From Planctomycetia bacterium (GTDB taxonomy: Bacteria > Planctomycetota > Planctomycetia > Pirellulales > JACPPG01), in NCBI GenBank assembly GCA_016191115.1, contig JACPPG010000026.1:62001-126000 (forward strand): a stretch of 64,000 nucleotides of DNA, written 5' to 3'. Under the pieces are notes generated by a model that worked only from the letters and a program-made list of their open reading frames with translations, searched no databases and was not told where the DNA came from. Shown here piece after piece: positions 1-64,000 of this stretch. The position numbers and the translations under genes were made by a program. Each line of letters begins with the position of its first letter. Position 1 is the stretch's first letter.

Positions 1-865
1 GGACCACCATGGCCACGTCCTCGAAGGCCAATCCGCACGCCGCCAGCGTCTCTTCGATGAGTTGCACGAAGATGTTCGTGGCGAACTTGAAGACGTGCCT
101 TCCCGCCACGCGGAGGTAATGCTGCCGCGCGTCGACCGTGGCGTTCGACGACGGTCGCGCACTTCCACCGCCGACAATTTGCATCAGTTTCGCGTGTTCT
201 CCGTCGGCGTAAATCTTGGAATAGAGAACGCCCCTGCCGTCGCGCCGCGCGGTGAACACGGCCGCGCCGGCTCCGTCGCCGAACAAGACGCACGTATTGC
301 GGTCGGTGTAGTCGGTGAAGCGTGACAGCGTCTCCGATCCGATGACAAGCACGCGCTGGTGCATGCCCGAACCGATCATGCCGGCCGCCACGTTCGATGC
401 GTACAGAAAACCGGTACACGCCGCGTTGAGATCGAACGCCGCGGCCCGTTTGGCGCCCAAGGCGTCTTGCACGAGGCAGGCTGCCGCGGGAACAAGTTGG
501 TCGGGGGTGATCGTCGCCAGGATGATCAGGTCGAGTTCCGCGGGATCGATTTCCGCGTCGGCACAAGCGATCTTGCCGGCCTCGACGGCCATCGACGAAG
601 TGGTTTCGTGCGCCGCGGCGATTCGCCGTTCGCGAATCCCGGTCCGCTCCATGATCCACTGATCGTTCGTGTCCACCATCCGCTCGAGCTCGAAGTTGTC
701 GAGCACGCGTTCGGGCAGGTAGCTGCCGGTGCCCTCGATACTCGCCCGAAGCTGGAGGCTCACCTGATAGTCGCGAATGAGTTCGACCCGCGTTCGCGCG
801 ACGTGTGCGGCGCGCAATTGGGCTAGCGTCGGGCTGTCGCCGCTGCGGTCGAAGGCGGTCGCCAT
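1..865 (-). CDS. fabH: 3-oxoacyl-ACP synthase III (FabH), truncated at the left edge
   Basis: Condensing enzyme that starts fatty-acid synthesis by joining acetyl-CoA to malonyl-ACP in the cytosol. Reading the minus strand from the ATG at 865 gives 288 uninterrupted residues that run off the window. The thiolase-fold signature LNAACTGFLYAS places the nucleophile at about Cys150, and GSYLPERVLDNFELERMVDT and DRNTCVLFGDGAGAAVF are characteristic FabH stretches. The later His and Asn of the triad lie beyond the edge. A strong Shine-Dalgarno, AGGAGGAGG, sits about 8 nt before the ATG and fixes the start. The protein therefore has an extra N-terminal tail of about 35 residues before the usual FabH beginning, which is unusual. 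A KAS III paralogue acting in another pathway is possible. Confidence 0.93.
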   Translation of the reverse strand, partial: MATAFDRSGDSPTLAQLRAAHVARTRVELIRDYQVSLQLRASIEGTGSYLPERVLDNFELERMVDTNDQWIMERTGIRERRIAAAHETTSSMAVEAGKIACADAEIDPAELDLIILATITPDQLVPAAACLVQDALGAKRAAAFDLNAACTGFLYASNVAAGMIGSGMHQRVLVIGSETLSRFTDYTDRNTCVLFGDGAGAAVFTARRDGRGVLYSKIYADGEHAKLMQIVGGGSARPSSNATVDARQHYLRVAGRHVFKFATNIFVQLIEETLAACGLAFEDVAMVV

Positions 866-1372
866 GCGTCGCCCTCCTCCTGAGGGCTTGCCACAATCGA
901 GTACTCAAGCGCCGCCCGGCCGTCGACAATTTCCGTCAATCAGGCGCGGTGCTACCGCCAAATCGGCACCGGCCGATCAGAAGGTCGTTCCCGTGTGGAA
1001 TGCACGTGGGAGAACGCTAGATTGCGTGGCGGGGCGGAGGAGTCTAGCAGGGAAGGGGGAGTTGGGCCAGATGAATCGCAATCCTGCCTGACGAAGGGCA
1101 GAACCCAATACTCTTTTCGGTCGCGCGGATGGTGCCGGTAGAGGAGAAGTTGGTGCTCAGGTCGAGCTTTACGGCCGGGTGCGGACGGCGGCTCGTTGGA
1201 GGGGCCGCGACGGCCGCTGGGATTTTGGCCGTAATCTCCTTGAGAATTCCCCAGCCGGGCGATAGCTTAAAGCCCTGAAAACCTCGCGAAGGGACGGACG
1301 ATCGCGGGAATTCCGGCATGGACCAATGCTGGCCGGTCTTTGCTTCACGCCGATTCCGCACGACAACAGACG
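866..1372. other. Intergenic region between fabH and the large secreted oxidase
   Basis: This 507-nt divergent spacer should hold the promoters of both flanking genes. The end next to fabH carries its Shine-Dalgarno. I see no convincing -35/-10 pair, hairpin with a T-tract, or RNA gene. Short open frames here on either strand have no recognisable content. Confidence 0.5.
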
Positions 1373-4300
1373 ATGATTCGCACCAGAGAAGCGGGCAGAA
1401 GTTCCGTGCGCTCCCGTCGCGCCGCTCGTTGCACATCGCGCCGCAAGCGCATGCTACTGGGCGAAGTCTTGGAAGCCCGCTGGATGCTCGCGCAGACCAC
1501 CGGGCTGCCGCTCGATGATATCGATGCGGCGAATCCTTCCGCGCTTCTGTCGGCGAATGCCGGCGGCGGCGCCGATGCCGCCGGCCCCAGGATCACAAAT
1601 CTGCTAGTGGCCGGCACTGACTGGTCGAGCCTGTTTCGAGGGCAATTGGTGGCCGGCGGCTTGGGAACTACGGCTGGTTACGCCATCCCGGCCGGCGCTA
1701 ACCAACTGAAGTCCTTGCCCTGGAGCGGCCTCAATCAAATTGTCGTGCAGTTCAGCGAGGACGTGAACGTTCAGCAGGACGATCTTGCCGTCAACGGCGT
1801 GGCGGTGCCCCTCTATGGTTACAACGGCTTCAGCTACAACGGGGCAACGTTCACGGGCACCTGGACCCTGACGACGGCAATCGGCAACGACAACGTGACG
1901 CTCGCTCTGGACGGCCATTCGGCGACCGGCGTGCGCGACACCGGCGGCAACCTGCTCAACGGCGAATGGACCAACGGCGCAAGCAGTTTTCCTTCGGGCG
2001 ACGGCACGGCGGGCGGCGACTTCAATCTCTTATGGCACGCGCTCCCTGGTGATTTCAACCAGGATGGGGCGGTCAACGTCTCGGATATTCAGCAAGTCGC
2101 GACATCCTGGCTGCAAGGAAATCCCCTGCGGGATGGCAACGCCGACGGCATTGTCGACATCAGCGAGGTGCAGCTCGTCGCGGAAGCATGGCTCGCGGCA
2201 ACGGCTCCCGACACGCAACCCCCTTCGGCGCCCGCCAGCTTGACCGCCACGGCCGCGGGCACGACGCAAATCAACATGAGCTGGCCAGCCGCGACCGACA
2301 ATGTGGCGGTTACCGGATACCGCATCGAGCGACAAGGGCCTGGCGGCGGCGGCTTCGTGGAGATCGGCACCGCGGTCGGCACGACGTACAACGACACCGG
2401 TTTGATCCCGAATACCGCTTACAGCTATCGCGTCCGTGCCACCGACGCGACCGGCAACCTTGGGCAGTATTCGCCGGTGGCGGCCGCCACGACCTTGGCG
2501 CCAGTGGGGCTCGTGGCTGCCTACGCTTTCCGCGAGGGGAGTGGGACGACCGTTACCGATCTCTCCGGCTACGCCAATACCGGCGCATTGAGCGGGGCCA
2601 CGTGGTCGACAGGCGGCAAGTACGACAATGCCCTGTCGTTCAACGGATCGAATGCCCTGGTCACGGTAGCCGACAGCGCTTCGCTCGATTTGACGACGGG
2701 AATGACACTCGAGGCTTGGGTGAATCCCTCGGTCATCGACGCAGCATGGCGCGACGTGATTTATAAGAGAAGCGACGTCTACTACCTGGAAGGTTCTTCG
2801 CCTCAAGCTGAAGCGCCCGCCACGGGCGGCACGTTCAGCTCGGGCGTTGTTGCCGGAACCGCGGGCCTTCCGACAAACACCTGGTCGCACGTGGCGGCCA
2901 CTTATGACGGAACAACGATGCGGCTCTACGTCAACGGCGCGCAGGTGGCCAGTCGCGCCCAGACCGGGCCGATTCAGACGTCCTCCGGGGTATTATCGAT
3001 CGGCGGCGACAGCCTGAACGGCCAATACTTCGCCGGCCTGATCGACGAGGTCCGCATCTACAACCGGGCCCTGAGCCCCAGCGAAATTCAGGCCGACATG
3101 GCCACGCCGGTGGACCCCACGCCGGATACGACGTCCCCTTCGGTTTCGGTCACTGCGCCGGCGAACGGCGCCAACGCCAGCGGCAATGTCACGATCAATG
3201 CCACGGCCTCGGACAATGTCGGCGTAGTGGGCGTGCAGTTCTTGGTCGACGGTGTGCCAATGGGCGCGGAAGACATGACCGCTCCTTTTAGTCTTTCTTG
3301 GGACTCGTCGCAGGTGGCCAACGGGCAGCATACGCTATCGGCACGTGCCCGCGATGCGGCGGGAAATAGCAAGCTATCGACCGCCATCACGATCAATGTG
3401 AGCAATGTCAACAATCCCGCGTTGGTCGGCCACTGGTCCTCGGTGATGGATTGGCCGCTCGTGGCGATCAACATGGTGCTGTTGAACGACGGCAAGATTC
3501 TCATGTGGGATGGGGGAGCCGATTTCAGCCAAGGCGGGCAATCAGCGCAGATTTGGGACCCGGCCACCAATACGTTCACCGACGTCCCCGTTGCCAACCC
3601 TGACGGCAGTGAGAGGGACATATTCTGCGCGGGACAAACCGTTCTGGCCGACGGCAGGGTCCTGCTTGTAGGGGGCCACGCGCTCAACAACCCCGATTTG
3701 GTGGGGGCCGCCATGTCCAATATCTTCGACCCAGCGACAGGGCAGTGGACTCTGGCACCGGACATGGCGTACGGCCGCTGGTATCCCACTGCGACGGCGC
3801 TCCCCGATGGCCGCGCGATCACCATCGGCGGTTCGGACACCAGCTTCACCGACTACATCCCGACGCCGGAAATCTTCGACCCAGTCACAAACACCTGGAG
3901 CCAATTAACCGGCGCCGATCAAGCCATTCCCAACTACGCCTTTGTCTACGTCCTGCCGAACGGGAACGTGTTGGCAGCCGGCTCGGACGAGTCGCCCATG
4001 GCGACCTATTCCCTGAACCTCAGCACGCGCACCTGGAGTGTGGTCGACCCCACGGTTCTGAACGCCGGCAGCGGCGTGATGTACCTGCCGGGCAAGGTCA
4101 TGAAGACGGGCAGCTCGTACGTGCCGGGCGTTCAGATACCCTACGTGGGCGTTCCTTCCGCGGCGACGACGTACGTGCTGGACATGACCCAGCCTTCTCC
4201 CGCCTGGCAGCAGACCGCGTCCATGGCCAATCCGCGCACGCACCTCAACTTGACGGTGCTGCCGGACGGCAATGTCGTGGCGATCGGCGGATCGAGCGAT

Positions 4301-6421
4301 ATGAGCGGCGAGCGTGACCAGTACGCCGTGCTGCCGGCCGAGATGTGGTCTCCGACCACCAAAACGTGGACGACGATGGCCAGCATGCAGACGCCGCGAA
4401 TGTATCACTCGACCGCACTGCTACTGCCGGACGGTCGCGTCCTGTCGGCGGGAGGCGGACGCGACGGCGGAGCGACCGACTATTTGAACGCGGAGATCTA
4501 TTCTCCGCCTTATCTCTATAAAGGCGCACGGCCCACGGTCACGTCGGCGCCGGACATTGTCAGCTACGGCTCGAATTTCTTCGTTCAGACGCCGGACGCG
4601 ACGGACATCGCCTCGGTATCGCTCATCCGCAACGGCTCGGTCACGCACGCCGACGACATGGATCAGCGCTTCGTGCCGCTAGTGTTCACGCAGGGGTCCG
4701 GCGGCCTCAACGTGCAAGCGCCGGCCGACGCCAACCTGGCGCCGCCGGGCGAGTACATGCTGTTCATCGTCAACCATAACGGCGTGCCGTCGATCGCGCC
4801 GATGGTGCACCTGCCCGCCGTGTACGAGGACGTGCAGCCGCCGACGGCGACCACGGGCCTGGCCGCGACCGGCGCGGTCGGCACCGCCGCGCTCGGTTGG
4901 AACGCAGCCACCGACAACAATGGCGTCGCCCACTACAACGTGTACCGCTCGACGACGGCCGGATTCACCCCCAGCGTCGCCAACCTGGTGGCCCAGCCGA
5001 CCACCATCAACTACACCGACACCGGTCTGGCGGCAGGCACGTACTACTACCGCGTCGCCGCGGAAGACGCCGCCGGAAACGTCGGCCCCGCGTCTGGTCA
5101 GGCGAGCGCCACCGTGGCGGCCGACACCGTCGCGCCGTCGGTGAGTGTCACCAGTCCGTCCAACGGGGCGTCAATTTCCGGGACCGTCGCCGTCAACGCC
5201 ACGGCTTCCGACAACATCGGCATCGCGGGCGTGCAGTTCCTGCTCGACGGCAACGATGTCGGGACGGAAGACACTGTCGCACCGTACTCATTCAGTTGGA
5301 ACACGCTTACCACCTCCAGTGGGACCCACGTCCTCCGAGCCCGCGCGCGGGATACAGGCGGGAACACGACGCTGTCCGCCTCGATCAACGTGACCGTTTC
5401 CAACGCCGTTCCCAATGGTCTGGTCCTGGCCATGGGATTCGAGGAGGCCACGGGAACCACCACGAGCGACCTCTCCGGGCATGGCAACACCGGCACGCTC
5501 AGCGGCGCGACCTGGTCCACGAGCGGCAAGTACGGCAACGCGCTTGTGTTCAACGGCTCGAGCGCGCTAGTGACCGTCGCCGACAGCGCGTCGCTGGATT
5601 TGACGACGGGAATGACGCTCGAGGCGTGGGTCAATCCTTCGCTCGGCGGCGGATGGCGAGACGTAATCTACAAGGCCAGCGACGTCTATTACCTGGAAGG
5701 CTCGTCGTCGCCGTCAGGAGCGCCGGCCATGGGAGGCACGTTCAGCGCCAACTCGCTATTTGGCGCGGCGGCGCTGCCGGTCGATACGTGGTCGCACGTG
5801 GCCGCCACGTACAACGGAACGACCATGCGGCTGTACGTCAACGGGACGCAGGTCGCCAGTCGCGCCCAGACCGGGTCGATTCAGGTGTCGACCGGCGCCC
5901 TTTCGATCGGCGGCGACAGCCTGTATGCGCAGTTCTTTGCGGGCATGATCGACGAGGTCCGCATCTACAGCCGCGCACTAAGCGTGAGCGAAATTCAGAG
6001 CGATATGAACATGCCGATTGGCGGCGCGGGGGGCGGTTCTGGCGCCGCAATGGCTGTGGCCGGCGCGGACCCGCGGGCGGCGTTCGAGGTCTTGGCGTTC
6101 GACGACGCCGGCAACTTGGCCGCGGTCCAGGCCATCGGCAGCGTCGCTGGATCGGCCGCCGATCTCCTCGCCAGTCAATCGGCCGCGGTCAACCTTATGG
6201 CCGATGCGTTGCCAGGCTCGCGGCGGCGCACTTTCGACGCAAAGCCGTTCGCACGATTTCCGGCCGACGACGGCCGGACTGTGGCCAATGCCCTGGCGGA
6301 CCCAGCGGCGGCAGCGCCGCACACGCGGTCCGAGCGCGTTCTCGACGCGGTATGGGCCGAATTCGATTCGCTCGACGCGCATACGCCCGGCAAACATCGG
6401 CGCGGCCATCCATTGGCCTAA
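1373..6421 (+). CDS. Secreted modular copper-radical oxidase (galactose/glyoxal oxidase-like) with LEPR-XLL-type N-terminus, dockerin, FnIII, Ig and LamG modules
   Basis: Large extracellular protein of 1682 residues. Order: basic N-terminus with the LEPR-XLL-like motif EVLEARWMLAQ; a dockerin-like calcium-binding pair (about 226-279); FnIII (283-378); LamG (380-578); Ig-like (588-680); a kelch-type oxidase domain ending in a DUF1929-like module (683-1145); then FnIII (1155-1247), Ig-like (1255-1345), LamG (1350-1550) and a C-terminal tail. The oxidase core matches galactose oxidase at every cofactor position: Cys752 (IFCAGQ) and Tyr804 (GRWYPTA) for the thioether, Tyr1011/His1012 (RMYHSTALLLPDGR) and His1092 (THADDMDQRF). 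Substrate is unknown; alcohol or aldehyde oxidation with H2O2 release is the family chemistry. The flanking FnIII/Ig/LamG sets are near-duplicates. I chose the ATG at 1373; an in-frame TTG at 1340 adds 11 residues. No clear Shine-Dalgarno decides. Confidence 0.85.
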   Translation: MIRTREAGRSSVRSRRAARCTSRRKRMLLGEVLEARWMLAQTTGLPLDDIDAANPSALLSANAGGGADAAGPRITNLLVAGTDWSSLFRGQLVAGGLGTTAGYAIPAGANQLKSLPWSGLNQIVVQFSEDVNVQQDDLAVNGVAVPLYGYNGFSYNGATFTGTWTLTTAIGNDNVTLALDGHSATGVRDTGGNLLNGEWTNGASSFPSGDGTAGGDFNLLWHALPGDFNQDGAVNVSDIQQVATSWLQGNPLRDGNADGIVDISEVQLVAEAWLAATAPDTQPPSAPASLTATAAGTTQINMSWPAATDNVAVTGYRIERQGPGGGGFVEIGTAVGTTYNDTGLIPNTAYSYRVRATDATGNLGQYSPVAAATTLAPVGLVAAYAFREGSGTTVTDLSGYANTGALSGATWSTGGKYDNALSFNGSNALVTVADSASLDLTTGMTLEAWVNPSVIDAAWRDVIYKRSDVYYLEGSSPQAEAPATGGTFSSGVVAGTAGLPTNTWSHVAATYDGTTMRLYVNGAQVASRAQTGPIQTSSGVLSIGGDSLNGQYFAGLIDEVRIYNRALSPSEIQADMATPVDPTPDTTSPSVSVTAPANGANASGNVTINATASDNVGVVGVQFLVDGVPMGAEDMTAPFSLSWDSSQVANGQHTLSARARDAAGNSKLSTAITINVSNVNNPALVGHWSSVMDWPLVAINMVLLNDGKILMWDGGADFSQGGQSAQIWDPATNTFTDVPVANPDGSERDIFCAGQTVLADGRVLLVGGHALNNPDLVGAAMSNIFDPATGQWTLAPDMAYGRWYPTATALPDGRAITIGGSDTSFTDYIPTPEIFDPVTNTWSQLTGADQAIPNYAFVYVLPNGNVLAAGSDESPMATYSLNLSTRTWSVVDPTVLNAGSGVMYLPGKVMKTGSSYVPGVQIPYVGVPSAATTYVLDMTQPSPAWQQTASMANPRTHLNLTVLPDGNVVAIGGSSDMSGERDQYAVLPAEMWSPTTKTWTTMASMQTPRMYHSTALLLPDGRVLSAGGGRDGGATDYLNAEIYSPPYLYKGARPTVTSAPDIVSYGSNFFVQTPDATDIASVSLIRNGSVTHADDMDQRFVPLVFTQGSGGLNVQAPADANLAPPGEYMLFIVNHNGVPSIAPMVHLPAVYEDVQPPTATTGLAATGAVGTAALGWNAATDNNGVAHYNVYRSTTAGFTPSVANLVAQPTTINYTDTGLAAGTYYYRVAAEDAAGNVGPASGQASATVAADTVAPSVSVTSPSNGASISGTVAVNATASDNIGIAGVQFLLDGNDVGTEDTVAPYSFSWNTLTTSSGTHVLRARARDTGGNTTLSASINVTVSNAVPNGLVLAMGFEEATGTTTSDLSGHGNTGTLSGATWSTSGKYGNALVFNGSSALVTVADSASLDLTTGMTLEAWVNPSLGGGWRDVIYKASDVYYLEGSSSPSGAPAMGGTFSANSLFGAAALPVDTWSHVAATYNGTTMRLYVNGTQVASRAQTGSIQVSTGALSIGGDSLYAQFFAGMIDEVRIYSRALSVSEIQSDMNMPIGGAGGGSGAAMAVAGADPRAAFEVLAFDDAGNLAAVQAIGSVAGSAADLLASQSAAVNLMADALPGSRRRTFDAKPFARFPADDGRTVANALADPAAAAPHTRSERVLDAVWAEFDSLDAHTPGKHRRGHPLA

Positions 6422-6464
6422 CCGAAGCGGCCGCCAAGTAGTCGCGGCCCACGTCCCGCGCCGC

Positions 6465-7241
6465 TCAGCGCAAGCGCCGGCATCCAAGTGATAGCGCTAA
6501 GGCAACGCCCATAATCAAGAGGGTGAAGGTGGCCGGCTCCGGGACGCCCGCCCCGGCTCCGTTGCCGGCCGGCGGCCACGTCTGCAGCCAATGCGCGGCG
6601 ATCACCTGGATGTCGCTGATATCCACTAGCCCGTCGTGGTTCGCGTCTCCGGTCAGCCCGGTCATCAAGTAATTGGCGGCGACGACTTGGATGTCGCTGA
6701 TATCGACGAACCCGCTGTTGTTCGTGTCCGGATTGTCGGTAATGAAACCGATCTTCCCGGCGAAGTTGACCGGCTCATTGACCACAATCGAGTTGTCGCG
6801 ATTCAAAGCGTGGACTCCATCCGATGGCAACGCGGGAAACGTAAATGAGTCGACAAACGCGAAGTTGAGCGAGTCGCCTGCTCGATTGAAGAAGGGGACA
6901 AAAGATGAAGGAAACGTGTAGTCCGGCATCACGCCGGCGACTGTAGAAAAGCCGGCAGTGGCCACCAGAAAATGCTGACCGGCGACGGGTACCTGGGGAA
7001 GATCGCTGCCAAACGTCAGGGTGTTGGAGTTCAGGCCCGCGATCAGTTGGTGCCCCGTCAGGTGGCTTTCATCGTCGAACGTGAAGGGCAACACAAGATC
7101 GACGTACTGGATCGACCCGGTCTTGTTGGAATAAACCTGCTCGATGCGCCACAGGTGAAACGTGGCATCGGCGCGCCCCGCCCAGGCCATTGCCGCGATG
7201 CCGATAAACGCACAAAGGATGTTCCGCAGTCGCATGTTCAT
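6465..7241 (-). CDS. PEP-CTERM sorting-domain protein with dockerin-type repeats
   Basis: Exported 258-residue protein. It has a signal peptide (hydrophobic AFIGIAAMAWAGRADA), a beta-rich middle with no family I recognise, a dockerin-like pair around residues 170-225 (DISDIQVVAANYL and GLVDISDIQVIAAHWL), and a classic C-terminal anchor: VPEPATF, a hydrophobic helix, then CRRLR. PEP-CTERM proteins are cleaved by an exosortase and are tied to exopolysaccharide production; no exosortase gene lies in this window. The dockerin closely resembles that of the large oxidase convergent with it 43 nt away, so the two may be part of one surface programme. Its ATG overlaps by 4 nt (ATGA) the stop of the broken dehydrogenase fragment upstream, which implies a former operon. 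Confidence 0.88.
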   Translation of the reverse strand: MNMRLRNILCAFIGIAAMAWAGRADATFHLWRIEQVYSNKTGSIQYVDLVLPFTFDDESHLTGHQLIAGLNSNTLTFGSDLPQVPVAGQHFLVATAGFSTVAGVMPDYTFPSSFVPFFNRAGDSLNFAFVDSFTFPALPSDGVHALNRDNSIVVNEPVNFAGKIGFITDNPDTNNSGFVDISDIQVVAANYLMTGLTGDANHDGLVDISDIQVIAAHWLQTWPPAGNGAGAGVPEPATFTLLIMGVALALSLGCRRLR

Positions 7242-7583
7242 TTCCTCAAGACGGTGCTGGCCAGCACGTACAGCTCGCCCTGGGCGCCCTGTCCAAAACC
7301 TTTGACGAACAGGCCGAGCTTCCGGTCATTCAAGCCCAGAATCAGCTCTTGGATCAGACCTGTGCTCAGATCGGCATAGAACAACCGCCCGTCGGGCGAG
7401 GCGAAGCCGCGGGGAAAAATCGCCGAACACATACTTGCCGGTCAGTTGCGGGACTGCCGTGCCGTGATAGACGAAACCGCCGATGATGGCAACCCCTTCG
7501 TCACGATCGTACTGGGCCAATGGATCGATCAGGCCGGCGGGCGAGCCAGGACTGTTGGCCGTGACATTGCCGGTCGCCAGCAC
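7238..7583 (-). pseudogene. Remnant of a PQQ-type sorbosone/glucose dehydrogenase-like gene
   Basis: Two overlapping frames together resemble the C-terminal end of soluble sugar dehydrogenases. One (7583 down to about 7410) reads AQYDRDEGVAIIGGFVYHG and GKYVFGDFS; the other (about 7432 to 7238) continues PDGRLFYADLSTGLIQELI and LGLFVKGFGQGAQGELYVL. They join at a T5-C4 run near 7410-7420, so a one-base indel separates them. Upstream, an in-frame stop and no start or propeller blades show that the 5' part is missing before the tRNA gene. The stop overlaps the next gene as ATGA. A sequencing indel could explain the frameshift but not the missing N-terminal part. Confidence 0.65.
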
Positions 7584-7716
7584 GCAGTCACCGCGTCGTA
7601 CTTCAGCGCAGTGAACTACGGTTCAAGTCGAGGTTTGGATTCATCAGTCGGGGCCAACGCCCCCAATCATGACGGAAGGGGCGTCGCGCTGCCTGTTGGG
7701 CGGCCGTCGGCGGAAG

Positions 7717-7789
<73 letters not shown>

Positions 7790-8029
7790 AAAAGCGATTC
7801 TTGATGATACGCGGGGGCCATGTCGCTGGGAACTTGGGGCCTTGGTTGCCGCCCACCCCGACCGGCGTTGGCTGCTTGCAGGGCGATGGAATCGAGCCAG
7901 ATCGTGCGGGTGGTAAGGGCTATTCCGCGCGCAATGGTGGATTCGCCGTCTCGACAGTCGCCGCTAACGTATTACTATGACAGCAACTCGCGCGCTTAGT
8001 GAGTCTGACGGTTTCAGGGGACCGCCTGC

Positions 8030-8800
8030 ATGGGATCAAGCGACCCAGTGCCGCGCATCGAGCTGTCGCCGGGGACCGATCCGGCGCGCAGCCACCGCCT
8101 GGATGTGCCGTCGCACCTGCGGGAGGGGCTCACCCTGCTCCTGCAGGCCCATGACTACGCCCTCGATCTAGGGCAGGACCCATGGGACCTGGCTGTGGAG
8201 ATTCATGTTCTCCGTGCGGTGAAACTGACGAATAGCGATCTCCGCTGGTTGGCGTGCAAGGGCTACATCGAGTTGGCGGTGGAAATCGCCGATCGCGACG
8301 ATCCCACGCGCCGTTTCCACAACACGGGACCGCTCAGCATCAATGACTCGACGTGCGCGGTTCTCACGCCCGATGGCGCCGCGGTGGCGCGCGACGCTTG
8401 TTCGGCGGAATCGGTGCTGGCCCTGGCCCGCCCCGTTGAGCCAGTGCATCTGGGGCCTGCCGCGCCCGACGCGCGGGCCGTCCCCAAGTGGGATCACCAA
8501 CGGCGACAGTTGCGCGTCGGCGGCCGCATCGTCAAGGAATTCAAACTCCCTTCGCCGAACCAGGAGACCGTGCTCGTGGCCTTCGAGGAAGAAGGATGGC
8601 CGGCGCGGATCGACGACCCACTCTCGCCCGTCTCGCCCCTCGATCCGCGCCGGCGCCTTCACGACACCATCAAGGCGCTGAACCGAAATCAAAAAGCCCC
8701 GCTGATCCGTTTCATGGGAGACGGCAGCGGCGAGGGCATCCGGTGGGAGGTGAGCCAGGCCTCGGGCGACGGCACAAGCGGACCAGCGGCGTTGGGATAA
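8030..8800 (+). CDS. Conserved protein of unknown function, possible winged-helix C-terminus
   Basis: A 256-residue soluble protein with no signal peptide or membrane segment. The N-terminal half is alpha-rich (REGLTLLLQAHDYALDLGQ, then LTNSDLRWLACKGYIELAVE), which could be a helix-turn-helix-like fold. The C-terminal third (RQLRVGGRIVKEFKLPSPNQ, EEEGWPARIDDPL, RRLHDTIKALNRNQ, IRFMGDGSGEGIRWE) looks like a compact domain in which a helical pair is followed by a beta wing. I recall the 'RLHDTIKALNRNQ ... IRF.GDG.GEGI.WE' pattern from planctomycete proteins of unknown role, but no function is established. It stands alone, 229 nt before the papain-fold gene. Confidence 0.75.
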   Translation: MGSSDPVPRIELSPGTDPARSHRLDVPSHLREGLTLLLQAHDYALDLGQDPWDLAVEIHVLRAVKLTNSDLRWLACKGYIELAVEIADRDDPTRRFHNTGPLSINDSTCAVLTPDGAAVARDACSAESVLALARPVEPVHLGPAAPDARAVPKWDHQRRQLRVGGRIVKEFKLPSPNQETVLVAFEEEGWPARIDDPLSPVSPLDPRRRLHDTIKALNRNQKAPLIRFMGDGSGEGIRWEVSQASGDGTSGPAALG

Positions 8801-9056
8801 CGCGGCTTGTGCTTGGCGCGATCGTTGTACTAACAACGACACGTCGAAAGCGAAGTCTCGGCTGCTTCCCCAGACCTTCCCCCTAGCTCACCTTGGCCGC
8901 GCGCGCTCCCCGACTATTCTGAGCGCTTGGGGCCGAGTCGATTGACGGCCCGCGACGGTGCCTCGCGGGGAGTGATCCCGTGCCGCAACAAGCTTTCGCG
9001 GCGGGCTTCCGTTTTTGGACGCATCGATCGTCACGGAGCACTCTCAGGATCGACGC

Positions 9057-9914
9057 ATGGCACACTTCGAACCACGAGGGCTCGGCTGGCTCCCCAGCGC
9101 ACCCGATTTTCGCGACTATGCGCCCGGAACGCCCCCGGCGGACTACCTGCTGAAGCGGCTGCGCGATTCGGGGGCGACAAGCGCAAAGCGGGCCACGAGC
9201 GTCGATCTGCGAGAATACTTCCTCGACGTTTACGATCAGCAGACGTTGAACGCCTCGACGGCCCATGCCTGCGTCGGTTTGGTCGAGTACTTCGAGCGGC
9301 GGGCCCACGGGCGTTTGCTACGGCCGTCACGGCTGTTTTTGTACCAGAATACGCTGAAATTCGCCGGCGTTGCCGCGGATTGCGGGGCCGATTTGCGGAC
9401 GACGCTAAAGGCCATGACTCGCTGCGGCGTGCCCCCAGAGCGGTACTGGCCCTATGAAGTCGAACGCCTCCACGTGCAGCAGGACGCCTTCCTGTATTCT
9501 TTCGTCGAGCCGTATCGGTCCACAAGTTACGTCCGGCTCGACAGCCGCAAGTCGCCCGGCTACGTGAACCTGGAGACGGTCAAGGCCTTCCTTGCAGCCG
9601 GTTTCGTCGCGGCATTTGGGTTCCCCGTTCCCAATTCGCTCTCCTCCGACGCCAACATCCCTTATCGGCCCACCTTCGATTCCATCCAAGGGGGCCAGGC
9701 CCTGCTGGCCGTAGGCTACGACGACCGCTGGCTGCGCGGCTCCCGCGGGGCACTCTTAGTGCGCAGCTCGTGGGGGCCAGCCTGGGGGGACGAAGGGTAC
9801 GGTTGGCTCCCCTACGCCTACGTCGAGGAGCAGCTCGCCGTCGACTTTTGGACGCTGTTGCATCCCGGCTGGATCGATTCGGGCGAATTCGAGACGCCTG
9901 ACTTGCCGTTGTGA
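9057..9914 (+). CDS. Papain-fold (C1 family) pseudopeptidase lacking the catalytic triad
   Basis: The 285-residue protein has the outline of prokaryotic C1 cysteine peptidases: RDYAPGTPP near the N-terminus, the active-site helix after DVYDQ, GGQALLAVGYDDRW, and LLVRSSWGPAWGDEGYGWLP. Each catalytic position is changed. The nucleophile position in DQQTLNAS is Ser67 rather than Cys, the His position in GGQALLAVGYDD is Gln214, and the Asn position in VRSSWG is Ser237. The oxyanion Gln61 remains. No signal peptide is seen. This suggests a binding or scaffold role rather than proteolysis. The ATG at 9057 follows CAGGA at good spacing; an in-frame TTG at 9015 is less likely. The gene precedes the polysaccharide locus by 262 nt on the same strand, so a link is possible but unproven. 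Confidence 0.82.
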   Translation: MAHFEPRGLGWLPSAPDFRDYAPGTPPADYLLKRLRDSGATSAKRATSVDLREYFLDVYDQQTLNASTAHACVGLVEYFERRAHGRLLRPSRLFLYQNTLKFAGVAADCGADLRTTLKAMTRCGVPPERYWPYEVERLHVQQDAFLYSFVEPYRSTSYVRLDSRKSPGYVNLETVKAFLAAGFVAAFGFPVPNSLSSDANIPYRPTFDSIQGGQALLAVGYDDRWLRGSRGALLVRSSWGPAWGDEGYGWLPYAYVEEQLAVDFWTLLHPGWIDSGEFETPDLPL

Positions 9915-10176
9915 CATGAATGCGCTCGCGCGCTCACTCAGTCGGCAACCCAACAACGAAAGGACCAACTCGGACGAAGACAACGGCTGCGCGGACTCGG
10001 GCGCCGCCCGTGCGCCGCTCGATCGGTCCGATGGTTCCGCATCCACCGCGGGCACGGGCGAGGATTCCCCAGATCGTCTCCACAGCTCCCACACAGAGTC
10101 CGTTGCTGACCGACATTCTTGAGGCAAAATCTTTATTCAACCCCCTCTCTATCGAACCGACACCACGAGGCCAAGT

Positions 10177-11739
10177 ATGGTCAGCCGCATCCCCACTAAC
10201 GGACACCCCTCCGCGAGCGCGCGCAGCACGCGCGACGCTCTCCGTATCCTGTTCCGCCACCAGCGGAAAATGATCGCCTTCTTCGGAACGGTCGTCGCCC
10301 TGGTGATCGTCGGCCTGATTTTCTATCCACGGACGTACGTCTCCGACGCACGGCTGCTGGTGCGATTGGGCAAAGAAAGCGTGGGCCTGGATCCCACGGC
10401 CACGCTCAGCCAGACCGTGGACATCGAGGGATCGCGCGAGACCGAGATTAACTCGGAGCTGGAAATCCTGCGGAGCCGTGCTCTGCTCCAGGACGTCGTC
10501 GAGCATATGGGACCCGAGACCATCTTGGGGACCGCGCCCGGCGGCAAGCGCGGCTGGATCGCGACGGCATTCACACCCGTCACGGCCGTCGCGTCGTGGC
10601 TGTTCCAGACCGGCAACGTGGGGCCTGACGAGCGCGCCATCACGAAGCTCGAGAAGAGCATCAAGGTTACCTCGCCGCGGAAGTCGAACGTCATCGTGAT
10701 CAGATGCCGTGCCCGCGATCCCGAGCTTGCCCAGCGCATCCTCGAGACGTATTTGAACGCCTATCAGGTATGGCACGTGAAATCGAATCGGACGAGTGGA
10801 TCGTACGAATTCTTCGTTCAACAGTCGGACTTGCTCCGCCAGCAATTGGAGAAGGCCACGAGCGAGCTGCGCGACGCGAAGAACGAGGGCAGCCTGGTGT
10901 CGATCGCCGGCCAGCGGCAGAACATCCAGAACCAGCTCGACGCGATCGAAGCCGGGATGCTCACCAACGGGCGGTCCTTGGCCGCGGCGGAATCGAAGAT
11001 CGCGGCCCTGCAGAAGGAGCTCGGCGACGTGCCGTCGCACGTCAGCGCCGAAGAGACGGCCGGCTTGCCGAACGTCGCCGCCGACGCCATGCGAAACGAG
11101 CTCTACAAGCTGCAAATGCGGGAAAAGGAGGCGACGTCTCGCTTCACGGATGAGCATCCGAACGTCAAGGCCTTGCGGCGCCAGGTGGCGGAGACGCAGA
11201 AGATACTCGACGAGCAGGAGGCCCGCCGTACCCAGACGACGAAGAAGGTCAACCTGGTCCATCAGAGCGTGGAAACGGACTTGATGTCCGAGACGGCGCT
11301 CGCCGCGTCGTACAAGGCCGAGGCGAAGTCGCTCCAGGACCAGTACGCGGCGATTCAATCGAAGATTCGCAAGCTCAACGACAACGAGTTCCGCATCACC
11401 GAGCTGGCCCGCCGCGTCGACCTGTTGGAGACGGATTATCGCAACTACACGAACCATCGCGAGCAGGCGCGCATCGATTCCGCGCTCGAGGCCGGGCGGA
11501 TCTCGAACGTCAACGTGGTGCAGCCGGCGACGTTCGTCGCCAAGCCGGCCAGCCCGCGCGTTCGCCTGACGTTGTTGTTGGGGCTGATCGTGGGGGCGCT
11601 GGGCTCGGTGCTCGTGGCGTTCATCGCCGAGTATTTCGACCGGTCGTTGAAGACCCCCGAACAGATCGAGCACGAGTTGGGCATTCCGGTTCTGCTCTCA
11701 GTCCCTCGTGGCTTTCGGCACGAGTTGCTCCAGAATTGA
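10177..11739 (+). CDS. Wzz/GumC-type polysaccharide co-polymerase (chain-length determinant)
   Basis: Inner-membrane protein of 520 residues that sets chain length or couples synthesis to export of surface polysaccharide. TM1 lies at about 31-50 (MIAFFGTVVALVIVGLIFYP), the Wzz fold follows (SDARLLVRLGKESVGLDPTA, ETEINSELEILRSRALLQDV), then a long periplasmic coiled coil (about 205-420, rich in Glu, Arg, Lys and Gln), and TM2 lies at about 464-486. The tail DRSLKTPEQIEHELGIPVL is the standard cytoplasmic Wzz/GumC ending. It opens the polysaccharide operon; the kinase-like partner starts 12 nt downstream. In many systems the two interact. No outer-membrane Wza-type gene is seen next to it. Confidence 0.93.
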   Translation: MVSRIPTNGHPSASARSTRDALRILFRHQRKMIAFFGTVVALVIVGLIFYPRTYVSDARLLVRLGKESVGLDPTATLSQTVDIEGSRETEINSELEILRSRALLQDVVEHMGPETILGTAPGGKRGWIATAFTPVTAVASWLFQTGNVGPDERAITKLEKSIKVTSPRKSNVIVIRCRARDPELAQRILETYLNAYQVWHVKSNRTSGSYEFFVQQSDLLRQQLEKATSELRDAKNEGSLVSIAGQRQNIQNQLDAIEAGMLTNGRSLAAAESKIAALQKELGDVPSHVSAEETAGLPNVAADAMRNELYKLQMREKEATSRFTDEHPNVKALRRQVAETQKILDEQEARRTQTTKKVNLVHQSVETDLMSETALAASYKAEAKSLQDQYAAIQSKIRKLNDNEFRITELARRVDLLETDYRNYTNHREQARIDSALEAGRISNVNVVQPATFVAKPASPRVRLTLLLGLIVGALGSVLVAFIAEYFDRSLKTPEQIEHELGIPVLLSVPRGFRHELLQN

Positions 11740-11751
11740 GGACCACCTGCG

Positions 11752-12438
11752 ATGATTACTCTTACGCAAGAATCCGCTGCGGCGCTCGAACCGCGCCGCA
11801 TCAGCGGTGACCCGCTGTCGGAGCGCTACCAGGCCCTGGTACAGCGCCTCCGCGCCGCCGGCGACCTGTCGGTCAACGTGGTGAAGACTCTCGGCGTTAC
11901 CAGTTGCGCGAGCGGGGCAGGCGCCACCACCATGGCCGCCAACCTGGCCGTGGCGGCCGCCCAGATCGGCCAAGAGCCGGTGCTGCTCGTGGACTTGAAC
12001 ATCGCCCGCCCGGCGCTGGCCGCCCGGTTCGGCATGTCGCGCGAGCTGGGGCTGCACGAGGCGCTCGTCGAAGGGCAACCACCCAGCGATTGCGTCAAGC
12101 CGACGCCCATCGCCAACCTGTCGCTGTTGGCCGCCGATCGAGCGGGCGACCCGGACGCACTGCGCGCGGATCGCTCGCGGATCAACCACGTGCTCGAATC
12201 GCTCGAGCGAGATTTCGGTTTTATCGTTGTCGACTTGCCGGCCACGGAGTCGAGCCTTTGTTTCGCCACTGCCGGATTGTTGGACGCCGTGCTCTTGGTG
12301 ATGGAAGCCGAGCGGACGCGATTGGAATCGGCCGTCCAAGCCAAGGAGCGGCTGCTCCACGCCCAGGCGAATGTCTTGGGGGTCATCCTGAACAAGCGGC
12401 CCCAGCACATTCCCGACTGGCTGTATCAGAGACTCTAA
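11752..12438 (+). CDS. BY-kinase/CpsD-like ATPase homologue with degenerate Walker motifs
   Basis: A 228-residue cytoplasmic protein in the usual place of the tyrosine autokinase that partners Wzz. The fold is clear: ERYQALVQRLR (normally the kinase adaptor helix), then the P-loop region, VLLVDLNIARPALAARFG, the Walker B-like FGFIVVDLPA, and DAVLLVMEAERTRLESAVQA. The P-loop reads ASGAGATTMAANLA, where kinases have GEGKST, so the catalytic Lys is Ala58. Walker A' reads DLN instead of DxD. The C-terminus ends in LYQRL with no tyrosine cluster. Phosphorylation activity is therefore unlikely; a structural role with the co-polymerase fits better. It lies 12 nt after wzz and 30 nt before the sugar transferase. 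Confidence 0.87.
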   Translation: MITLTQESAAALEPRRISGDPLSERYQALVQRLRAAGDLSVNVVKTLGVTSCASGAGATTMAANLAVAAAQIGQEPVLLVDLNIARPALAARFGMSRELGLHEALVEGQPPSDCVKPTPIANLSLLAADRAGDPDALRADRSRINHVLESLERDFGFIVVDLPATESSLCFATAGLLDAVLLVMEAERTRLESAVQAKERLLHAQANVLGVILNKRPQHIPDWLYQRL

Positions 12439-12468
12439 ACCCTCCCCCAGCAATTCGACGGCACGACT

Positions 12469-13545
12469 ATGATCCGCCTAACGAATCTCTTCCGTCGGCG
12501 GGGCAGTTCGACGAACCGCGCCGACTGGCAGGACACGCTGCACTCCGTCGATCGGATGCGCGCCATCCTGGAGCGCGAGCGGATGCGCGCCGATCGCGGG
12601 AATTCCAGCTTTGCCCTGGTGACGTTCACCTTTCCCGGCCCGTGCAATGACGCGACCCTCTCGACGCTCGCGCGGATCCTCGGCGAGCGGCTGCGGGCCA
12701 CCGACGACGCAGGGCTGATGAGCCCGCGGCGCGTCGGCATCGTGCTGCCCGAGACGCCCGCCGCGGGCGCGTGGACCTTGGCGGAACGGATTTGCGAGCT
12801 TTTGCCCGCCGACATGGCGCGGCCTGAATGCGACGTCTACGTGTACCCTTCAACCCAGGAGCAACCGGGGCTGGAGGCCGCTTCCGAGGACGCGGCGGAG
12901 GAAGACGGCCGCGAAGCGCTGCCGATGCAAGTGCTTTTCGCGCAACCGTTGCCAGGCTGGAAGCGGGCGATCGACGTGATCGTGGCCGGCACGGCGCTGG
13001 TCGTGGCCGCGCCTCTGTTGGTCATCGTGGCGGTGGCGATCAAGCTCTCGTCCCCTGGCCCCATTTTCTTCCGGCAGCGCCGCCACACGATCGGCGGGCG
13101 CGGCTTCACGATGTACAAGTTCCGCACGATGTGCGTCGACGCCGAGGCGCAAAAGGCGTCGTTGCGGCAGTTCTCCGAGCAGGACGGACCGGCTTTCAAG
13201 ATGAAACACGATCCACGGATAACGCGCCTCGGCCGCGTGCTGCGCAGCACGAGCATCGACGAGCTCCCCCAACTGTTCAACGTGCTCTTGGGAGATATGT
13301 CGCTGGTCGGCCCGCGGCCTCTCCCGTGCGACGAATCGAGGCGTTGCACGTCGTGGCAGCAGCGGCGGCTGGACGTGACGCCCGGCTTGACCTGCATCTG
13401 GCAGGTGCGCGGCCGATCGAAGGTCTCCTTCGCGGACTGGATTCGCATGGACATCCAGTACATCCGGTCGCGATCCCTGGCCAACGACGTCAAGCTGATC
13501 GCCCAGACCGTTCCGGCCGTCGTGCTTCGGCGTGGCGCCTGCTAG
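12469..13545 (+). CDS. Initiating undecaprenyl-phosphate sugar-1-phosphate transferase with GGDEF-like N-terminal domain
   Basis: Membrane enzyme of 358 residues that loads the first sugar phosphate on undecaprenyl phosphate. The C-terminal half is a standard bacterial sugar transferase: TM helix (about 167-190), GPIFFRQRRHTIGGRGFTMY, KFRTMCVDAEAQ, the DE-containing STSIDELPQLFNVL, SLVGPRPLP, and GLTCIWQVRGRSKVSFADW. The first 130 residues resemble a degenerate GGDEF/nucleotidyl-cyclase fold (VDRMRAILERERMRADRGNS, then FALVTFTF and RRVGIVLPET) without a GGDEF signature. This may be a regulatory domain, possibly sensing c-di-GMP or protein partners; that is inference. It is third in the operon. 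Confidence 0.92.
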   Translation: MIRLTNLFRRRGSSTNRADWQDTLHSVDRMRAILERERMRADRGNSSFALVTFTFPGPCNDATLSTLARILGERLRATDDAGLMSPRRVGIVLPETPAAGAWTLAERICELLPADMARPECDVYVYPSTQEQPGLEAASEDAAEEDGREALPMQVLFAQPLPGWKRAIDVIVAGTALVVAAPLLVIVAVAIKLSSPGPIFFRQRRHTIGGRGFTMYKFRTMCVDAEAQKASLRQFSEQDGPAFKMKHDPRITRLGRVLRSTSIDELPQLFNVLLGDMSLVGPRPLPCDESRRCTSWQQRRLDVTPGLTCIWQVRGRSKVSFADWIRMDIQYIRSRSLANDVKLIAQTVPAVVLRRGAC

Positions 13546-13580
13546 AGCGGCGCAACCACTAACGAGTTCTCGGAGATGGC

Positions 13581-15857
13581 ATGACCTCCACGGTCACGAC
13601 AGGTCGGCGGACAAGGCCGCGGATTCTTCTGCTGGCCTGCGGCTGCAGTCCCGATCGCGGAAGCGAAGGCGGGGTCGGCTGGAATCGCGCCGTCGAGTGC
13701 GCCAAGCACTTTGACACCTGGGTCATTTGCCAGACCTATCAAAACAAGGAGGAAGTCGAGCGCTATCTTCGCGACTATGGGCCAATTCCCGGACTGCACT
13801 TTCACTTCGTCCCCCACAAGACGTGGGAAGGGCATCTGTGGAGCGCGCCGGGAATGGGCTATATCTCCTACAACTTGTGGCATCGCCGCGCGTTTCGCGT
13901 GGCACGACGGCTGCACGAGCAGCTTCGATTCGACCTCGTGCACCAGTTGAATTTCTGCGGCTTTCGCGAGCCGGGCTACCTGTGGAAGCTGGACGCGCCG
14001 TTCGTGTGGGGACCGATCGGCGGCACGCACAACTATCCGTGGCGCTTCCTGGCCGAGGCGGGTGTGCGTGACGGGTTCGTCGAAACGCTGCGCAGCATCA
14101 CGAACTCCTTGCAACTGCGCTTCGCCCCCCGCGTGCGCATGGCCGCCGACCGCGCCGCCGCGTTGATGGCCGCCAACTCCACCGGTCAGGCCCAGTTCGC
14201 CGCGGCGCACGGCATCACGCCGACTGTGATGCTCGAGGTGGGCGTCAGCCACGTCGCCGATGCACCGGCCCGAACCGAGATGCGCTCCGGTCCTCTGCGC
14301 ATCCTGTGGTGTGGAGAACTCATTCCGCGCAAGGCGCTGTCCTTGCTCTTGCGAGCCATTGCGCAGTTGCCGGAAGAGGTTCGCTGCGAGGTCCGCGTGT
14401 TGGGGCGCGGACCCCTGGAACGCCGCTGGAAACGGTTGGCGAACCGACTGGGCGTCGACAAACGCGTGCAATGGCTCGGCTGGGTGCCTCACCACGAAGC
14501 GCTAAAGCAGTACGCCTGGGCCGACGTCTTCGCATTTACCAGCCTGCGCGATACGACGGGCACTGTCGTGCTCGAAGCTCTTTCCAACGGCTTGCCCGTC
14601 GTGTGCCTGGACCATCAGGGCGTTCACGACGTCGTTACCGACGAATGCGGCGTAAAGGTGCCGGTGACCGACCGTCGCCAGGTTGTCGTAGACTTGCGCG
14701 ACGCACTCGTGCGGCTGGCTCAAGACCCCATCTTGCGCGAGCGATTGAGCCACGGAGCGTTGGCTCGTGCCCGCTATTACCACTGGTCGCAACAGGGGGC
14801 ACGCATGGCCGAGATTTATCGCCGTGTACTGTCAGACGCGAACTCCGCGGCGGGCGGGTCGCCCTTGCTTTCGACCGGCGAGCCGGCCGTCGGCAAAGCC
14901 TTGCACACGATTCAGCGTCTCAGTCGCTCTGGCCGCATACTGCGCAAATCGCTCCAAGGGGCGATGGAGTGGACAGCGGCGCGGACGGCCACGGGGCTTA
15001 ACGCGCTTTTCGGTCCCCGTCCCGGTGAGACCTTCGGGATCCTGATGTATCATCGCGTCACCGACCATTTCGACGGCGTCGCGACTCCCACATGGAACGT
15101 GACCCCCGCGCAGATGCGCAGGCAGCTAGCGGGCCTCATCGCCCGCGGCTTTGTGCCTTGGTCGCTCGCCAAATTGCTCGACGCGTTGCGCGACGCGCGG
15201 CCCATTCCGCACGGCGTGTTCGCGGTCACGTTCGACGACGGCTACGAGAACAACTACTCGGAAGCGTGGCCCATCCTCCGCGAGCTGCAAGTCCCGGCTA
15301 CGATCTTCCTGGCGACCGCCTTCCTCAATTCCGACCGGCCGTTTCCTTTCGATGACTGGTCGGCCGCCGGCTCGTCCCGCGTGCCGCCGAGCTCGTGGCG
15401 CCCCCTCTCCACGCGGCAGTGCCAGGACATGCTCGACGACGGGCTCATCGACTTCGGCTCGCACACGCACACGCACGAGCGCTTCCTCGGCAGGCAAGAT
15501 GAATTCGACGGCGATTTGGCCCGCTCGCTCGACGTGCTCAGCGCCTGCTTCGGCGTCACGAAACCCGTGTTTGCCTTCCCCTTCGGGGCGAGCAGCCCGG
15601 AACTGATCGCCGTGGCGAAGAAACGCGGCGTCACGTGCAGTTTCTCCACGCGACCGGCGCGCGTTTTTCGTGGCGACGACGCCTACGGTTGGGGGCGATT
15701 CCAAGTGAACGACGGCGACTCGCCCGCCCTGCTGGCCGCGAAGCTCTCGGGCTGGTACACGGCGGCGGACACTGCGCGTAAGGCGATCAGCCATCCCATC
15801 GTGGCCGTCGCGCGATCGGCACACCGCGCGAACGATCGCGAGGTGGCGCACGTTTAG
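13581..15857 (+). CDS. Fusion of a GT4-type glycosyltransferase and a NodB-type polysaccharide deacetylase
   Basis: 758 residues in two enzyme domains. The first (about 1-415) is a GT-B glycosyltransferase: LLLACGCSPDRGSEGGVGWN, FVWGPIGGTHNYPWRF, LWCGELIPRKALSLLLRA, and TVVLEALSNGLPVVCLDHQG with the acidic Glu of the EX7E region. A linker (about 415-480) follows. The second (about 483-758) is a carbohydrate esterase family 4 domain: GILMYHRVTDHF, FAVTFDDGYENNY with Asp552/Asp553, and DFGSHTHTHERF with His628 and His632 as metal ligands. One polypeptide may add a sugar and de-N-acetylate an amino sugar. The frame is continuous from an ATG at 13581, 35 nt after the sugar transferase. Confidence 0.92.
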   Translation: MTSTVTTGRRTRPRILLLACGCSPDRGSEGGVGWNRAVECAKHFDTWVICQTYQNKEEVERYLRDYGPIPGLHFHFVPHKTWEGHLWSAPGMGYISYNLWHRRAFRVARRLHEQLRFDLVHQLNFCGFREPGYLWKLDAPFVWGPIGGTHNYPWRFLAEAGVRDGFVETLRSITNSLQLRFAPRVRMAADRAAALMAANSTGQAQFAAAHGITPTVMLEVGVSHVADAPARTEMRSGPLRILWCGELIPRKALSLLLRAIAQLPEEVRCEVRVLGRGPLERRWKRLANRLGVDKRVQWLGWVPHHEALKQYAWADVFAFTSLRDTTGTVVLEALSNGLPVVCLDHQGVHDVVTDECGVKVPVTDRRQVVVDLRDALVRLAQDPILRERLSHGALARARYYHWSQQGARMAEIYRRVLSDANSAAGGSPLLSTGEPAVGKALHTIQRLSRSGRILRKSLQGAMEWTAARTATGLNALFGPRPGETFGILMYHRVTDHFDGVATPTWNVTPAQMRRQLAGLIARGFVPWSLAKLLDALRDARPIPHGVFAVTFDDGYENNYSEAWPILRELQVPATIFLATAFLNSDRPFPFDDWSAAGSSRVPPSSWRPLSTRQCQDMLDDGLIDFGSHTHTHERFLGRQDEFDGDLARSLDVLSACFGVTKPVFAFPFGASSPELIAVAKKRGVTCSFSTRPARVFRGDDAYGWGRFQVNDGDSPALLAAKLSGWYTAADTARKAISHPIVAVARSAHRANDREVAHV

Positions 15858-15920
15858 CGGACGGACGAGAGCCGCTCCCAAAGCGGGCCACTGTGACAAT
15901 CGGGAGGAAACTGTGGGAAT

Positions 15921-17276
15921 ATGAAGGCCGACCTGATCGATCATCCCAAACTGTGCGAGGCGCAAGATTGCCTTACTTCCAGCGGTATGCCTGCGCGCCT
16001 ACGGGACTTGTGGGAGCGATTTCCGCTGGCGTCCAAAAGCTTGCTGTCGGTCTTCGATCAGGCGATTGTCAGCGGCACCAGCTTCGTCACGGCCGTCATT
16101 ATCGGCCGCGCCACGTCGCCCGATCAATTGGGCCTGTACTACCTGACGCTCAGCATCGTGCTCGTCGCGCTGGGCATTCAAGAACAACTCGTGGCGGCTC
16201 CGTACACGGTATATTCCAAACGACGCCATGGCACCGAGCTGGCCCTCTACGCCGGCAGTGCCTGGTTGCATCACTTCGCGCTAACCGCCGTCAGCATCGT
16301 GGTTCTGCTCGCGGTCATCGCGGCGTTGTCTCTCGCCGGCTCAGCGGACATCGTTCCGGGCCTGTGGGCGCTCGTGGGGGCGGGACCGCTCTTGCTCTTG
16401 CGGGAAGGCATCCGCCGCTTCGCTTTTGCCAATCTGCAGCTCGTGTCGGCCATCGCCGTCGATGCCTCGGTCGCCCTGGCGCAACTAAGCGGCTTGCTCC
16501 TCTTGGCTCATTTCGACAGGCTGTCGGTCTTCACGATCTATGCCATGATGGGCGGCGCCTGCGCGATCGCCAGCTTGGGGTGGTATCTGCTCAATCCTCC
16601 CGTGGCCCGACTTCAACACCGCAGGTTTTTCCCCGACTGGTGGCATAACTGGTCATTCTCCAAATGGGCTCTACGGAGCTATTTGGTCGGGAACACGACC
16701 TTCTACATCATGCCCTGGATCCTCAATTTGGCGGTGGGGACAGCCGCTACAGGCGTGCTGGGCGCATGCGGTACGCTGGTGGGAGTGACGAATATATTAC
16801 TTGCCGGCGTGGCCAATGTTCTCACGCCGCAGGCGGCGCACGCGTTCGCAGTCGGGGGGCGCGCGGACCTGAGCCGCCTCCTGAGGCGGACGGCGGCAAT
16901 CCTGGCACTGGTGCTGGGCTCGTTTTGTGTGTTGTTGTTGGTGACTGGCGACCGGCTGGCGGTATTTGTTTACGGAAATCAATTCCAGGGCTGCGGAGCC
17001 ATCCTGACGACGCTCGCTCTGAGCGTGCTAATGACGGCTCTTGGAATGACGACGGGTACCGGGCTGTGGGCCATCGAGCAGCCCCGGTCGAATTTTCTGG
17101 CCGACGTGTGTTGGATCGTTGTGACGCTCGTCTCGGCGGTGTTTCTGGTTTTTCCCTTCGGCGCCTTGGGCGCCGCCCTTGCCACGCTCGCCGGCACGTT
17201 CGTGGCGGCAATCGTGCGAACGGTCATCCTGGTCCGCGCCTTGGACCCTACAAGGCTGGAGGCCCATGCAAGCTAG
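15921..17276 (+). CDS. Wzx-like oligosaccharide-lipid flippase
   Basis: Integral membrane protein of 451 residues with about twelve hydrophobic helices, in the MOP (polysaccharide export flippase) superfamily by topology and context. The N-terminus KSLLSVFDQAIVSGTSFVTA followed by IGRATSPDQLGLYYL is typical of Wzx/RfbX proteins. It would carry lipid-linked repeat units from the cytoplasmic to the periplasmic face. GGAGGAAA precedes the ATG by about 10 nt, so I keep the start at 15921. Its last codons overlap the start of the polymerase gene by 11 nt, which indicates translational coupling. Confidence 0.88.
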   Translation: MKADLIDHPKLCEAQDCLTSSGMPARLRDLWERFPLASKSLLSVFDQAIVSGTSFVTAVIIGRATSPDQLGLYYLTLSIVLVALGIQEQLVAAPYTVYSKRRHGTELALYAGSAWLHHFALTAVSIVVLLAVIAALSLAGSADIVPGLWALVGAGPLLLLREGIRRFAFANLQLVSAIAVDASVALAQLSGLLLLAHFDRLSVFTIYAMMGGACAIASLGWYLLNPPVARLQHRRFFPDWWHNWSFSKWALRSYLVGNTTFYIMPWILNLAVGTAATGVLGACGTLVGVTNILLAGVANVLTPQAAHAFAVGGRADLSRLLRRTAAILALVLGSFCVLLLVTGDRLAVFVYGNQFQGCGAILTTLALSVLMTALGMTTGTGLWAIEQPRSNFLADVCWIVVTLVSAVFLVFPFGALGAALATLAGTFVAAIVRTVILVRALDPTRLEAHAS

Positions 17277-18627
17277 CGTCGACCACCCGCTGACCTCGAC
17301 GTTCCCGATCGCCGCGACTTCGTCGCCGGTCCGGGGTCACGTCTTGTTGTGGCTCTCCGCGATCGTCATCGCGGCCGCGTTCTTTTTCGGCACCCACGAC
17401 CCGCTCATCAGCCTGGCGCAAGACTATCTCCCCTCGGAAGCGGACCTTGAGCTCGCGGCCGGGGGCGGAAGCTTGTTCCGCATGCTCTCCTTCCCGTCCA
17501 TCGCCGCCCTTGGACTGTTGCTGGTGGCCTTGAGCGATCGGCGTGCCCGCGGCGGCGATCGACTGTTGGCGGGTGCCGCGCTGTTTTACTTGGCATGGTG
17601 CGCCACGAGCACCGTCTGGTCCGCCGAGCCCGGCTTATCGTTCCGCCGCTTCATGGTGGTCGGATTCACGCTCATAGGCGCCTGGGGCGTTGCCCGAGCG
17701 CTGTCGCTGCGGTCGTTATGTATGCTGGTGGTCATCATTACCACGGCGTTCACCGCGATCGGCGTAGTCACCGAGCTGTCGCTCGGCACGTTCACGCCTT
17801 GGGCGGCCGACTACCGGTTTGCCGGGACAACCCATCCCAACGCGCAGTCCGACTTCGCGGCTTGCCTCACCTTGGCGGCGTTATGCCTTGCCACGGAGAA
17901 GTCGCGTCTACGCCCGTTGTGGATTGCCTTGGCCTGTGTGGGGCTAGGGTCGCTGGTGCTGGCCGATTCCCGCACCACCACTGCCGCGCTCTTGACCGCG
18001 CTGTTTGCCGCTTGGGCCGTGCGACGACCGATGAAGATCGCCGCCTTTGCCGTGGCCGCCATCGTCTGGCTCGCGTCGAGCGTCCTGCTGTTGTCCCTGA
18101 TGGGCGGCTCCGACGTTGAGCAGGCCGTCGTGGACCGGGTGCTCCTGACCCGTAGCGAGGAGCCCTTTTCGCTCAACGGCCGCGTTCCGCTGTGGAACGA
18201 GCTGCTCCCCTACGCCTTCGAGCACCCCGTCTTGGGTTATGGCTACGACGGCTTTTGGAACATCGACCGCACGGACGCCGTTGCCGAAACTCTCGAGTGG
18301 CCCATGGCTGAGGCTCACTCGGCATATCTCGAAACCATGCTGGGAGTTGGCTTGGTAGGGCTGGCCGCGTTTCTGACGGCGGCGTGGTTGGCTATCAAAG
18401 ATTCCGCCGTGGCCTACCGTGCCACCCATGACGCCGGGCACGCCTTCTTGTTTGCCCTGATGGTCTACTGCGCCATCAGCGCCTCCATGGAGTCCGGCGT
18501 AAGCAAGCCGACGTTTCTGGCGTTCGTCCTCGCCTGCGGCATCTGGAACCTCGTTCTGTTCCCGTCCGCGGCAGCCGCGACTCCGGCGACCTCCGTGACG
18601 CCCCAAAAACGAGCCGGAGATTCATGA
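17266..18627 (+). CDS. O-antigen polymerase/ligase-like membrane protein (Wzy/WaaL family)
   Basis: A 453-residue protein with about eleven membrane helices. The large periplasmic loop contains PFSLNGRVPLWNELLPYAFE, then HPVLGYGYDGFW and AEAHSAYLETMLGVGL, the arrangement seen in O-antigen ligase/polymerase proteins (RxxxW and H-x-x-Y/L motifs). It would polymerise repeat units in the periplasm. The ATG at 17266 follows AAGGCTGGAGG and overlaps the flippase stop; an upstream in-frame start at 17179 would lie deep inside the flippase and is rejected. The stop overlaps the next start as ATGA. Confidence 0.88.
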   Translation: MQASVDHPLTSTFPIAATSSPVRGHVLLWLSAIVIAAAFFFGTHDPLISLAQDYLPSEADLELAAGGGSLFRMLSFPSIAALGLLLVALSDRRARGGDRLLAGAALFYLAWCATSTVWSAEPGLSFRRFMVVGFTLIGAWGVARALSLRSLCMLVVIITTAFTAIGVVTELSLGTFTPWAADYRFAGTTHPNAQSDFAACLTLAALCLATEKSRLRPLWIALACVGLGSLVLADSRTTTAALLTALFAAWAVRRPMKIAAFAVAAIVWLASSVLLLSLMGGSDVEQAVVDRVLLTRSEEPFSLNGRVPLWNELLPYAFEHPVLGYGYDGFWNIDRTDAVAETLEWPMAEAHSAYLETMLGVGLVGLAAFLTAAWLAIKDSAVAYRATHDAGHAFLFALMVYCAISASMESGVSKPTFLAFVLACGIWNLVLFPSAAAATPATSVTPQKRAGDS

Positions 18628-19694
18628 ACATCCGCCCTGTATCCGTCGACCGATTGTCGCGCGACGAGATTGCCGCCTGGAGCAACATCCAGCGCGCCAA
18701 TCCGTTGTTGGACAGCCCCTATTTCCGTCCCGAGTTCACCCTGGCCGTCGCTGCCGTGCGCGACGACGTCGAAGTGGCCGTACTGGAGCAAGGGGGCCGG
18801 TCGGTCGGTTTTTTTCCGTACCAGCGTACGCCGTGGAACAGCGGCCGGCCGGTGGGCGGGCGTTTGTCGGACTTCCAGGCGGTTATCGCGCCGGCCGACG
18901 TAACATGGGAGCCTCTTGACCTGCTACGCTCCTGTCGGCTCTGGGCGTGGCATTTTGACCATCTGCTCACGGCGCAGCACTCATTTGGGCCGCACATGTG
19001 GCGGCACGATGACTCGCCCTTCATCTCGGTGGCTGACAGTTTCAATGGCTGCCACGCCGCGCATGCCTCGCGCCGCCGAGCCGCGAACGAGCACGGACAG
19101 AAAAGACGCAAGATTGAGCGCGAAATCGGTCCGGTTCGCTTCGTGGCGCACGTGACCGATCGCGCGGTACTGTCGAAATTGATCGAATGGAAAGGCGCGC
19201 AGTTTTACCGAACGGGCCTACGCAACATTTTTGAATTCGCGTGGGTTCGGGACCTGCTCGACAAGATGCTCGAGTACGACGGTGAAGATTTTGCCCCGAT
19301 GCTGTCGGCCGTCTATGCGGGGGACGTCCTGGCGGCGATCCATTTCGGCATGCGCGCGAGCGGCGTGCTTCATAGCTGGTTCCCCGCCTACAACCATGAG
19401 TTGGCCAGGTATTCACCCGGCGTCCTGCAATTCCTGGAGATGATGGACGCCGCCCCGTCGCTGGGCATTCGGCGCATCGATTTGGGGAAGGGACCGGAGC
19501 TTTTCAAAAGGCGACTTATGACCGGTGCCGCGTGTGTCGCGGAGGGAACGGTCGACCTGCACCCGGCGACGGCCGTGGTGCGGCGGGTATGGCGGACCAC
19601 GCGCGAGCACGTTCGCTCGTCGCGCTTCTACGCGCCGGTCCGCGTGCCGGCCCGGATGATCTACAAGCTTCGCAGTCGACTGGAGCTACGATGA
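18624..19694 (+). CDS. GNAT-fold acetyltransferase of the CelD/BcsL (FemAB-like) type
   Basis: Soluble protein of 356 residues. Features of the group: SRDEIAAWSNIQRANPLLDS and SPYFRPEFTLAVAAV near the N-terminus, VGFFPYQR, then a second GNAT half with VTDRAVLSKLIEWKGAQFYR, LAAIHFGMRASGVLHSWFPA and IRRIDLGKGPELFKRRLMTG. Members are common in cellulose and exopolysaccharide clusters, where they probably acylate sugars or precursors; the acceptor is unknown. It is coupled to both neighbours by ATGA overlaps. Confidence 0.85.
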   Translation: MNIRPVSVDRLSRDEIAAWSNIQRANPLLDSPYFRPEFTLAVAAVRDDVEVAVLEQGGRSVGFFPYQRTPWNSGRPVGGRLSDFQAVIAPADVTWEPLDLLRSCRLWAWHFDHLLTAQHSFGPHMWRHDDSPFISVADSFNGCHAAHASRRRAANEHGQKRRKIEREIGPVRFVAHVTDRAVLSKLIEWKGAQFYRTGLRNIFEFAWVRDLLDKMLEYDGEDFAPMLSAVYAGDVLAAIHFGMRASGVLHSWFPAYNHELARYSPGVLQFLEMMDAAPSLGIRRIDLGKGPELFKRRLMTGAACVAEGTVDLHPATAVVRRVWRTTREHVRSSRFYAPVRVPARMIYKLRSRLELR

Positions 19695-20713
19695 CACAGA
19701 CTCATGCGACAATCGATCGTACGGCCCCTGGCGCCAGGAACGTCCCGCTCGTGAGCGTGATCGTGCCGACGTTCAATCGCGCCCAGATGTTGCGGGACGC
19801 CCTCGAGACGTTGGTGCGCCTGCGGACCGACGGGCGATTCACTTACGAGGTGATCGTCGCCGACAACGCCTCGACCGACAACACGCGCGAGGTGGCTCAG
19901 CGATTCGAGTCGACCGTGCCGGTCCGCTACGTGTTTTGCGATCGCCCGGGCGACGGTCCGGCGCGGAATCAAGGTCTCGCCGCGGCGCATGGCGACTGGT
20001 TCGCCTTCTTCGACGATGATCAACTGGCCACGCCCGATTGGCTGCTCGAGCTCTTTTCAGCGGCCCGGATGGCGCAGGCATTGGTCGTGGGCGGCGCCGT
20101 GCACCTTGACCTGACCGAAGAGCAATCCCGCCGGCTAGGCCCCATCTGCCGCAAGGCGCTCCGCGAGCTTAAGCCTTACCGTGACCTGCATCCGTACTCG
20201 GACAAGATCCTGCCTGGCTGCGGCAACGCGCTTGTGTCGCGGGAGGTTTTCGATTCGATCGGCCGTTTCGGCGAGACCTTTCGCAGCGGCGGCTCGGACA
20301 CCGATTTCTTCGGCCGGGCGCGGGCCGCGGGCTTCATGCCGTGGTACACGCCGCGGGCCGTGATTCGCCATCGCATCCCGCCGCACCGGTTGACCCCCGA
20401 CTACTTCCGCTGGGACGCGCTGCAGGGCGCCGAGAACACCGCGACGCACAATTTCAAACGCGTCGGGCGGGCAGGCGTGGCAGTTCTGAGCCTGGCCCGA
20501 CTCGCGCAATCGCTTTTGGTGCACGTGCCGCTTCTGGCCATTGCCTGGCTGCGCCGCGATCCAGGCGGGGTGCTGGGTCGCAAGACGCGCTTGTGGCGGA
20601 CCGAAGGCTACACGCGCAAGGCGCTGGCTTTGATCGCCCCGCGCTTGTTTCCGCAACGGCAGTTCTTCGCCACGCTCGACATGCGCGTCGGCCGCACCAT
20701 TGGCCATTCATAA
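19691..20713 (+). CDS. Family 2 glycosyltransferase
   Basis: A 340-residue inverting GT-A enzyme. VPLVSVIVPTFNRAQMLRDA is the nucleotide-sugar binding start, YEVIVADNASTDNTREVAQR follows, WFAFFDDDQLATPDWLLEL holds the metal-binding acidic cluster, and GNALVSREVFDSIGRFGETF with GGSDTDFFGRARAAGF is the acceptor side. Hydrophobic stretches near 265-290 may associate it with the membrane. The ATG at 19691 overlaps the acetyltransferase stop (ATGA); the longer open frame from 19532 lies within that gene and is not used. Donor and acceptor are unknown. Confidence 0.92.
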   Translation: MTQTHATIDRTAPGARNVPLVSVIVPTFNRAQMLRDALETLVRLRTDGRFTYEVIVADNASTDNTREVAQRFESTVPVRYVFCDRPGDGPARNQGLAAAHGDWFAFFDDDQLATPDWLLELFSAARMAQALVVGGAVHLDLTEEQSRRLGPICRKALRELKPYRDLHPYSDKILPGCGNALVSREVFDSIGRFGETFRSGGSDTDFFGRARAAGFMPWYTPRAVIRHRIPPHRLTPDYFRWDALQGAENTATHNFKRVGRAGVAVLSLARLAQSLLVHVPLLAIAWLRRDPGGVLGRKTRLWRTEGYTRKALALIAPRLFPQRQFFATLDMRVGRTIGHS

Positions 20714-20774
20714 GGCACCGCACGAACCCTCTCGCGGTCGACAACGTCGCACACAAAGAACAAGGTGAAACACG

Positions 20775-22124
20775 GTGAAGCTGCTTCAGTTGTTCAACGA
20801 ATACCGCAGCCTTTTCAACGGCGAAGAAGCCGTCGTCCGCATGACTGCCGCTTTGATTGAGAAGCACGGCGGCCAGGCGCAACTTTGGGTGCAAAGCAGC
20901 CGCGGGCTGGAGAAGTCCGCCGTGGGTAAGGCCCGCGCCGCCATCGGCGGCATCTACAACCGATCGGCCAAACGCGAGATGGCGCGGCGACTCGCGGCCG
21001 ATCGCTCCGACGTCGTCCATGCCCACAACCTCTACCCGCTGTTTTCCCCCTCGGTTCTTTCGGCCTGCCGCGAGGCGGGCGTGCCGGTGGTGATGAGCGT
21101 GCACAATCACATTCACACCTGCCCCCGCTCCGATCATCTACGACATGGCCAGCTTTGCGAACGCTGCGTGGGAGGCCGCGAGTACCACTGCGTGCTGAAC
21201 AATTGCCGCGAGAACATCTTCGAGAGCATCGCCTACGCCGCGCGCAATGCCGTGGCCAGGCGGTGGCGGCTCTTTCGCGACAACGTGACGATCGTCATCG
21301 CGCTTAACGAGTTTGCCCGCGGACGTCTCGTGCAGGCAGGCTTCGCGCCGGATCGCGTCGTCGTGGTGCCGAACATGGTGGCCATGCCGGCCGGGCCCGT
21401 CGATGCCGCCCGCGGCGTCTACGTGGCTTTCTCGGGCCGGTTGAGCCCGGAAAAGGGGGCCGACACGCTGTTGGCGGCCGCGCGGCAGCTTCCGGAGGTT
21501 CCCATGCGATTGGCCGGCGACGGTCCGGCCTTGGACCAGTTGAAGGGGCAGGCCCCGCCCTCGGCGCACTTGCTGGGCCGGTTGCAATCGTCCGAAATGG
21601 AAGACTTCTATCGCCAGGCGCGGTTCCTCGTCGTGCCCAGCAAATGGTTCGAGGGTTGTCCCTTGGTGATCTCCGAGGCGATGAGCCACGGATTGCCCGT
21701 GATCGCCTCGCGCATTGGCGGTCTGCCGGAGCTGGTGGAGGACGGCGTGACGGGATTCTTGTTCGAGCCCGGCAACGCGGCGGAATTGACCACGAAAATC
21801 AAGCAACTATGGGACTCGCCTGATCTGTGCCGCCGAATGGGCCTGGCCGGACGAGCCAAGGCCGAGCGCGAGTTCGGCGCAGAGGGCTACTACCGCCGGT
21901 TGATGGCGATCTACAGCCGCGCGATCGCGCTAACTTCGGGAGTCAACGTCGCCGAATCGGCATGTGCCACGACGAATGTCGCCGTACCCGCACGCGGCGA
22001 AACCTGGTCCGAAGGCTCCCCGGACGAAACGCGCGAGGGGATGGACTCTTGGGGCGCCCGGCGCGACGAAGCGGAAGATCAATTTCAGCCCGCAGGCGCT
22101 GCCGAGAGCCCCGAAACCGATTGA
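20775..22124 (+). CDS. Family 4 glycosyltransferase
   Basis: GT-B retaining enzyme of 449 residues. Visible elements: LLQLFNEYRSLFNGEEAVVR at the start, HAHNLYPLFSPSVLSACREA, a cysteine-containing insert (SVHNHIHTCPRSDHLR, then CERCVGGREYHCVLNNCREN) seen in a subset of these enzymes and possibly zinc-binding, AFSGRLSPEKGADTLLAAAR, and CPLVISEAMSHGLPVIASRI with the EX7E motif. The last 60 residues are hydrophilic and low in conservation. It starts with GTG after AAGGTGA, 61 nt after the GT2 gene. Confidence 0.92.
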   Translation: MKLLQLFNEYRSLFNGEEAVVRMTAALIEKHGGQAQLWVQSSRGLEKSAVGKARAAIGGIYNRSAKREMARRLAADRSDVVHAHNLYPLFSPSVLSACREAGVPVVMSVHNHIHTCPRSDHLRHGQLCERCVGGREYHCVLNNCRENIFESIAYAARNAVARRWRLFRDNVTIVIALNEFARGRLVQAGFAPDRVVVVPNMVAMPAGPVDAARGVYVAFSGRLSPEKGADTLLAAARQLPEVPMRLAGDGPALDQLKGQAPPSAHLLGRLQSSEMEDFYRQARFLVVPSKWFEGCPLVISEAMSHGLPVIASRIGGLPELVEDGVTGFLFEPGNAAELTTKIKQLWDSPDLCRRMGLAGRAKAEREFGAEGYYRRLMAIYSRAIALTSGVNVAESACATTNVAVPARGETWSEGSPDETREGMDSWGARRDEAEDQFQPAGAAESPETD

Positions 22125-22181
22125 CGACCGTTTTCCGCAAGTAACCCCACCTACTCCCTACGGTTTGCGATAGGAGTGGCC

Positions 22182-23261
22182 ATGAGCGTTGCGATTATCA
22201 CGGGATCGGCCGGTTTAATCGGCTCGGAAGCGTCGCGGTTCTTTGCCCACCAGGGCATGCAGGTCGTGGGCGTGGATAACGACATGCGGCGACGGTTCTT
22301 CGGCGCCGAGGCGTCGACCAGCCACCAAAGGGCGCTATTGCAGGACGAGCTTGGCTCGCGCTATAGCCACGTCGAGGCCGACATCCGCGACGGCGACGCG
22401 ATCGACGCCCTGTTTCGCCGCTACGGCGAACACGTCGCGCTCGTCGTGCACACCGCGGCCCAGCCATCGCACGACTGGGCGGCCCGCGAGCCGAAGACCG
22501 ATTTCGGCGTCAACGCGCAGGGAACGCTCAACGTCCTGGAAGCGACGCGGCAGTTCGCTCCAAACGCGGCCTTCATTTTCACTTCGACCAACAAAGTGTA
22601 CGGCGACACGCCGAATCGGCTGCCGCTCGTGGAGTTGGAGAAGCGGTGGGAGATCGATCCGGCGCACACCTACGCCGGCGGCATCCGCGAGGACATGTCG
22701 ATCGATCACACGCTGCACAGCGTCTTCGGCGCCTCGAAAGTGGCGGCCGACGTGATGGTCCAGGAATACGGCCGCTACTTCGGCCTGCGGACGGCCGTCT
22801 TCCGCGGCGGCTGCCTGACGGGGCCGAACCACTCCGGCACGCAACTGCACGGGTTCCTGGCGTACCTGATGAAGTGCGCGGCCACGGGCAATCCGTACAC
22901 CGTGTTCGGTTACAAGGGAAAGCAGGTTCGCGACAACATCCACAGCGCCGACCTGATCGCGGCGTTCGCCGCGTTCTTCAAGGCCCCCAAGAGCGGCGCC
23001 GTCTACAACATCGGCGGCGCGCGCCACAGCAATTGCTCGATGCTCGAGGCCATTGCCCTGTGCGAGCAGATCACCGGACGGGAAATGAACTGGACCTATG
23101 CCGAGGACAACCGCGCAGGAGATCATATGTGGTGGATCAGCGACGTCGGCAAGTTCGCCGCCGACTATCCCGCCTGGCAACTCAAGCACGACGTCAACGA
23201 TATTCTCACGGAGATCTACGAAGCCAACGCCGATCGTTGGCTGGAGACCGTCTCAGCATGA
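22182..23261 (+). CDS. NAD-dependent sugar-nucleotide epimerase (CDP-paratose 2-epimerase-like SDR)
   Basis: Extended SDR of 359 residues. The Rossmann glycine motif is [30 protein letters not shown] and [16 protein letters not shown] follow, and [20 protein letters not shown] with [15 protein letters not shown] is the substrate side seen in CDP-paratose/tyvelose epimerase relatives. The usual YxxxK is FGASK here, with Phe182 for Tyr and Lys186 kept. I recall this from close relatives, so it may be subfamily-wide. The product is likely an unusual hexose for the repeat unit. The ATG at 22182 follows TAGGAGT at correct spacing; the GTG at 22176 would leave no room. The stop overlaps the next gene (ATGA). 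Confidence 0.87.
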
Positions 23262-24064
23262 TTGATCGCGACCGGCACAATATCCTTGGCGTTCGCGTCA
23301 ATGCCATCGACTACGAGGCGACGGTTCAGCGAATCGTCGAGGCCGCCAAGGCCCGGCGCCCGCTGGCCGTGTCGGCGCTGGCCGTCCACGGCCTGATGAC
23401 CGGCGTGCTCGACGCCGCGCATCGCTACCGGCTCAACCGGCTCGACCTTTTGGTGCCGGACGGGCAACCGGTGCGGTGGGCGCTCAACGCGCTGCACCAC
23501 GCCGGGTTGCGCGACCGCGTGTACGGCCCGACGTTGATGCTCAAAACATGCCAGCGCGCGGCCGACGAGGGCGTGCCGATCTTCCTGTTCGGCGGAACCG
23601 ACGACTTACTGTCGGCGCTGGCGGAGCGGCTGCGGGCCCGCTTCCCGAAACTGAAGATCGCCGGGTGCCGTGCATCGCGGTTCCGCCGGCTGTCGGCCGA
23701 GGAGCGTCAACAGCTCGTCGAGGAGATTCGTGCCTCGGGCGCCCGTATCACGTTCGTTGGCCTTGGCTGCCCGCGGCAAGAAGTGTGGGCGTACGAGTTG
23801 CGCGAGGCGCTGTCGATGCCGATCCTGGCGGTCGGCGCCGCGTTCAACTTCCATGCGGGCCAACTAGCGCAGGCGCCGGCCTTCTTGCAGCGGCGCGGCC
23901 TGGAATGGTTGTTCCGCCTGGTCCACGAGCCGTGTCGCCTGTGGAAGCGGTATCTGTTCTTGAATCCGCTGTACGCGACCCTGGTCTTCCTGCAGGCCCT
24001 CGGTCTGCGCTCGTTCGACCCGTACGACGCGGCGCCGCCGACCCAGGATCTCTCGCATGGGTAG
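23258..24064 (+). CDS. WecG/TagA/CpsF-family glycosyltransferase
   Basis: A 268-residue GT26-type enzyme that typically adds the second sugar to an undecaprenyl-diphosphate-linked sugar at the membrane. Motifs: [95 protein letters not shown] and [20 protein letters not shown], all in family order. The C-terminal [20 protein letters not shown] is the usual membrane-attachment tail. It ends the biosynthetic run; ATGA overlap with the epimerase. Confidence 0.93.
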
Positions 24065-24114
24065 TCGAGTTGTCGGACTTGTCGGTGAAACCTCCCTGCT
24101 TTGCACCCTGAGAC

Positions 24115-25137
24115 ATGAACACTGCCGCTAGCCCCCTCGTCGAAGACCCTTCATCCACCCTCGCGCCCGATTCGCCGCCGACCCAGACGTTGTCGCGACG
24201 AAGTTACCGGGTCGACGCACCCGGCCCGGCCCCGGGCGTCGCCTTCGCGGCGGCGCTCGACATGACGACCGACGCGGTCTTCTTCCTCAGCACGGACTCG
24301 CGGATCATCGACGTCAACGCGGCCGCGGCTGGTAGCCTGGGCTACCGTCGTGGCACGTTGAGCGGCATGAGCCTTGGCGACGTTCTGGCCGAGGGAACGC
24401 CTGGCGGTTTGCAAACCGCGATTCGTCGGCTTCTGAATCGCCAGGCGCTCAAGGAAGCGGTGCCGGGATGGCAACGCGTGAAGAATGGCCGCTTGCTTCC
24501 CGTCGTAGTCCACCTGCGGCTCGTTGAGGGCGCCGCCCAACCGCTGCTGGTGGCCGTTGCGCGCGCTCAGAATAATCCGGGGCGTGCCGCTCGAGATCAC
24601 GACCACGTGACATCCTTGCCGACGCGGGCAGCGTTGGACCTGCGTCTGGACAAGGCGGAAAGACGCGCCCGGCGGCGACGCGGCCGGTTCGCGGTCTTGT
24701 TCATCGATGTCGACGGCTTCAAGACGGTCAACGACACGAGCGGCCACCAGACAGGCGACCTGGTGCTGCGGACCTTCGGGCAGCGGCTGCTGGCGTGCGT
24801 GCGTCCCGGCGACTTCGTCGCGCGGTACGGCGGCGACGAGTTCGTGGCCCTGATCGAGAATGTCCGCAATCGCGGCGAGGTCCGCCGCATTACCGCGCGG
24901 ATCCGCGCGGCGCTTCGTGCGCCTGTCGACGTCGATGGCCGTCGGCTGTGCGTCTCGGCCAGCGTGGGCGTCGCTATCGGCCACGCATTGTCGTCGGCCC
25001 GAAGTCTGCTCCACGAGGCCGATCAGGCGATGTATCGTGCCAAGCGGGCACGGAAAGGCGACCGCGGCCGCGAATCCGGCCAGCCTGCCGCGGCGTATCC
25101 GGCGGGCGTGCGTCGCTGGACGAAAAGCGCAGGCTAA
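24115..25137 (+). CDS. PAS-GGDEF diguanylate cyclase
   Basis: A 340-residue soluble protein. A PAS domain (about 45-150: DMTTDAVFFLSTDSRIIDVN, AAGSLGYRRGTLSGMSLGDV) precedes a GGDEF domain (about 165-320). The active-site loop RYGGDEF is at 237-243 with residues 239-243 intact, the nucleotide/metal Asp is in FIDVDGFKTVNDTSGHQTGD, and an inhibitory I-site RPGD (230-233) lies exactly five residues before it. It should make c-di-GMP and be product-inhibited. No transmembrane segment, so the PAS would sense an internal signal. It starts 50 nt after the last glycosyltransferase on the same strand and could be co-transcribed, which would link c-di-GMP to polysaccharide output. Its stop abuts the convergent PEP-CTERM gene. 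Confidence 0.93.
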   Translation: MNTAASPLVEDPSSTLAPDSPPTQTLSRRSYRVDAPGPAPGVAFAAALDMTTDAVFFLSTDSRIIDVNAAAAGSLGYRRGTLSGMSLGDVLAEGTPGGLQTAIRRLLNRQALKEAVPGWQRVKNGRLLPVVVHLRLVEGAAQPLLVAVARAQNNPGRAARDHDHVTSLPTRAALDLRLDKAERRARRRRGRFAVLFIDVDGFKTVNDTSGHQTGDLVLRTFGQRLLACVRPGDFVARYGGDEFVALIENVRNRGEVRRITARIRAALRAPVDVDGRRLCVSASVGVAIGHALSSARSLLHEADQAMYRAKRARKGDRGRESGQPAAAYPAGVRRWTKSAG

Positions 25138-25138
25138 C

Positions 25139-25999
25139 TCACGCGCGCCTTCGCTTCCAGATCGCTATCGTGCCGGATGCCGCGCCCATGACGGCCAGTA
25201 GTGCGCTCGACGGCTCGGGCACGGGTAGGTGCGAGATCAACAGCTCGTCGTTGCCGCACGACGGATACCAGGAAATGCTCTTGATAGTGCCGTCGAAGAC
25301 CGAAAGCGGCAGCCCCACCTCGATAATCGCGTGCTGCGCGGTCACGGTGTCGCGGGTGTAGACCGATAGCGCGTCCCACACGCGCGTGCCGCCGGTCATT
25401 TGCGGCTGCAACCACGGGAATTGGGGCGCGTTGATCCAGGTGGGATTGAGCCATACCGAACCTACCGTGTGGTCCGGCGCCGCGGGCGTGTGCGTCGTGG
25501 TCAATCCGTTGCCGTCCAGCGTGTAGGTCGAGCCTGGGGCGCCGTTATTGAGCACGCCGCCCGGTCCGCCCCCGGGACCGCCGCCCATCTCGATGCCGTA
25601 GCTGCCGGTGGTTGTATTGACGCGGATATCGCCGGGGGCGAAGTCCTTGAAGCCGTCGTCCGGCCGCTGGCCTGTCACGATCACGAGGTATAAGTTTCCG
25701 CCCTGCAGCGCGGCGGCAAACGCTTCGCTGTCGTAGTTCTGGCCGCCGAGACCGGGGCCAACGCTGGCGAACTCGCCCGCCTTGTCGTTCTGATCCTCGA
25801 CGAAAAGGCCCACGAGATTGAGCCCTTTGGCGGGCACGAACGTGCTGCCGTTGTTGTCGGCAACGGTGAAGCCCCAATCGGCCACGCTTCCATCGACCGT
25901 AAGCGGGATGGCCCAGGCGGAAGAGCCGCCGGCAAGGGAAAGAGAGAGAATGGCAAACAAGGCCCTAAACGCAATCGTTGATACGCGCATTGGCTTCAT
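25139..25999 (-). CDS. PEP-CTERM sorting-domain protein, no recognised catalytic domain
   Basis: An exported protein of 286 residues. The signal peptide (ALFAILSLSLAGGSSAWA) is followed by a beta-rich body starting IPLTVDGSVADWGFTVADNN, like DOMON/CBM9-type glycan-binding domains whose 'DG.vsDW' opening is similar, with a Gly-rich loop GIEMGGGPGGGPGG. The end is LPVPEPSSALLAVMGAASGT, a hydrophobic segment, then KRRRA: a PEP-CTERM anchor for exosortase processing. Starts at 25999 or 25990 are both plausible (MKPMRV); the open frame extends further without a signal-like start. It is convergent with the cyclase gene, one nucleotide apart. Confidence 0.85.
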   Translation of the reverse strand: MKPMRVSTIAFRALFAILSLSLAGGSSAWAIPLTVDGSVADWGFTVADNNGSTFVPAKGLNLVGLFVEDQNDKAGEFASVGPGLGGQNYDSEAFAAALQGGNLYLVIVTGQRPDDGFKDFAPGDIRVNTTTGSYGIEMGGGPGGGPGGVLNNGAPGSTYTLDGNGLTTTHTPAAPDHTVGSVWLNPTWINAPQFPWLQPQMTGGTRVWDALSVYTRDTVTAQHAIIEVGLPLSVFDGTIKSISWYPSCGNDELLISHLPVPEPSSALLAVMGAASGTIAIWKRRRA

Positions 26000-26821
26000 C
26001 CTGGTCCTCAGTTCGTGTTGTCCCAAACGCTGTTCCGGCCCACATGCGGGCCACGGCAATAGCACTCGCCCCTGGCGCGAGATATCGAGCATGCTGACGG
26101 GCGCACTTGTCCCTTCGTGGCGGGGAAGGCCCCGGCACAAAGGCACGATTACGCGACTTCGGAAGAAGCCCAGAGCGCGAACGCCAGCCTTGAAGGCGGT
26201 AGTGGACGCGACTACCGTGCGCTCGTTAAAAAGGCCTGCCCGAATGCCGCAATCAGAAACGACTGTGCGTTGCTGGCCCCGAGGGGCCCTACGGCATTTG
26301 CATCACGAACGCCAGCAGAGGCGTTTTGTGAGCGACGGTCACTAGCGGCTCGCTTAACAGAAGGGTGACGAAGTTAGCCTCCCTCGTACTGAGTGCCTAT
26401 CGTAGTGTGACAATACGGACGCGTCAAACAAATTCGCGAGCGATCTGCACGAACACGATCAGCCCCGCCCTTCGGGGGATGCACGCTAGCTTCGCGATCG
26501 TTCGCGGTTCGGCACCATGCCCAGCGGGGAATTGGCCTCGGCCGCGGTCGAAGGGGCAGGGCCATTCTGTTTTTCAAAATGGCGAGGCGGGAAAATGGGT
26601 CTGGCTCCGAGCATAAACAGCGCAAGTCCCTTCAGACCAACGTTTCGTCTCGGTGCCTGTCCCACTTTCCCGCCGCTGCGCCGCCGTCCAGGTTGAATCT
26701 GTGAACGGCCCTGGTCGAAGGGGGTAGCGTTGAGGCTTTCTCGCGTGTACTTTTGCCTTTGGGGGCGGTGCGCGTTGGGCCAGCCGACTTTGACGTTAGC
26801 TTCCTGAGCCAAGGCACTTGC
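26000..26821. other. Long intergenic region containing a MITE-like repeat
   Basis: Over 800 nt between a minus-strand PEP-CTERM gene and a plus-strand dockerin gene, so both promoters should be here. It contains the dispersed repeat at 26557-26713. An 83-codon frame (26117-26368) has no recognisable sequence and I do not call it. A short GGCCCC-GA-GGGGCC palindrome lies near 26275-26290 with no T-tract. Confidence 0.5.
26557..26713. repeat. MITE-like dispersed repeat, family 1, copy A (with 10-bp flanking duplication)
   Basis: An element of 157 bp bounded by CAGGGCC and GGCCCTG. Immediately outside both ends is the same 10-mer, GTCGAAGGGG (26547-26556 and 26714-26723), as expected for a target-site duplication. 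Internally, GGCGGGAAAATGGG (26586-26599) faces an inverted partner ending TTTCCCGCC (to 26674), so a single strand can fold into a long hairpin. Near-identical copies lie at 40240 and 49928. There is no coding capacity; open frames through it are incidental. Confidence 0.85.
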
Positions 26822-28123
26822 GTGTCGCCTCCTCCATTTCTTCGCTTGCGCCGCCGCAAAGTGACCGGCAGCCGTCGCCATGACGGTCGCTGCGGTCGAC
26901 GGCTGACGTTCGAGGCCCTCGAGCGGCGCGATCTATTGTCTGTCGCGCCGGCCGAGCCGCTTCCTACGAACTCCACTGCGGCCCGACCTGACGACCACGT
27001 CACAAGCGGCGCCCTCTGCCCGTCGGGCGCCGCGGGCGCCGGCGATGTGACCGCCTTGGCTTTGGCCGACGGCGCTGTGCGGAGCGCTGCCAGCCCGCAG
27101 AGTCAGAACCTGGTCGCGTCGGGGCAGTTGGCCGATACGCCGCCACTGACCGGCATCGGCGATGACGTGGCGCCGTGGAACGTGCTTCCCACCGCGCCGG
27201 CCGGATTCCCGCAGGGCTTGGCTTGGATGATCGCCGTGCAGGATACGCGCAGGCAGGACACGGCCACGGTGGAAGTCGCCTGGATGCGTCTGCACGCGAC
27301 CGTCAACGGCCAGGACTCGATCATCGCACTCGATGACTACGGAACCGGAGCCGGCCAGCAGCCCTTTGTAACGGGCGACCTGGGCTCGCGCAGCAATTGG
27401 TTCGCCGAGCAGAACGGCAATGTCGCCAAGAGCTTCACTGCCACGAGCATGATCGTCCAGCCCTCGGATCAGCCCGACATGGGCTATCACTGGTGGAGCA
27501 ATATCCGCGGCACGATCCCCGCCGGAGCTACGAATGTCTGGGCCGAAGCCATGGTCAAGGTCAGCGGATCGGGCGTCGTGGAGATCGGCGTCGACTATCA
27601 GGGCCCCAGCGGCATCCGCAACGGCTCGGGCAGCGGATTCACGACGTTTGCGTCGCCGGACTGGAAGATCATCACGGCCGGCAAGCTCGACTCCGCCCCG
27701 CCGCCCAGCCAGCACCCCTGGCAGAATGCCCTGAATCCGCTGGACGTGAACGCGGACGGCGTCCTCACGGGGCTCGACGCGCTACTGGTGATCAACGAGC
27801 TCAAAGGTAGCGCCGGCGGACCGATCCCGGCTGCGCCTGCCGCCTCGCCCCCCTTTCTCGATGTGTCGGGGGACAACTTCGTCACGTCGCTCGATGCGCT
27901 GATCGTCATTCATGCGCTGAACGAGGCCGCGGCGCAATCGAGCCAGGCCGGTTCGGGCGCGCAGGCGCTACCCGTTGCCCAGCAAGAGGTGGTCCAGGAC
28001 GAGGCGTCTCGCGTCGAGAGGCCGCGGGCCGAATCGCAAGTGGTGCAGGTCAGCCCCGATCAACCGAGTTCGACGATCCTTGCGCTGTACGCGGTCCCGC
28101 GGCGCAACGCGAGCGCTCGCTAG
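26822..28123 (+). CDS. Secreted dockerin protein with LEPR-XLL-type N-terminal motif
   Basis: About 433 residues. The N-terminus is strongly basic (RLRRRKVTGSRRHDGRCGRR) and leads to LTFEALERRDLLSVAPAEP, the planctomycete LEPR-XLL-like export motif. The middle (about 120-300) is a beta-rich domain I do not recognise, with VQDTRRQDTATVEVAWMRLH and GYHWWSNIRGTIPAGATNVW. A dockerin-like calcium-binding pair follows (DVNADGVLTGLDALLVINEL and DVSGDNFVTSLDALIVIHAL). The tail is hydrophilic. GTG 26822 gives the usual short basic leader; an in-frame TTG at 26753 would add 23 residues without a better Shine-Dalgarno. Likely cell-surface or extracellular. Confidence 0.8.
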   Translation: MSPPPFLRLRRRKVTGSRRHDGRCGRRLTFEALERRDLLSVAPAEPLPTNSTAARPDDHVTSGALCPSGAAGAGDVTALALADGAVRSAASPQSQNLVASGQLADTPPLTGIGDDVAPWNVLPTAPAGFPQGLAWMIAVQDTRRQDTATVEVAWMRLHATVNGQDSIIALDDYGTGAGQQPFVTGDLGSRSNWFAEQNGNVAKSFTATSMIVQPSDQPDMGYHWWSNIRGTIPAGATNVWAEAMVKVSGSGVVEIGVDYQGPSGIRNGSGSGFTTFASPDWKIITAGKLDSAPPPSQHPWQNALNPLDVNADGVLTGLDALLVINELKGSAGGPIPAAPAASPPFLDVSGDNFVTSLDALIVIHALNEAAAQSSQAGSGAQALPVAQQEVVQDEASRVERPRAESQVVQVSPDQPSSTILALYAVPRRNASAR

Positions 28124-28256
28124 CCCCGTCGCATTCCCGCGACTTTGACGGATATAATCGTAGCTGCTCTGCGCACGCCGCGATTGCGCGCCACGCCATT
28201 GATCGCGGCGATTTCACATCCGATCGTCATCGCCACCCCGTCCGGAGACAAAAGCC

Positions 28257-29861
28257 ATGCAGCGCATCAGCCGTTTGCCAATCGACGCGCAATTCTTGCT
28301 ATTCGCCTTCGTGGCACTTTGGAGCGGCGCACAGGCGTCATGCGACGGCGCCGACACCATTCAAGTCGAGGGCGGCAAAATTGGCGGCGCGACCAGCGCT
28401 GACGGTGTGCGGAGCTACAAGGGCATCCCCTTCGCCGCGCCGCCGGTGGGCCAGCGCCGCTGGCAGCCGCCGCAGCCGGTCGTGCCCTGGGCAGGCGTGC
28501 GCGATTGTCAGCAGTTTGGCCCAGTCTGCCCGCAACTTGCCTATCCGGCCGGCTCGATCTATGCGCAAGCGCCGCAAAAACAAAGCGAGGACTGCCTGTT
28601 CTTGAACGTATGGACGGCGGCCAAAAGCGCCGAGGAAACGCGGCCCGTGATGGTCTGGATCCACGGCGGCGCGCTGACGCGCGGCTCCGGCTCGATCCCG
28701 CCCTACGATGGCACGTCGCTCGCCCGCGGCGGGGCCGTCGTCGTGACCTGCAACTACCGGCTGGGCCCCTTGGGCTTTCTCGCCCATCCCGCGCTGAGCA
28801 AGGAATCGGATCACGGCAGCTCGGGCAATTACGGCATGCTCGACCAGATCGAGTCGCTCCGCTGGGTTCAAAAGAACATTGCCCATTTCGGCGGCGATCC
28901 GACGCGCGTGACGATATTTGGCGAGTCGGCCGGCTCGTGGAGCGTCTGCTATTTGGTTGCATCGCCGCTGGCGAAGGGATTGTTCCATCGCGCGATCGGG
29001 CAGAGCGGCGGCGCCTTCGGGCTCATGCCGTTTTTGAAGGAGGATCGCCACGGCACGCCGTCGGCCGAGAAAACCGGCGAGCGCGTCGCCGCGGCGCTTG
29101 GCTGCGACAAGGCCGACGACCCTGCCGCGGCCATGCGCGCGAAGACGGCCGAAGAGCTATTGTCCGCCGCCGAGTCGACCGGCGCGCGACTGCGGCCCAA
29201 CGTCGACGGCTGGCTACTCCCGGACGACGTGCACGGAATCTTTACGGCCGGCCGGCAGAACGACGTGCCGGTGATCGTCGGCTCGACGGCTGACGAAGGC
29301 ACCACGCTCTTTGCGGCCCTTGTGCCCAAGACGAAGGACGCTTACGTCGCCGGAGCCCGGGCGAAGTACGGCGATCTGGCCGACGAGTTTCTCAAGGTCT
29401 ATCCGGCCAACGAGGACGCCGACGTGCGGGCCGCCTTCCTGGCCAGCATGCGCGACGAGTGGTTCACCTGGGAAATGCGGACCTGGGCCCGGCTGACCGA
29501 GCGGGCCGGCGGCAAGGCCTACCAGTACTTCTTTTCGCACGTGCCGCCTTCGCCCAACCACGCGCAGATCGGCGCGTACCACGCCGCCGAGATCCTGTAC
29601 GTGTTCAACAACCTGCCGAAGGTCGACTGGCCCTTCTCGGACGCCGATCGCAAGCTGGCCGAAAACGTGTCGAGCGCGTGGATCCGTTTCGCCGACACGG
29701 GCAACCCCAACGGTGGCGGCTTGCCCCAGTGGACGAGCTACGACGCCAGCTCGCAGTACTACCTGGAATTCGGCGACACGATCGAGCCGCACCGCGAGCT
29801 ACTCAAAGCTCAATGCGACTTCTTCGACAGGTACTACGCGGCGAAACGCGCGGAGCCGTGA
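28257..29861 (+). CDS. Secreted type-B carboxylesterase
   Basis: An alpha/beta-hydrolase of 534 residues with a signal peptide (LLFAFVALWSGAQASC). Family motifs appear in order: YKGIPFAAPPVGQRRW, SEDCLFLNVW, VMVWIHGGALTRGSG (oxyanion hole), GNYGMLDQIESLRWVQKNIA, and FGESAGSWSV with nucleophile Ser224. The acid is Glu347 (STADEGTTLF) and the base His442 (GAYHAAEILYVFNN). It would hydrolyse carboxylic esters in the periplasm or outside; the substrate is unknown. CGGAGA lies about 8 nt before the ATG. It is convergent with mutY, 16 nt apart. Confidence 0.93.
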   Translation: MQRISRLPIDAQFLLFAFVALWSGAQASCDGADTIQVEGGKIGGATSADGVRSYKGIPFAAPPVGQRRWQPPQPVVPWAGVRDCQQFGPVCPQLAYPAGSIYAQAPQKQSEDCLFLNVWTAAKSAEETRPVMVWIHGGALTRGSGSIPPYDGTSLARGGAVVVTCNYRLGPLGFLAHPALSKESDHGSSGNYGMLDQIESLRWVQKNIAHFGGDPTRVTIFGESAGSWSVCYLVASPLAKGLFHRAIGQSGGAFGLMPFLKEDRHGTPSAEKTGERVAAALGCDKADDPAAAMRAKTAEELLSAAESTGARLRPNVDGWLLPDDVHGIFTAGRQNDVPVIVGSTADEGTTLFAALVPKTKDAYVAGARAKYGDLADEFLKVYPANEDADVRAAFLASMRDEWFTWEMRTWARLTERAGGKAYQYFFSHVPPSPNHAQIGAYHAAEILYVFNNLPKVDWPFSDADRKLAENVSSAWIRFADTGNPNGGGLPQWTSYDASSQYYLEFGDTIEPHRELLKAQCDFFDRYYAAKRAEP

Positions 29862-29877
29862 GTGAGCGGCGCCGCGA

Positions 29878-31020
29878 CTATGCTTCGCTGACCAGCCGAC
29901 TGAGCTTGCGGCCGGTTGTGTTGAGGGGATAGCCGGCTAGTTCAGCCGGCGGCACCCAGCGGAGTGTACGGCCGGTGACGGCGGCGCGACCGCTCGACGC
30001 ATACGTTGCCTCGTGGCATTCGAGCGTGATCCGGAAGCGGGTCACGCTGTGCCTGAGCGTCACGAACGGCCTTAAGTTGCGGATTCTTATCCCTGTCTCG
30101 CGCGCGACCTGGCGCGCTAGCTCGGCCGCGAGCGAACCGTTGAGGCCCTCGGCAATCGGGAACCGTGGGAAATCCCATAGCCCGGCCCATCGCTCGCCGG
30201 CTTCGCGCCGCGCGAGCAGGACGCGACCGCCGCGCCACACGATCACGGCCGCTTCGCGCACTTCTGCAATCGCCGGTCGCCGTGGCGCCGCCGAGATAAC
30301 GTCGGCCAGGCCAAGCCGCCGCGCCGCGCAGAGCGTTGCCACGGGGCACGCTTCGCATTGTGGATTTCGTGGCGTGCAGAGCTGGCTTCCCAGCTCCATG
30401 AGCGCTTGGTTGAACGTGCCGGCGCCGTGGCGCGGGAGCAACAGCTCCGCTACCGACCACAAGAACTGCTGCCCGGCCGCCGAGCGAGGGTCGCCGCGAT
30501 ACGCCGTCAACCGCGCCAGAAGCCGCATGGTGTTGGCTTCCAGGATCGGGTGCGGCGCGTCGAAGGCGATCGAAAGGACGGCTCCGGCGGTGTATCGCCC
30601 TACGCCCGGCAAGCGGCGCACGGCGGCGATGTCGCGAGGAAACTGCCCGCCGTGCTCGTCGCGCACGACGCGGGCCGCCTTGTGCAATTGCCGGGCGCGG
30701 CGGTAATAGCCAAGCCCCTCCCACAGCCGCAGCACCTCCTCTTCGTCGGCGTCGGCCAGTGCGCGGATCGTGGGAAACCGCGCGGCGAAACGCTCGAAAT
30801 ACGGGACGGCGGCCGCCACGACCGTCTGCTGCAGCATGATCTCGCTGACCCAAATCAGATACGGGTCGCGCGTGCGCCGCCACGGCAGGTTCCGCGCCGC
30901 ACGGCGGTACCAGGCCAGCAGCCGACGGCGCAACGCGGCCCGCCAGCGAGCATCTTTGTAGGCGGCATCTCCCGATGCCGACCCGTCGGGAGGCCGTGTT
31001 CGTCGCGTCGTGCTTGACAT
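29878..31020 (-). CDS. mutY: A/G-specific adenine DNA glycosylase MutY
   Basis: Base-excision repair enzyme that removes adenine opposite 8-oxoguanine. 380 residues from the ATG at 31020. N-terminal glycosylase: LLAWYRRAARNLPWRRTRDP, SEIMLQQTVVAAAVPYFERF with the catalytic Glu, and the helix-hairpin-helix RRLPGVGRYTAGAVLSIAF. The iron-sulfur loop CTPRNPQCEACPVATLC has the C-x6-C-x2-C-x5-C spacing. The C-terminal NUDIX-like domain (about 255-380) recognises 8-oxoG. The usual catalytic Asp motif DGNV is replaced by ILEANTMRLLARL, with Glu in place of Asp. A longer open frame to 31146 has no MutY-like extension. It is divergent from the TPR-like gene at 31112. Confidence 0.93.
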   Translation of the reverse strand: MSSTTRRTRPPDGSASGDAAYKDARWRAALRRRLLAWYRRAARNLPWRRTRDPYLIWVSEIMLQQTVVAAAVPYFERFAARFPTIRALADADEEEVLRLWEGLGYYRRARQLHKAARVVRDEHGGQFPRDIAAVRRLPGVGRYTAGAVLSIAFDAPHPILEANTMRLLARLTAYRGDPRSAAGQQFLWSVAELLLPRHGAGTFNQALMELGSQLCTPRNPQCEACPVATLCAARRLGLADVISAAPRRPAIAEVREAAVIVWRGGRVLLARREAGERWAGLWDFPRFPIAEGLNGSLAAELARQVARETGIRIRNLRPFVTLRHSVTRFRITLECHEATYASSGRAAVTGRTLRWVPPAELAGYPLNTTGRKLSRLVSEA

Positions 31021-31111
31021 CTTCGGCAAACCGGAGTCGCCTCCTGATCTACAGGTCGTGCAGCGAGACAGTATAATCCGCTCGATCCATTTCGACGATT
31101 GAGACACGCGC

Positions 31112-31684
31112 ATGCCCGCTCGAAAACGCCGACCCGAGAAGCCCAAGCCGCGTTCGGCGCGGCGCGACGGCGCGGGCCCCGCGCGGGGCCGCCGGCCGGC
31201 GCTCGGGCTGCGCCGCGTCGGCCAAACGAACGAATGGGAGCTGGTCCACCCGCGCTGCGCGCAGCAGCGCGCCGAGGACCTGGCGGAGGTCGCCGCGATG
31301 ATCGAAGCCGGCGAGACCGAGATCGCCCGCGACGAGCTGCGATGGCTGCTGAACGGCTGTCCCGACTGCCTCGACGCCCATCGCCTGCTGGGTGAACTGG
31401 CGCTAGTGGAGGGGGACGTGCGGCTCGCGCGCGGGCATTTCGGCTACGCCTACGACCTGGGGCTGGCGGCCATCCCCGATGCCAAGGGGACGGGGACGCT
31501 CCCTTGTCGTTTACCCTCGAATCAGGGCTTCTTCTTGGCCGGCAAAGGACTGGCGCATTGCCTGCGTGAACTAGGAAGCGAAGCGCCCGCGCGCGAGGTC
31601 GAGTCGCGCTTGCTGGCCCTCGATCCCAGCACCGCCGGGCATCGTGTTCGGCTCGATCGCCCCTCCGGGCAACCACCCTCTTGA
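31112..31684 (+). CDS. Small TPR-like protein of unknown function
   Basis: A 190-residue soluble protein. The first 35 residues are Arg/Lys/Pro-rich (PARKRRPEKPKPRSARR) and probably disordered or nucleic-acid binding. The body has two or three helix pairs that resemble tetratricopeptide units: RAEDLAEVAAMIEAGETEIA, RDELRWLLNGCPDCLDAHRL and LLGELALVEGDVRLARGHFG, with a CPDC pair. The end GKGLAHCLRELGSEAPAREV fits one more helix pair. No partner is identified. It is divergent from mutY and sits before the BlaI promoter; its stop (31684) overlaps the -35 box. Confidence 0.72.
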   Translation: MPARKRRPEKPKPRSARRDGAGPARGRRPALGLRRVGQTNEWELVHPRCAQQRAEDLAEVAAMIEAGETEIARDELRWLLNGCPDCLDAHRLLGELALVEGDVRLARGHFGYAYDLGLAAIPDAKGTGTLPCRLPSNQGFFLAGKGLAHCLRELGSEAPAREVESRLLALDPSTAGHRVRLDRPSGQPPS

Positions 31685-31729
31685 CGTGCGCCTACGAGTG
31701 TAGGTATGATCTGCGCCTACAGTTGTCAG
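31681..31729 (+). promoter_or_regulatory. Promoter with two BlaI-type operators for the blaI/blaR1-like pair
   Basis: A sigma-70-like promoter, TTGACG (31681-31686), 18 nt, TATGAT (31705-31710). The palindrome CCTAC-GAGT-GTAGG (31691-31704) fills the spacer, and a second, imperfect one (CCTAC-AGTT-GTCAG, 31716-31729) lies just after the -10. The centres are 25 bp apart. BlaI/MecI repressors bind TACA/TGTA-type dyads, so autorepression of the downstream gene is the natural reading. Confidence 0.75.
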
Positions 31730-31778
31730 TACGCCGCGCTGGAAGCGCGGCCGCTGTTTTTTTCCGCGAGGGTTCCAC

Positions 31779-32171
31779 GTGCCGAAAAATCGCGACCTGC
31801 CCGCGCTCTCCGAGGCGCAACTAGAGATCATGAACGTCATATGGGACCACGGGGAATGTTCTGTGGCCGCCGTCTGGAAGATGCTTCAAGAGCGCCGCCG
31901 CGTCTCCCGCAACACCGTCCACACGCTGATCGCGCGCCTGGAGGAAAAGGGATGGCTGTCGCACCGTGAGGCCGATAGTGCGTTTCTGTATCGCGCCAGC
32001 GTATCGCGCGAACGGACCCAACAGCGGACCGTCGAGAGAATGGTGCAAACCGTCTTTAACGGCTCGGCCGAAGGCCTGGTCCTGGCCTTGCTGGGCGGCG
32101 GCCGGCTTACGAAAGCCGAAGCCGCCCGTATCCGACAGCTCATCGCTAGTGCGAAAGCGAGGAAGACATGA
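31779..32171 (+). CDS. BlaI/MecI/CopY-family transcriptional repressor
   Basis: A winged-helix repressor of 130 residues: LSEAQLEIMNVIWDHGECSV, AAVWKMLQERRRVSRNTVHT (recognition helix) and LIARLEEKGWLSHREADSAF, then a C-terminal dimerisation helix region RTVERMVQTVFNGSAEGLVL. It probably binds the two dyads upstream of its own gene and is inactivated by cleavage through the BlaR1-like partner. It starts with GTG at 31779 and ends in an ATGA overlap with the receptor. The signal may be cell-envelope stress rather than beta-lactams. Confidence 0.93.
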   Translation: MPKNRDLPALSEAQLEIMNVIWDHGECSVAAVWKMLQERRRVSRNTVHTLIARLEEKGWLSHREADSAFLYRASVSRERTQQRTVERMVQTVFNGSAEGLVLALLGGGRLTKAEAARIRQLIASAKARKT

Positions 32172-35100
32172 ACGCCTGGCAATCTTTCCTGGCGACCGTT
32201 CTGGCGCAGGTGACGGTTATCACGTTTGGTGCCGCGATCGCCATGACCGTGGCGAGACGATCGGCCGCGCTGCGACACGCGTTGGGCGTCGTGGCGCTGG
32301 CGTTTGTGCTGGCGAGCCCTGTGCTGGCGGCTTTGCTACCCAGGTCTCCTTGGCTTGGCGGCGGCGCCCAAAGCGACGCGAGCCAGGAAGCCGCGCCGCT
32401 CGTTCGCTACCGGTTCCAACCGGAATATCGTCCAGAAACCGTCGTTCCCGCGGGCCATCAGCCGCTCGAAGGCGCAGACACGGCCGACGCGTTTGTCACG
32501 CCACGCAGTGAGCCCGAGGATCCTCCCACGCCGACTGTTGCGGCCGGGCTGAACGCACCGCGCGGCAACGGGACCCCGTCGAGCGGCGCCGGCGATGACG
32601 TTTGGCTACTGAAGGTCTTTGCGCTGGCCTTCTGGATATGGGCTGCCGGCGTCGCAATTTTTTGCCTCCGATCGTTGTCGGTGCGGCGGCAACTTCGGGC
32701 TTTGGCGCGTTCGGTTCAGACCGGCTCGATGGAAGGCGCCGCAGCAGCAGCGGCCCGCCGCGCGGTGGGGCTCAAGGCGCTGCCGCCGGTCGGCATTTCC
32801 GATTTGGCGCCGATGCCCCTTGTGCTCGGATCGTGGCGCCCGATCGTCGTGCTGCCGCGGCGGTTGGTTGAGACTGGCTCGGCGGCCCGTTTGCGCGACG
32901 TCCTGATCCACGAGTTCGCGCACATCTTGCGGCACGATCCGGCCACCAACGCCGCGCAGCACGTCGCCCGCATCGTCTTCTGGCCACACCCGGGCGTGCA
33001 TTGGCTCAATCGCCAGATCGCGGAAGCGCGGGAGGAAGTCTGCGACAATTTCGTGCTCCATGGCGCGAATCCGTCCGACTATTCGCAGACGCTCCTGGAA
33101 CTGGCCGAGCAGTGCGGCGGCGGGCGTGTGGCCTTGTCGCTCTTGGGGATGTTTTCGCACCGCTATAGCCTGGAAAAGCGGGTCGCGGCGATCCTGAATC
33201 CCCGGCGCGTGACCGCAACGTGCGCCAACCGCAAACCGCTGGCCATCGCCACACTGCTTTTGGCCGCGATCTGTACGCTTGTCGGCGGCGTGGGTGCGCT
33301 GGCGGAGGATTCGCGAGAGTCGACTGTCGCGCCCGCGGCAGCGTCCAAGGCTGAAACGCCGGCCCGCGAGATGAAGAGAGTCACGATCCACGGGACCTGT
33401 CAGGATCAGGAGTCCAAGCCCGTCCCGCGTCCGTGGGTGCGCGTTTTCCGCTGTTCGTACGATGACGAGCCGTCCTGCACACTGCTCGGCGAGGTCCGTT
33501 GCGAGGAGGATGGACGGTTTTCGATTCCCGACGTGGAGATCGACGCCCATCCCGATCGAACCAAGGAAACGACCCACTTTCAGGTGGTGGCCACGGCTGA
33601 CGGCTACGCCTCGGCGTCGAAGATGATCGACCCGGCGGCGGCCGCGGCCGAGCTGTCGCTGGAAATGGCGAGCAACCCGGGCACGCTCTCGGGCGTCGTC
33701 ACCGACGAGCAGGGCCGGCCCATCAAGGGCGTGACGGTGTTCCTGCCTTGTTGCGGGACGGAATGTGTGCCGGATTTCATGTCCGCCGTCACCGACGACC
33801 AAGGCCGCTACGCCATCGGCGATCTCAAACGCTGGAAGCGGGAGGAAAGGAAGCAGACCGATCCGAAGACCGGCACGCCCTACTTCCTGGTGTCAGCATG
33901 CTTTGTGTCGTTGCGGCATCCCGATTACGCGCCGGCACGCGGCAAGTATTCCGGCATTCCGCAACAGGTCAACGCCCGGCTCGTGCCGCCTGCGATCATC
34001 GAGGGGCAAGTCGTCGACCAGGTCACCGGCCAACCCTTGGCGAACGTTACTGTCAGGGCGCAGGGCATCGCCCGATCGGAAGCTCACCGGACCCGAACGG
34101 ACATGGCTGGACAGTATCGGCTGCGGACGAACAAGGAGCACTTCAATATCTGGGCCGAGGCCGATGATCGGATCGCCATCGCCGCCAAGGCCGTGGCCGC
34201 CGAGCCGGGCAAAACGCTCAAGGACGTCAACGTCCGCATGGTCCGTGGCGGCTTTGTCGTGGGCACGGTGCTCGATGGCGCGACCGGCAAGCCTGTTGCG
34301 CCGACCGCGGAGAAGCCCATTCGCGTGGCGCACTACGGCCCGGCCCGGCCGCGCACGGGAGCGGCGGTCACGTCGACGGCGGTCAATCCCGACGGCACCT
34401 ATCGCCTCCGCGTGGCGCCCGGACGGAACTACGCGTACTTGATGAGCGGCGGGACTTCCGAATACGTGGACGTCGTGGATGGCGGAGAAACGAAGCTCGA
34501 TCTGACGACCGGCGAGCACCGCACCAACCGGGCAGTCTACGATGACCCCGATTTCATCCTGCGCGAAAAGATGGCTCGTGCGGCCCGTGAAGAGGAGAAG
34601 GAAGCGGACCGCCAAGCAAGCGGTGCGCCGGCCCCGCCGAAGCCGGCCGCGCGCGTGCGCCCGGACACTCCCACCGGCCGGCTGCTCGACAAGCTTGAGG
34701 AACAAAATGCCGGCTCTGCACGCTTCCAAGACACCTGGCTCCGCACGCTCAAGGCAATTGTGGATCAAGGGCCCGAAGCGGTGCCGGAAGTTATCGCCGA
34801 GTTGGACGCCACGACCAACGATATGATGCTGCGATGCTGCGGGTTCACGCTCCGCGCGATCGGCGACAAGCGGGCCGTGCCGGCACTGATCCGCGCGGTG
34901 CCCAAAACGCTCCTTCCGGCCGGCTCCGACATGGGCCTGCGGAGCGACGACGACGAGCTGGCCAAGTGGGCCCAGGAGCGCGATCTCGACCGCGGGTCGG
35001 ATGGCGGCAAGCAGTACAGTTTTGGCCGGCCCGTGCGCGAGATCTTCGGGGCCCTCAACAAGCTGACCGGCCAGAAAATGAGCGAGAAGGAGCTGTACCA

Positions 35101-35860
35101 CATGTCCTTGGACGGCGTCGCGTCGCAACGCCGCATGAAGCGTGAGCTGTTTTATCGCGAAGCGAAGAAGTGGGCCGACTGGTGGGACGAGCACGCCGCC
35201 GAGCACACGCAGGACGCCGCCTCCGCCCATGCCAATCTGCCGGAACTGGTTGCTGAGCCCGCTGAAGCCCCCGCGGCCGACACGCACTACAAGACGAGCG
35301 GCAACTCCAGTGGCTGGATATTGCAATCCGTCCTCGAACCCAAGTCGCGTCAGACTTTCTACGACTTGGACACCGGCCGTGTCGCCGCCCTGCCCGAAAA
35401 ATGGCGCAAGGCGGGGAACATCGCGCCTTTGATGGATGAAGTCCTGGCCTGGGCCTTCCGCGAGGGATTCGATCTGGTGGGCACGGAGTACGCGGCCCCC
35501 GACGGCCAGCGGTACTACGCCCTACGCGCCATCGCCATGCAGGCCTGGGAACTGGACGCCAAGCGTTGGAAGATGAAATCCGACGATATCACGGTCGAAG
35601 AGCTACAGGCCGAGGGCACGCCCGCCAGCGGCTTGCTCTTGCACTTCAACAACGCGACCCAGGCCTTCGATCCGAAGGCCACGGCCTCATTTCTCTACGT
35701 CACGCGCAGTGGGACACCCGGCCTGCTGTTCGTCGGCATCGAAGTGAGGGACGACAGCCTCAAGCCCGGCGGCATCGCCATGGGCGATAGCGAGCTCGAG
35801 CCGGTGGCGTTCTACAAAGGCCGCCGCTTCGGCTTCACCGGATTCGAAGAAGTGCAGTGA
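32168..35860 (+). CDS. BlaR1-like M56 membrane metalloprotease-receptor with large multidomain sensor region
   Basis: 1230 residues. The N-terminal quarter is an M56 (BlaR1) domain with membrane helices (about 5-60 and 152-172), the zinc motif HEFAH (His248, Glu249, His252) and the downstream AREEVCDNFVL with the third ligand Glu. A helix at about 357-380 anchors the rest outside. The external part has carboxypeptidase-regulatory-like (CNA-B-type) repeats starting at about 409, 504, 610 and 695, a HEAT-like helical region (about 830-910: IVDQGPEAVPEVIAELDATT) and a C-terminal unknown domain. The penicillin-binding domain of classical BlaR1 is absent, so another ligand or envelope tension must be sensed. 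Coupled to the repressor by ATGA. Confidence 0.88.
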   Translation: MNAWQSFLATVLAQVTVITFGAAIAMTVARRSAALRHALGVVALAFVLASPVLAALLPRSPWLGGGAQSDASQEAAPLVRYRFQPEYRPETVVPAGHQPLEGADTADAFVTPRSEPEDPPTPTVAAGLNAPRGNGTPSSGAGDDVWLLKVFALAFWIWAAGVAIFCLRSLSVRRQLRALARSVQTGSMEGAAAAAARRAVGLKALPPVGISDLAPMPLVLGSWRPIVVLPRRLVETGSAARLRDVLIHEFAHILRHDPATNAAQHVARIVFWPHPGVHWLNRQIAEAREEVCDNFVLHGANPSDYSQTLLELAEQCGGGRVALSLLGMFSHRYSLEKRVAAILNPRRVTATCANRKPLAIATLLLAAICTLVGGVGALAEDSRESTVAPAAASKAETPAREMKRVTIHGTCQDQESKPVPRPWVRVFRCSYDDEPSCTLLGEVRCEEDGRFSIPDVEIDAHPDRTKETTHFQVVATADGYASASKMIDPAAAAAELSLEMASNPGTLSGVVTDEQGRPIKGVTVFLPCCGTECVPDFMSAVTDDQGRYAIGDLKRWKREERKQTDPKTGTPYFLVSACFVSLRHPDYAPARGKYSGIPQQVNARLVPPAIIEGQVVDQVTGQPLANVTVRAQGIARSEAHRTRTDMAGQYRLRTNKEHFNIWAEADDRIAIAAKAVAAEPGKTLKDVNVRMVRGGFVVGTVLDGATGKPVAPTAEKPIRVAHYGPARPRTGAAVTSTAVNPDGTYRLRVAPGRNYAYLMSGGTSEYVDVVDGGETKLDLTTGEHRTNRAVYDDPDFILREKMARAAREEEKEADRQASGAPAPPKPAARVRPDTPTGRLLDKLEEQNAGSARFQDTWLRTLKAIVDQGPEAVPEVIAELDATTNDMMLRCCGFTLRAIGDKRAVPALIRAVPKTLLPAGSDMGLRSDDDELAKWAQERDLDRGSDGGKQYSFGRPVREIFGALNKLTGQKMSEKELYHMSLDGVASQRRMKRELFYREAKKWADWWDEHAAEHTQDAASAHANLPELVAEPAEAPAADTHYKTSGNSSGWILQSVLEPKSRQTFYDLDTGRVAALPEKWRKAGNIAPLMDEVLAWAFREGFDLVGTEYAAPDGQRYYALRAIAMQAWELDAKRWKMKSDDITVEELQAEGTPASGLLLHFNNATQAFDPKATASFLYVTRSGTPGLLFVGIEVRDDSLKPGGIAMGDSELEPVAFYKGRRFGFTGFEEVQ

Positions 35861-35882
35861 TGTTCCCATTCATCATTGTCCG

Positions 35883-37421
35883 TTAATACGCTTTCGCCAG
35901 CACGGCGCGGACGTTCGTGTCACGGCCGGTGAAGATGCATTTTTCTGGGCCAGGCGGGCCGAAACTCGGATCGTCGGCCAGCGGCATGCAGCGAATCGTG
36001 ACCTTGTGCTGGGCCAGGATGGCCTCGGTCTCGGGGCATTCGGCCACGTGACACACCGCGAAGCCGCCGTGGATTTCAGGGTTGTCGGCATTCTTGGGCG
36101 TGAAGAACGTCACGAACTCGCCGAGGCTCAGAATCGTCCGCGTGTTCTCTTTGCGAAGCGCTAGCGCGCGGTCGAAAAGGTTCTGCTGCATCGCGGTCAG
36201 CTCGGTTGAAATCGTGGCGACGAACTGGCCGCGCCCGATGGCCGGCTTCTTGTCGCCCGCCGCCTCGTCGCGGCGCTTGGGCATGAGCGTGTCCGCGGCC
36301 AGGTCGCGGGGGCCGATTTCCACGACGATCGGCACACCCCGCTTCACTTGCTGCCACTTCTTGTCGGCGCGCGAGACGTCGCGATCGTCGATCTGGGCCC
36401 GCACCGGCTCGTCATCATAGCGCACCGCCTTGAGCTCGGCCAACAGCCTGCGGCAGTATTCGAGCACGGGGCCACGCTCTTCGTCGCCGCGATAAATCGG
36501 CAATAGCACGACGTGCTGGGGCGCCAGCCGCGGCGGCAAAACCAATCCGTTGTCGTCGCTATGGGCCATGATGAGCGCGCCGATCAGGCGCGTGGAGACG
36601 CCCCACGACGTGGTCCAGGCGTACTCTTCCTGCCCGGCCGAGGAGAGGAACTTGATGTCTTGCGCCTGCGAAAAGTTCTGGCCGAGGAAGTGCGACGTGC
36701 CGGCCTGCAAGGCTTTGCGATCCTGCATCATGGCCTCGATCGCGTAGGTGTTCACGGCGCCCGGGAAGCGCTCGCCCGCGGTTTTCTCGCCGCGGATGAC
36801 GGGCATGGCCATATAGTCGTGAGCGAAGGTAGCGTACACGCCGAGCATCTGGCGCGTTTCGGCCTCGGCCTCCTCGCGGGTAGCGTGCGCCGTGTGTCCT
36901 TCCTGCCAGAGGAATTCGGTGGTCCGCAGAAACAGCCGGGTGCGCATCTCCCAGCGCACGATGTTGGCCCACTGGTTGATGAGGATCGGCAGGTCGCGAT
37001 ACGACTGGACCCACTTGGCGAACATCGCCCCGATAATGGTCTCGCTCGTGGGCCGCACGACCAGCGGCTCTTCCAATTCGCCGGTGGGAACCAGCCTGCC
37101 GTCCGCCCCTGCCTCCAGGCGATGATGCGTGACGACCGCGCACTCCTTGGCGAAACCCTCGACGTGCCGGGCTTCTTTCTCCAGGAAGCTGAGCGGTATA
37201 AAGAGCGGAAAATAGGCGTTGACGTGCCCGGTGTCCTTGAACATCCGGTCGAGCACGCGGACGATGTTTTCCCACAGCGCGTAGCCCCACGGCTTGATGA
37301 CCATGCAGCCGCGGACGGGCGAGGGTTCCGCCAGGTCGGCGGCGCGAATCACCTGCTGGTACCACTCAGGATAGTCCTCGGCGCGGGTCGGTGTGACCGC
37401 GGTCTGGGCCGTTTTTGCCAT
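35883..37421 (-). CDS. proS: Prolyl-tRNA synthetase, eukaryote-like (type 3) form
   Basis: Charges tRNA-Pro with proline. 512 residues. Class II motifs: VRGCMVIKPWGYALWENIVR, GELEEPLVVRPTSETIIGAM, INQWANIVRWEMRTRLFLRT, TEFLWQEGHTAHATREEAEA, and a later SSAGQEEYAWTTSWGVSTRL. The anticodon-binding domain follows (VVLLPIYRGDEERGPVLEYC). There is no editing insertion, so it belongs to the shorter archaeal/eukaryotic-like type found in many bacteria. The ATG at 37421 follows GAGGA; the open frame extends to 37583 without homology. It ends 22 nt from the convergent receptor gene and lies downstream of the parvulin gene. Confidence 0.96.
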   Translation of the reverse strand: MAKTAQTAVTPTRAEDYPEWYQQVIRAADLAEPSPVRGCMVIKPWGYALWENIVRVLDRMFKDTGHVNAYFPLFIPLSFLEKEARHVEGFAKECAVVTHHRLEAGADGRLVPTGELEEPLVVRPTSETIIGAMFAKWVQSYRDLPILINQWANIVRWEMRTRLFLRTTEFLWQEGHTAHATREEAEAETRQMLGVYATFAHDYMAMPVIRGEKTAGERFPGAVNTYAIEAMMQDRKALQAGTSHFLGQNFSQAQDIKFLSSAGQEEYAWTTSWGVSTRLIGALIMAHSDDNGLVLPPRLAPQHVVLLPIYRGDEERGPVLEYCRRLLAELKAVRYDDEPVRAQIDDRDVSRADKKWQQVKRGVPIVVEIGPRDLAADTLMPKRRDEAAGDKKPAIGRGQFVATISTELTAMQQNLFDRALALRKENTRTILSLGEFVTFFTPKNADNPEIHGGFAVCHVAECPETEAILAQHKVTIRCMPLADDPSFGPPGPEKCIFTGRDTNVRAVLAKAY

Positions 37422-37631
37422 CGGTTCCTCAAGCTGTTGCTCGGTACATGCCAACAGGGAGGGCCCAATTATCGGCAATTCCAGGCCGATCGAACAGGGC
37501 ATTTGCCGTCGCCGACCGCGGCGGGAAGCAGCACCGACGATGCGACAGATGATGCGGGCCCGGGAGAGGACGGGCGCTCGCACCCGAGGGTCCAGCGCCG
37601 CTCATCGAGAACCATTACCGCGAGCGCCGGG

Positions 37632-38717
37632 TCACTTCGACTCCTCATCCCCCGCTTTACGCTCCGCCTCGTCGTCGGCGCCTGCCTTGACGATTTCCGT
37701 GCTCCCCGGCTTTTTGTACGAGACGGCGCCGGTGTACTCGATGGGCGTGGTTTTTCGCATCTTTTCGGCGACGTCAGTGAAGGCGTCGCGCTTCAAAGTC
37801 GGTTCGAGCTCCTTGCGCACGTCGCGCCAGGTCTTTTTGCCGGGGCGCACGTCGGTGCATTGAATGAGATGCACTCCGAAGGAGCTCACCACGGGCAGGC
37901 AAATCTCTCCCTTTTTCAGCGAGAAGGCGGCCTGGGAAAACGCCTCGTCCATGATTCCGTGGCGCGGTATGAATCCGATATCCCCACCGTGGGCACGGCT
38001 CGGTCCATCGGAATATCGCTTCGCAGCTTCGGCGAACGTGCTCAATTGGCCGATGATTTCATCACGCAGTTTCCCGGCGCGGTCGGTCAGTTCCTTGACC
38101 TTCGCCTCATCCACCTCGCCGCTGGGCCGGAACAAGATGTGCGATACCCGGACCTCGGTCCCATCGAAATCCTGATGATGCGCCTGAAAGTATTTTTCCA
38201 ACTCCGCGTCGGTGACGTAGCTGCGCAGATATTTTGCCCACCGCAGCTCCCACTCGACCTGGTCGCGATATTCCTCCGCTGTCAGGCCGTTTTGGCCCAG
38301 CGCCTCTGCTAACGGCGTCCCTTGCTTGACGAATGCCTTTTCTCGCTCCGCGATCGTCTTGTCGATGTCCGCTTCGGTGACCGAGATCTTGTTGCGGTCG
38401 AGAAACAACGTGATCAGGCGGCGATTGATGACCTGGTCGAGCGCCGTCGCCTCCAGCATGGGAATCGCATCCTTGGGAAGGGGTCGGTCCCGCAGCGACA
38501 TCTTGAGCAGTCGATTGACGTCCGACACGTCGACGGGCTCGCCATCCACCTTGGCGGCGACCGTGCCCGACGGCTTGAGCGCGCCGATCGTCTCGAGTTC
38601 GGTGCGCAGCGCCTCGAACGTCTGGCCGAAGGCCGCGGATGAGAGGGCCAGAAACGCAACGAGCGAGCGCGAATGACGAATGATGAATGCGGAATGATGA
38701 ATAAGAGGAGCGAGCAT
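37632..38717 (-). CDS. Exported parvulin-type peptidyl-prolyl isomerase (SurA/PrsA-like)
   Basis: A 361-residue periplasmic folding factor. The signal peptide ends near SSAAFGQ; a SurA-N-like helical region (about 40-180: VNRLLKMSLRDRPLPKDAIP, VINRRLITLFLDRNKISVTE) precedes one parvulin domain (about 185-295: TEVRVSHILFRPSGEVDEAK, GDIGFIPRHGIMDEAFSQAA, VVSSFGVHLIQCTDVRPG). The tail is charged. The ATG at 38717 follows GAGGA at about 11 nt. Oddly, residues 6-17 of the signal peptide (IHHSAFIIRHSR) are encoded by a low-complexity repeat that also occurs inverted 70 nt upstream. Confidence 0.9.
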   Translation of the reverse strand: MLAPLIHHSAFIIRHSRSLVAFLALSSAAFGQTFEALRTELETIGALKPSGTVAAKVDGEPVDVSDVNRLLKMSLRDRPLPKDAIPMLEATALDQVINRRLITLFLDRNKISVTEADIDKTIAEREKAFVKQGTPLAEALGQNGLTAEEYRDQVEWELRWAKYLRSYVTDAELEKYFQAHHQDFDGTEVRVSHILFRPSGEVDEAKVKELTDRAGKLRDEIIGQLSTFAEAAKRYSDGPSRAHGGDIGFIPRHGIMDEAFSQAAFSLKKGEICLPVVSSFGVHLIQCTDVRPGKKTWRDVRKELEPTLKRDAFTDVAEKMRKTTPIEYTGAVSYKKPGSTEIVKAGADDEAERKAGDEESK

Positions 38718-38808
38718 CGTGCCCGTTTTCCTCGTGAACTGCCCTCTGCCTGCCGCCCTCTGCCTACCGTTCTTCACATTCATCATTCCGCATTCATCAT
38801 TCATCATT
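38671..38808. repeat. Inverted low-complexity repeat overlapping a gene start
   Basis: The stretch 38671-38703 contains ATGATGAATGCGGAATGA; its inverted copy is at 38773-38808 (CATCATTCCGCATTCATC). The first lies inside the coding region for the parvulin signal peptide. Between them is the word CTGCCCTCTGCCT repeated twice (38738-38768); the same word recurs at the 3' end of glnA (45571-45596). Confidence 0.8.
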
Positions 38809-38821
38809 TGTGTCGTCTCCC

Positions 38822-40093
38822 CTACGGCAACTTTACGTCGTGCAGCTCGTACGCCACCTGGGCATTCATGAGCACCGCGGGCGTTTTATAGACGAACGAG
38901 TGGCCGGCCAGCTCCGGCACGTCGAAAAGATAGGCCACGCCCACTTCGTTCTCCGCCTGCCGCGTGGTCTCCAGGCCGGCGTAGGCGATTGGCTGCTTGT
39001 CGGCCGATTCCAGGAACGCCTCATTGTGCAACACCCACGTGCGGTGCGATTCGAGGGCCTGTTCGGCCTTGTCGAACACGACGCGCAAACGGACCTCCCA
39101 CACCAGGTTGTTCTGGCGGACCTGCTCCAAGATCACCTTCACGCCCGCCCGGCGCTGCTCTCCCTTGGCGCCGGGCTGCACTTTCTCGAAGCGGAACGTC
39201 TCGACCGGCCCCGGCAATAGCACGGACAGTTGCCCCTTGAGCGAAGTGATCTCTTTCATCTCCCGTGGCGGCAGTCCGAAGGCCAGGGACATTTCCGACG
39301 AGTAGTCGCCCGGATTGACCGACACTTCCATGTTCTCCTCGCCGCTGGGCGAAAGGGTCGCGCCGTTGTCGCCCGTGGCCGTGATGGCATCGGCCGCTTG
39401 CGAGATGGCGATCGGACGGAGCCTTGGCTCCCAGGCCACCTCGACGTTCACCCGCAGGACCTGGCCGCCCGGATCGCGGAGGTCGCGTCGCGCATTGACG
39501 TTCATGGCATCGATGCGGAACGCCCCGGCGTACTCTCCGCGCTTGTATCTGGGCAGCTCGGAGCCGGCCCGCCCCACCAGAGCGAGCCCATCCTCGCCCG
39601 TGTAACCGTAGGTGGTCATGCTGGCCTGATCCAAGAGCTGATCGAGTGCCGGCCAGAAATCGGCCTTTTCCAACGCGACGTTGAGTTTTTTAGCGTCGGG
39701 CTGCTGGTTGAATTGCTCGCGATAGTCGACCAGCTTGTTGCCGGTTTGCTTCTCGATCGCCGACAGCACGTCCGCGAGCGGCATGTTTCCCGTCAGCGTG
39801 ATCTTCGTCGCGCCGACCTCCTCCTTGGCCCGCAGCTCTTCCAGCGTCGTGCGGATGCGGGCCACCAGAAGGTTGACCTGGGCACTGCCGCTGTCGGGGG
39901 CGGGCAAATGGGGCAGGACGCGCGTTCCGAGCTTGACCAACTCCCGTTCGGCTTCGTCCCGCTTGGCCTTTTGGTCCGCATCGAGCTGGCGGACCAGCTT
40001 TTGGACCGTCGGCGCCAGATCATCCGCCGCAGGCGCTTCGGCCTGCCCCAATACCAGACATCCTGCCAGGAACCAGCTTGCGGAGGTCGTCAT
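38822..40093 (-). CDS. Secreted protein of unknown function with HEAT- and STN-like segments
   Basis: 423 residues. Signal peptide SASWFLAGCLVLGQAEAPA. A helical segment DLAPTVQKLVRQLDADQKAK with KLGTRVLPHLPAPDSG looks like one HEAT-type repeat. Then KITLTGNMPLADVLSAIEKQ to FWPALDQLLDQASMTTYGYT resembles the small STN/secretin-like domain that packs against partners in the envelope. The remaining 270 residues are beta-rich, with no family I know. The ATG at 40093 follows AGGA. It is 104 nt upstream of the parvulin gene on the same strand, so it may be a client or envelope partner; that is inference. Confidence 0.75.
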   Translation of the reverse strand: MTTSASWFLAGCLVLGQAEAPAADDLAPTVQKLVRQLDADQKAKRDEAERELVKLGTRVLPHLPAPDSGSAQVNLLVARIRTTLEELRAKEEVGATKITLTGNMPLADVLSAIEKQTGNKLVDYREQFNQQPDAKKLNVALEKADFWPALDQLLDQASMTTYGYTGEDGLALVGRAGSELPRYKRGEYAGAFRIDAMNVNARRDLRDPGGQVLRVNVEVAWEPRLRPIAISQAADAITATGDNGATLSPSGEENMEVSVNPGDYSSEMSLAFGLPPREMKEITSLKGQLSVLLPGPVETFRFEKVQPGAKGEQRRAGVKVILEQVRQNNLVWEVRLRVVFDKAEQALESHRTWVLHNEAFLESADKQPIAYAGLETTRQAENEVGVAYLFDVPELAGHSFVYKTPAVLMNAQVAYELHDVKLP

Positions 40094-40239
40094 GGGTAGG
40101 TCCTTGGCCGCATGGCCGCGGCGCGGCGGTGAAACTTGATGATCGTCGGCCTTGGCGGACGGCACGACATGGCCCCGTAACAAGAATCGAGCCGCTTGCT
40201 CAATTCTATGTTGCACGTTAAGTGCCTGCCAGCGCAGCC

Positions 40240-40372
40240 CAGGGCCATTCTGTTTTTCAAAATGGCGAGGCGGGAAAATGGGACTGGCTCCGAGCATAAA
40301 CAGCGCAAGCCCTTTCAGACCAACGTTTCGTCTCGGTGCCTGTCCCACTTTCCCGCCGGTGCGCCGCCGGCA
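40240..40372. repeat. MITE-like dispersed repeat, family 1, copy B (right end truncated)
   Basis: It starts with CAGGGCCATTCTG and follows copy A closely, including GGCGGGAAAATGGG and the facing TTTCCCGCC. The sequence departs after GCGCCGCCGG, where a family-2 repeat begins, so the right terminus is lost. No clear flanking duplication remains. Confidence 0.85.
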
Positions 40373-40452
40373 AGCTTGCCGAAGGTCCTTCGGAAGAATT
40401 GAGAACGGCATGTGCCGAAAAATGAGCCAGACCCCGGACTTTGCAGTTCTCC
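40368..40452. repeat. Inverted-repeat element, family 2, partial copy
   Basis: It carries the GAAGGTCCTTCGGAAGAATT core and the right arm GGACTTTGCAGTTCTCC (40436-40452). The left arm is missing, replaced by the family-1 element. Compare the full copy at 50095-50214. Confidence 0.75.
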
Positions 40453-40497
40453 TGCCGCGCAGCCGGCCACGCTTCACGTCGGAGGGCGAGCAGCGTC

Positions 40498-40590
40498 GGG
40501 AGGGCGAGGCTCCGGCCGAGCCGGAATCGCGGTGAATCGTTCTGTTGACACGGGCGGCCCGGCAGGAGCCTCGCCGGGCCTCGCCTTCCC
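40498..40590. repeat. Third hairpin repeat, upstream of the beta-oxidation genes
   Basis: The left arm GGGAGGGCGAGGCTCC (from 40498) and the right arm ending GGGCCTCGCCTTCCC (to 40590) are inverted partners; the right arm carries a small extra duplication of CCTCGCCGGG. The region can fold into a large imperfect hairpin. No T-run follows, so it is not a simple terminator. Confidence 0.6.
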
Positions 40591-40609
40591 AAGTCTGCCG
40601 GCGCGCCGG

Positions 40610-40639
40610 TTGAAGCGCCCTGTCGCGGGGGGCTACAAT
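40610..40639 (+). promoter_or_regulatory. Possible sigma-70 promoter of the acyl-CoA synthetase/thiolase/SDR genes
   Basis: TTGAAG (40610-40615), 18 nt, TACAAT (40634-40639), about 200 nt before the acyl-CoA synthetase ATG. The -10 is good, the -35 moderate. The long leader has no other sign of function. Confidence 0.4.
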
Positions 40640-40841
40640 AGCGGCTCGGTCGGCGCGGGCATTGGGCCGCTCTCGCCGACGCGCCCCTTTCCACCGTGTC
40701 GGCACACATGGTGCGAGCGTCCGCGCGCCTTTCCTGGCGAGGCGTCGCGCGCGGGATTAGCGTTGCCGGCGGTGCGAAGGGGAACCGTTCCCCCCTGCGC
40801 ACATTAGACGCCGATAATCCGCCACCATTGAGGGAGACCCC

Positions 40842-42497
<1,656 letters not shown>

Positions 42498-42667
42498 GCG
42501 GTTCGCGTGCCACTGCTTCGCCAGAAGCAGTGTCAAGCGGCGAGCGACGTCGATCGTAACTGACCGCCGCGGCTCCACGCGGCACGGTTTGCCCTGGTCG
42601 GTCAAGCCGTGGCACACTGAAACAAAATACAGCCATCGCATTCCTCTTCTGACAAGGAATCCAAATC

Positions 42668-43822
42668 ATGCCGCAACCGGTGATTATCGACGCCGTGCGC
42701 ACTCCCTTTGCCCGCCGGGAGGGCGCGTTTCGTGAAATCCGCCCCGATGCGCTCTTGGCCCGCGCGCTCACCGGGCTTGTCGAGCGGACCGGCATCCCGC
42801 CCGCCAAGATCGAGGACGTGGTGAACGGTTGCGTGACGCAGGCCGGCGAGCAGGGCGCCAATGTCGGGCGGCTGGCCGTGCTTCTGGCCGGCTTTCCCGT
42901 CGAGGTGCCGGCGGTGACGCTCAACCGCATGTGCGGCTCCAGCCAGCAGTCGGTTCACTTCGCCGCGCAGGAGGTGGCCGCCGGCGACGCCGCTTACACG
43001 GTCGGCTCCGGCGTCGAGCACATGACCCGCGCCCCGATGTTTAGCGACATCGGCACTCTCGACAAGATGAACCCGCAGTTGTTCCAGAAATACGACCTGA
43101 TTCACCAGGGCGAAAGCGCCGAGCGGATGGCCGAGAAGTTCAAGATCACCCGTGCCGACGTCGACGCCTTCTCGATGGAGAGCCACAAGCGGGCCGCACG
43201 CGCCGCGCGCGACAAGTGCAACAAGGAGATCCTGCCCACCGAGGGCTTGGACGGCGAAGGCAAAAAGGTCACGCTGGCGCGCGACGAAGGGATTCGCGAA
43301 GTGCTCGATCCGGCCAAGATCGCCTCGCTGGCCACGGTCTTTCGGCCGGACGGAAACGGCGTAGTCACGGCCGCCAATAGCAGTCAGATTTCCGATGGGG
43401 CCGCGGCCGTGCTCGTGGCCGATCGCGAGGTGGCGCAGACCGACGGGCTGCGGCCGCGGGCCCGCTTCCTTGCCCGCGTGGCCGTGGGGGACGATCCCAC
43501 GTTGCAATTGGCCGGCGTCATCCCCGCGACGCAAAAGGCCCTCAAGCGCGCCGGCCTGACGATCAACGACATCGACTGGATCGAGATCAACGAAGCGTTT
43601 GCCACCGTCGTATTGGGCTGGGCCAAGGAATTGAAGCCCAACATGGAAAAGGTTAACCCGTGGGGCGGGGCCATCGCCCACGGCCATCCGCTGGGCGCGA
43701 CCGGCGCGGGCCTGTTGGCCAAGATGCTCGCGGGGCTGGAGGCCACCGGCGGCCGGCTGGGCCTGCAAACCATGTGCATCGGCCACGGCATGGCCACGGC
43801 CACGATCATCGAGCGGCTGTAA
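42668..43822 (+). CDS. Acetyl-CoA acyltransferase (thiolase)
   Basis: 384 residues. Thiolase motifs: the nucleophile in [16 protein letters not shown], the middle [55 protein letters not shown] with the catalytic His, and the C-terminal [16 protein letters not shown] with Cys (usually CIGGGQG; here CIGHGMA). It would cleave 3-ketoacyl-CoA in beta-oxidation, in line with its neighbours. GACAAGGA precedes the ATG at 42668. Biosynthetic use (acetoacetyl-CoA formation) is less likely given the context. Confidence 0.94.
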
Positions 43823-43853
43823 CCTGTGGTCTGTAGCCTGGAGCCTGTCTGCC
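43823..43853 (+). repeat. Short tandem word tract before the SDR start codon
   Basis: Between the thiolase stop and the SDR ATG the DNA is CCTGTGGTCTGTAGCCTGG followed by AGCCTGTCTGCC, a run of degenerate 'CCTGt/AGCCTG' words. It fills the whole 31-nt spacer and replaces a normal Shine-Dalgarno. Confidence 0.6.
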
Positions 43854-44621
43854 ATGCAAATCAAAGGCGCGACGTTTCTGGTGACCGGAGGCGGATCGGG
43901 CTTAGGCGCAGCCACGGTGCGGCAGTTGGTCGCCGCCGGCGGCAACGCGATCATCGCCGACGTCAACGATGAGGCTGGCGGCGCCGTGGCCACGGAGCTT
44001 GGCAAGCAAGCCCGCTTCGTTAAGACCGACGTCACCGATGCCTCGAGCGTCCGCGCCGCGATCGAGGAGGCGCAGCGCACGTATGGCGGGCTTCGTGGGG
44101 CAGTCAACTGCGCCGGCGTTGGAGTGGCGATACGGGTGCTGGGCAAGGAAGGCCCGCACGATCTCGATATCTTCAGCCGCGTGGTCGAGGTGAACCTGAT
44201 CGGCACGTTCAACGTGATTCGGCTGGCCGCGGGCGTCATCTCGCAAGCCGACCCGCTGACCGACGGGGAACGGGGTGTCATCGTCAACACGGCCAGCGTG
44301 GCCGCGTTCGACGGGCAGATCGGCCAGGCCGCCTATTCGGCGTCCAAGGGCGGCGTCGTCGGCATGACGCTGCCGATCGCCCGCGAGCTGGCCCGCTTCG
44401 GCATCCGCGTCTTGACGATCGCGCCAGGCTTGTTCGACACGCCGATGATGCAGGCGTTGCCGGAAGAGGCCAAGAAATCGCTCGGCCAGCAGGTTCCCTT
44501 CCCGCCGCGGCTGGGCCAGCCGCGCGAATTCGCGGCGCTGGTCCAGCACATGATCGAAAACACAATGCTCAACGGCGAGACGGTCCGCCTGGACGGGGCC
44601 ATCCGCATGGCGCCCAAATGA
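43854..44621 (+). CDS. SDR-family 3-hydroxyacyl-CoA dehydrogenase (HSD17B10-like)
   Basis: A 255-residue short-chain dehydrogenase. NAD-binding [27 protein letters not shown], Ser in [16 protein letters not shown], and [19 protein letters not shown] with catalytic Tyr and Lys; [17 protein letters not shown] closes the fold. This pattern matches type-2 3-hydroxyacyl-CoA dehydrogenases that oxidise 3-hydroxyacyl-CoA with NAD. It completes a ligase-thiolase-dehydrogenase set; no acyl-CoA dehydrogenase or enoyl hydratase is next to it, so those must be elsewhere. Confidence 0.9.
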
Positions 44622-44676
44622 GCTGGCAGCCGGCGGCCGGCCGCGGGCAGTCTTCGGGAGGCGGGAACGATGCCCC

Positions 44677-45405
44677 CTACCGGCTCGCTTTTGCCCGCTC
44701 GGTTAGCTTGGCGACCACGGCGGAGAACTCCTTGCGGGCGGCCGCGTAGCCGGTCACTGATTGGGACCCGGGCGCCCGGACGTAGTCGAGCAGGATCTTC
44801 TCTGCCGTGACGAACTCGGCCGCGATGTCGGCCGCGGCCGCGGCGATCTTCACTGGAACGCTCGCTACGCCGTTAACGTCGCCGTGCAAAAGATCACCCT
44901 GCGAGACCACGAGGCCGCCGACGCGGACCGGCAGGCCGATGTGCAACAAGTGGCAGTAGCCGTGCGAGCAGATTGTCCCGCCGGTGAAGACCGGATAATC
45001 GATCGCCCGGACCTGCTCCAAATCCCGGCCGGCCCCTGAGGTGATCAGGCCCGCCGAGCCGAACGCCTTGTACGTCGAGCACATCACTTCGCCAAACGTG
45101 GCGGCGACCGGCGGGTCGTCCAGGTCTTGAAAGACGACCACGGCCGGGCCAGGGAGGTCGGCGAATAGCGCCAGTTGCTTGTCGATCGAGCCGTAGGCGT
45201 CGCCGGTCGGCGGAGGCGCGTCGCTGCGAAAGGCGGCCGTGCAGGCGAAGCCGACCATCGGCGGCAACTCGGGAAAGTTGGCCTTGATCCGCGCGTCCAT
45301 ATAGCCGCGGTTGCGCGGCACGACGTCGAAGAGCTCAATGACGTTGCAGATGGTCGGCGTGTCGAACTGCCGCAGTTTGTCGAGCGTGGCTTGCGTGAAG
45401 GGCAT
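44677..45405 (-). CDS. RraA/HMG-aldolase-fold protein
   Basis: A 242-residue protein of the RraA-like fold, which includes RNase E regulators and class II 4-hydroxy-4-methyl-2-oxoglutarate aldolases. FDTPTICNVIELFDVVPRNR opens it; FGEVMCSTYKAFGSAGLITS and GAGRDLEQVRAIDYPVFTGG carry the G-x-G-x-R-D-type site where the metal-dependent aldolase Arg/Asp lie, and VVSQGDLLHGDVNGVASVP is the signature end (GD-x-DGV). An aldolase/decarboxylase is more likely than an RNase regulator, but this is not certain. It is convergent with the SDR gene. Confidence 0.85.
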   Translation of the reverse strand: MPFTQATLDKLRQFDTPTICNVIELFDVVPRNRGYMDARIKANFPELPPMVGFACTAAFRSDAPPPTGDAYGSIDKQLALFADLPGPAVVVFQDLDDPPVAATFGEVMCSTYKAFGSAGLITSGAGRDLEQVRAIDYPVFTGGTICSHGYCHLLHIGLPVRVGGLVVSQGDLLHGDVNGVASVPVKIAAAAADIAAEFVTAEKILLDYVRAPGSQSVTGYAAARKEFSAVVAKLTERAKASR

Positions 45406-45486
45406 CGTGGATGGATCCGAACGGTGAGCTGCCGCATCGTCGCAATGCGCGCGACGACGTCTCGGCCCCCGCGGCGTCCGCGGCGC

Positions 45487-45524
45487 AAAAAAGCCGGGCT
45501 GGCAGCCAAGACTACCAACCCGGC
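45487..45524 (-). terminator. Rho-independent terminator of glnA
   Basis: On the minus strand, GCCGGGTTGG pairs with CCAGCCCGGC (10 bp, one G-U) across a 12-nt loop, followed by six T. It lies about 70 nt after the glnA stop and insulates the RraA-like gene. Confidence 0.88.
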
Positions 45525-45570
45525 ACCGAGAGTCAAGCTACGATTCGCGCCGCGTGGCCGCGGCGGCTAA

Positions 45571-45596
45571 ACTGCTGCCTACTGCCCTCTGCCTAC
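45571..45596. repeat. Short word tract touching the glnA stop codon
   Basis: It reads ACTGCTGCCTACTGCCCT followed by CTGCCTAC, built from 'CTGCC' words. The same words occur at 38738-38768. Its last base belongs to the glnA stop codon. Confidence 0.55.
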
Positions 45597-47008
45597 TAAA
45601 TGTCATAGTACAGGCAGAACTCGTACGGATGGGGCCGCAGCCGCATCGCGTCGACTTCCTTGTCCGACTTGTACCAGATCCAGGTGTCGATCACGTCGGC
45701 CGTGAACACGCCGCCGCGGAGCAGGTACTCATGGTCCGCCCGCATCGCGGCGAGCGATTCCTCGAGCGAGCCGGGCGTCTTGGGCACTTCGGCCAATTCC
45801 TCCGGCTCCAGGTCGTAGATGTCCTTGTCCAGCGGCTGGCCGGGATTGATCTTGTTCTGGATGCCGTCGATCACCGCCATCAGCATCGCCGAGAACGACA
45901 GATACGGATTGCAGCTTGGATCGGGGCAACGGAACTCGACCCGCTTGGCCTTCGGGCTGGGACTGTACATCGGGATGCGGCAGCACGCCGAACGATTCCG
46001 CTGCGAGTACGCCAGGTTCACCGGCGCCTCGTAACCCGGCACCAACCGCTTGTAGCTGTTGGTCGTCGGGCAGGCGAAGGCGAGGATACTCGGGGCGTGC
46101 TTCAGCAAGCCCCCGATCGCGTGCAGCGCCATGTCGCTCAGTCCGGCGTATCCGCTGCCGGCGAACAAGGGCTCGTTCCCCTTCCACAGCGAGATGTGCG
46201 TGTGCATGCCGGAGCCGTTGTCGCCAAATAGCGGCTTAGGCATGAAGGTCACGGTCTTGTTGTACTTCTTGGCGACATTCTTGATGATGTACTTGTACAT
46301 CATCATACGGTCGGCCATTTTCACCAGGTCCTGGAAACGCAGGTCGATTTCCGACTGCCCGGCGGTGCCCACCTCGTGGTGCTGGGCCTCGACGTCCATA
46401 CCGCAATCGATCATGGTCTGCATCATCTCGTTGCGGATATTCATCATCTGGTCGGCCGGCGGAACGGGGAAGTAACCTTCCTTGTACCGCAGCTTGTTGC
46501 CCAAGTTGGGCTTCTCGTCGCGGCCGCGGTTCCATTCCCCCTCGACGCTGTCGAGGTGGTAGTAACCCTCGTTCTGCCGCTGATCGTACCGCACGTCGTC
46601 GAAGATGTAGAACTCGGCCTCGGGACCGATGTAGCACGTGTCAGCGATGCCCGTGCTCTTCAGATAGTTGACGGCCTTGCGGGCCACGTTGCGAGGGTCC
46701 CGGGAGTAGTCCTCCCGGGTGACGGGGTCCTGGATGTTGCAGATCATCGACAGCGTGGGGATGTCGGTGAAAGGGTCCAGGACGGCCGTTTCCGGCTGGG
46801 GGACGACCAACATGTCGCTTTCATTGATTGCCTGCCACCCGCGGATGCTGGACCCGTCGAATCCCAGGCCGTCCTCGAAGACGTCCTCGTCCAGCTTGTT
46901 GACCGGGATGGTGAAGTGCTGCCAGATCCCGGGGAAGTCCATAAACCGCAGGTCCACCGCCTTGACATCCTTTTCCCGGCACAGTGCCAGTACTTCTTTC
47001 GGAGTCAC
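45596..47008 (-). CDS. glnA: Glutamine synthetase type I
   Basis: Makes glutamine from glutamate and ammonia with ATP. 470 residues. Beta-grasp start [40 protein letters not shown], active-site [14 protein letters not shown] and [23 protein letters not shown] site [18 protein letters not shown], and [20 protein letters not shown]. Tyr in [15 protein letters not shown] sits at the adenylylation position, so GlnE-type control is possible. A GTG at 47008 follows AAGGAG at ideal spacing and gives the standard N-terminus; the ATG at 47029 lacks a Shine-Dalgarno. Terminator downstream. Confidence 0.97.
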
Positions 47009-47176
47009 GTTGTCTCCTTTCTTTCCCATGGCAAGAAACCCAGAAGGATAGTGAGGCCCGGAAACTCGGGGTCCGCGCCGGCGCGCCGCGCAACAGCGCA
47101 TACCCCCCGATCCTAGGCCGAAAAGCAGGCAATCCCGTTAAGCAAACGCAGTGCCGCCATCCACGGCCGAACCCGA

Positions 47177-47204
47177 ATGATAGGACTTAATTCGCTGTTT
47201 GCAA
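47177..47204 (-). promoter_or_regulatory. Possible glnA promoter
   Basis: On the minus strand TTGCAA (47199-47204), 16 nt, TATCAT (47177-47182), about 170 nt before the GTG. Spacing is one short of ideal. No NtrC-type or sigma-54 GG/GC pair is obvious nearby. Confidence 0.3.
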
Positions 47205-47220
47205 TTCGCTTACGAAAAAT

Positions 47221-47260
47221 TAGGAGAAAAAGCCGCAGGCGCCGCCGATGCCCGCGGCTT
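47221..47260 (-). terminator. Terminator downstream of the MMPL transporter
   Basis: Reading the minus strand, AAGCCGC (47260-47254) pairs with GCGGCTT (47236-47230) over a GC-rich 17-nt loop that can extend the pairing, followed by TTTCTCC. It lies about 125 nt after the transporter stop and before the glnA promoter. Confidence 0.6.
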
Positions 47261-47385
47261 GTGCATCCCTTGACGTCCGTTGCAGCAGAAACTGTCCCCT
47301 GCCTCATGGGAAACTTGCGGGGCGGCAAGGATTGCGGCGCCGCTCTGCCGCGGCGCAACGCTTGGGAATGCTTGACGCGGGCAGC

Positions 47386-49824
47386 TCACCGCAGCGTGGC
47401 CCGCTGGCCGCGGCCTTGCTCGCGTGCCGAGGGGGGAACGGCGACCGCCATGTGCCGCGATCCGGCCGGCTCCGCCGCTTTGCCCACCGCTCCGTCTTCC
47501 GCCCCCGTCGCGGACTCTCGGTCCCTGCGCCGCCAAAGCAACGCCAGAAACGCCGGCACGAGCACCGGTCGAACCACGGCCGTATCCAGAAGGATGCCCA
47601 GCGACAGGGCAAAGCCCAACTCGACGATCCCCCGCAACGTCCCGGTCATCATCGACACGAAGCTGCCGGCCATGATCACGCCGCAACTGGTGATGATGCC
47701 GCCGGTGCGGACCACGGCCACGCGCAATCCTTCGATCAGGCCGCGGCGATTCCGCTGCTCTTCCAGCACACGACTGGCCAGATAGATATTGTAGTCCTCG
47801 CCCACCGCGATCAGGATCACGAACAAGAATAAGGGCACCTTCCAGTCGAGTCCGTCGAAGTCTGGATAAACCCAGACGCACAGCATCTCGGTGGCGCCGA
47901 TCGTCACGTAGTACGTGAACAGGACCGACAGGACCAGGTAGATGGAAATGAGCGGACGCCGCAGCAGGGCAATCAACACGAAGTAAACCGCCAGCAGGAC
48001 CAGCCGCTCGATCAGTCTCTGATCGCTTTCGGTCACTGCCCGTAGGTCGCGCGTGCCGGCGGCGGTGCCGCAGTAGTCGAATTCCGCGCCGTACCATGGC
48101 GAGTCGGGGTCACGGGCCATCTGCTGCAACCGCCCGTCCAGATCGTCGAGCAGGTTCGCCGCCGCCCGCGAGAACGGATCGAACTCGGTCACCACGTCCA
48201 GCCGCGCCACCTGGCCGGCGAGGTCCGGCACCTGCGTCAGGTACGTGGCCTCGGTCCGCGGATGTTTGCGGGCGGCCAGTTTCCGCCGGCCGGCCGCCGT
48301 CAGCGGCGTGTTGCCCGTGCCCGGCTTGTCGCCCAGGGGCTCGGTGATGCTGCGGACGCTGGCCACGCCCGGCAAATCGTAAAGCTGTTTGGTAAGCCGG
48401 GCGATCTGCTGCTCGCCGGCCTCGGTATGGAAATTGGCGCGATCGTGATAGACCAGGATGGTGATCGGCCCCAGCTCACCACCGGGAAAATGCTCGCGGA
48501 CGGCCTTCGTCGCCGACACGCTCGGCCGGTCGGGCGCCAGCTCTCCAATCAGGTTGTAGCTGATCGGCACCTCGCGCCACCCCTTGTAGGCAAACGGCAA
48601 GAGCACAAGCACGCTTCCCGCCAGGATCAAGCCCGGCCGCGCGATGATCGCGCGGGCCACCCGATCCCACAGCCCGCCGTCTTGCGTGTCGCTGTCGAAC
48701 ATGCGGGCGATGACGCCGCGCGCCGCGACGCCCGCGGGCCAGAAAACCAGCCTTCCAGCCGCGCGCAGCAGCGCCGGCGCGAGCGTCAGACACGCCGCCA
48801 GCGTTACGGTCAGGCACAGCGCGATCGTCGGCCCACTGTTGCTGAATTTGCCGAAATCGGCGAAGAACATCATCCCCAGCCCGAAAATGGTCGTTAGCGC
48901 GCTTCCCAGCACGGCTTCGCTGATGTGCTCGACGGCGGTAGCCAGCGCGTCGCGGCGGTTCAATCCCCGTTGCAGCTCTTCCCGGTATCGCGAGATGAGA
49001 AACAGGCAGTAGTCGGTGCCCGACCCGAACAGGATCACGATGATGAATATCTTCGTGGTCTTGAAAATCTTGAAATCGAACCATTGCATCCCGTCGATCC
49101 GAGGGACCTGCGTCAATAGGGCCACCAAGTCCATGGCGATCACCAGCGAAACGGCGATCGCCGCCAGCGGAATGAGCGCCAGAAGCGGCGCCCGGTAGAC
49201 GACCAACAGGATGATCACAACCAAGATGACCGTCGACCATTCGATGTTGCGGATGCTCTCGGCCGCCGAGGCCAGCATGTCGCCGCCGATGGCGGCCGAG
49301 CCGGTGACGCCTATCGTAAGCCCGTCCGGCACCTCGCCGGACTGACGCGCCTCTTCAACGACTTGTTGCGCACGCTTCAGCGCCCGGATGTTGGCGACGG
49401 TCATGAACTCGCGAGCGAGGTTGATCATGACCAGGGCCGCCCGGTGGTCCCGGCTTACCAGCTTGCGGCCGATCACCTCACTCTCAGGCGTCCACACGCT
49501 GTCGACCGGCAGGTCGGGCACCGCTTCGGGCGCGAAACGCGCGCCCAGCCGTTCGACGGCCTGCAAATCTTCAGCCGTCATTCCGCCGGCGCGCTGGGCG
49601 ACGATCACGAACTGGCTTTTCGCCCGGTTCTCGGGGAAGGCCTGCGCCATGAGGCGCTCGCCGCGAACGCTGGTCATCCGCTCGGGCAGGTAGGCCAGGT
49701 CGCCGTCGTTGGTCACCGAATCCCAGGCCGGGGCGAACCAGGCGGCGGCGGGCACGAGCGCGGCCCAAGCGATGATGATCGCCAGCCACCACCGCGCCAC
49801 GAATTGGCCGAGCCATTTGTACAT
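47386..49824 (-). CDS. MMPL/RND-superfamily transporter
   Basis: Inner-membrane protein of 812 residues with two repeated halves, each with a large external loop and about six helices (helix 1 at 12-32). MMPL signatures: ILFGSGTDYCLFLISRYREE in the first half and AVGEDYNIYLASRVLEEQRN in the second, each followed by the amphipathic region and SALTTIFGLGMMFFADF or TSCGVIMAGSFVSMM. Such proteins export lipids, hopanoids or polyketides using proton force; the substrate is unknown. It is the only gene on its transcript by spacing, with a terminator-like hairpin downstream. Confidence 0.92.
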   Translation of the reverse strand: MYKWLGQFVARWWLAIIIAWAALVPAAAWFAPAWDSVTNDGDLAYLPERMTSVRGERLMAQAFPENRAKSQFVIVAQRAGGMTAEDLQAVERLGARFAPEAVPDLPVDSVWTPESEVIGRKLVSRDHRAALVMINLAREFMTVANIRALKRAQQVVEEARQSGEVPDGLTIGVTGSAAIGGDMLASAAESIRNIEWSTVILVVIILLVVYRAPLLALIPLAAIAVSLVIAMDLVALLTQVPRIDGMQWFDFKIFKTTKIFIIVILFGSGTDYCLFLISRYREELQRGLNRRDALATAVEHISEAVLGSALTTIFGLGMMFFADFGKFSNSGPTIALCLTVTLAACLTLAPALLRAAGRLVFWPAGVAARGVIARMFDSDTQDGGLWDRVARAIIARPGLILAGSVLVLLPFAYKGWREVPISYNLIGELAPDRPSVSATKAVREHFPGGELGPITILVYHDRANFHTEAGEQQIARLTKQLYDLPGVASVRSITEPLGDKPGTGNTPLTAAGRRKLAARKHPRTEATYLTQVPDLAGQVARLDVVTEFDPFSRAAANLLDDLDGRLQQMARDPDSPWYGAEFDYCGTAAGTRDLRAVTESDQRLIERLVLLAVYFVLIALLRRPLISIYLVLSVLFTYYVTIGATEMLCVWVYPDFDGLDWKVPLFLFVILIAVGEDYNIYLASRVLEEQRNRRGLIEGLRVAVVRTGGIITSCGVIMAGSFVSMMTGTLRGIVELGFALSLGILLDTAVVRPVLVPAFLALLWRRRDRESATGAEDGAVGKAAEPAGSRHMAVAVPPSAREQGRGQRATLR

Positions 49825-49927
49825 GCGCGTCTTCGCTCAAGGCCCCTTTGTGGCCGGCCCGGGATCGCCGCCAGCAATCGATCGTACCGGCTCATTGGCG
49901 GCAATCCAAGGCGAAGCCCCGGGCCAA

Positions 49928-50085
49928 GAGGGCCATTCTGTTTTTCAAAATGGCGAGGCGGGAAAATGGGACTGGCTCCGAGCGCAAACAGCGCAAGCCC
50001 TTTCATACCAACGCTGCGTCTCGGTGCCTGTCCCACTTTCCCGCCGGTGCGCCGCCGTTCGAGCTTGAATCTGTGAACGGCCCTG
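49928..50085. repeat. MITE-like dispersed repeat, family 1, copy C
   Basis: A full-length copy, about 90% like copy A by eye, starting with GAGGGCCATTCTG and ending GAACGGCCCTG. The 10-mers outside it, CCCGGGCCAA and CCCGAGCCTG, agree at 7 of 10 positions and may be a decayed target duplication. It sits upstream of the MMPL gene. Confidence 0.85.
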
Positions 50086-50094
50086 CCCGAGCCT

Positions 50095-50214
50095 GGAGAA
50101 CTGCAAAGTCCTGGGAGAGGGGGTCAGGCACATTTGTCGGCCGAAGGTCTTCGGAAGAATTGAGAACCGCATGTGCCGACAAAATGAGCCGGACCCCGGA
50201 CTTTGCAGTTCTCC
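50095..50214. repeat. Inverted-repeat element, family 2, complete copy
   Basis: A perfect 17-bp terminal inverted repeat: GGAGAACTGCAAAGTCC (50095-50111) and GGACTTTGCAGTTCTCC (50198-50214). Inner arms also pair (GGGTCAGGCACATTTGTCGG with CCGACAAAATGAGCCGGACC, imperfect). A small CCGAAG-GT-CTTCGG hairpin sits at the centre. It directly follows a family-1 element here and at 40368. Confidence 0.85.
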
Positions 50215-50431
50215 TGCGCGGGGCGGACACCTTGCCCGACTCCGCCACGGGGCTGCTGCAACCTTCGGCCGGTAACGCACAGACATCGGATGTCAAGCGA
50301 AATGCCGTCCGCCGCGGCGCGGCGGTCGGCAGCCGGCGCTTGCCATCGCCAGGATTTCCGCCACGATGGATAGCTGCGGGAGGACGTTGGTGCGGCACGT
50401 CGAACGGCGAATCATCCAGGCGGGGCGCCCG

Positions 50432-51379
50432 ATGCGAAACAGACCAGAGGCACCGCGGCGGCCCTTCGGGCGGCTTTTGTGCGGCGTCGCGCTTGTGTGT
50501 CTGCTCGTCACCGGCTGCCGTGAGTCCGGCAATTCGATCGGCCGACTTGATATCGTCTGGGGGCGTCGCGGCATCTCCGACGGCCGCTTGCAGAAGCCGC
50601 GGGCCATGGCCATCGACGACGCGGACCAGCTCTACATCGTCGACATGACCGCCCGCATCCAGGTGTTCACGGCCGACGGCCAATTCAGCCACTCGTGGCA
50701 GACGCCAGTGCACGAAAACGGTCGCCCCACCGGGTTGTCGATCGATCGCCAGGGGCGCGTTCTCGTGGCCGACACGCACTACTTTCAGGTGCTCATCTAC
50801 TCGCCCACGGGCGAATTACTCCAGCGCATCGGCGGCACCAAGGGAAACGCGCTGGGCGAGTTCGGTCTGGTCACCGATGTCGTCGAGGACGTAAAGGGGA
50901 ACCTGTACGTCTCGGAGTACGGTGAGTACGACCGCATTCAGAAGATCGCGCCTGACGGGACCTTCGTCATGCAATGGGGCGGCCACGGTTCGGAGCCCGG
51001 CCAGTTCGTGCGCCCGCAGCACCTGGCGATTGACAAGGAAGACCACATCTGGGTCTGCGACGCCTGCAATCACCGCATCCAGGTCTTCGATACCGAAGGC
51101 ACGTTGCTGTCGATCTGGGGCACCGCCGGCAGCGAACCGGGACAGCTCTACTATCCGTACGACCTGGTGTTCGACGGTCGCGACAACGTCTACATTTGCG
51201 AGTACGGAAATCACCGTGTGCAGAAATTCACGCGCAACGGCCAGTCGCTGGGATGCTGGGGACACGAGGGGCGCGGACCCGGCGAACTGCACAACCCGTG
51301 GGCGCTGGTGCGAGACAGCAAAGGGCGGATCCACGTTTTGGACACTAACAACCACCGCGTCCAGCGCGTTGTGATGTAA
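50432..51379 (+). CDS. NHL-repeat lipoprotein
   Basis: A 315-residue envelope protein. The N-terminus is a lipoprotein signal (FGRLLCGVALVCLLVTGC) whose Cys follows LVTG. The rest is a six-bladed NHL propeller; blades repeat 'G...G.F..P..lAiD..d.iyV.D..nhRIQvF', for example VRPQHLAIDKEDHIWVCDAC and NHRIQVFDTEGTLLSIWG. Propellers of this kind bind protein or ligand, with no catalytic residues evident. Tail DTNNHRVQRVVM. The ATG at 50432 is chosen for the signal peptide. It lies 77 nt before the VWA gene, so it may be one operon. Confidence 0.9.
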   Translation: MRNRPEAPRRPFGRLLCGVALVCLLVTGCRESGNSIGRLDIVWGRRGISDGRLQKPRAMAIDDADQLYIVDMTARIQVFTADGQFSHSWQTPVHENGRPTGLSIDRQGRVLVADTHYFQVLIYSPTGELLQRIGGTKGNALGEFGLVTDVVEDVKGNLYVSEYGEYDRIQKIAPDGTFVMQWGGHGSEPGQFVRPQHLAIDKEDHIWVCDACNHRIQVFDTEGTLLSIWGTAGSEPGQLYYPYDLVFDGRDNVYICEYGNHRVQKFTRNGQSLGCWGHEGRGPGELHNPWALVRDSKGRIHVLDTNNHRVQRVVM

Positions 51380-51421
51380 GCCGCCGCGCAAGGGCAAGTT
51401 CTGCACCGCTCCCCCTGTTCC

Positions 51422-51455
51422 GTAACCCCTAACCCCCTAATCCCTAACCCCTACA
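51422..51455 (+). repeat. Telomere-like CTAACCCC word tract before a start codon
   Basis: GTAACCCCTAACCCC, CTAATCCCTAACCCC and TACA run directly up to the ATG at 51457, leaving no Shine-Dalgarno. It is short, degenerate and internal, so it is not a chromosome end. Confidence 0.7.
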
Positions 51456-51456
51456 C

Positions 51457-54400
51457 ATGTCCGCCTACGGAATCAGCTTCGACAGCCCCGCCTGGCTGCT
51501 GCTGCTCTTGTTGATTCCGGTTTTGTGGTGGTGGGGACGGCGGAGCCTGGCCGCGCTGGGGCGATTTCGGCGGTTCTCCGTCATGCTGATCCGCAGCGTG
51601 ATGGTGCTGCTGTTGGTGTTGGCCATGGCCGAGATGCAGCTCATCCGCCGGACCGACCGGGTGGCCGTGGTCTACCTTTTGGATCAGTCGCTGAGCATAC
51701 CGCAGCAGAAACGCCTGGCGATGATCGACTTCGTCAACAAGGCGATCCTAACCCAGCGCAAGCCACAGGATCTGGCCGGCGCCATCGTGTTTGGCCGCGA
51801 ACCGGCGATCGAGGTCCCTCCCTACGACGACAACGTGCAAGTGCCCACCAAGACAGAAAGCTCGATCGATCCGAACTACACGAACATGGCGGCCGCGATC
51901 AAGCTGGCCCAGGCCGCCTTCCCGCACGACGCGGCGAAACGCATCGTGATCGTCAGCGACGGCAACCAGAACATCGGCGACGCCCTGGAGGAGGCCCAAG
52001 GCGCCGCCGAGGCCGGCATCGGCATCGACGTGTTGCCGGTCCGCTACGGCGTGCGGAGCGAGATCATCGTCGAGAAAGTCGCCATCCCGCCCGACGTGCG
52101 CAAAGGCCAGCCCTTCGATCTGCGGATCGTCGTGAACAACACCAACGAGGCCCGGCCCGGCGACCCCGGCGTGGTCGGCGGCACGCTGCGGGTGTCGCAG
52201 CGAACGAGCGACCAGCCCAACGAGCTGTCGAGCCAGCACGTCGATCTGCCGCCGGGCAAGAGCGTGTTCACCGTGAGGCAGCAGATCGACGACCCCGATT
52301 TCTACACCTACGAAGCGCTGTTCGTGCCCGACGATCCGGCGGCCGACGCCATGTCGCAGAACAACCGCGCGACGACGTTCACGCACGTTCGCGGCAGCGG
52401 CCAGGTGCTGTTGATTGAAAACTACGAGAACCGCGGCGAGCACCAGCAATTGGTCGATCGCCTGCGGGCCAACGATCTCGAGGTGACCGTCCGGCCCAGC
52501 AACCAGCTCTTTACGGGCCTGCCGGAGCTGCAGCCGTTCGACACGGTGATTCTGGCGAACGTGCCGCGCTCCGGCGGGGACGACGTCGCGCGGATCACGA
52601 ACTTCAGCGACGATCAGATCAAAATGCTCGTCCGCAACACCGAGGCCATGGGCGCCGGACTCGTGCTCCTGGGCGGGCCCAACAGCTTCGGCGCCGGCGG
52701 CTGGACGAACACCGAGCTGGAAAAGGCCATGCCGGTCGACTTCCAGATCAAGAGCAACCAGGTCGTCCCGAAGGGGGCCCTGGCTTTGATCATGCACGCT
52801 TCGGAGTTGGCCGACGGCAACTACTGGCAAAAAGTCATCGCCAAGGAGGCGGTCAAGGCACTGGGCACCGAGGACTATTGCGGCCTGCTGCATTGGAACG
52901 GGACCGACCAGTGGCTGTGGGGTGGCGTGATCGCCATCCGCGACCGACGCGAACGCATGCTGGGAATGATCGACCGCATGACCCCCGGCGACATGCCCGC
53001 CTTCGATCCCGGTTTGCTGTTGGCGGAGCGGGCGTTCGTCAAACTAACCGACGCGGCCGTGAAGCACATGATCGTCATCTCGGACGGCGATGCCTCGCCG
53101 CCCACCCTGCCGGTGATCAACTCTCTTAAGCGGCTCAAGGTCACCGTGACCACGGTCGCGGTAGGCTGCCATGGGCCCGCCGAGAGCAAGGTGATGGAGC
53201 AGTTGGCGCTAGCGACCGGCGGCAAGTACTACGCGGTGCAAAGCCCGCAGGCGCTTCCCAAGATCTTTCAGCGCGAGGCGCGTCGCGTCGCGCAGCCGTT
53301 GGTGTACGAGAAGCCGGATGGTTTCTCCGCGGCGCTGCGCTATCCGCACGAGATCACGAGCGGTCTGACCGGCCCCTTGCCCCCCTTGACGGGCTTCGTG
53401 CGAACGACGATCAAGCGCAATCCGCTCGTTGAGCTGGCGATGACCGCGTCCGTCCCGATCGACGAAGCCAATGCCACGATCCTGGCCACGTGGACGTATG
53501 GGTCGGGTCGGGCCGTGGCATTCACCACCGACGACGGCGCGCGGTGGGCCAAGCAATGGGCCACCTGGCCCGAGTACGACAAGTTTTTCAGCCAGCTCGT
53601 CCGCTGGTCCATGCGGCCGGTGGCCGACACCGGCAAATTCACCGTGGCCACGGAGGTCGAGGGGAACAAAGTCAAGGTCTTCGTCACCGCGCTCGACAAG
53701 GACGACGCGTTTCTCAATTTTCTCGATCTGTCGGGCGGCGTCATCGGACCCGACGTCGAGCCGCGTGAGCTGAAGCTCCAACAGACGGCGCCAGGCCGCT
53801 ACGTGGGCGAATTCGACGCCGCCGACGCCGGCAGCTATTTTATGATGCTCAATCCCGGGGCCGGCATGGCACCGCTGCGGACCGGCGTCAACGTTCCGTA
53901 CTCGGCCGAGTTCTCCGACCGAGAGGCCGACGTGGCCCTCTTGCAATCCTTGGCCGAATTGACCCCCAAGAACGGCAAACCGGGCGTGGTGATGGAAGGC
54001 TCGCTCGACGCCGGCGGAGTCGAGTCGCTCTTGGAGATCGACAGCTTTCGCCGCGATCTGCAGCCGGCCAATCCCAGTCAGGACGTGTGGCATATATTGG
54101 TGCTGTCGGCGGCGTGCCTGTTCTTCTTTGACGTGTTCATCCGAAGGGTGACGATCAGCCTGGCATGGGCGGTGCCACTAGCGGTCCAGTTGCGCGACCG
54201 GATTCTGCGTCGCGAAGCGCAGCCGCAAGCGAGCGAGTACATGGATCGACTGCGAAGCAAGAAGGCGGAGGTGTCGGAGAAGCTCGAGCAGCAGCGATCG
54301 GCGGCCCGGTTCGAGCCGGCTGCCCCGCCGCCATCGGACGCAAGCGTGCTCGAGCCGACGGCGCTGGGCGAGCCACTCGCCGCGAAGCCCCGCCCGGCGG

Positions 54401-54501
54401 CCCCCCCTCCGCCGCCCCCCTCGGAGCAGGAAAGCTACACCAGCCGGCTACTGAAGGCCAAGAAAAAAGTGTGGGAAGAGCGCGACAAGAACAAGGAGTG
54501 A
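51457..54501 (+). CDS. Large VWA membrane protein with glutamine-amidotransferase-like region (Bat-type)
   Basis: 1014 residues. Two N-terminal helices (about 9-28 and 44-62), then a VWA domain with the MIDAS start VYLLDQSLSIPQQK and IVIVSDGNQNIGDALEEA, an Ig-like segment (about 190-300), a flavodoxin/class-I-amidotransferase-like fold (about 310-460: GQVLLIENYENRGEHQQLVD, GLVLLGGPNSFGAGGW, without a Cys-His pair), a second VWA half (HMIVISDGDASPPTLPVINS) and a TM helix near 870-895. The C-terminus is a cytoplasmic coiled coil and proline-rich tail. Found with MoxR and DUF58, it belongs to the Bat-like metal-dependent assembly group. Exact function unknown. Confidence 0.85.
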   Translation: MSAYGISFDSPAWLLLLLLIPVLWWWGRRSLAALGRFRRFSVMLIRSVMVLLLVLAMAEMQLIRRTDRVAVVYLLDQSLSIPQQKRLAMIDFVNKAILTQRKPQDLAGAIVFGREPAIEVPPYDDNVQVPTKTESSIDPNYTNMAAAIKLAQAAFPHDAAKRIVIVSDGNQNIGDALEEAQGAAEAGIGIDVLPVRYGVRSEIIVEKVAIPPDVRKGQPFDLRIVVNNTNEARPGDPGVVGGTLRVSQRTSDQPNELSSQHVDLPPGKSVFTVRQQIDDPDFYTYEALFVPDDPAADAMSQNNRATTFTHVRGSGQVLLIENYENRGEHQQLVDRLRANDLEVTVRPSNQLFTGLPELQPFDTVILANVPRSGGDDVARITNFSDDQIKMLVRNTEAMGAGLVLLGGPNSFGAGGWTNTELEKAMPVDFQIKSNQVVPKGALALIMHASELADGNYWQKVIAKEAVKALGTEDYCGLLHWNGTDQWLWGGVIAIRDRRERMLGMIDRMTPGDMPAFDPGLLLAERAFVKLTDAAVKHMIVISDGDASPPTLPVINSLKRLKVTVTTVAVGCHGPAESKVMEQLALATGGKYYAVQSPQALPKIFQREARRVAQPLVYEKPDGFSAALRYPHEITSGLTGPLPPLTGFVRTTIKRNPLVELAMTASVPIDEANATILATWTYGSGRAVAFTTDDGARWAKQWATWPEYDKFFSQLVRWSMRPVADTGKFTVATEVEGNKVKVFVTALDKDDAFLNFLDLSGGVIGPDVEPRELKLQQTAPGRYVGEFDAADAGSYFMMLNPGAGMAPLRTGVNVPYSAEFSDREADVALLQSLAELTPKNGKPGVVMEGSLDAGGVESLLEIDSFRRDLQPANPSQDVWHILVLSAACLFFFDVFIRRVTISLAWAVPLAVQLRDRILRREAQPQASEYMDRLRSKKAEVSEKLEQQRSAARFEPAAPPPSDASVLEPTALGEPLAAKPRPAAPPPPPPSEQESYTSRLLKAKKKVWEERDKNKE

Positions 54502-54614
54502 GCGCGGAGCGCCATGGCTGTTTGCGATAGAAGAGGCCGAGTACGACAGTCGCCCCGGCGCGTCAGCGCGTCGTCGGGATTGCCATTGCGCCAGGCGTCG
54601 CAACGAAGTTCTCA

Positions 54615-54819
54615 GCCCCGCAAGGGGCGGCAGCACGTAGCCGTGGGCGTGAGCCCACGGGCGACCGCGCGCAAAGACTCTCCAAAGCCCCGAAGGGGCG
54701 ACAGAGGGCGGTGCGACGAGACGTTCGGCGGCACCCCGATGTCGCCCCTGGCGGGGCTCAGACGAGCGCATTGGCCCGCGCATTCCGTGGGCTTCCGCCC
54801 ACGGCTACGTGCTGCCGCC
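54615..54819. repeat. Hairpin-rich repeat element with perfect 24-bp inverted arms
   Basis: Arms at 54626-54649 and 54796-54819 are exact inverted copies (the left begins GGCGGCAGCACGTAGCCG). Nested inside are CCGTGGGC-GTGA-GCCCACGG, GCCCCGAAGGGGC, GCCCCGCAAGGGGC and CCGTGGGC-TTCC-GCCCACGG. It occupies most of the 398-nt gap between the VWA and moxR genes; the rest of the gap shows nothing recognisable. No T-run follows, so it is not a simple terminator. Confidence 0.85.
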
Positions 54820-54899
54820 GCTTTCGCGGCTATTCTCGCGGTCCCGTCTCAACAAACCCAACCCATTTCAACGATCAGCACACCAAGGAACCCTAACGC

Positions 54900-55916
54900 A
54901 TGAGCATCGGCGAATCGATGGAGAGACAGAGCGCGGAATTCCTCGCTCGCTATAGCCAGGTCCGCGACCAGTTGGGACACGTCATTGTCGGCCACGAGGA
55001 TATCGTCGACGGCGTGCTGACGTGCTTGTTCGTCGGCGGGCATTGCCTGCTGGAGGGGGTGCCGGGACTGGGCAAAACGCTGCTGGTGCGCACGCTGGCC
55101 GAGGTCCTTGACCTGGACTTCTCCCGCATCCAGTTCACACCCGATCTCATGCCCGCCGACATCCTCGGCACCAACATGGTCATGGAGACGCCCGACGGCA
55201 AACGGGTGTTCGAGTTCCAGCGCGGGCCAATCTTCACGCAAATCTGCCTGGCCGACGAAATCAACCGCGCCACGCCCAAAACCCAGTCCGCCATGCTCGA
55301 GACGATGCAGGAGGGCTCCGTCACCGCGGGCGGGCATCACTATGTGCTGGAAAAGCCGTTCTTCGTCCTGGCCACGCAGAATCCCATCGAGCAGGAAGGC
55401 ACCTACCCGCTACCCGAGGCGCAGCTCGACCGGTTCTTCTTCAAGCTGGTGGTCGGCTATTCCAATCGGGCGGAGCTGGCCACGATCATCGATCGCACGA
55501 CGCGCGGCATCGACGTCCAGCCTGTGAAAGTGATGGAGGGCGCCGAAATCCTCAAGTGGCAGAAGCTGGTGCGCGAGGTGATCCTGGCGCCCCACGTGCA
55601 GGATTACATCGTGCGGTTGACGCTGGCCACGCACCCCGACGGCCCTTTCGCCTTCCCGGTCACCAACAAGTATCTGCGGTGGGGCGCCAGCCCGCGGGCT
55701 GCCCAGACGTTGGCCCTGGCGTCGAAGATGCGGGCGCTTTTGGAACGCCGCTATAACGTCAGCTTTGAGGACGTGCGGCGGGTCTACCTGCCGGCGCTAC
55801 GGCACCGCGTGATACCCAATTTCGAGGCGCAGGCCGAGAACATCGCCAGCGACCGCATCCTATTGGACCTGTTGGAACTTGTGCCGGAGAAAGCCGAAGA
55901 CGCCGCCGCCGCATAA
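54900..55916 (+). CDS. MoxR-family AAA+ ATPase
   Basis: A 338-residue chaperone-like ATPase. Walker A LLEGVPGLGKTLLVRTLAEV, PDLMPADILGTNMVMETPDG, Walker B and GPIFTQICLADEINRATPKT, sensor 1 FFVLATQNPIEQEGTYPLPE, and the arginine-bearing AQLDRFFFKLVVGY. The C-terminal lid contains TNKYLRWGASPRAAQTLALA. MoxR proteins remodel or load metal into VWA partners; here DUF58 and two VWA proteins flank it. Cytosolic. Starts at ATG 54900; DUF58 begins 36 nt after its stop. Confidence 0.96.
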   Translation: MSIGESMERQSAEFLARYSQVRDQLGHVIVGHEDIVDGVLTCLFVGGHCLLEGVPGLGKTLLVRTLAEVLDLDFSRIQFTPDLMPADILGTNMVMETPDGKRVFEFQRGPIFTQICLADEINRATPKTQSAMLETMQEGSVTAGGHHYVLEKPFFVLATQNPIEQEGTYPLPEAQLDRFFFKLVVGYSNRAELATIIDRTTRGIDVQPVKVMEGAEILKWQKLVREVILAPHVQDYIVRLTLATHPDGPFAFPVTNKYLRWGASPRAAQTLALASKMRALLERRYNVSFEDVRRVYLPALRHRVIPNFEAQAENIASDRILLDLLELVPEKAEDAAAA

Positions 55917-55951
55917 CGACATCACAGCCAACTCGACGCGAAACCACCGAC

Positions 55952-56842
55952 ATGTCCACCGAATCGATCCCACTCCTGTCGCCCGAATTGCTTGCCCAGC
56001 TAGAGCGGCTGGAACTGGTGAGCCGCAAGATATTCCGCGGCCGGATCAAAGGGGAACGGCGCAGCCTGCGCAAGGGGCAGAGCGTCGAGTTCGCCGATTT
56101 CCGCGCCTACGTGCCCGGCGACGATCTGCGGCGCGTGGACTGGAACACCTACGCGCGCCTCGACCGGCTGTTCTTGAAGCTGTTTCTCGAGGAAGAAGAC
56201 CTGCATTTCTATGCACTTGTCGACACGAGCGAATCGATGACCTTCGGCACGCCCAGCAAGCTCGAATTCGCCAAGCGGCTGGCGGCGGCGCTGGGATTCA
56301 TCGGCCTGATCCGCTCGGACCGGGTGCGGATCGAGACGCTGGCCCAGTCCGCCTCGCAGCACGGCCCCAGCCTCCGCGGCCGCCAAAGCGTGTGGCGAAT
56401 GCTCGACTACCTCAACGGGATCGAGGCCGGCGGCACGATGTCGCTCACGACGGGCATCAAGAATTTCTGCCTCCGCAATAGCGGCCGCGGCATCGTGGTG
56501 CTGATCAGCGACCTGATGGACAAGAACGGCTACGAGGACGGTCTCCGCTACCTGATGGCGCAGCGCATGGACCCGTACATCGTTCAGGTCCTCTCAGAGG
56601 AAGAGCTGGAGCCGGATATGAAGGGCGATTTGCGCTTGGTCGACTGCGAGGACGACGACGTGGCGGAGATATCGGTCAGCGTTCCGTTGCTGAAGCGATA
56701 CAAGCAGACGCTGGCGTCGTTCGTCTCGGGCGTGCAAGATTTCTGCACCCGCCGCGGCATGGCGTGCTTGTTGGCCCGCAGCAGCCAGCCGGTCGACCAA
56801 CTGGTCAGCGGCTACCTGCGGCGGCGAGGACTGATCCGATGA
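55952..56842 (+). CDS. DUF58 (VWA-like) protein
   Basis: 296 residues. Typical DUF58 core: RGERRSLRKGQSVEFADFRA without the first G varies, then YVPGDDLRRVDWNTYARLDR and LHFYALVDTSESMTFGTPSK, which carries the DxSxS metal site. No membrane helix is present. It pairs with MoxR in Bat-type operons, where it probably acts as the adaptor between the ATPase and membrane VWA proteins. The stop overlaps the next ATG (ATGA). Confidence 0.94.
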   Translation: MSTESIPLLSPELLAQLERLELVSRKIFRGRIKGERRSLRKGQSVEFADFRAYVPGDDLRRVDWNTYARLDRLFLKLFLEEEDLHFYALVDTSESMTFGTPSKLEFAKRLAAALGFIGLIRSDRVRIETLAQSASQHGPSLRGRQSVWRMLDYLNGIEAGGTMSLTTGIKNFCLRNSGRGIVVLISDLMDKNGYEDGLRYLMAQRMDPYIVQVLSEEELEPDMKGDLRLVDCEDDDVAEISVSVPLLKRYKQTLASFVSGVQDFCTRRGMACLLARSSQPVDQLVSGYLRRRGLIR

Positions 56843-58812
56843 TGGCGTGGCCGCAACTATCGAGCATGCTTTCGGCGTGGCAATGGGCCGCGCTGGCGCT
56901 TGTGCCGCCGGCGATCATCGCGCTTTACTTCCTCAAGCTGAAGCGTGAGCCACTGGAGGTGCCCAGCACGTATCTGTGGCTCAAGTCGATCGAAGATTTA
57001 CACGTCAACAGCATCTGGCAGCGGCTGCGGCAAAGCCTGCTGTTGCTATTGCAATTGCTGCTTCTGGCGCTGTTGGCGGCGGTGCTCTTTCGGCCGTCCT
57101 GGCAAGGATCGTCGCTGTCGCAGAACCGGCTGATTTTTCTGGTGGACAATTCGGCCAGCATGGGGGCGACCGACGTGCAGCCGACGCGGCTTGACGAGGC
57201 CAAGCGCCGGGTGCTGGGTCTGATCGACGAGATGCGTTCCGGCGACGTGGCGATGATCGTCAGCTTCTCCGACGGGGCCCGCGTCGAGCAGATGTTCACC
57301 GACAGCCGCGGTGAGCTTCGCCGCCGTCTGGACGCTATCCAGCCGACCGACAAGCCGACTTCGATCGCCGAGGCCCTGCGGGTGGCCAGCGTTCTGGCCA
57401 ACCCCGGCCGCAGCGCCACCGACATCCGCGACACGCAAGTCGCCGAGGCGCTGCCGGCGCAGTTGTTCTTTTTCAGCGACGGCAACTTCTCGGACGACAC
57501 GGAGTTCTCGTTGGGCAACCTCGAGCCGACGCCCCCCGTGTGGATCGGCACGACGGACGCCGACAACGTGGCGATCGTCGCCTTCAGCACGGCGCGAAGC
57601 GAGATCGACCCGGAAAAGTTCCAGGCCTTCGGCCGATTGGAAAACACGGGACTGCGCGACGCGACGATTGACGTCGAATTGCGCGTGGGGGACGAGCTGG
57701 TCGACGCACAGCGCGTGGAGATACCGGCCCGAAAGTCGCGCGGCGTGGCCTTCGACCTCGAGCACGCGTCGACGGGCGTCCTCGAGCTGCGGCTGGCAAA
57801 GGATGACGCCTTGGCGGTGGACAACCGCGCCTGGACGGTGATGCACGCGCCGCGCCGCAGCCGCGTGCTATTCGTCACCGCCGGTGACGAGCCGTTCCAG
57901 GTGGCGCTGCGCACCGAGCGCGCGCTCGAGGTCGCGGAAGTGGTGCAGAAAAGCCCCGACTTTCTGACGACCCCGCAGTATAAGAAGGAGGCGGCCGGCG
58001 GCTCCTGGGACCTCGTGATCTACGATCGCTGCCGGCCCGAAGCAATGCCGCAGGCCAACACGATCTTCGTCGGCCAGCTTCCGCCCGGCGAAGTGTGGAA
58101 AGAGCGCGAGAAGGTCGTCGCCCCACAGATTATCGATGTCAATCGGGCCCATCCGCTCATGCAATGGTTGGACATGGCGGACGTGCTCGTGCTCGAGGCG
58201 AAGCCGCTCGTTCCGCCGTCGGGGAGCGCGCTGTTGATCGAGTCGACCGAGGGTCCGCTATTGGCCCTGGCGCCGCGCGAGGGGTTCGAGGACGTCGTGA
58301 CATCCTTCGAGCTGGTCAGCGCCGACAAGATCGGCACCAACTGGCCCGTGCGTCCCAGTTTCCCGGTCTTTGTCCTCAACGCGCTGGGCTACCTGGGCGG
58401 TAACCGGGAGCTGCAGCACTCCGACGCGGTTCAGCCCGGCCGCCCCGTGGCGCTTCGGCCGGAGACGGCGGCGAACCAGTTGACCATTGTGCCGCCTGCG
58501 CCGGACGCGCCGGTCGACGTCGCCCGGGGGCGACACAACGTGTTCCACTTCGCGGGCACGGGCCGGGTCGGCGTGTACCAGGTCCGCGAAGGAAAAAAGG
58601 ACGTGGACCGCTTTGCCGTCAATCTCTTCAATCCGGCCGAAAGCGACATCAAGGTCAACCCCGACCGCAAGCTGAAAATCGGTCACGTGGAGATCGAGAG
58701 CGGCACCGCCTGGGAGCCGGCCCGCCGCGATGCCTGGAAATTCATCCTCCTGGCGGCCTTGGCAATTCTGCTGTTTGAGTGGTATATCTACAATCGTCGC
58801 GCCTACCTTTAA
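56839..58812 (+). CDS. BatA-like VWA membrane protein
   Basis: 657 residues. An N-terminal helix, VPPAIIALYFLKLKREPLEV, and the leucine-rich helix at about 70-90 match the BatA/aerotolerance type. A VWA domain follows (about 95-260: LIFLVDNSASMGATDVQPTR with the DxSxS site), then a beta-rich region and a late class-I-amidotransferase-like fold (SWDLVIYDRCRPEAMPQANT). The C-terminal helix FILLAALAILLFEWYIYNRR anchors it. The open frame extends to 56764 but its upstream part lies in DUF58. Membrane-bound with a large external part. Confidence 0.92.
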   Translation: MMAWPQLSSMLSAWQWAALALVPPAIIALYFLKLKREPLEVPSTYLWLKSIEDLHVNSIWQRLRQSLLLLLQLLLLALLAAVLFRPSWQGSSLSQNRLIFLVDNSASMGATDVQPTRLDEAKRRVLGLIDEMRSGDVAMIVSFSDGARVEQMFTDSRGELRRRLDAIQPTDKPTSIAEALRVASVLANPGRSATDIRDTQVAEALPAQLFFFSDGNFSDDTEFSLGNLEPTPPVWIGTTDADNVAIVAFSTARSEIDPEKFQAFGRLENTGLRDATIDVELRVGDELVDAQRVEIPARKSRGVAFDLEHASTGVLELRLAKDDALAVDNRAWTVMHAPRRSRVLFVTAGDEPFQVALRTERALEVAEVVQKSPDFLTTPQYKKEAAGGSWDLVIYDRCRPEAMPQANTIFVGQLPPGEVWKEREKVVAPQIIDVNRAHPLMQWLDMADVLVLEAKPLVPPSGSALLIESTEGPLLALAPREGFEDVVTSFELVSADKIGTNWPVRPSFPVFVLNALGYLGGNRELQHSDAVQPGRPVALRPETAANQLTIVPPAPDAPVDVARGRHNVFHFAGTGRVGVYQVREGKKDVDRFAVNLFNPAESDIKVNPDRKLKIGHVEIESGTAWEPARRDAWKFILLAALAILLFEWYIYNRRAYL

Positions 58813-58870
58813 TCCCTTCGTTTGCCTTTCGGCCCAAAGAGCGGCCGGCCCTCCTGGAAGCGAACGAGCA

Positions 58871-59608
58871 ATGCTCAAAAAACCCCTGCTGCGGCGGCGG
58901 CAGAAAAAACAAACGGCGAAACCGCGCAAAAAGGTCTTCAACAACATCGTCGAGAACAAGCTGATCAACCGGGTCAGCTACGAGAAGTACCGCGAAAAAG
59001 TCCGCGACGTCTACGACGGGCCGCAGGGCGCCCTGTTGGCCACTTGCAGCTTGCTCTCGGGCCATATCGCCCTGGGCGACCGCCTGCTGCGTGAGCGCCG
59101 CTTCGACCTGCGCGGGGCGCGGCAGATCCTGGATGTCGGCAGCGGCGCCGGCCAGATCGCCAAGCATGTCTTGAAATACGCCGACCGCGACGCGCGGCTG
59201 ACCTGCTTCGACCTGTCGCTGGAGATGATGCGCCGCGCGCGTACGCGGCTGAAGAGCGCCTCCCCCCGGCACCTTGTGGCCGACCTGACGCGGCTGCCGT
59301 TCGCCGACGGCGCCTTCGACTGCGTCACGTGCGGCTATGTGCTCGAGCACTTGCCCGACGCCAGAAGCGGCTTGTCGGAGCTGGCCCGCGTCATGCGGCC
59401 GGGCGCGAAGATGCTCCTTCTTACGACCGAGGACAATTTTTCCGGCGCATGGACGAGCCGGTTCTGGTTCTGCCGCACCTACAACCGCCAGGAGCTGTTC
59501 CGCACGTGCCGGGACCTGGGGCTAGCGTGGAACAAAGAGCTGTGGTTCTCGCGGATGCACAAGATGCTCCGCGCCGGCGGCATCTGCGTCGAGATCGTCA
59601 AGGAATAG
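58871..59608 (+). CDS. SAM-dependent class I methyltransferase
   Basis: 245 residues. After a basic N-terminal tail (KKPLLRRRQKKQTAKPRKK), motif I ILDVGSGAGQIAKHVLKYA, then LTCFDLSLEMMRRARTRL, LPFADGAFDCVTCGYVLEHL and MRPGAKMLLLTTEDNFSG follow, in the Methyltransf_11/UbiE order. The substrate is unknown. The C-terminal half has FSRMHKMLRAGGICVEIVKE. It starts 58 nt after the BatA-like gene, with no strong Shine-Dalgarno; the ATG at 58871 is the first that gives a complete domain. Confidence 0.9.
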   Translation: MLKKPLLRRRQKKQTAKPRKKVFNNIVENKLINRVSYEKYREKVRDVYDGPQGALLATCSLLSGHIALGDRLLRERRFDLRGARQILDVGSGAGQIAKHVLKYADRDARLTCFDLSLEMMRRARTRLKSASPRHLVADLTRLPFADGAFDCVTCGYVLEHLPDARSGLSELARVMRPGAKMLLLTTEDNFSGAWTSRFWFCRTYNRQELFRTCRDLGLAWNKELWFSRMHKMLRAGGICVEIVKE

Positions 59609-59622
59609 CGCGGCGTCCACGG

Positions 59623-60318
59623 ATGGAAACTTCGCTGCACCGAGAGCTCAAGGCGCTGTACGCGGACGACGATGCGCGGGTCGAGGTGCGCGTGGGCCGA
59701 TACCGCGTGGACGCGGTCGCAGGTGGCGAGCTCGTCGAAATCCAGCATGGACGGCTGGGAGCGATCGCGGTGAAGATTCGCGACCTGCTGGCCGGTCACC
59801 GGGTGCGGATCGTGAAGCCGATCGTGTGCGAAAAACTGCTGGTGAAACGCCGCCGAAGCGGCGGCCGCATCGTTTCCCACCGGCGTAGCCCCAAGCGGGG
59901 CCGGGTGCTCGACTTGTTTCACGAACTGGTTTACTTCACCAAGGTCTTCCCGCATCCGCGGTTAACGGTCGAAGCATTGCTGGTGGATATCGAGGAGCAT
60001 CGCTTTGCCGGCCACGGGCGCCGCCGCCGGTGGCGGCGTGACGATCACCAGGTCGAAGACCAGCGGCTGGTGCGCGTCCGCGAAAGCCACGTGGTCCGCA
60101 CGCCCAGCGACTTAGTCGCCCTTCTGGCCTGCGAGCTAGCCGCGCCGTTTCATTCCGGCGACCTGGCCGACCGGCTCGACGTGCCGCGGTTCCTGGCACA
60201 GCGAATCGCGTATTGTCTGCGCGAGGCGGGAGCCGCGAAACCGGTCGGAAAACGCGGCAACGCGGTGCTCTACGAGCTGGTCGCCGCCGCCAGGCGCATC
60301 GACCGATCCGCCGCATGA
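59623..60318 (+). CDS. Uncharacterised protein, possible PD-(D/E)XK-like fold
   Basis: 231 residues with no signal or membrane segment. The beginning, LKALYADDDARVEVRVGRYR followed by VDAVAGGELVEIQHGRLGAI and AVKIRDLL, has the D...ExQ...K arrangement of the nuclease-like fold (an acidic residue in a strand, ExQ in the next, a Lys later). The middle is basic (GRRRRWRRDDHQ) and the C-terminal third (DLADRLDVPRFLAQRIAYCL) looks like a winged helix. A DNA/RNA-processing or regulatory role is possible, but no activity is proven. It starts 14 nt after the methyltransferase. Confidence 0.7.
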   Translation: METSLHRELKALYADDDARVEVRVGRYRVDAVAGGELVEIQHGRLGAIAVKIRDLLAGHRVRIVKPIVCEKLLVKRRRSGGRIVSHRRSPKRGRVLDLFHELVYFTKVFPHPRLTVEALLVDIEEHRFAGHGRRRRWRRDDHQVEDQRLVRVRESHVVRTPSDLVALLACELAAPFHSGDLADRLDVPRFLAQRIAYCLREAGAAKPVGKRGNAVLYELVAAARRIDRSAA

Positions 60319-60343
60319 CGCGCCGTGGCAGTTCAGACCAACC

Positions 60344-61600
60344 TCATGCCGACTTGCGGCCGCTCGGCTCGTTCTCGCGGCCCTGCGGATGCTTGAGGAA
60401 CTTTGGGGTAGGCGGCCGGTGCTCGTGCTGGCCGGCCCCGAAGAACGCCGCGATCCGCGCCACCACGAACCGCTGCTCGTCGAACGAAAGCTCCGGGAAG
60501 ATCGGTAGCGCGATCGTCTCCCGCGCCGCCTGTTCCGTGCGCGGCAGGCTCCCCACTTTGTAGCCCAGGTAGGTAAAGCACTGCTGCTCGTGGAGCGGCA
60601 CTGGATAGTAGATTTCGGTGCCGATCTTGTGCGTGGCAAGGTGGCTCCGCAACTCGTCGCGGCGGCCGTCGGGCACGCGGACGGTGTACTGGTTCCACAC
60701 GTGCCGGCAGTCGGCGGCTTCCACCGGCAGGCCCAATACGTCGGCCAGCCGGTGCGATGCGAAAAGCTCGTGGTAGCGGCGGGCGTGCAACTGGCGCTCG
60801 GCCGTCCAGCGATCCAGGTGGGCCAGTTTCACGTTCAGGACTGCCGCTTGCAGGCTGTCGAGCCGGCTGTTGATGCCGATCACCTGATGGTAGTAACGGG
60901 GCTGCATCCCGTGCACGTGCAACAGGCGCAACCGGTCGGCCAGGTCCTGGCGCGTCGTCGTCAGCATGCCGCCGTCGCCGACTCCGCCCAGGTTCTTCGT
61001 CGGATAGAAGCTGAAGCAGGCCACGTCGCCGATGCCGCCGGCTGGGCGGCGTTTGTACTCGGCGCCGATCGCCTGGGCCGCGTCCTCGACGACGGCCAGC
61101 TTGTGTCGCGCGGCAAGCGCGAGGATCGCGTTCATGTCGGCGCACTGGCCGAATAGGTGCACCGGCATGATCGCCTTCGTGGCCGGCGTGACGGCGGCCG
61201 CGATCTCGGCCGGGTCGATGTTGAAGGTTGCCGGGTCGATGTCGACGAAGACCGGTTTCGCGCCCAAGCGGACCACCGCGGCGGCCGTGGCGAAGAACGT
61301 GTAGCTGGGCAGGATCACCTCGTCGCCGGGCCCCACGTCGAGCGCCATCAGCGCCAACAAAATGGCGTCGCTGCCCGAGGCGCAGCCGATGGCATGCGGC
61401 ACGTGGCAGTAGGCGGCGATCGCTTTTTCCAGTTCCTGGCAATCGGGTCCGAGCACGAACCGGCCGGAAGCCAGCACGCGGTTGACGGCGGCGTGCAATT
61501 CTTCCTTCAAAGACTGATATTGCCGCTGCATGTCGACAAGCGGCACGCCGGCTGCCTGCGGCTGGGAGACGGGAGTCGCGCTGGTCGACGGAGAATGCAT
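60344..61600 (-). CDS. DegT/DnrJ/EryC1/StrS-family PLP aminotransferase
   Basis: Sugar aminotransferase-type enzyme of 418 residues that makes amino sugars for surface glycans. VPLVDMQRQYQSLKEELHAA, CASGSDAILLALMALDVGPG, VILPSYTFFATAAAVVRLGA, VEDAAQAIGAEYKRRPAGGI, FYPTKNLGGVGDGGMLTTTR with the PLP Lys, and NSRLDSLQAAVLNVKL are the family signatures. Possible substrates are UDP-linked keto-sugars. The ATG at 61600 follows TGGAGG at ideal spacing; the open frame to 61681 is not used. Although far from the locus at 10-24 kb, it could supply that polymer. Confidence 0.93.
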   Translation of the reverse strand: MHSPSTSATPVSQPQAAGVPLVDMQRQYQSLKEELHAAVNRVLASGRFVLGPDCQELEKAIAAYCHVPHAIGCASGSDAILLALMALDVGPGDEVILPSYTFFATAAAVVRLGAKPVFVDIDPATFNIDPAEIAAAVTPATKAIMPVHLFGQCADMNAILALAARHKLAVVEDAAQAIGAEYKRRPAGGIGDVACFSFYPTKNLGGVGDGGMLTTTRQDLADRLRLLHVHGMQPRYYHQVIGINSRLDSLQAAVLNVKLAHLDRWTAERQLHARRYHELFASHRLADVLGLPVEAADCRHVWNQYTVRVPDGRRDELRSHLATHKIGTEIYYPVPLHEQQCFTYLGYKVGSLPRTEQAARETIALPIFPELSFDEQRFVVARIAAFFGAGQHEHRPPTPKFLKHPQGRENEPSGRKSA

Positions 61601-61827
61601 GAACGCCTCCACGTTGAATGGTCCGACGGGGATGACCGATAGCAAGCAGAAGAAGAAGAACCGGCCGAAAATGGGCCGCAACGATACGCGCGGCCGGGAG
61701 ATGCGTCAAGGCCGGAAGCGGGCTTGCGGGCCACCCACGTAACCGCCGCGACGGAAGGTTTGCCACGATTATTTGCGGCTGCGATATTTCTTGACCCGCG
61801 ACCATTGCCGGGGCTAGGCTTCGCCGC

Positions 61828-62423
61828 ATGGCCGCACGCCCAAGGAAGACAAAGCCGCCGCGCATCGTCGTTCTCGCCGGTCCGAACGGCGCGGGAAAAT
61901 CAACCACGGCCGCGGCCATCCTGCGCGGCCCGCTCCGGGTCCGAGAGTTCGTCAATGCCGATTCGATCGCGGCTGGCTTGTCGGCGCTTGCGCCCCAGAG
62001 CGCGGCAATGGATGCGGGGGCATCATGCTTGCCCGGATACGCCAGTTGGCATCCGAGCACGTCGACTTCGCCTTTGAAACGACGCTCGCCACGCGGTCGT
62101 TTGGCCCGTGGCTGGCGTCGCTGGCCGCTCACCGCTACGAGATTCACCTGGTATTCCTGTGGCTGCCCAGTCCTGAGGTTGCGATCGCCCGCGTGGCCCA
62201 ACGCGTGAAGCAAGGCGGGCACCACGTCCCGGACGAAACGGTCCGCCGGCGCTACTGGGCCGGGCTGCGGAACTTCTTCGGTATTTACCAGCCGTTGGCC
62301 GCGAGCTGGCAGATGGTAGATAATAGTAGGCGGCGCATGCGCCCAATCGCCGCCGGCCGTGGACGCGAGCTCATGGAAACTAATGACGCCGACGCGTGGG
62401 ACCGCGTTAAGGCTGCACTCTGA
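61828..62423 (+). pseudogene. Zeta-toxin-like P-loop kinase, split by a frameshift
   Basis: Two overlapping frames make one protein. The first begins at ATG 61828 with the Walker A region IVVLAGPNGAGKSTTAAAIL and VREFVNADSIAAGLSALAPQ. The second (from about 62025) continues MLARIRQLASEHVDFAFETT, LVFLWLPSPEVAIARVAQRV and RRYWAGLRNFFGIYQPLA. They are out of step at a GGGGG run near 62017, so one G is lost, either by mutation or a sequencing indel. Zeta-like proteins phosphorylate UDP-activated sugars or act as small-molecule kinases; many have a small downstream partner, as here. Confidence 0.75.
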
Positions 62424-62424
62424 A

Positions 62425-62628
62425 ATGGCACAGCATTCGACAAACGCAGACGTTGAACGCATCCGTCGACAGGCGGCTGCGGTGCTGGCGGCAGCACAAA
62501 AGGGGGTCGATAAAGCCCTCGCCATGCACAAGCGTTCGGGCAACCCGATCGCCGTCTGGGAGAACGGCGCGGTGCGGTGGATCCCGCCCGAAGAGATTGA
62601 CGTGCCGACGGCAGAAGACCGTCGCTAG
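62425..62628 (+). CDS. Small protein paired with the zeta-toxin-like kinase
   Basis: 67 residues, starting 1 nt after the kinase stop. An alpha-helical charged start (ADVERIRRQAAAVLAAAQKG) leads to ALAMHKRSGNPIAVWENGAV and IPPEEIDVP. A one-gene-spaced small partner with the 'MHKr.GNPIAVW..G.V' pattern is a recurring companion of such kinases, so an antitoxin-like or adaptor role is likely, not proven. Its 3' end overlaps the convergent gene's stop by 4 nt. Confidence 0.7.
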   Translation: MAQHSTNADVERIRRQAAAVLAAAQKGVDKALAMHKRSGNPIAVWENGAVRWIPPEEIDVPTAEDRR

Positions 62629-63281
62629 TCTCGCAGGGCCGCGGTTAGCGCCAGCCACGCCGCCAGCGTTGCCAGCTCTTCATCCTGCCGCCACGGCGGG
62701 CCAAGTGTTCGCCCCAGTTCGCTAACGGTCTTCGCGATCACGCCTGGCGCCATGCCCAGCTCGTTAGCCGCAACTTCCGCGATCTCCCGCTCGCGCACGC
62801 CGACCACAGGGATGCCAAGTTGCTCGGCCGCGTGCACGATGGCGTTGCGGAACAGATGGCCTTCGGCGGTGTGAATCGCCGGGTGCGAGGCAAGCGTCGC
62901 CTCGAGCGAGGTCGTGGGCCGGCCGGAGCTGAGCAGGATGCCGCAGCCGGCAATCTTGTGGCCCTGCCGCTCCGTGTCGCGAACAACCGCTCGGATCGCC
63001 GCCCGCGCGAGGAACCGGGTCCGCTTGACCCGCGCGGCGATGAAGGCCTTGGCGTGCTTCAAGCTCATCTCGGCCGCGGCGTGATACGGCTGCACCTCCT
63101 CGGAGCGCGACAAGTCCGCGATCTGGACGCGCCGCCGGTCGACGATCGTCGGTGAACCGGCCGGCGCGGCCACGGCCACTGCCGCCGCCCAGCCGGAATG
63201 CGCCCGAAAGCCGATCGCCACGGGCATCCGCGCGGCAGATTTTGGAGCGGCCCCCCGCTTGCGCGTAACGCGTTTCGCCAT
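62625..63281 (-). CDS. Conserved protein of unknown function, ribonuclease-H-like region possible
   Basis: 218 residues. A basic start (AKRVTRKRGAAPKSAARMP) then a strand-turn-strand, VAIGFRAHSGWAAAVAVAAP, like the first two strands of an RNase-H/ASKHA-type fold. Later, AGCGILLSSGRPTTSLEATL, HTAEGHLFRNAIVHAAEQLG and GREREIAEVAANELGM-type segments fit a Rossmann-like remainder. No catalytic acidic set is certain. The ATG at 63281 is preferred; the longer frame to 63416 runs through a repeat tract. Unknown function. Confidence 0.7.
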   Translation of the reverse strand: MAKRVTRKRGAAPKSAARMPVAIGFRAHSGWAAAVAVAAPAGSPTIVDRRRVQIADLSRSEEVQPYHAAAEMSLKHAKAFIAARVKRTRFLARAAIRAVVRDTERQGHKIAGCGILLSSGRPTTSLEATLASHPAIHTAEGHLFRNAIVHAAEQLGIPVVGVREREIAEVAANELGMAPGVIAKTVSELGRTLGPPWRQDEELATLAAWLALTAALRD

Positions 63282-63330
63282 GATGGATCGCTGGCCGGCT
63301 CCGGGACCACGGTGCTCACAGCGCACCCTA

Positions 63331-63352
63331 CCTCTGACCACCGACCACTGTC
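63331..63352. repeat. Short word tract upstream of the unknown gene at 62625-63281
   Basis: CCTCTGACCACCGACCACTG, made of degenerate 'GACCAC' words, lies 50-70 nt before the start on the minus strand. It belongs to the same kind of feature as the tracts at 43823 and 51422. Confidence 0.5.
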
Positions 63353-63357
63353 CATTA

Positions 63358-64000
63358 TTATTTAGCGGCCAGCTCGGCAAACTCGTGCACGCTCCGCGGC
63401 AGGTTGCCGGCCGCATCGAACGGCAGGTCGCGCAGCTCCGTGAGGATTTCCAGGTCGTCGCGCCCGCGGGCTTCCTCGAGATAGACTTGCGAGCACTCGA
63501 CTTCGGCCAGGTCGAGCGTGTTTTTGATCCACAGGATCTTGGCGTCCGGCGGCTCGGTGAGCCCGATCGTCGGCAGGGCCTCGTTCAGCACTTCGCGGTC
63601 GGTCTCGAAATCGACCGGCAGCATGCAGGCCGCCACGTGGCCGGCGGTCAGGCAATTGATCCGCGTGAAGCTCAGGTTCGTCTGCCGCACGGCCCGCGAC
63701 GTGCAGAACTCGGCGATGCCGATGCCGGCGGCGTTGCCGTGCGTCTCCTCGGTCAGCCCACGAACGACGATCCGCTTGACCTTCGGATACTCGTCGGGCG
63801 CGGGCGCGTGCGACTGGAATTTCCGGCCGACGATGTTGGTGTCCATGCCGGCGCCGCTGATGTTCTTGCCGATCTCGTCGATGAACAGGATGTCGACCAG
63901 GCGAAACGGCAGCCGCGCCATCCATTTCTTCGCCAGGGCCAATAGCTCCTTCTCACGGGCCTCGAACTCCTCGGGCGCGACGGCCGCGATCTTCGCCGTC
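63358..64000 (-). CDS. LarA/DUF2088-like protein (nickel-pincer isomerase-type), truncated at the right edge
   Basis: The frame is open to the right edge, so the N-terminus is missing; 213 residues with the stop at 63358. LVDILFIDEIGKNISGAGMD, then NIVGRK, RIVVRGLTEETHGNAAGIGI, NLSFTRINCLTAGHVAACML and DAKILWIKNTLDLAEVECSQ are visible. I recall this region from lactate-racemase-like proteins of unknown substrate, but the defining N-terminal motif is outside the window, so the family name is tentative. It lies 76 nt upstream of the unknown gene on the same strand. Confidence 0.6.
   Translation of the reverse strand, partial: TAKIAAVAPEEFEAREKELLALAKKWMARLPFRLVDILFIDEIGKNISGAGMDTNIVGRKFQSHAPAPDEYPKVKRIVVRGLTEETHGNAAGIGIAEFCTSRAVRQTNLSFTRINCLTAGHVAACMLPVDFETDREVLNEALPTIGLTEPPDAKILWIKNTLDLAEVECSQVYLEEARGRDDLEILTELRDLPFDAAGNLPRSVHEFAELAAK

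Follow-up and report, generated by a model that had tools for sequence, protein, structure and literature searches.

In the parts of the literature that were covered, papain-like pseudoproteases and prokaryotic pseudo-peptidases are both already known kinds of protein. SERA5 of Plasmodium, a papain-like pseudoprotease, carries Ser in place of the nucleophile and functions without enzymatic activity; it is eukaryotic and acts in egress, only the Ser-for-Cys change is stated for it, and no link to a DNA operator could be found in the available portions of both papers (PMC4671257, PMC5500368). As prokaryotic pseudo-peptidases, cyanobacterial pseudo-orthocaspases with a replaced catalytic His/Cys pair have been described, but these are homologues of caspases and not of the papain fold, and the available portion of that source contains no cassette of a regulator and an operator (PMC6426788). 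Active-site loss is named among the forces acting on C1A peptidases in a further article, in whose available portion no planctomycete pseudo-peptidase was found (PMC10380794). Within the available text of the literature searched, no description of a papain-fold pseudo-peptidase tied to a repeat operator could be found.

The locus analyzed here is located in a stretch of 64,000 nucleotides of a Planctomycetia bacterium, which as a whole is referred to as the window, and comprises the features listed in Table 1. Its pseudo-peptidase has the same fold as xylellain of Xylella fastidiosa (3OIS), one of the short prokaryotic C1A peptidases, and a similar length, and the N-terminal segment is included in the match. 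In contrast to the Cys-His-Asn of xylellain, Ser-Gln-Ser is found in the alignment for the window protein. The gene is furthermore part of a cassette with the gene at 8030–8800 (gene 8030) and with repeats, which are mostly absent from the active relatives.

Activators of the PhoB/OmpR type have direct-repeat boxes at the −35 region, and the sites of MarR regulators are palindromes. The locus resembles PhoB/OmpR systems in its direct repeats of about 11 bp, which abut or overlap the −35 of a sigma-70-like promoter, and, according to a low-confidence model, in the order of the C-terminal elements of the gene 8030 product. It differs from them in that this product has no match to a Trans_reg_C or receiver domain and a predicted additional N-terminal winged helix, and in the dead peptidase as a neighbour. 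Members of the MarR family are the best, albeit weak, fold matches of the product, but the repeats at this locus are tandem and direct instead of palindromic. We give an even chance to the reading that a catalytically dead, probably cytosolic xylellain-type fold now serves as one partner in a local two-gene regulatory cassette with paired operators.

Table 1. Positions of genes, operators and putative promoters of the locus within the window.
Feature	Position	Strand	Description and evidence
Upstream partner gene (gene 8030), 256 aa	8030..8800	+	No family match; adjacency, co-occurrence, weak fold match
Operator 1	8866..8897	+	Three 11-bp-spaced units TTCCCCAGACC TTCCCCCTAGC TCACCTTGGC; last overlaps −35
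Putative pseudo-peptidase promoter	8892..8920	+	−35 CTTGGC 8892–8897, 17-bp spacer, −10 TATTCT 8915–8920
Pseudo-peptidase gene	9057..9914	+	ATG start, 285 aa, papain/xylellain fold, triad S67-Q214-S237, Q61 kept
Operator 2	10065..10106	+	Four 11-bp-spaced units TTCCCCAGATC GTCTCCACAGC TCCCACACAGA GTCCGTTGC; last overlaps −35
Putative exopolysaccharide operon promoter	10101..10130	+	CGTTGC 10101–10106, 18-bp spacer, CAAAAT 10125–10130
Wzz/GNVR-type polysaccharide chain-length protein, first operon gene	10177..11739	+	PF13807 over cut-off; TIGR03007 below cut-off
BY-kinase-like P-loop ATPase of the operon	11752..12438	+	Pfam/NCBIfam
Polyprenyl glycosylphosphotransferase	12469..13545	+	PF02397
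Glycosyltransferase family 4 fused to polysaccharide deacetylase domain	13581..15857	+	Pfam

Fold and homology of the pseudo-peptidase

The reading frame of the pseudo-peptidase contains no internal stop in its 285 codons, and no signal peptide was evident by eye. In the Pfam search, Peptidase_C1 matched residues 203–250 only (E = 0.0012), with a score of 19.4 bits that is below the gathering score of 20.7, and NCBIfam gave no match. The best solved relative by sequence is xylellain (3ois_A), which matches residues 9–267 with E = 1e-28. The fold predicted by AlphaFold2 from 20 sequences (pLDDT 81.5, pTM 0.84) was compared with solved structures using Foldseek, and xylellain 3ois was again found at rank 1 (E = 1e-17). 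The model contains the xylellain-like fold alone, without an added domain. By the 3ois match, the AlphaFold2 model and the Foldseek search, the papain fold and the homology extend over most of the protein, so that the structure prediction agrees with the fold proposed in the initial annotation. The window protein thus has a xylellain fold, but it is placed outside the active family as it lacks the Cys-His-Asn triad.

In the 6.03-Mb genome, the query matches itself alone at E ≤ 1, and the Peptidase_C1 profile likewise matches the pseudo gene alone. A role as the dead subunit of an active paralogue was rejected for this genome because of this single C1 match. It is also unlikely in general, since a separate Peptidase_C1 gene (E ≤ 0.001) was found in only 5 of the 40 pseudo-bearing genomes (G017, G052, G100, G582 and G626). 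A Peptidase_C1 match over the cut-off was obtained for 24 of these 40 genomes and is the pseudo gene itself in 20 of the 24. Members of the pseudo clade score near the Pfam threshold and therefore run the risk of being labelled as proteases. Neither the pseudo-peptidase nor the gene 8030 protein matched any of the PADLOC families of anti-phage defence.

Homologues and catalytic positions

Homologues were collected by searching three overlapping genome sets (97 relatives, 397 from the class and 396 from the order) and by one scan of public genome contigs. 60 regions were fetched with flanks, and 77 proteins were aligned with the query, resulting in 44 triad-lost proteins (query included) and 34 intact ones (33 without the duplicate L065). 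Locus L065, a duplicate of L033, and the fragment L112 were excluded throughout. Six matches at E ≤ 1e-8 were not fetched (G036, G276, G404, G415, G591 and the second match of G267); G415 as well as the fetched fragment L112 (G651) look like partial matches of the pseudo type and are outside all counts. None of the 78 frames examined contains an internal stop. A TGA flagged in G053 is, by its coordinates, the last codon of that match.

The alignment with intact homologues assigns the active-site positions of the window protein to Gln61 (oxyanion), Ser67 (Cys), Gln214 (His) and Ser237 (Asn), which confirms the replacements and the retained Gln given in the initial annotation. Among the 44 triad-lost proteins, position 61 is occupied by Gln in 32. 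Position 67 is Ser in 35, Ala in 3, Thr in 3, Gly in 2 and Asp in 1, and never Cys. At position 214, 29 Gln, 6 Thr, 3 Ala, 2 His and 4 other residues were counted, and at position 237, 17 Ser, 15 Asn, 5 Thr, 2 Ala, 2 Cys and 3 others. The loss of all three residues, as noted initially, is thus correct for the window protein but does not hold for the clade in general: Asn is found in 15 of 44 members, and only the loss of Cys is common to all. No intact triad was found at another place in the sequence, since the homologues that possess one align over the same positions. A relocation of the nucleophile to the nearby Cys72 of the AHACVG motif was likewise rejected, as this residue accompanies an intact triad, beside the catalytic Cys, in L046 (SCTAHACVG) and is shared by no more than 17 of the 44 triad-lost proteins.

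At positions 61, 67, 214 and 237, graded forms can be distinguished, comprising Q-S-H-N (L062), Q-S-Q-N, the Q-S-Q-S of the window protein and drifted combinations in family f13 and elsewhere. Gln61, Ser67 and Gln214 occur together in 26 of 44 proteins. In sister lineages position 214 is replaced by Ala, Thr, Ile, Met or Val, and several of these lineages lack Gln61 too. In the alignment, 57 columns are conserved among active and QSQ-type sequences alike. Outside the triad, the clade-typical residues L35, K118, F183 and P281 are kept in most drifted members as well, and two basic residues, K118 and R122, characterize the pseudo clade but not the active homologues. Sublineages without Gln61 and other active-site residues retain the fold landmarks, and f13 retains the operators too; for this reason, the active site appears to be dispensable for the function of the pseudo-peptidase.

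Phylogeny and selection

Phylogenetic trees were built with the four active-site columns masked, the first with 71 and the second with 69 rows. L049, L108–L111 and L113 are absent from both trees, and L090 and L082 are additionally absent from the 69-row tree. All 27 intact rows are located on one side of a branch, which has an SH-aLRT of 86 in the 71-row tree and a support of 91/74 in the 69-row tree, where it occurs in 90% of the bootstrap trees; support for the deepest branch is thereby moderate (91/74). In the 69-row tree, the window protein belongs to a set of eight with a support of 100/95. On the tree, the presence of Cys67 requires one change, and the presence or absence of His214 and Asn237 three and seven changes, respectively. 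This pattern fits a single loss of Cys and a repeated loss or regain of Asn, and the three substitutions thus do not coincide in a single clade. The His-bearing members L062 and L068 are placed inside the triad-lost group with modest support.

Selection was analyzed with the NG86 method in a sample of 14 pairs (11 pseudo, 3 active), of which three (L092/L093, L086/L089 and L046/L047) gave no defined dS and several a dS larger than 1. At dS below 1, dN/dS values of 0.094 (L058/L059) and 0.211 (L069/L071) were obtained, and values of 0.11–0.32 resulted for seven pseudo pairs at greater distance, whose dS is larger. Overall, dN/dS is 0.09–0.32 in the nine pseudo pairs for which dS could be calculated; in the other two pseudo pairs dS was undefined. 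Judged from these ratios, the single triad-lost group, the prevalence of Ser (35/44) and Gln (29/44), the uninterrupted frames (0/78 with a stop) and the shared conserved columns, the triad-lost group is a pseudo-peptidase clade under purifying selection, which bears out the earlier proposal of a selected pseudoenzyme instead of decay.

The upstream partner gene

The most frequent neighbour of the pseudo genes is a relative of gene 8030, which adjoins 28 of the 44 loci. In 23 of them, including the window, it is located on the same strand at most 765 bp upstream, and in five it is divergent. Near the active loci, a match was found within 1.2 kb in 2 of 33 cases only, namely in L101 at 1145 bp and in L033, where a degraded copy is located at 78 bp, and the difference in adjacency corresponds to p ~1e-7 if shared ancestry is ignored. 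For L061, L096 and L080, only about 310–370 bp of upstream sequence were available for the search. Since the genomes carry between 0 and 5 copies of gene 8030, adjacency by chance should be rare. In family f13, gene 8030 is not found beside the pseudo gene and is carried elsewhere in all six genomes.

Relatives of gene 8030 are present in 39 of 40 pseudo-bearing genomes (29/29 and 10/11 in two sets), compared to 5 of 29 relatives without the pseudo gene (Fisher p ~1e-12, phylogeny ignored). The single miss, G003, is a genome of 77% completeness, and its contig begins 372 bp before the pseudo gene.

No family could be assigned to the gene 8030 protein with Pfam and NCBIfam, and neither Pfam nor PDB sequence searches revealed a DNA-binding family. 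In particular, Pfam gave no match to a Trans_reg_C or receiver domain, and Trans_reg_C is not among the families of the 32 relatives in set A3. The structural model was built on four sequences and is of low confidence (pLDDT 62.5, pTM 0.42). It predicts an N-terminal MarR-like winged helix at about residues 28–125, a weakly modelled region that has no Pfam match, and, also at low confidence, a C-terminal beta-beta-beta-helix-helix-helix region at about 152–229, in the element order of OmpR-type domains. The best Foldseek matches are mostly winged-helix regulators with TM values of 0.20–0.32, among them ZitR (5yi0), with the best E of 0.017, and MepR (4ld5); the non-regulator EDS1-PAD4 is found at rank 5, and C-terminal domains of response regulators are found at ranks 24 and 48 only. 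As judged from this weak prediction, the product is a putative double winged-helix DNA-binding protein.

Repeat operators in the window and across loci

The repeats were first noticed by reading the intergenic DNA before the pseudo gene and before the Wzz gene. Operators 1 and 2 are the only sites in the window with a score above 9. In the 6.03-Mb genome, 28 loose matches were counted (6 for a control pattern), of which only operators 1 and 2 score above 12, followed by a site with 11.3; this genome-wide search would miss sites with weaker first two units. The 17-bp spacing of the putative pseudo-gene promoter could also be recognized by eye in L055, L057, L058 and L059. The score before the pseudo gene is significant (p ≤ 0.01) in L054, L056–L059 and L061 as well, and reaches p = 0.113 in L055.

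A matrix derived from seven Wzz promoters was scanned over 2.9 million positions. The next matches were found upstream of Wzz in L061 and L060 and upstream of the pseudo gene in L061, followed by sites just behind the pseudo gene in L091 and upstream of Wzz in L092. At lower ranks, pseudo loci are mixed with the two active loci L050 (13.0) and L044 (12.1).

A score for three tandem units was trained on the core lineage and evaluated against Markov shuffles at p ≤ 0.01. In the 37 non-training pseudo loci it is significant upstream in 10 and downstream in 12, compared to 0 and 1 of the 33 active loci. Eight of the 37 have a significant score on both sides, namely all six f13 loci together with L061 and L067, as do 6 of the 7 training loci; 23 of the 37 have one on neither side. 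These 23 loci without a significant box include L062, L064, L068, L074, L082, L084, L086, L087, L090, L093 and L096, as well as L091 (p = 0.017 downstream) and most of the f16/f22 group.

The sequence of the box is not the same in all lineages: when built from the last two core units, a matrix detects 0 of 6 sites on both sides in f13 and, in f16/f22, 0 of 12 upstream and 1 of 12 downstream. In f16/f22 a box TTCCCAT-N4-TTCCGTAG was spotted by eye and then counted, which makes its counts post hoc. With the post hoc pattern TCCGTWG, 10 of 12 upstream and 7 of 12 downstream regions of this group are positive (expected 0.6 and 0.5), both sides being positive in 7 loci, compared to 0 and 1 of the 33 active loci. 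In total, the pseudo gene is located between two 11-bp-repeat operators in 21 of 44 loci, 7 of which were counted by the post hoc pattern and 6 of which belong to the training lineage, and the second operator of these flanked loci is found at the promoter of the next gene. In f16/f22, the repeat score also gave antisense matches within the pseudo gene (about 707–725 from its start), which were discarded as a coding artefact of SWGxxWG codons.

In a motif-free test, three-copy periodicity was determined for periods of 7–15. Period 11 alone is raised beside the pseudo genes, with a mean z of 1.27 upstream and 1.14 downstream (n = 44) and p ≤ 0.05 in 9 of 44 loci on each side; beside active genes, the mean z is 0.09 and −0.01 (n = 33). 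Period 7 reaches p ≤ 0.05 downstream of 7 of 44 pseudo genes, with a mean z of 0.01. Where gene 8030 occurs apart from a pseudo gene, period 11 is significant downstream of 3 of 16 copies and upstream of none of 17, with mean z values of 0.31 and 0.11, respectively. The repeats are found behind two such copies (L117 and L118) of G037, a genome without a pseudo gene, and behind one in L121.

Downstream genes

PF02397 or Wzz was found within about 5 kb of at least 16 of the 44 pseudo genes, compared to 1–2% estimated from copy number. The position before a polysaccharide operon, pointed out in the initial annotation, is therefore given in the window and for at least these 16 pseudo genes, but this operon is not the most frequent neighbour, and its role as a constant partner was rejected in view of the 28 of 44 loci adjoined by gene 8030. 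Judged by eye from the translations, the next genes elsewhere encode Flp-pilin-like proteins (f13), large surface proteins (L063, L073), a heme-peroxidase-like protein (L072) and a tail-sheath-like protein (L097). As the downstream genes vary between loci, the cassette looks portable, with a changing cargo.

Proposed mechanism and alternative explanations

As a tentative proposal, which in our estimate is somewhat more likely to be wrong than right, the locus may represent a portable planctomycete cassette that is undescribed in the literature searched, in which a double winged-helix regulator and a papain-fold pseudo-peptidase as co-regulator or signal sensor are combined with lineage-specific 11-bp-repeat operators at their own and at the neighbouring promoter. 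In the reading given an even chance above, the parts of the cassette would be gene 8030, the pseudo-peptidase and two copies of the direct-repeat operator abutting the −35 regions. Tandem repeats one helical turn apart at −35, with a likely winged-helix gene nearby, suggest an activator on one face of the DNA. Accommodating this, the gene 8030 protein would bind one face of the repeats at both promoters in a PhoB/OmpR-like manner and recruit RNA polymerase, by which the pseudo-peptidase and the downstream genes would be expressed together. The pseudo-peptidase, expressed from operator 1, might then act on the gene 8030 protein by holding it, thus feeding back on the regulator; alternatively, a peptide or protein signal may be bound in its old substrate cleft. 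The controlled genes would be the exopolysaccharide operon in the window and other genes in other lineages. Gene 8030 as the reader of the repeats is supported by its co-occurrence and adjacency and by the repeats behind unpaired copies in G037 and L121. Against it, most unpaired copies have no repeats, the fold is uncertain and the boxes of f13 are located away from gene 8030.

In another explanation, the pseudo-peptidase itself binds the operators and gene 8030 is a co-factor or mere neighbour; in its favour, the operators in f13 flank a pseudo gene to which gene 8030 is not adjacent. Since bleomycin hydrolase (Gal6), a papain-fold protein, binds nucleic acid, this fold could in principle bind operator DNA, and it also agrees with this explanation that triad-intact relatives mostly lack operators (0/33 upstream, 1/33 downstream) and that the basic K118 and R122 belong to the residues which distinguish the pseudo clade from active homologues. 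Nevertheless, it appears unlikely, since G037 has the 11-bp repeats behind two copies of gene 8030 without possessing a pseudo gene, the model is xylellain-like without an added domain, and gene 8030 is still present elsewhere in all six f13 genomes. The pseudo-peptidase could instead assist the machinery encoded downstream, for polysaccharides or otherwise, as a non-catalytic scaffold or chaperone, and owe its co-regulation to this role, as suggested by operator 2 before the Wzz gene and by the at least 16 of 44 pseudo genes near PF02397 or Wzz. A dedicated scaffold should, however, follow its client, whereas the downstream genes vary widely while gene 8030 adjoins 28 of 44 loci, so that we regard this explanation as improbable too. 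Of the two roles proposed initially, a scaffold or a regulatory binding protein, the regulatory one is consequently the better guess, as a polysaccharide scaffold does not suit the loci with other downstream genes.

Another chemistry, with Ser as nucleophile or with the retained Gln, Ser and Asn in amide or acyl transfer, would account for the joint retention of Gln61, Ser67 and Gln214 in 26 of 44 proteins, and silicateins, which use Ser-His-Asn in a papain fold, provide a precedent. It is very unlikely, given that His214 is found in only 2 of 44 proteins and Ala, Thr, Ile, Met or Val in sister lineages, and that several lineages lack Gln61, among them f13, which keeps fold and operators. Relaxed decay, with incidental neighbours and repeats, could be considered for those lineages that have drifted at all four active-site positions. 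This is hardly credible, as it is already contradicted by the dN/dS of the nine pseudo pairs, and the 0 of 78 frames with a stop, the retention of L35, K118, F183 and P281 in most drifted members and the repeats on both sides of the gene argue against it as well.

Implications

The pseudo clade constitutes an entire group of dead papain-fold proteins in planctomycetes, and it is linked to both a promoter element and a partner gene that lacks annotation. Its members form a graded series from C-H-N via S-H-N, S-Q-N and S-Q-S to fully drifted forms, which may illustrate how a catalytic fold can become a binding protein. The paired operators are a candidate switch for planctomycete exopolysaccharide genes that is open to a direct test of its function. 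If the proposed regulatory role is true, a bacterial protease fold would have been turned into a dedicated transcription co-factor.

Flanking genes of the locus

The features flanking the locus of the papain-fold pseudo-peptidase gene in the window are listed in the table. The surface-protein gene is located upstream of this locus. By eye, the short reverse-strand frame carries residues resembling those at the end of PQQ-type sugar dehydrogenases. It is probably a gene fragment, with the PEP-CTERM gene on one side and, on the other, gene 8030, which encodes a weakly predicted winged-helix protein. The diguanylate cyclase is a possible second control input.

Features flanking the pseudo-peptidase gene in the window
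Feature	Position	Strand	Remark
Kelch/galactose-oxidase-like surface protein, 1693 aa	1340-6421	+	several repeated domains; by eye
Short frame	7326-7583	-	GGFVYHG..P.LTGKYVFGDF; by eye
Family-4 glycosyltransferase and polysaccharide deacetylase domain	13581-15857	+	fused in a single 758-aa frame; domain search
PAS-GGDEF diguanylate cyclase	24115-25137	+	directly after the polysaccharide genes

In the relatives, the pseudo-peptidase gene of four loci of the f13 lineage (L070, L076, L077, L079) is followed by a gene with a Flp-pilin-like start, e.g., DDGFVLSSELVMYGTMGVIGVGAG, and a long further part, and that of L097 by a gene resembling a contractile-tail sheath protein (VYVEEIPSG...), both assigned by eye.

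Gene 8030 apart from the pseudo-peptidase gene

A degraded relative of gene 8030 lies 78 bp upstream of a Pirellulales homologue with an intact Cys-His-Asn triad (L033:7450-8699, same locus as L065), and represents either the remnant of a pairing since lost or an intermediate stage. In genome G037 the pseudo-peptidase gene is absent, yet two copies of gene 8030 (L117, L118) have 11-bp repeats downstream, those of L118 being CTCCACCAGAT, CGCCCTCACAT and CGCCTGTATCA. Judged by eye, three further copies (L115, L119, L130) adjoin Wzz-like, glycosyltransferase or deacetylase genes, and the fetched stretches around them show no papain-like gene, which suggests an older association between gene 8030 and polysaccharide loci.
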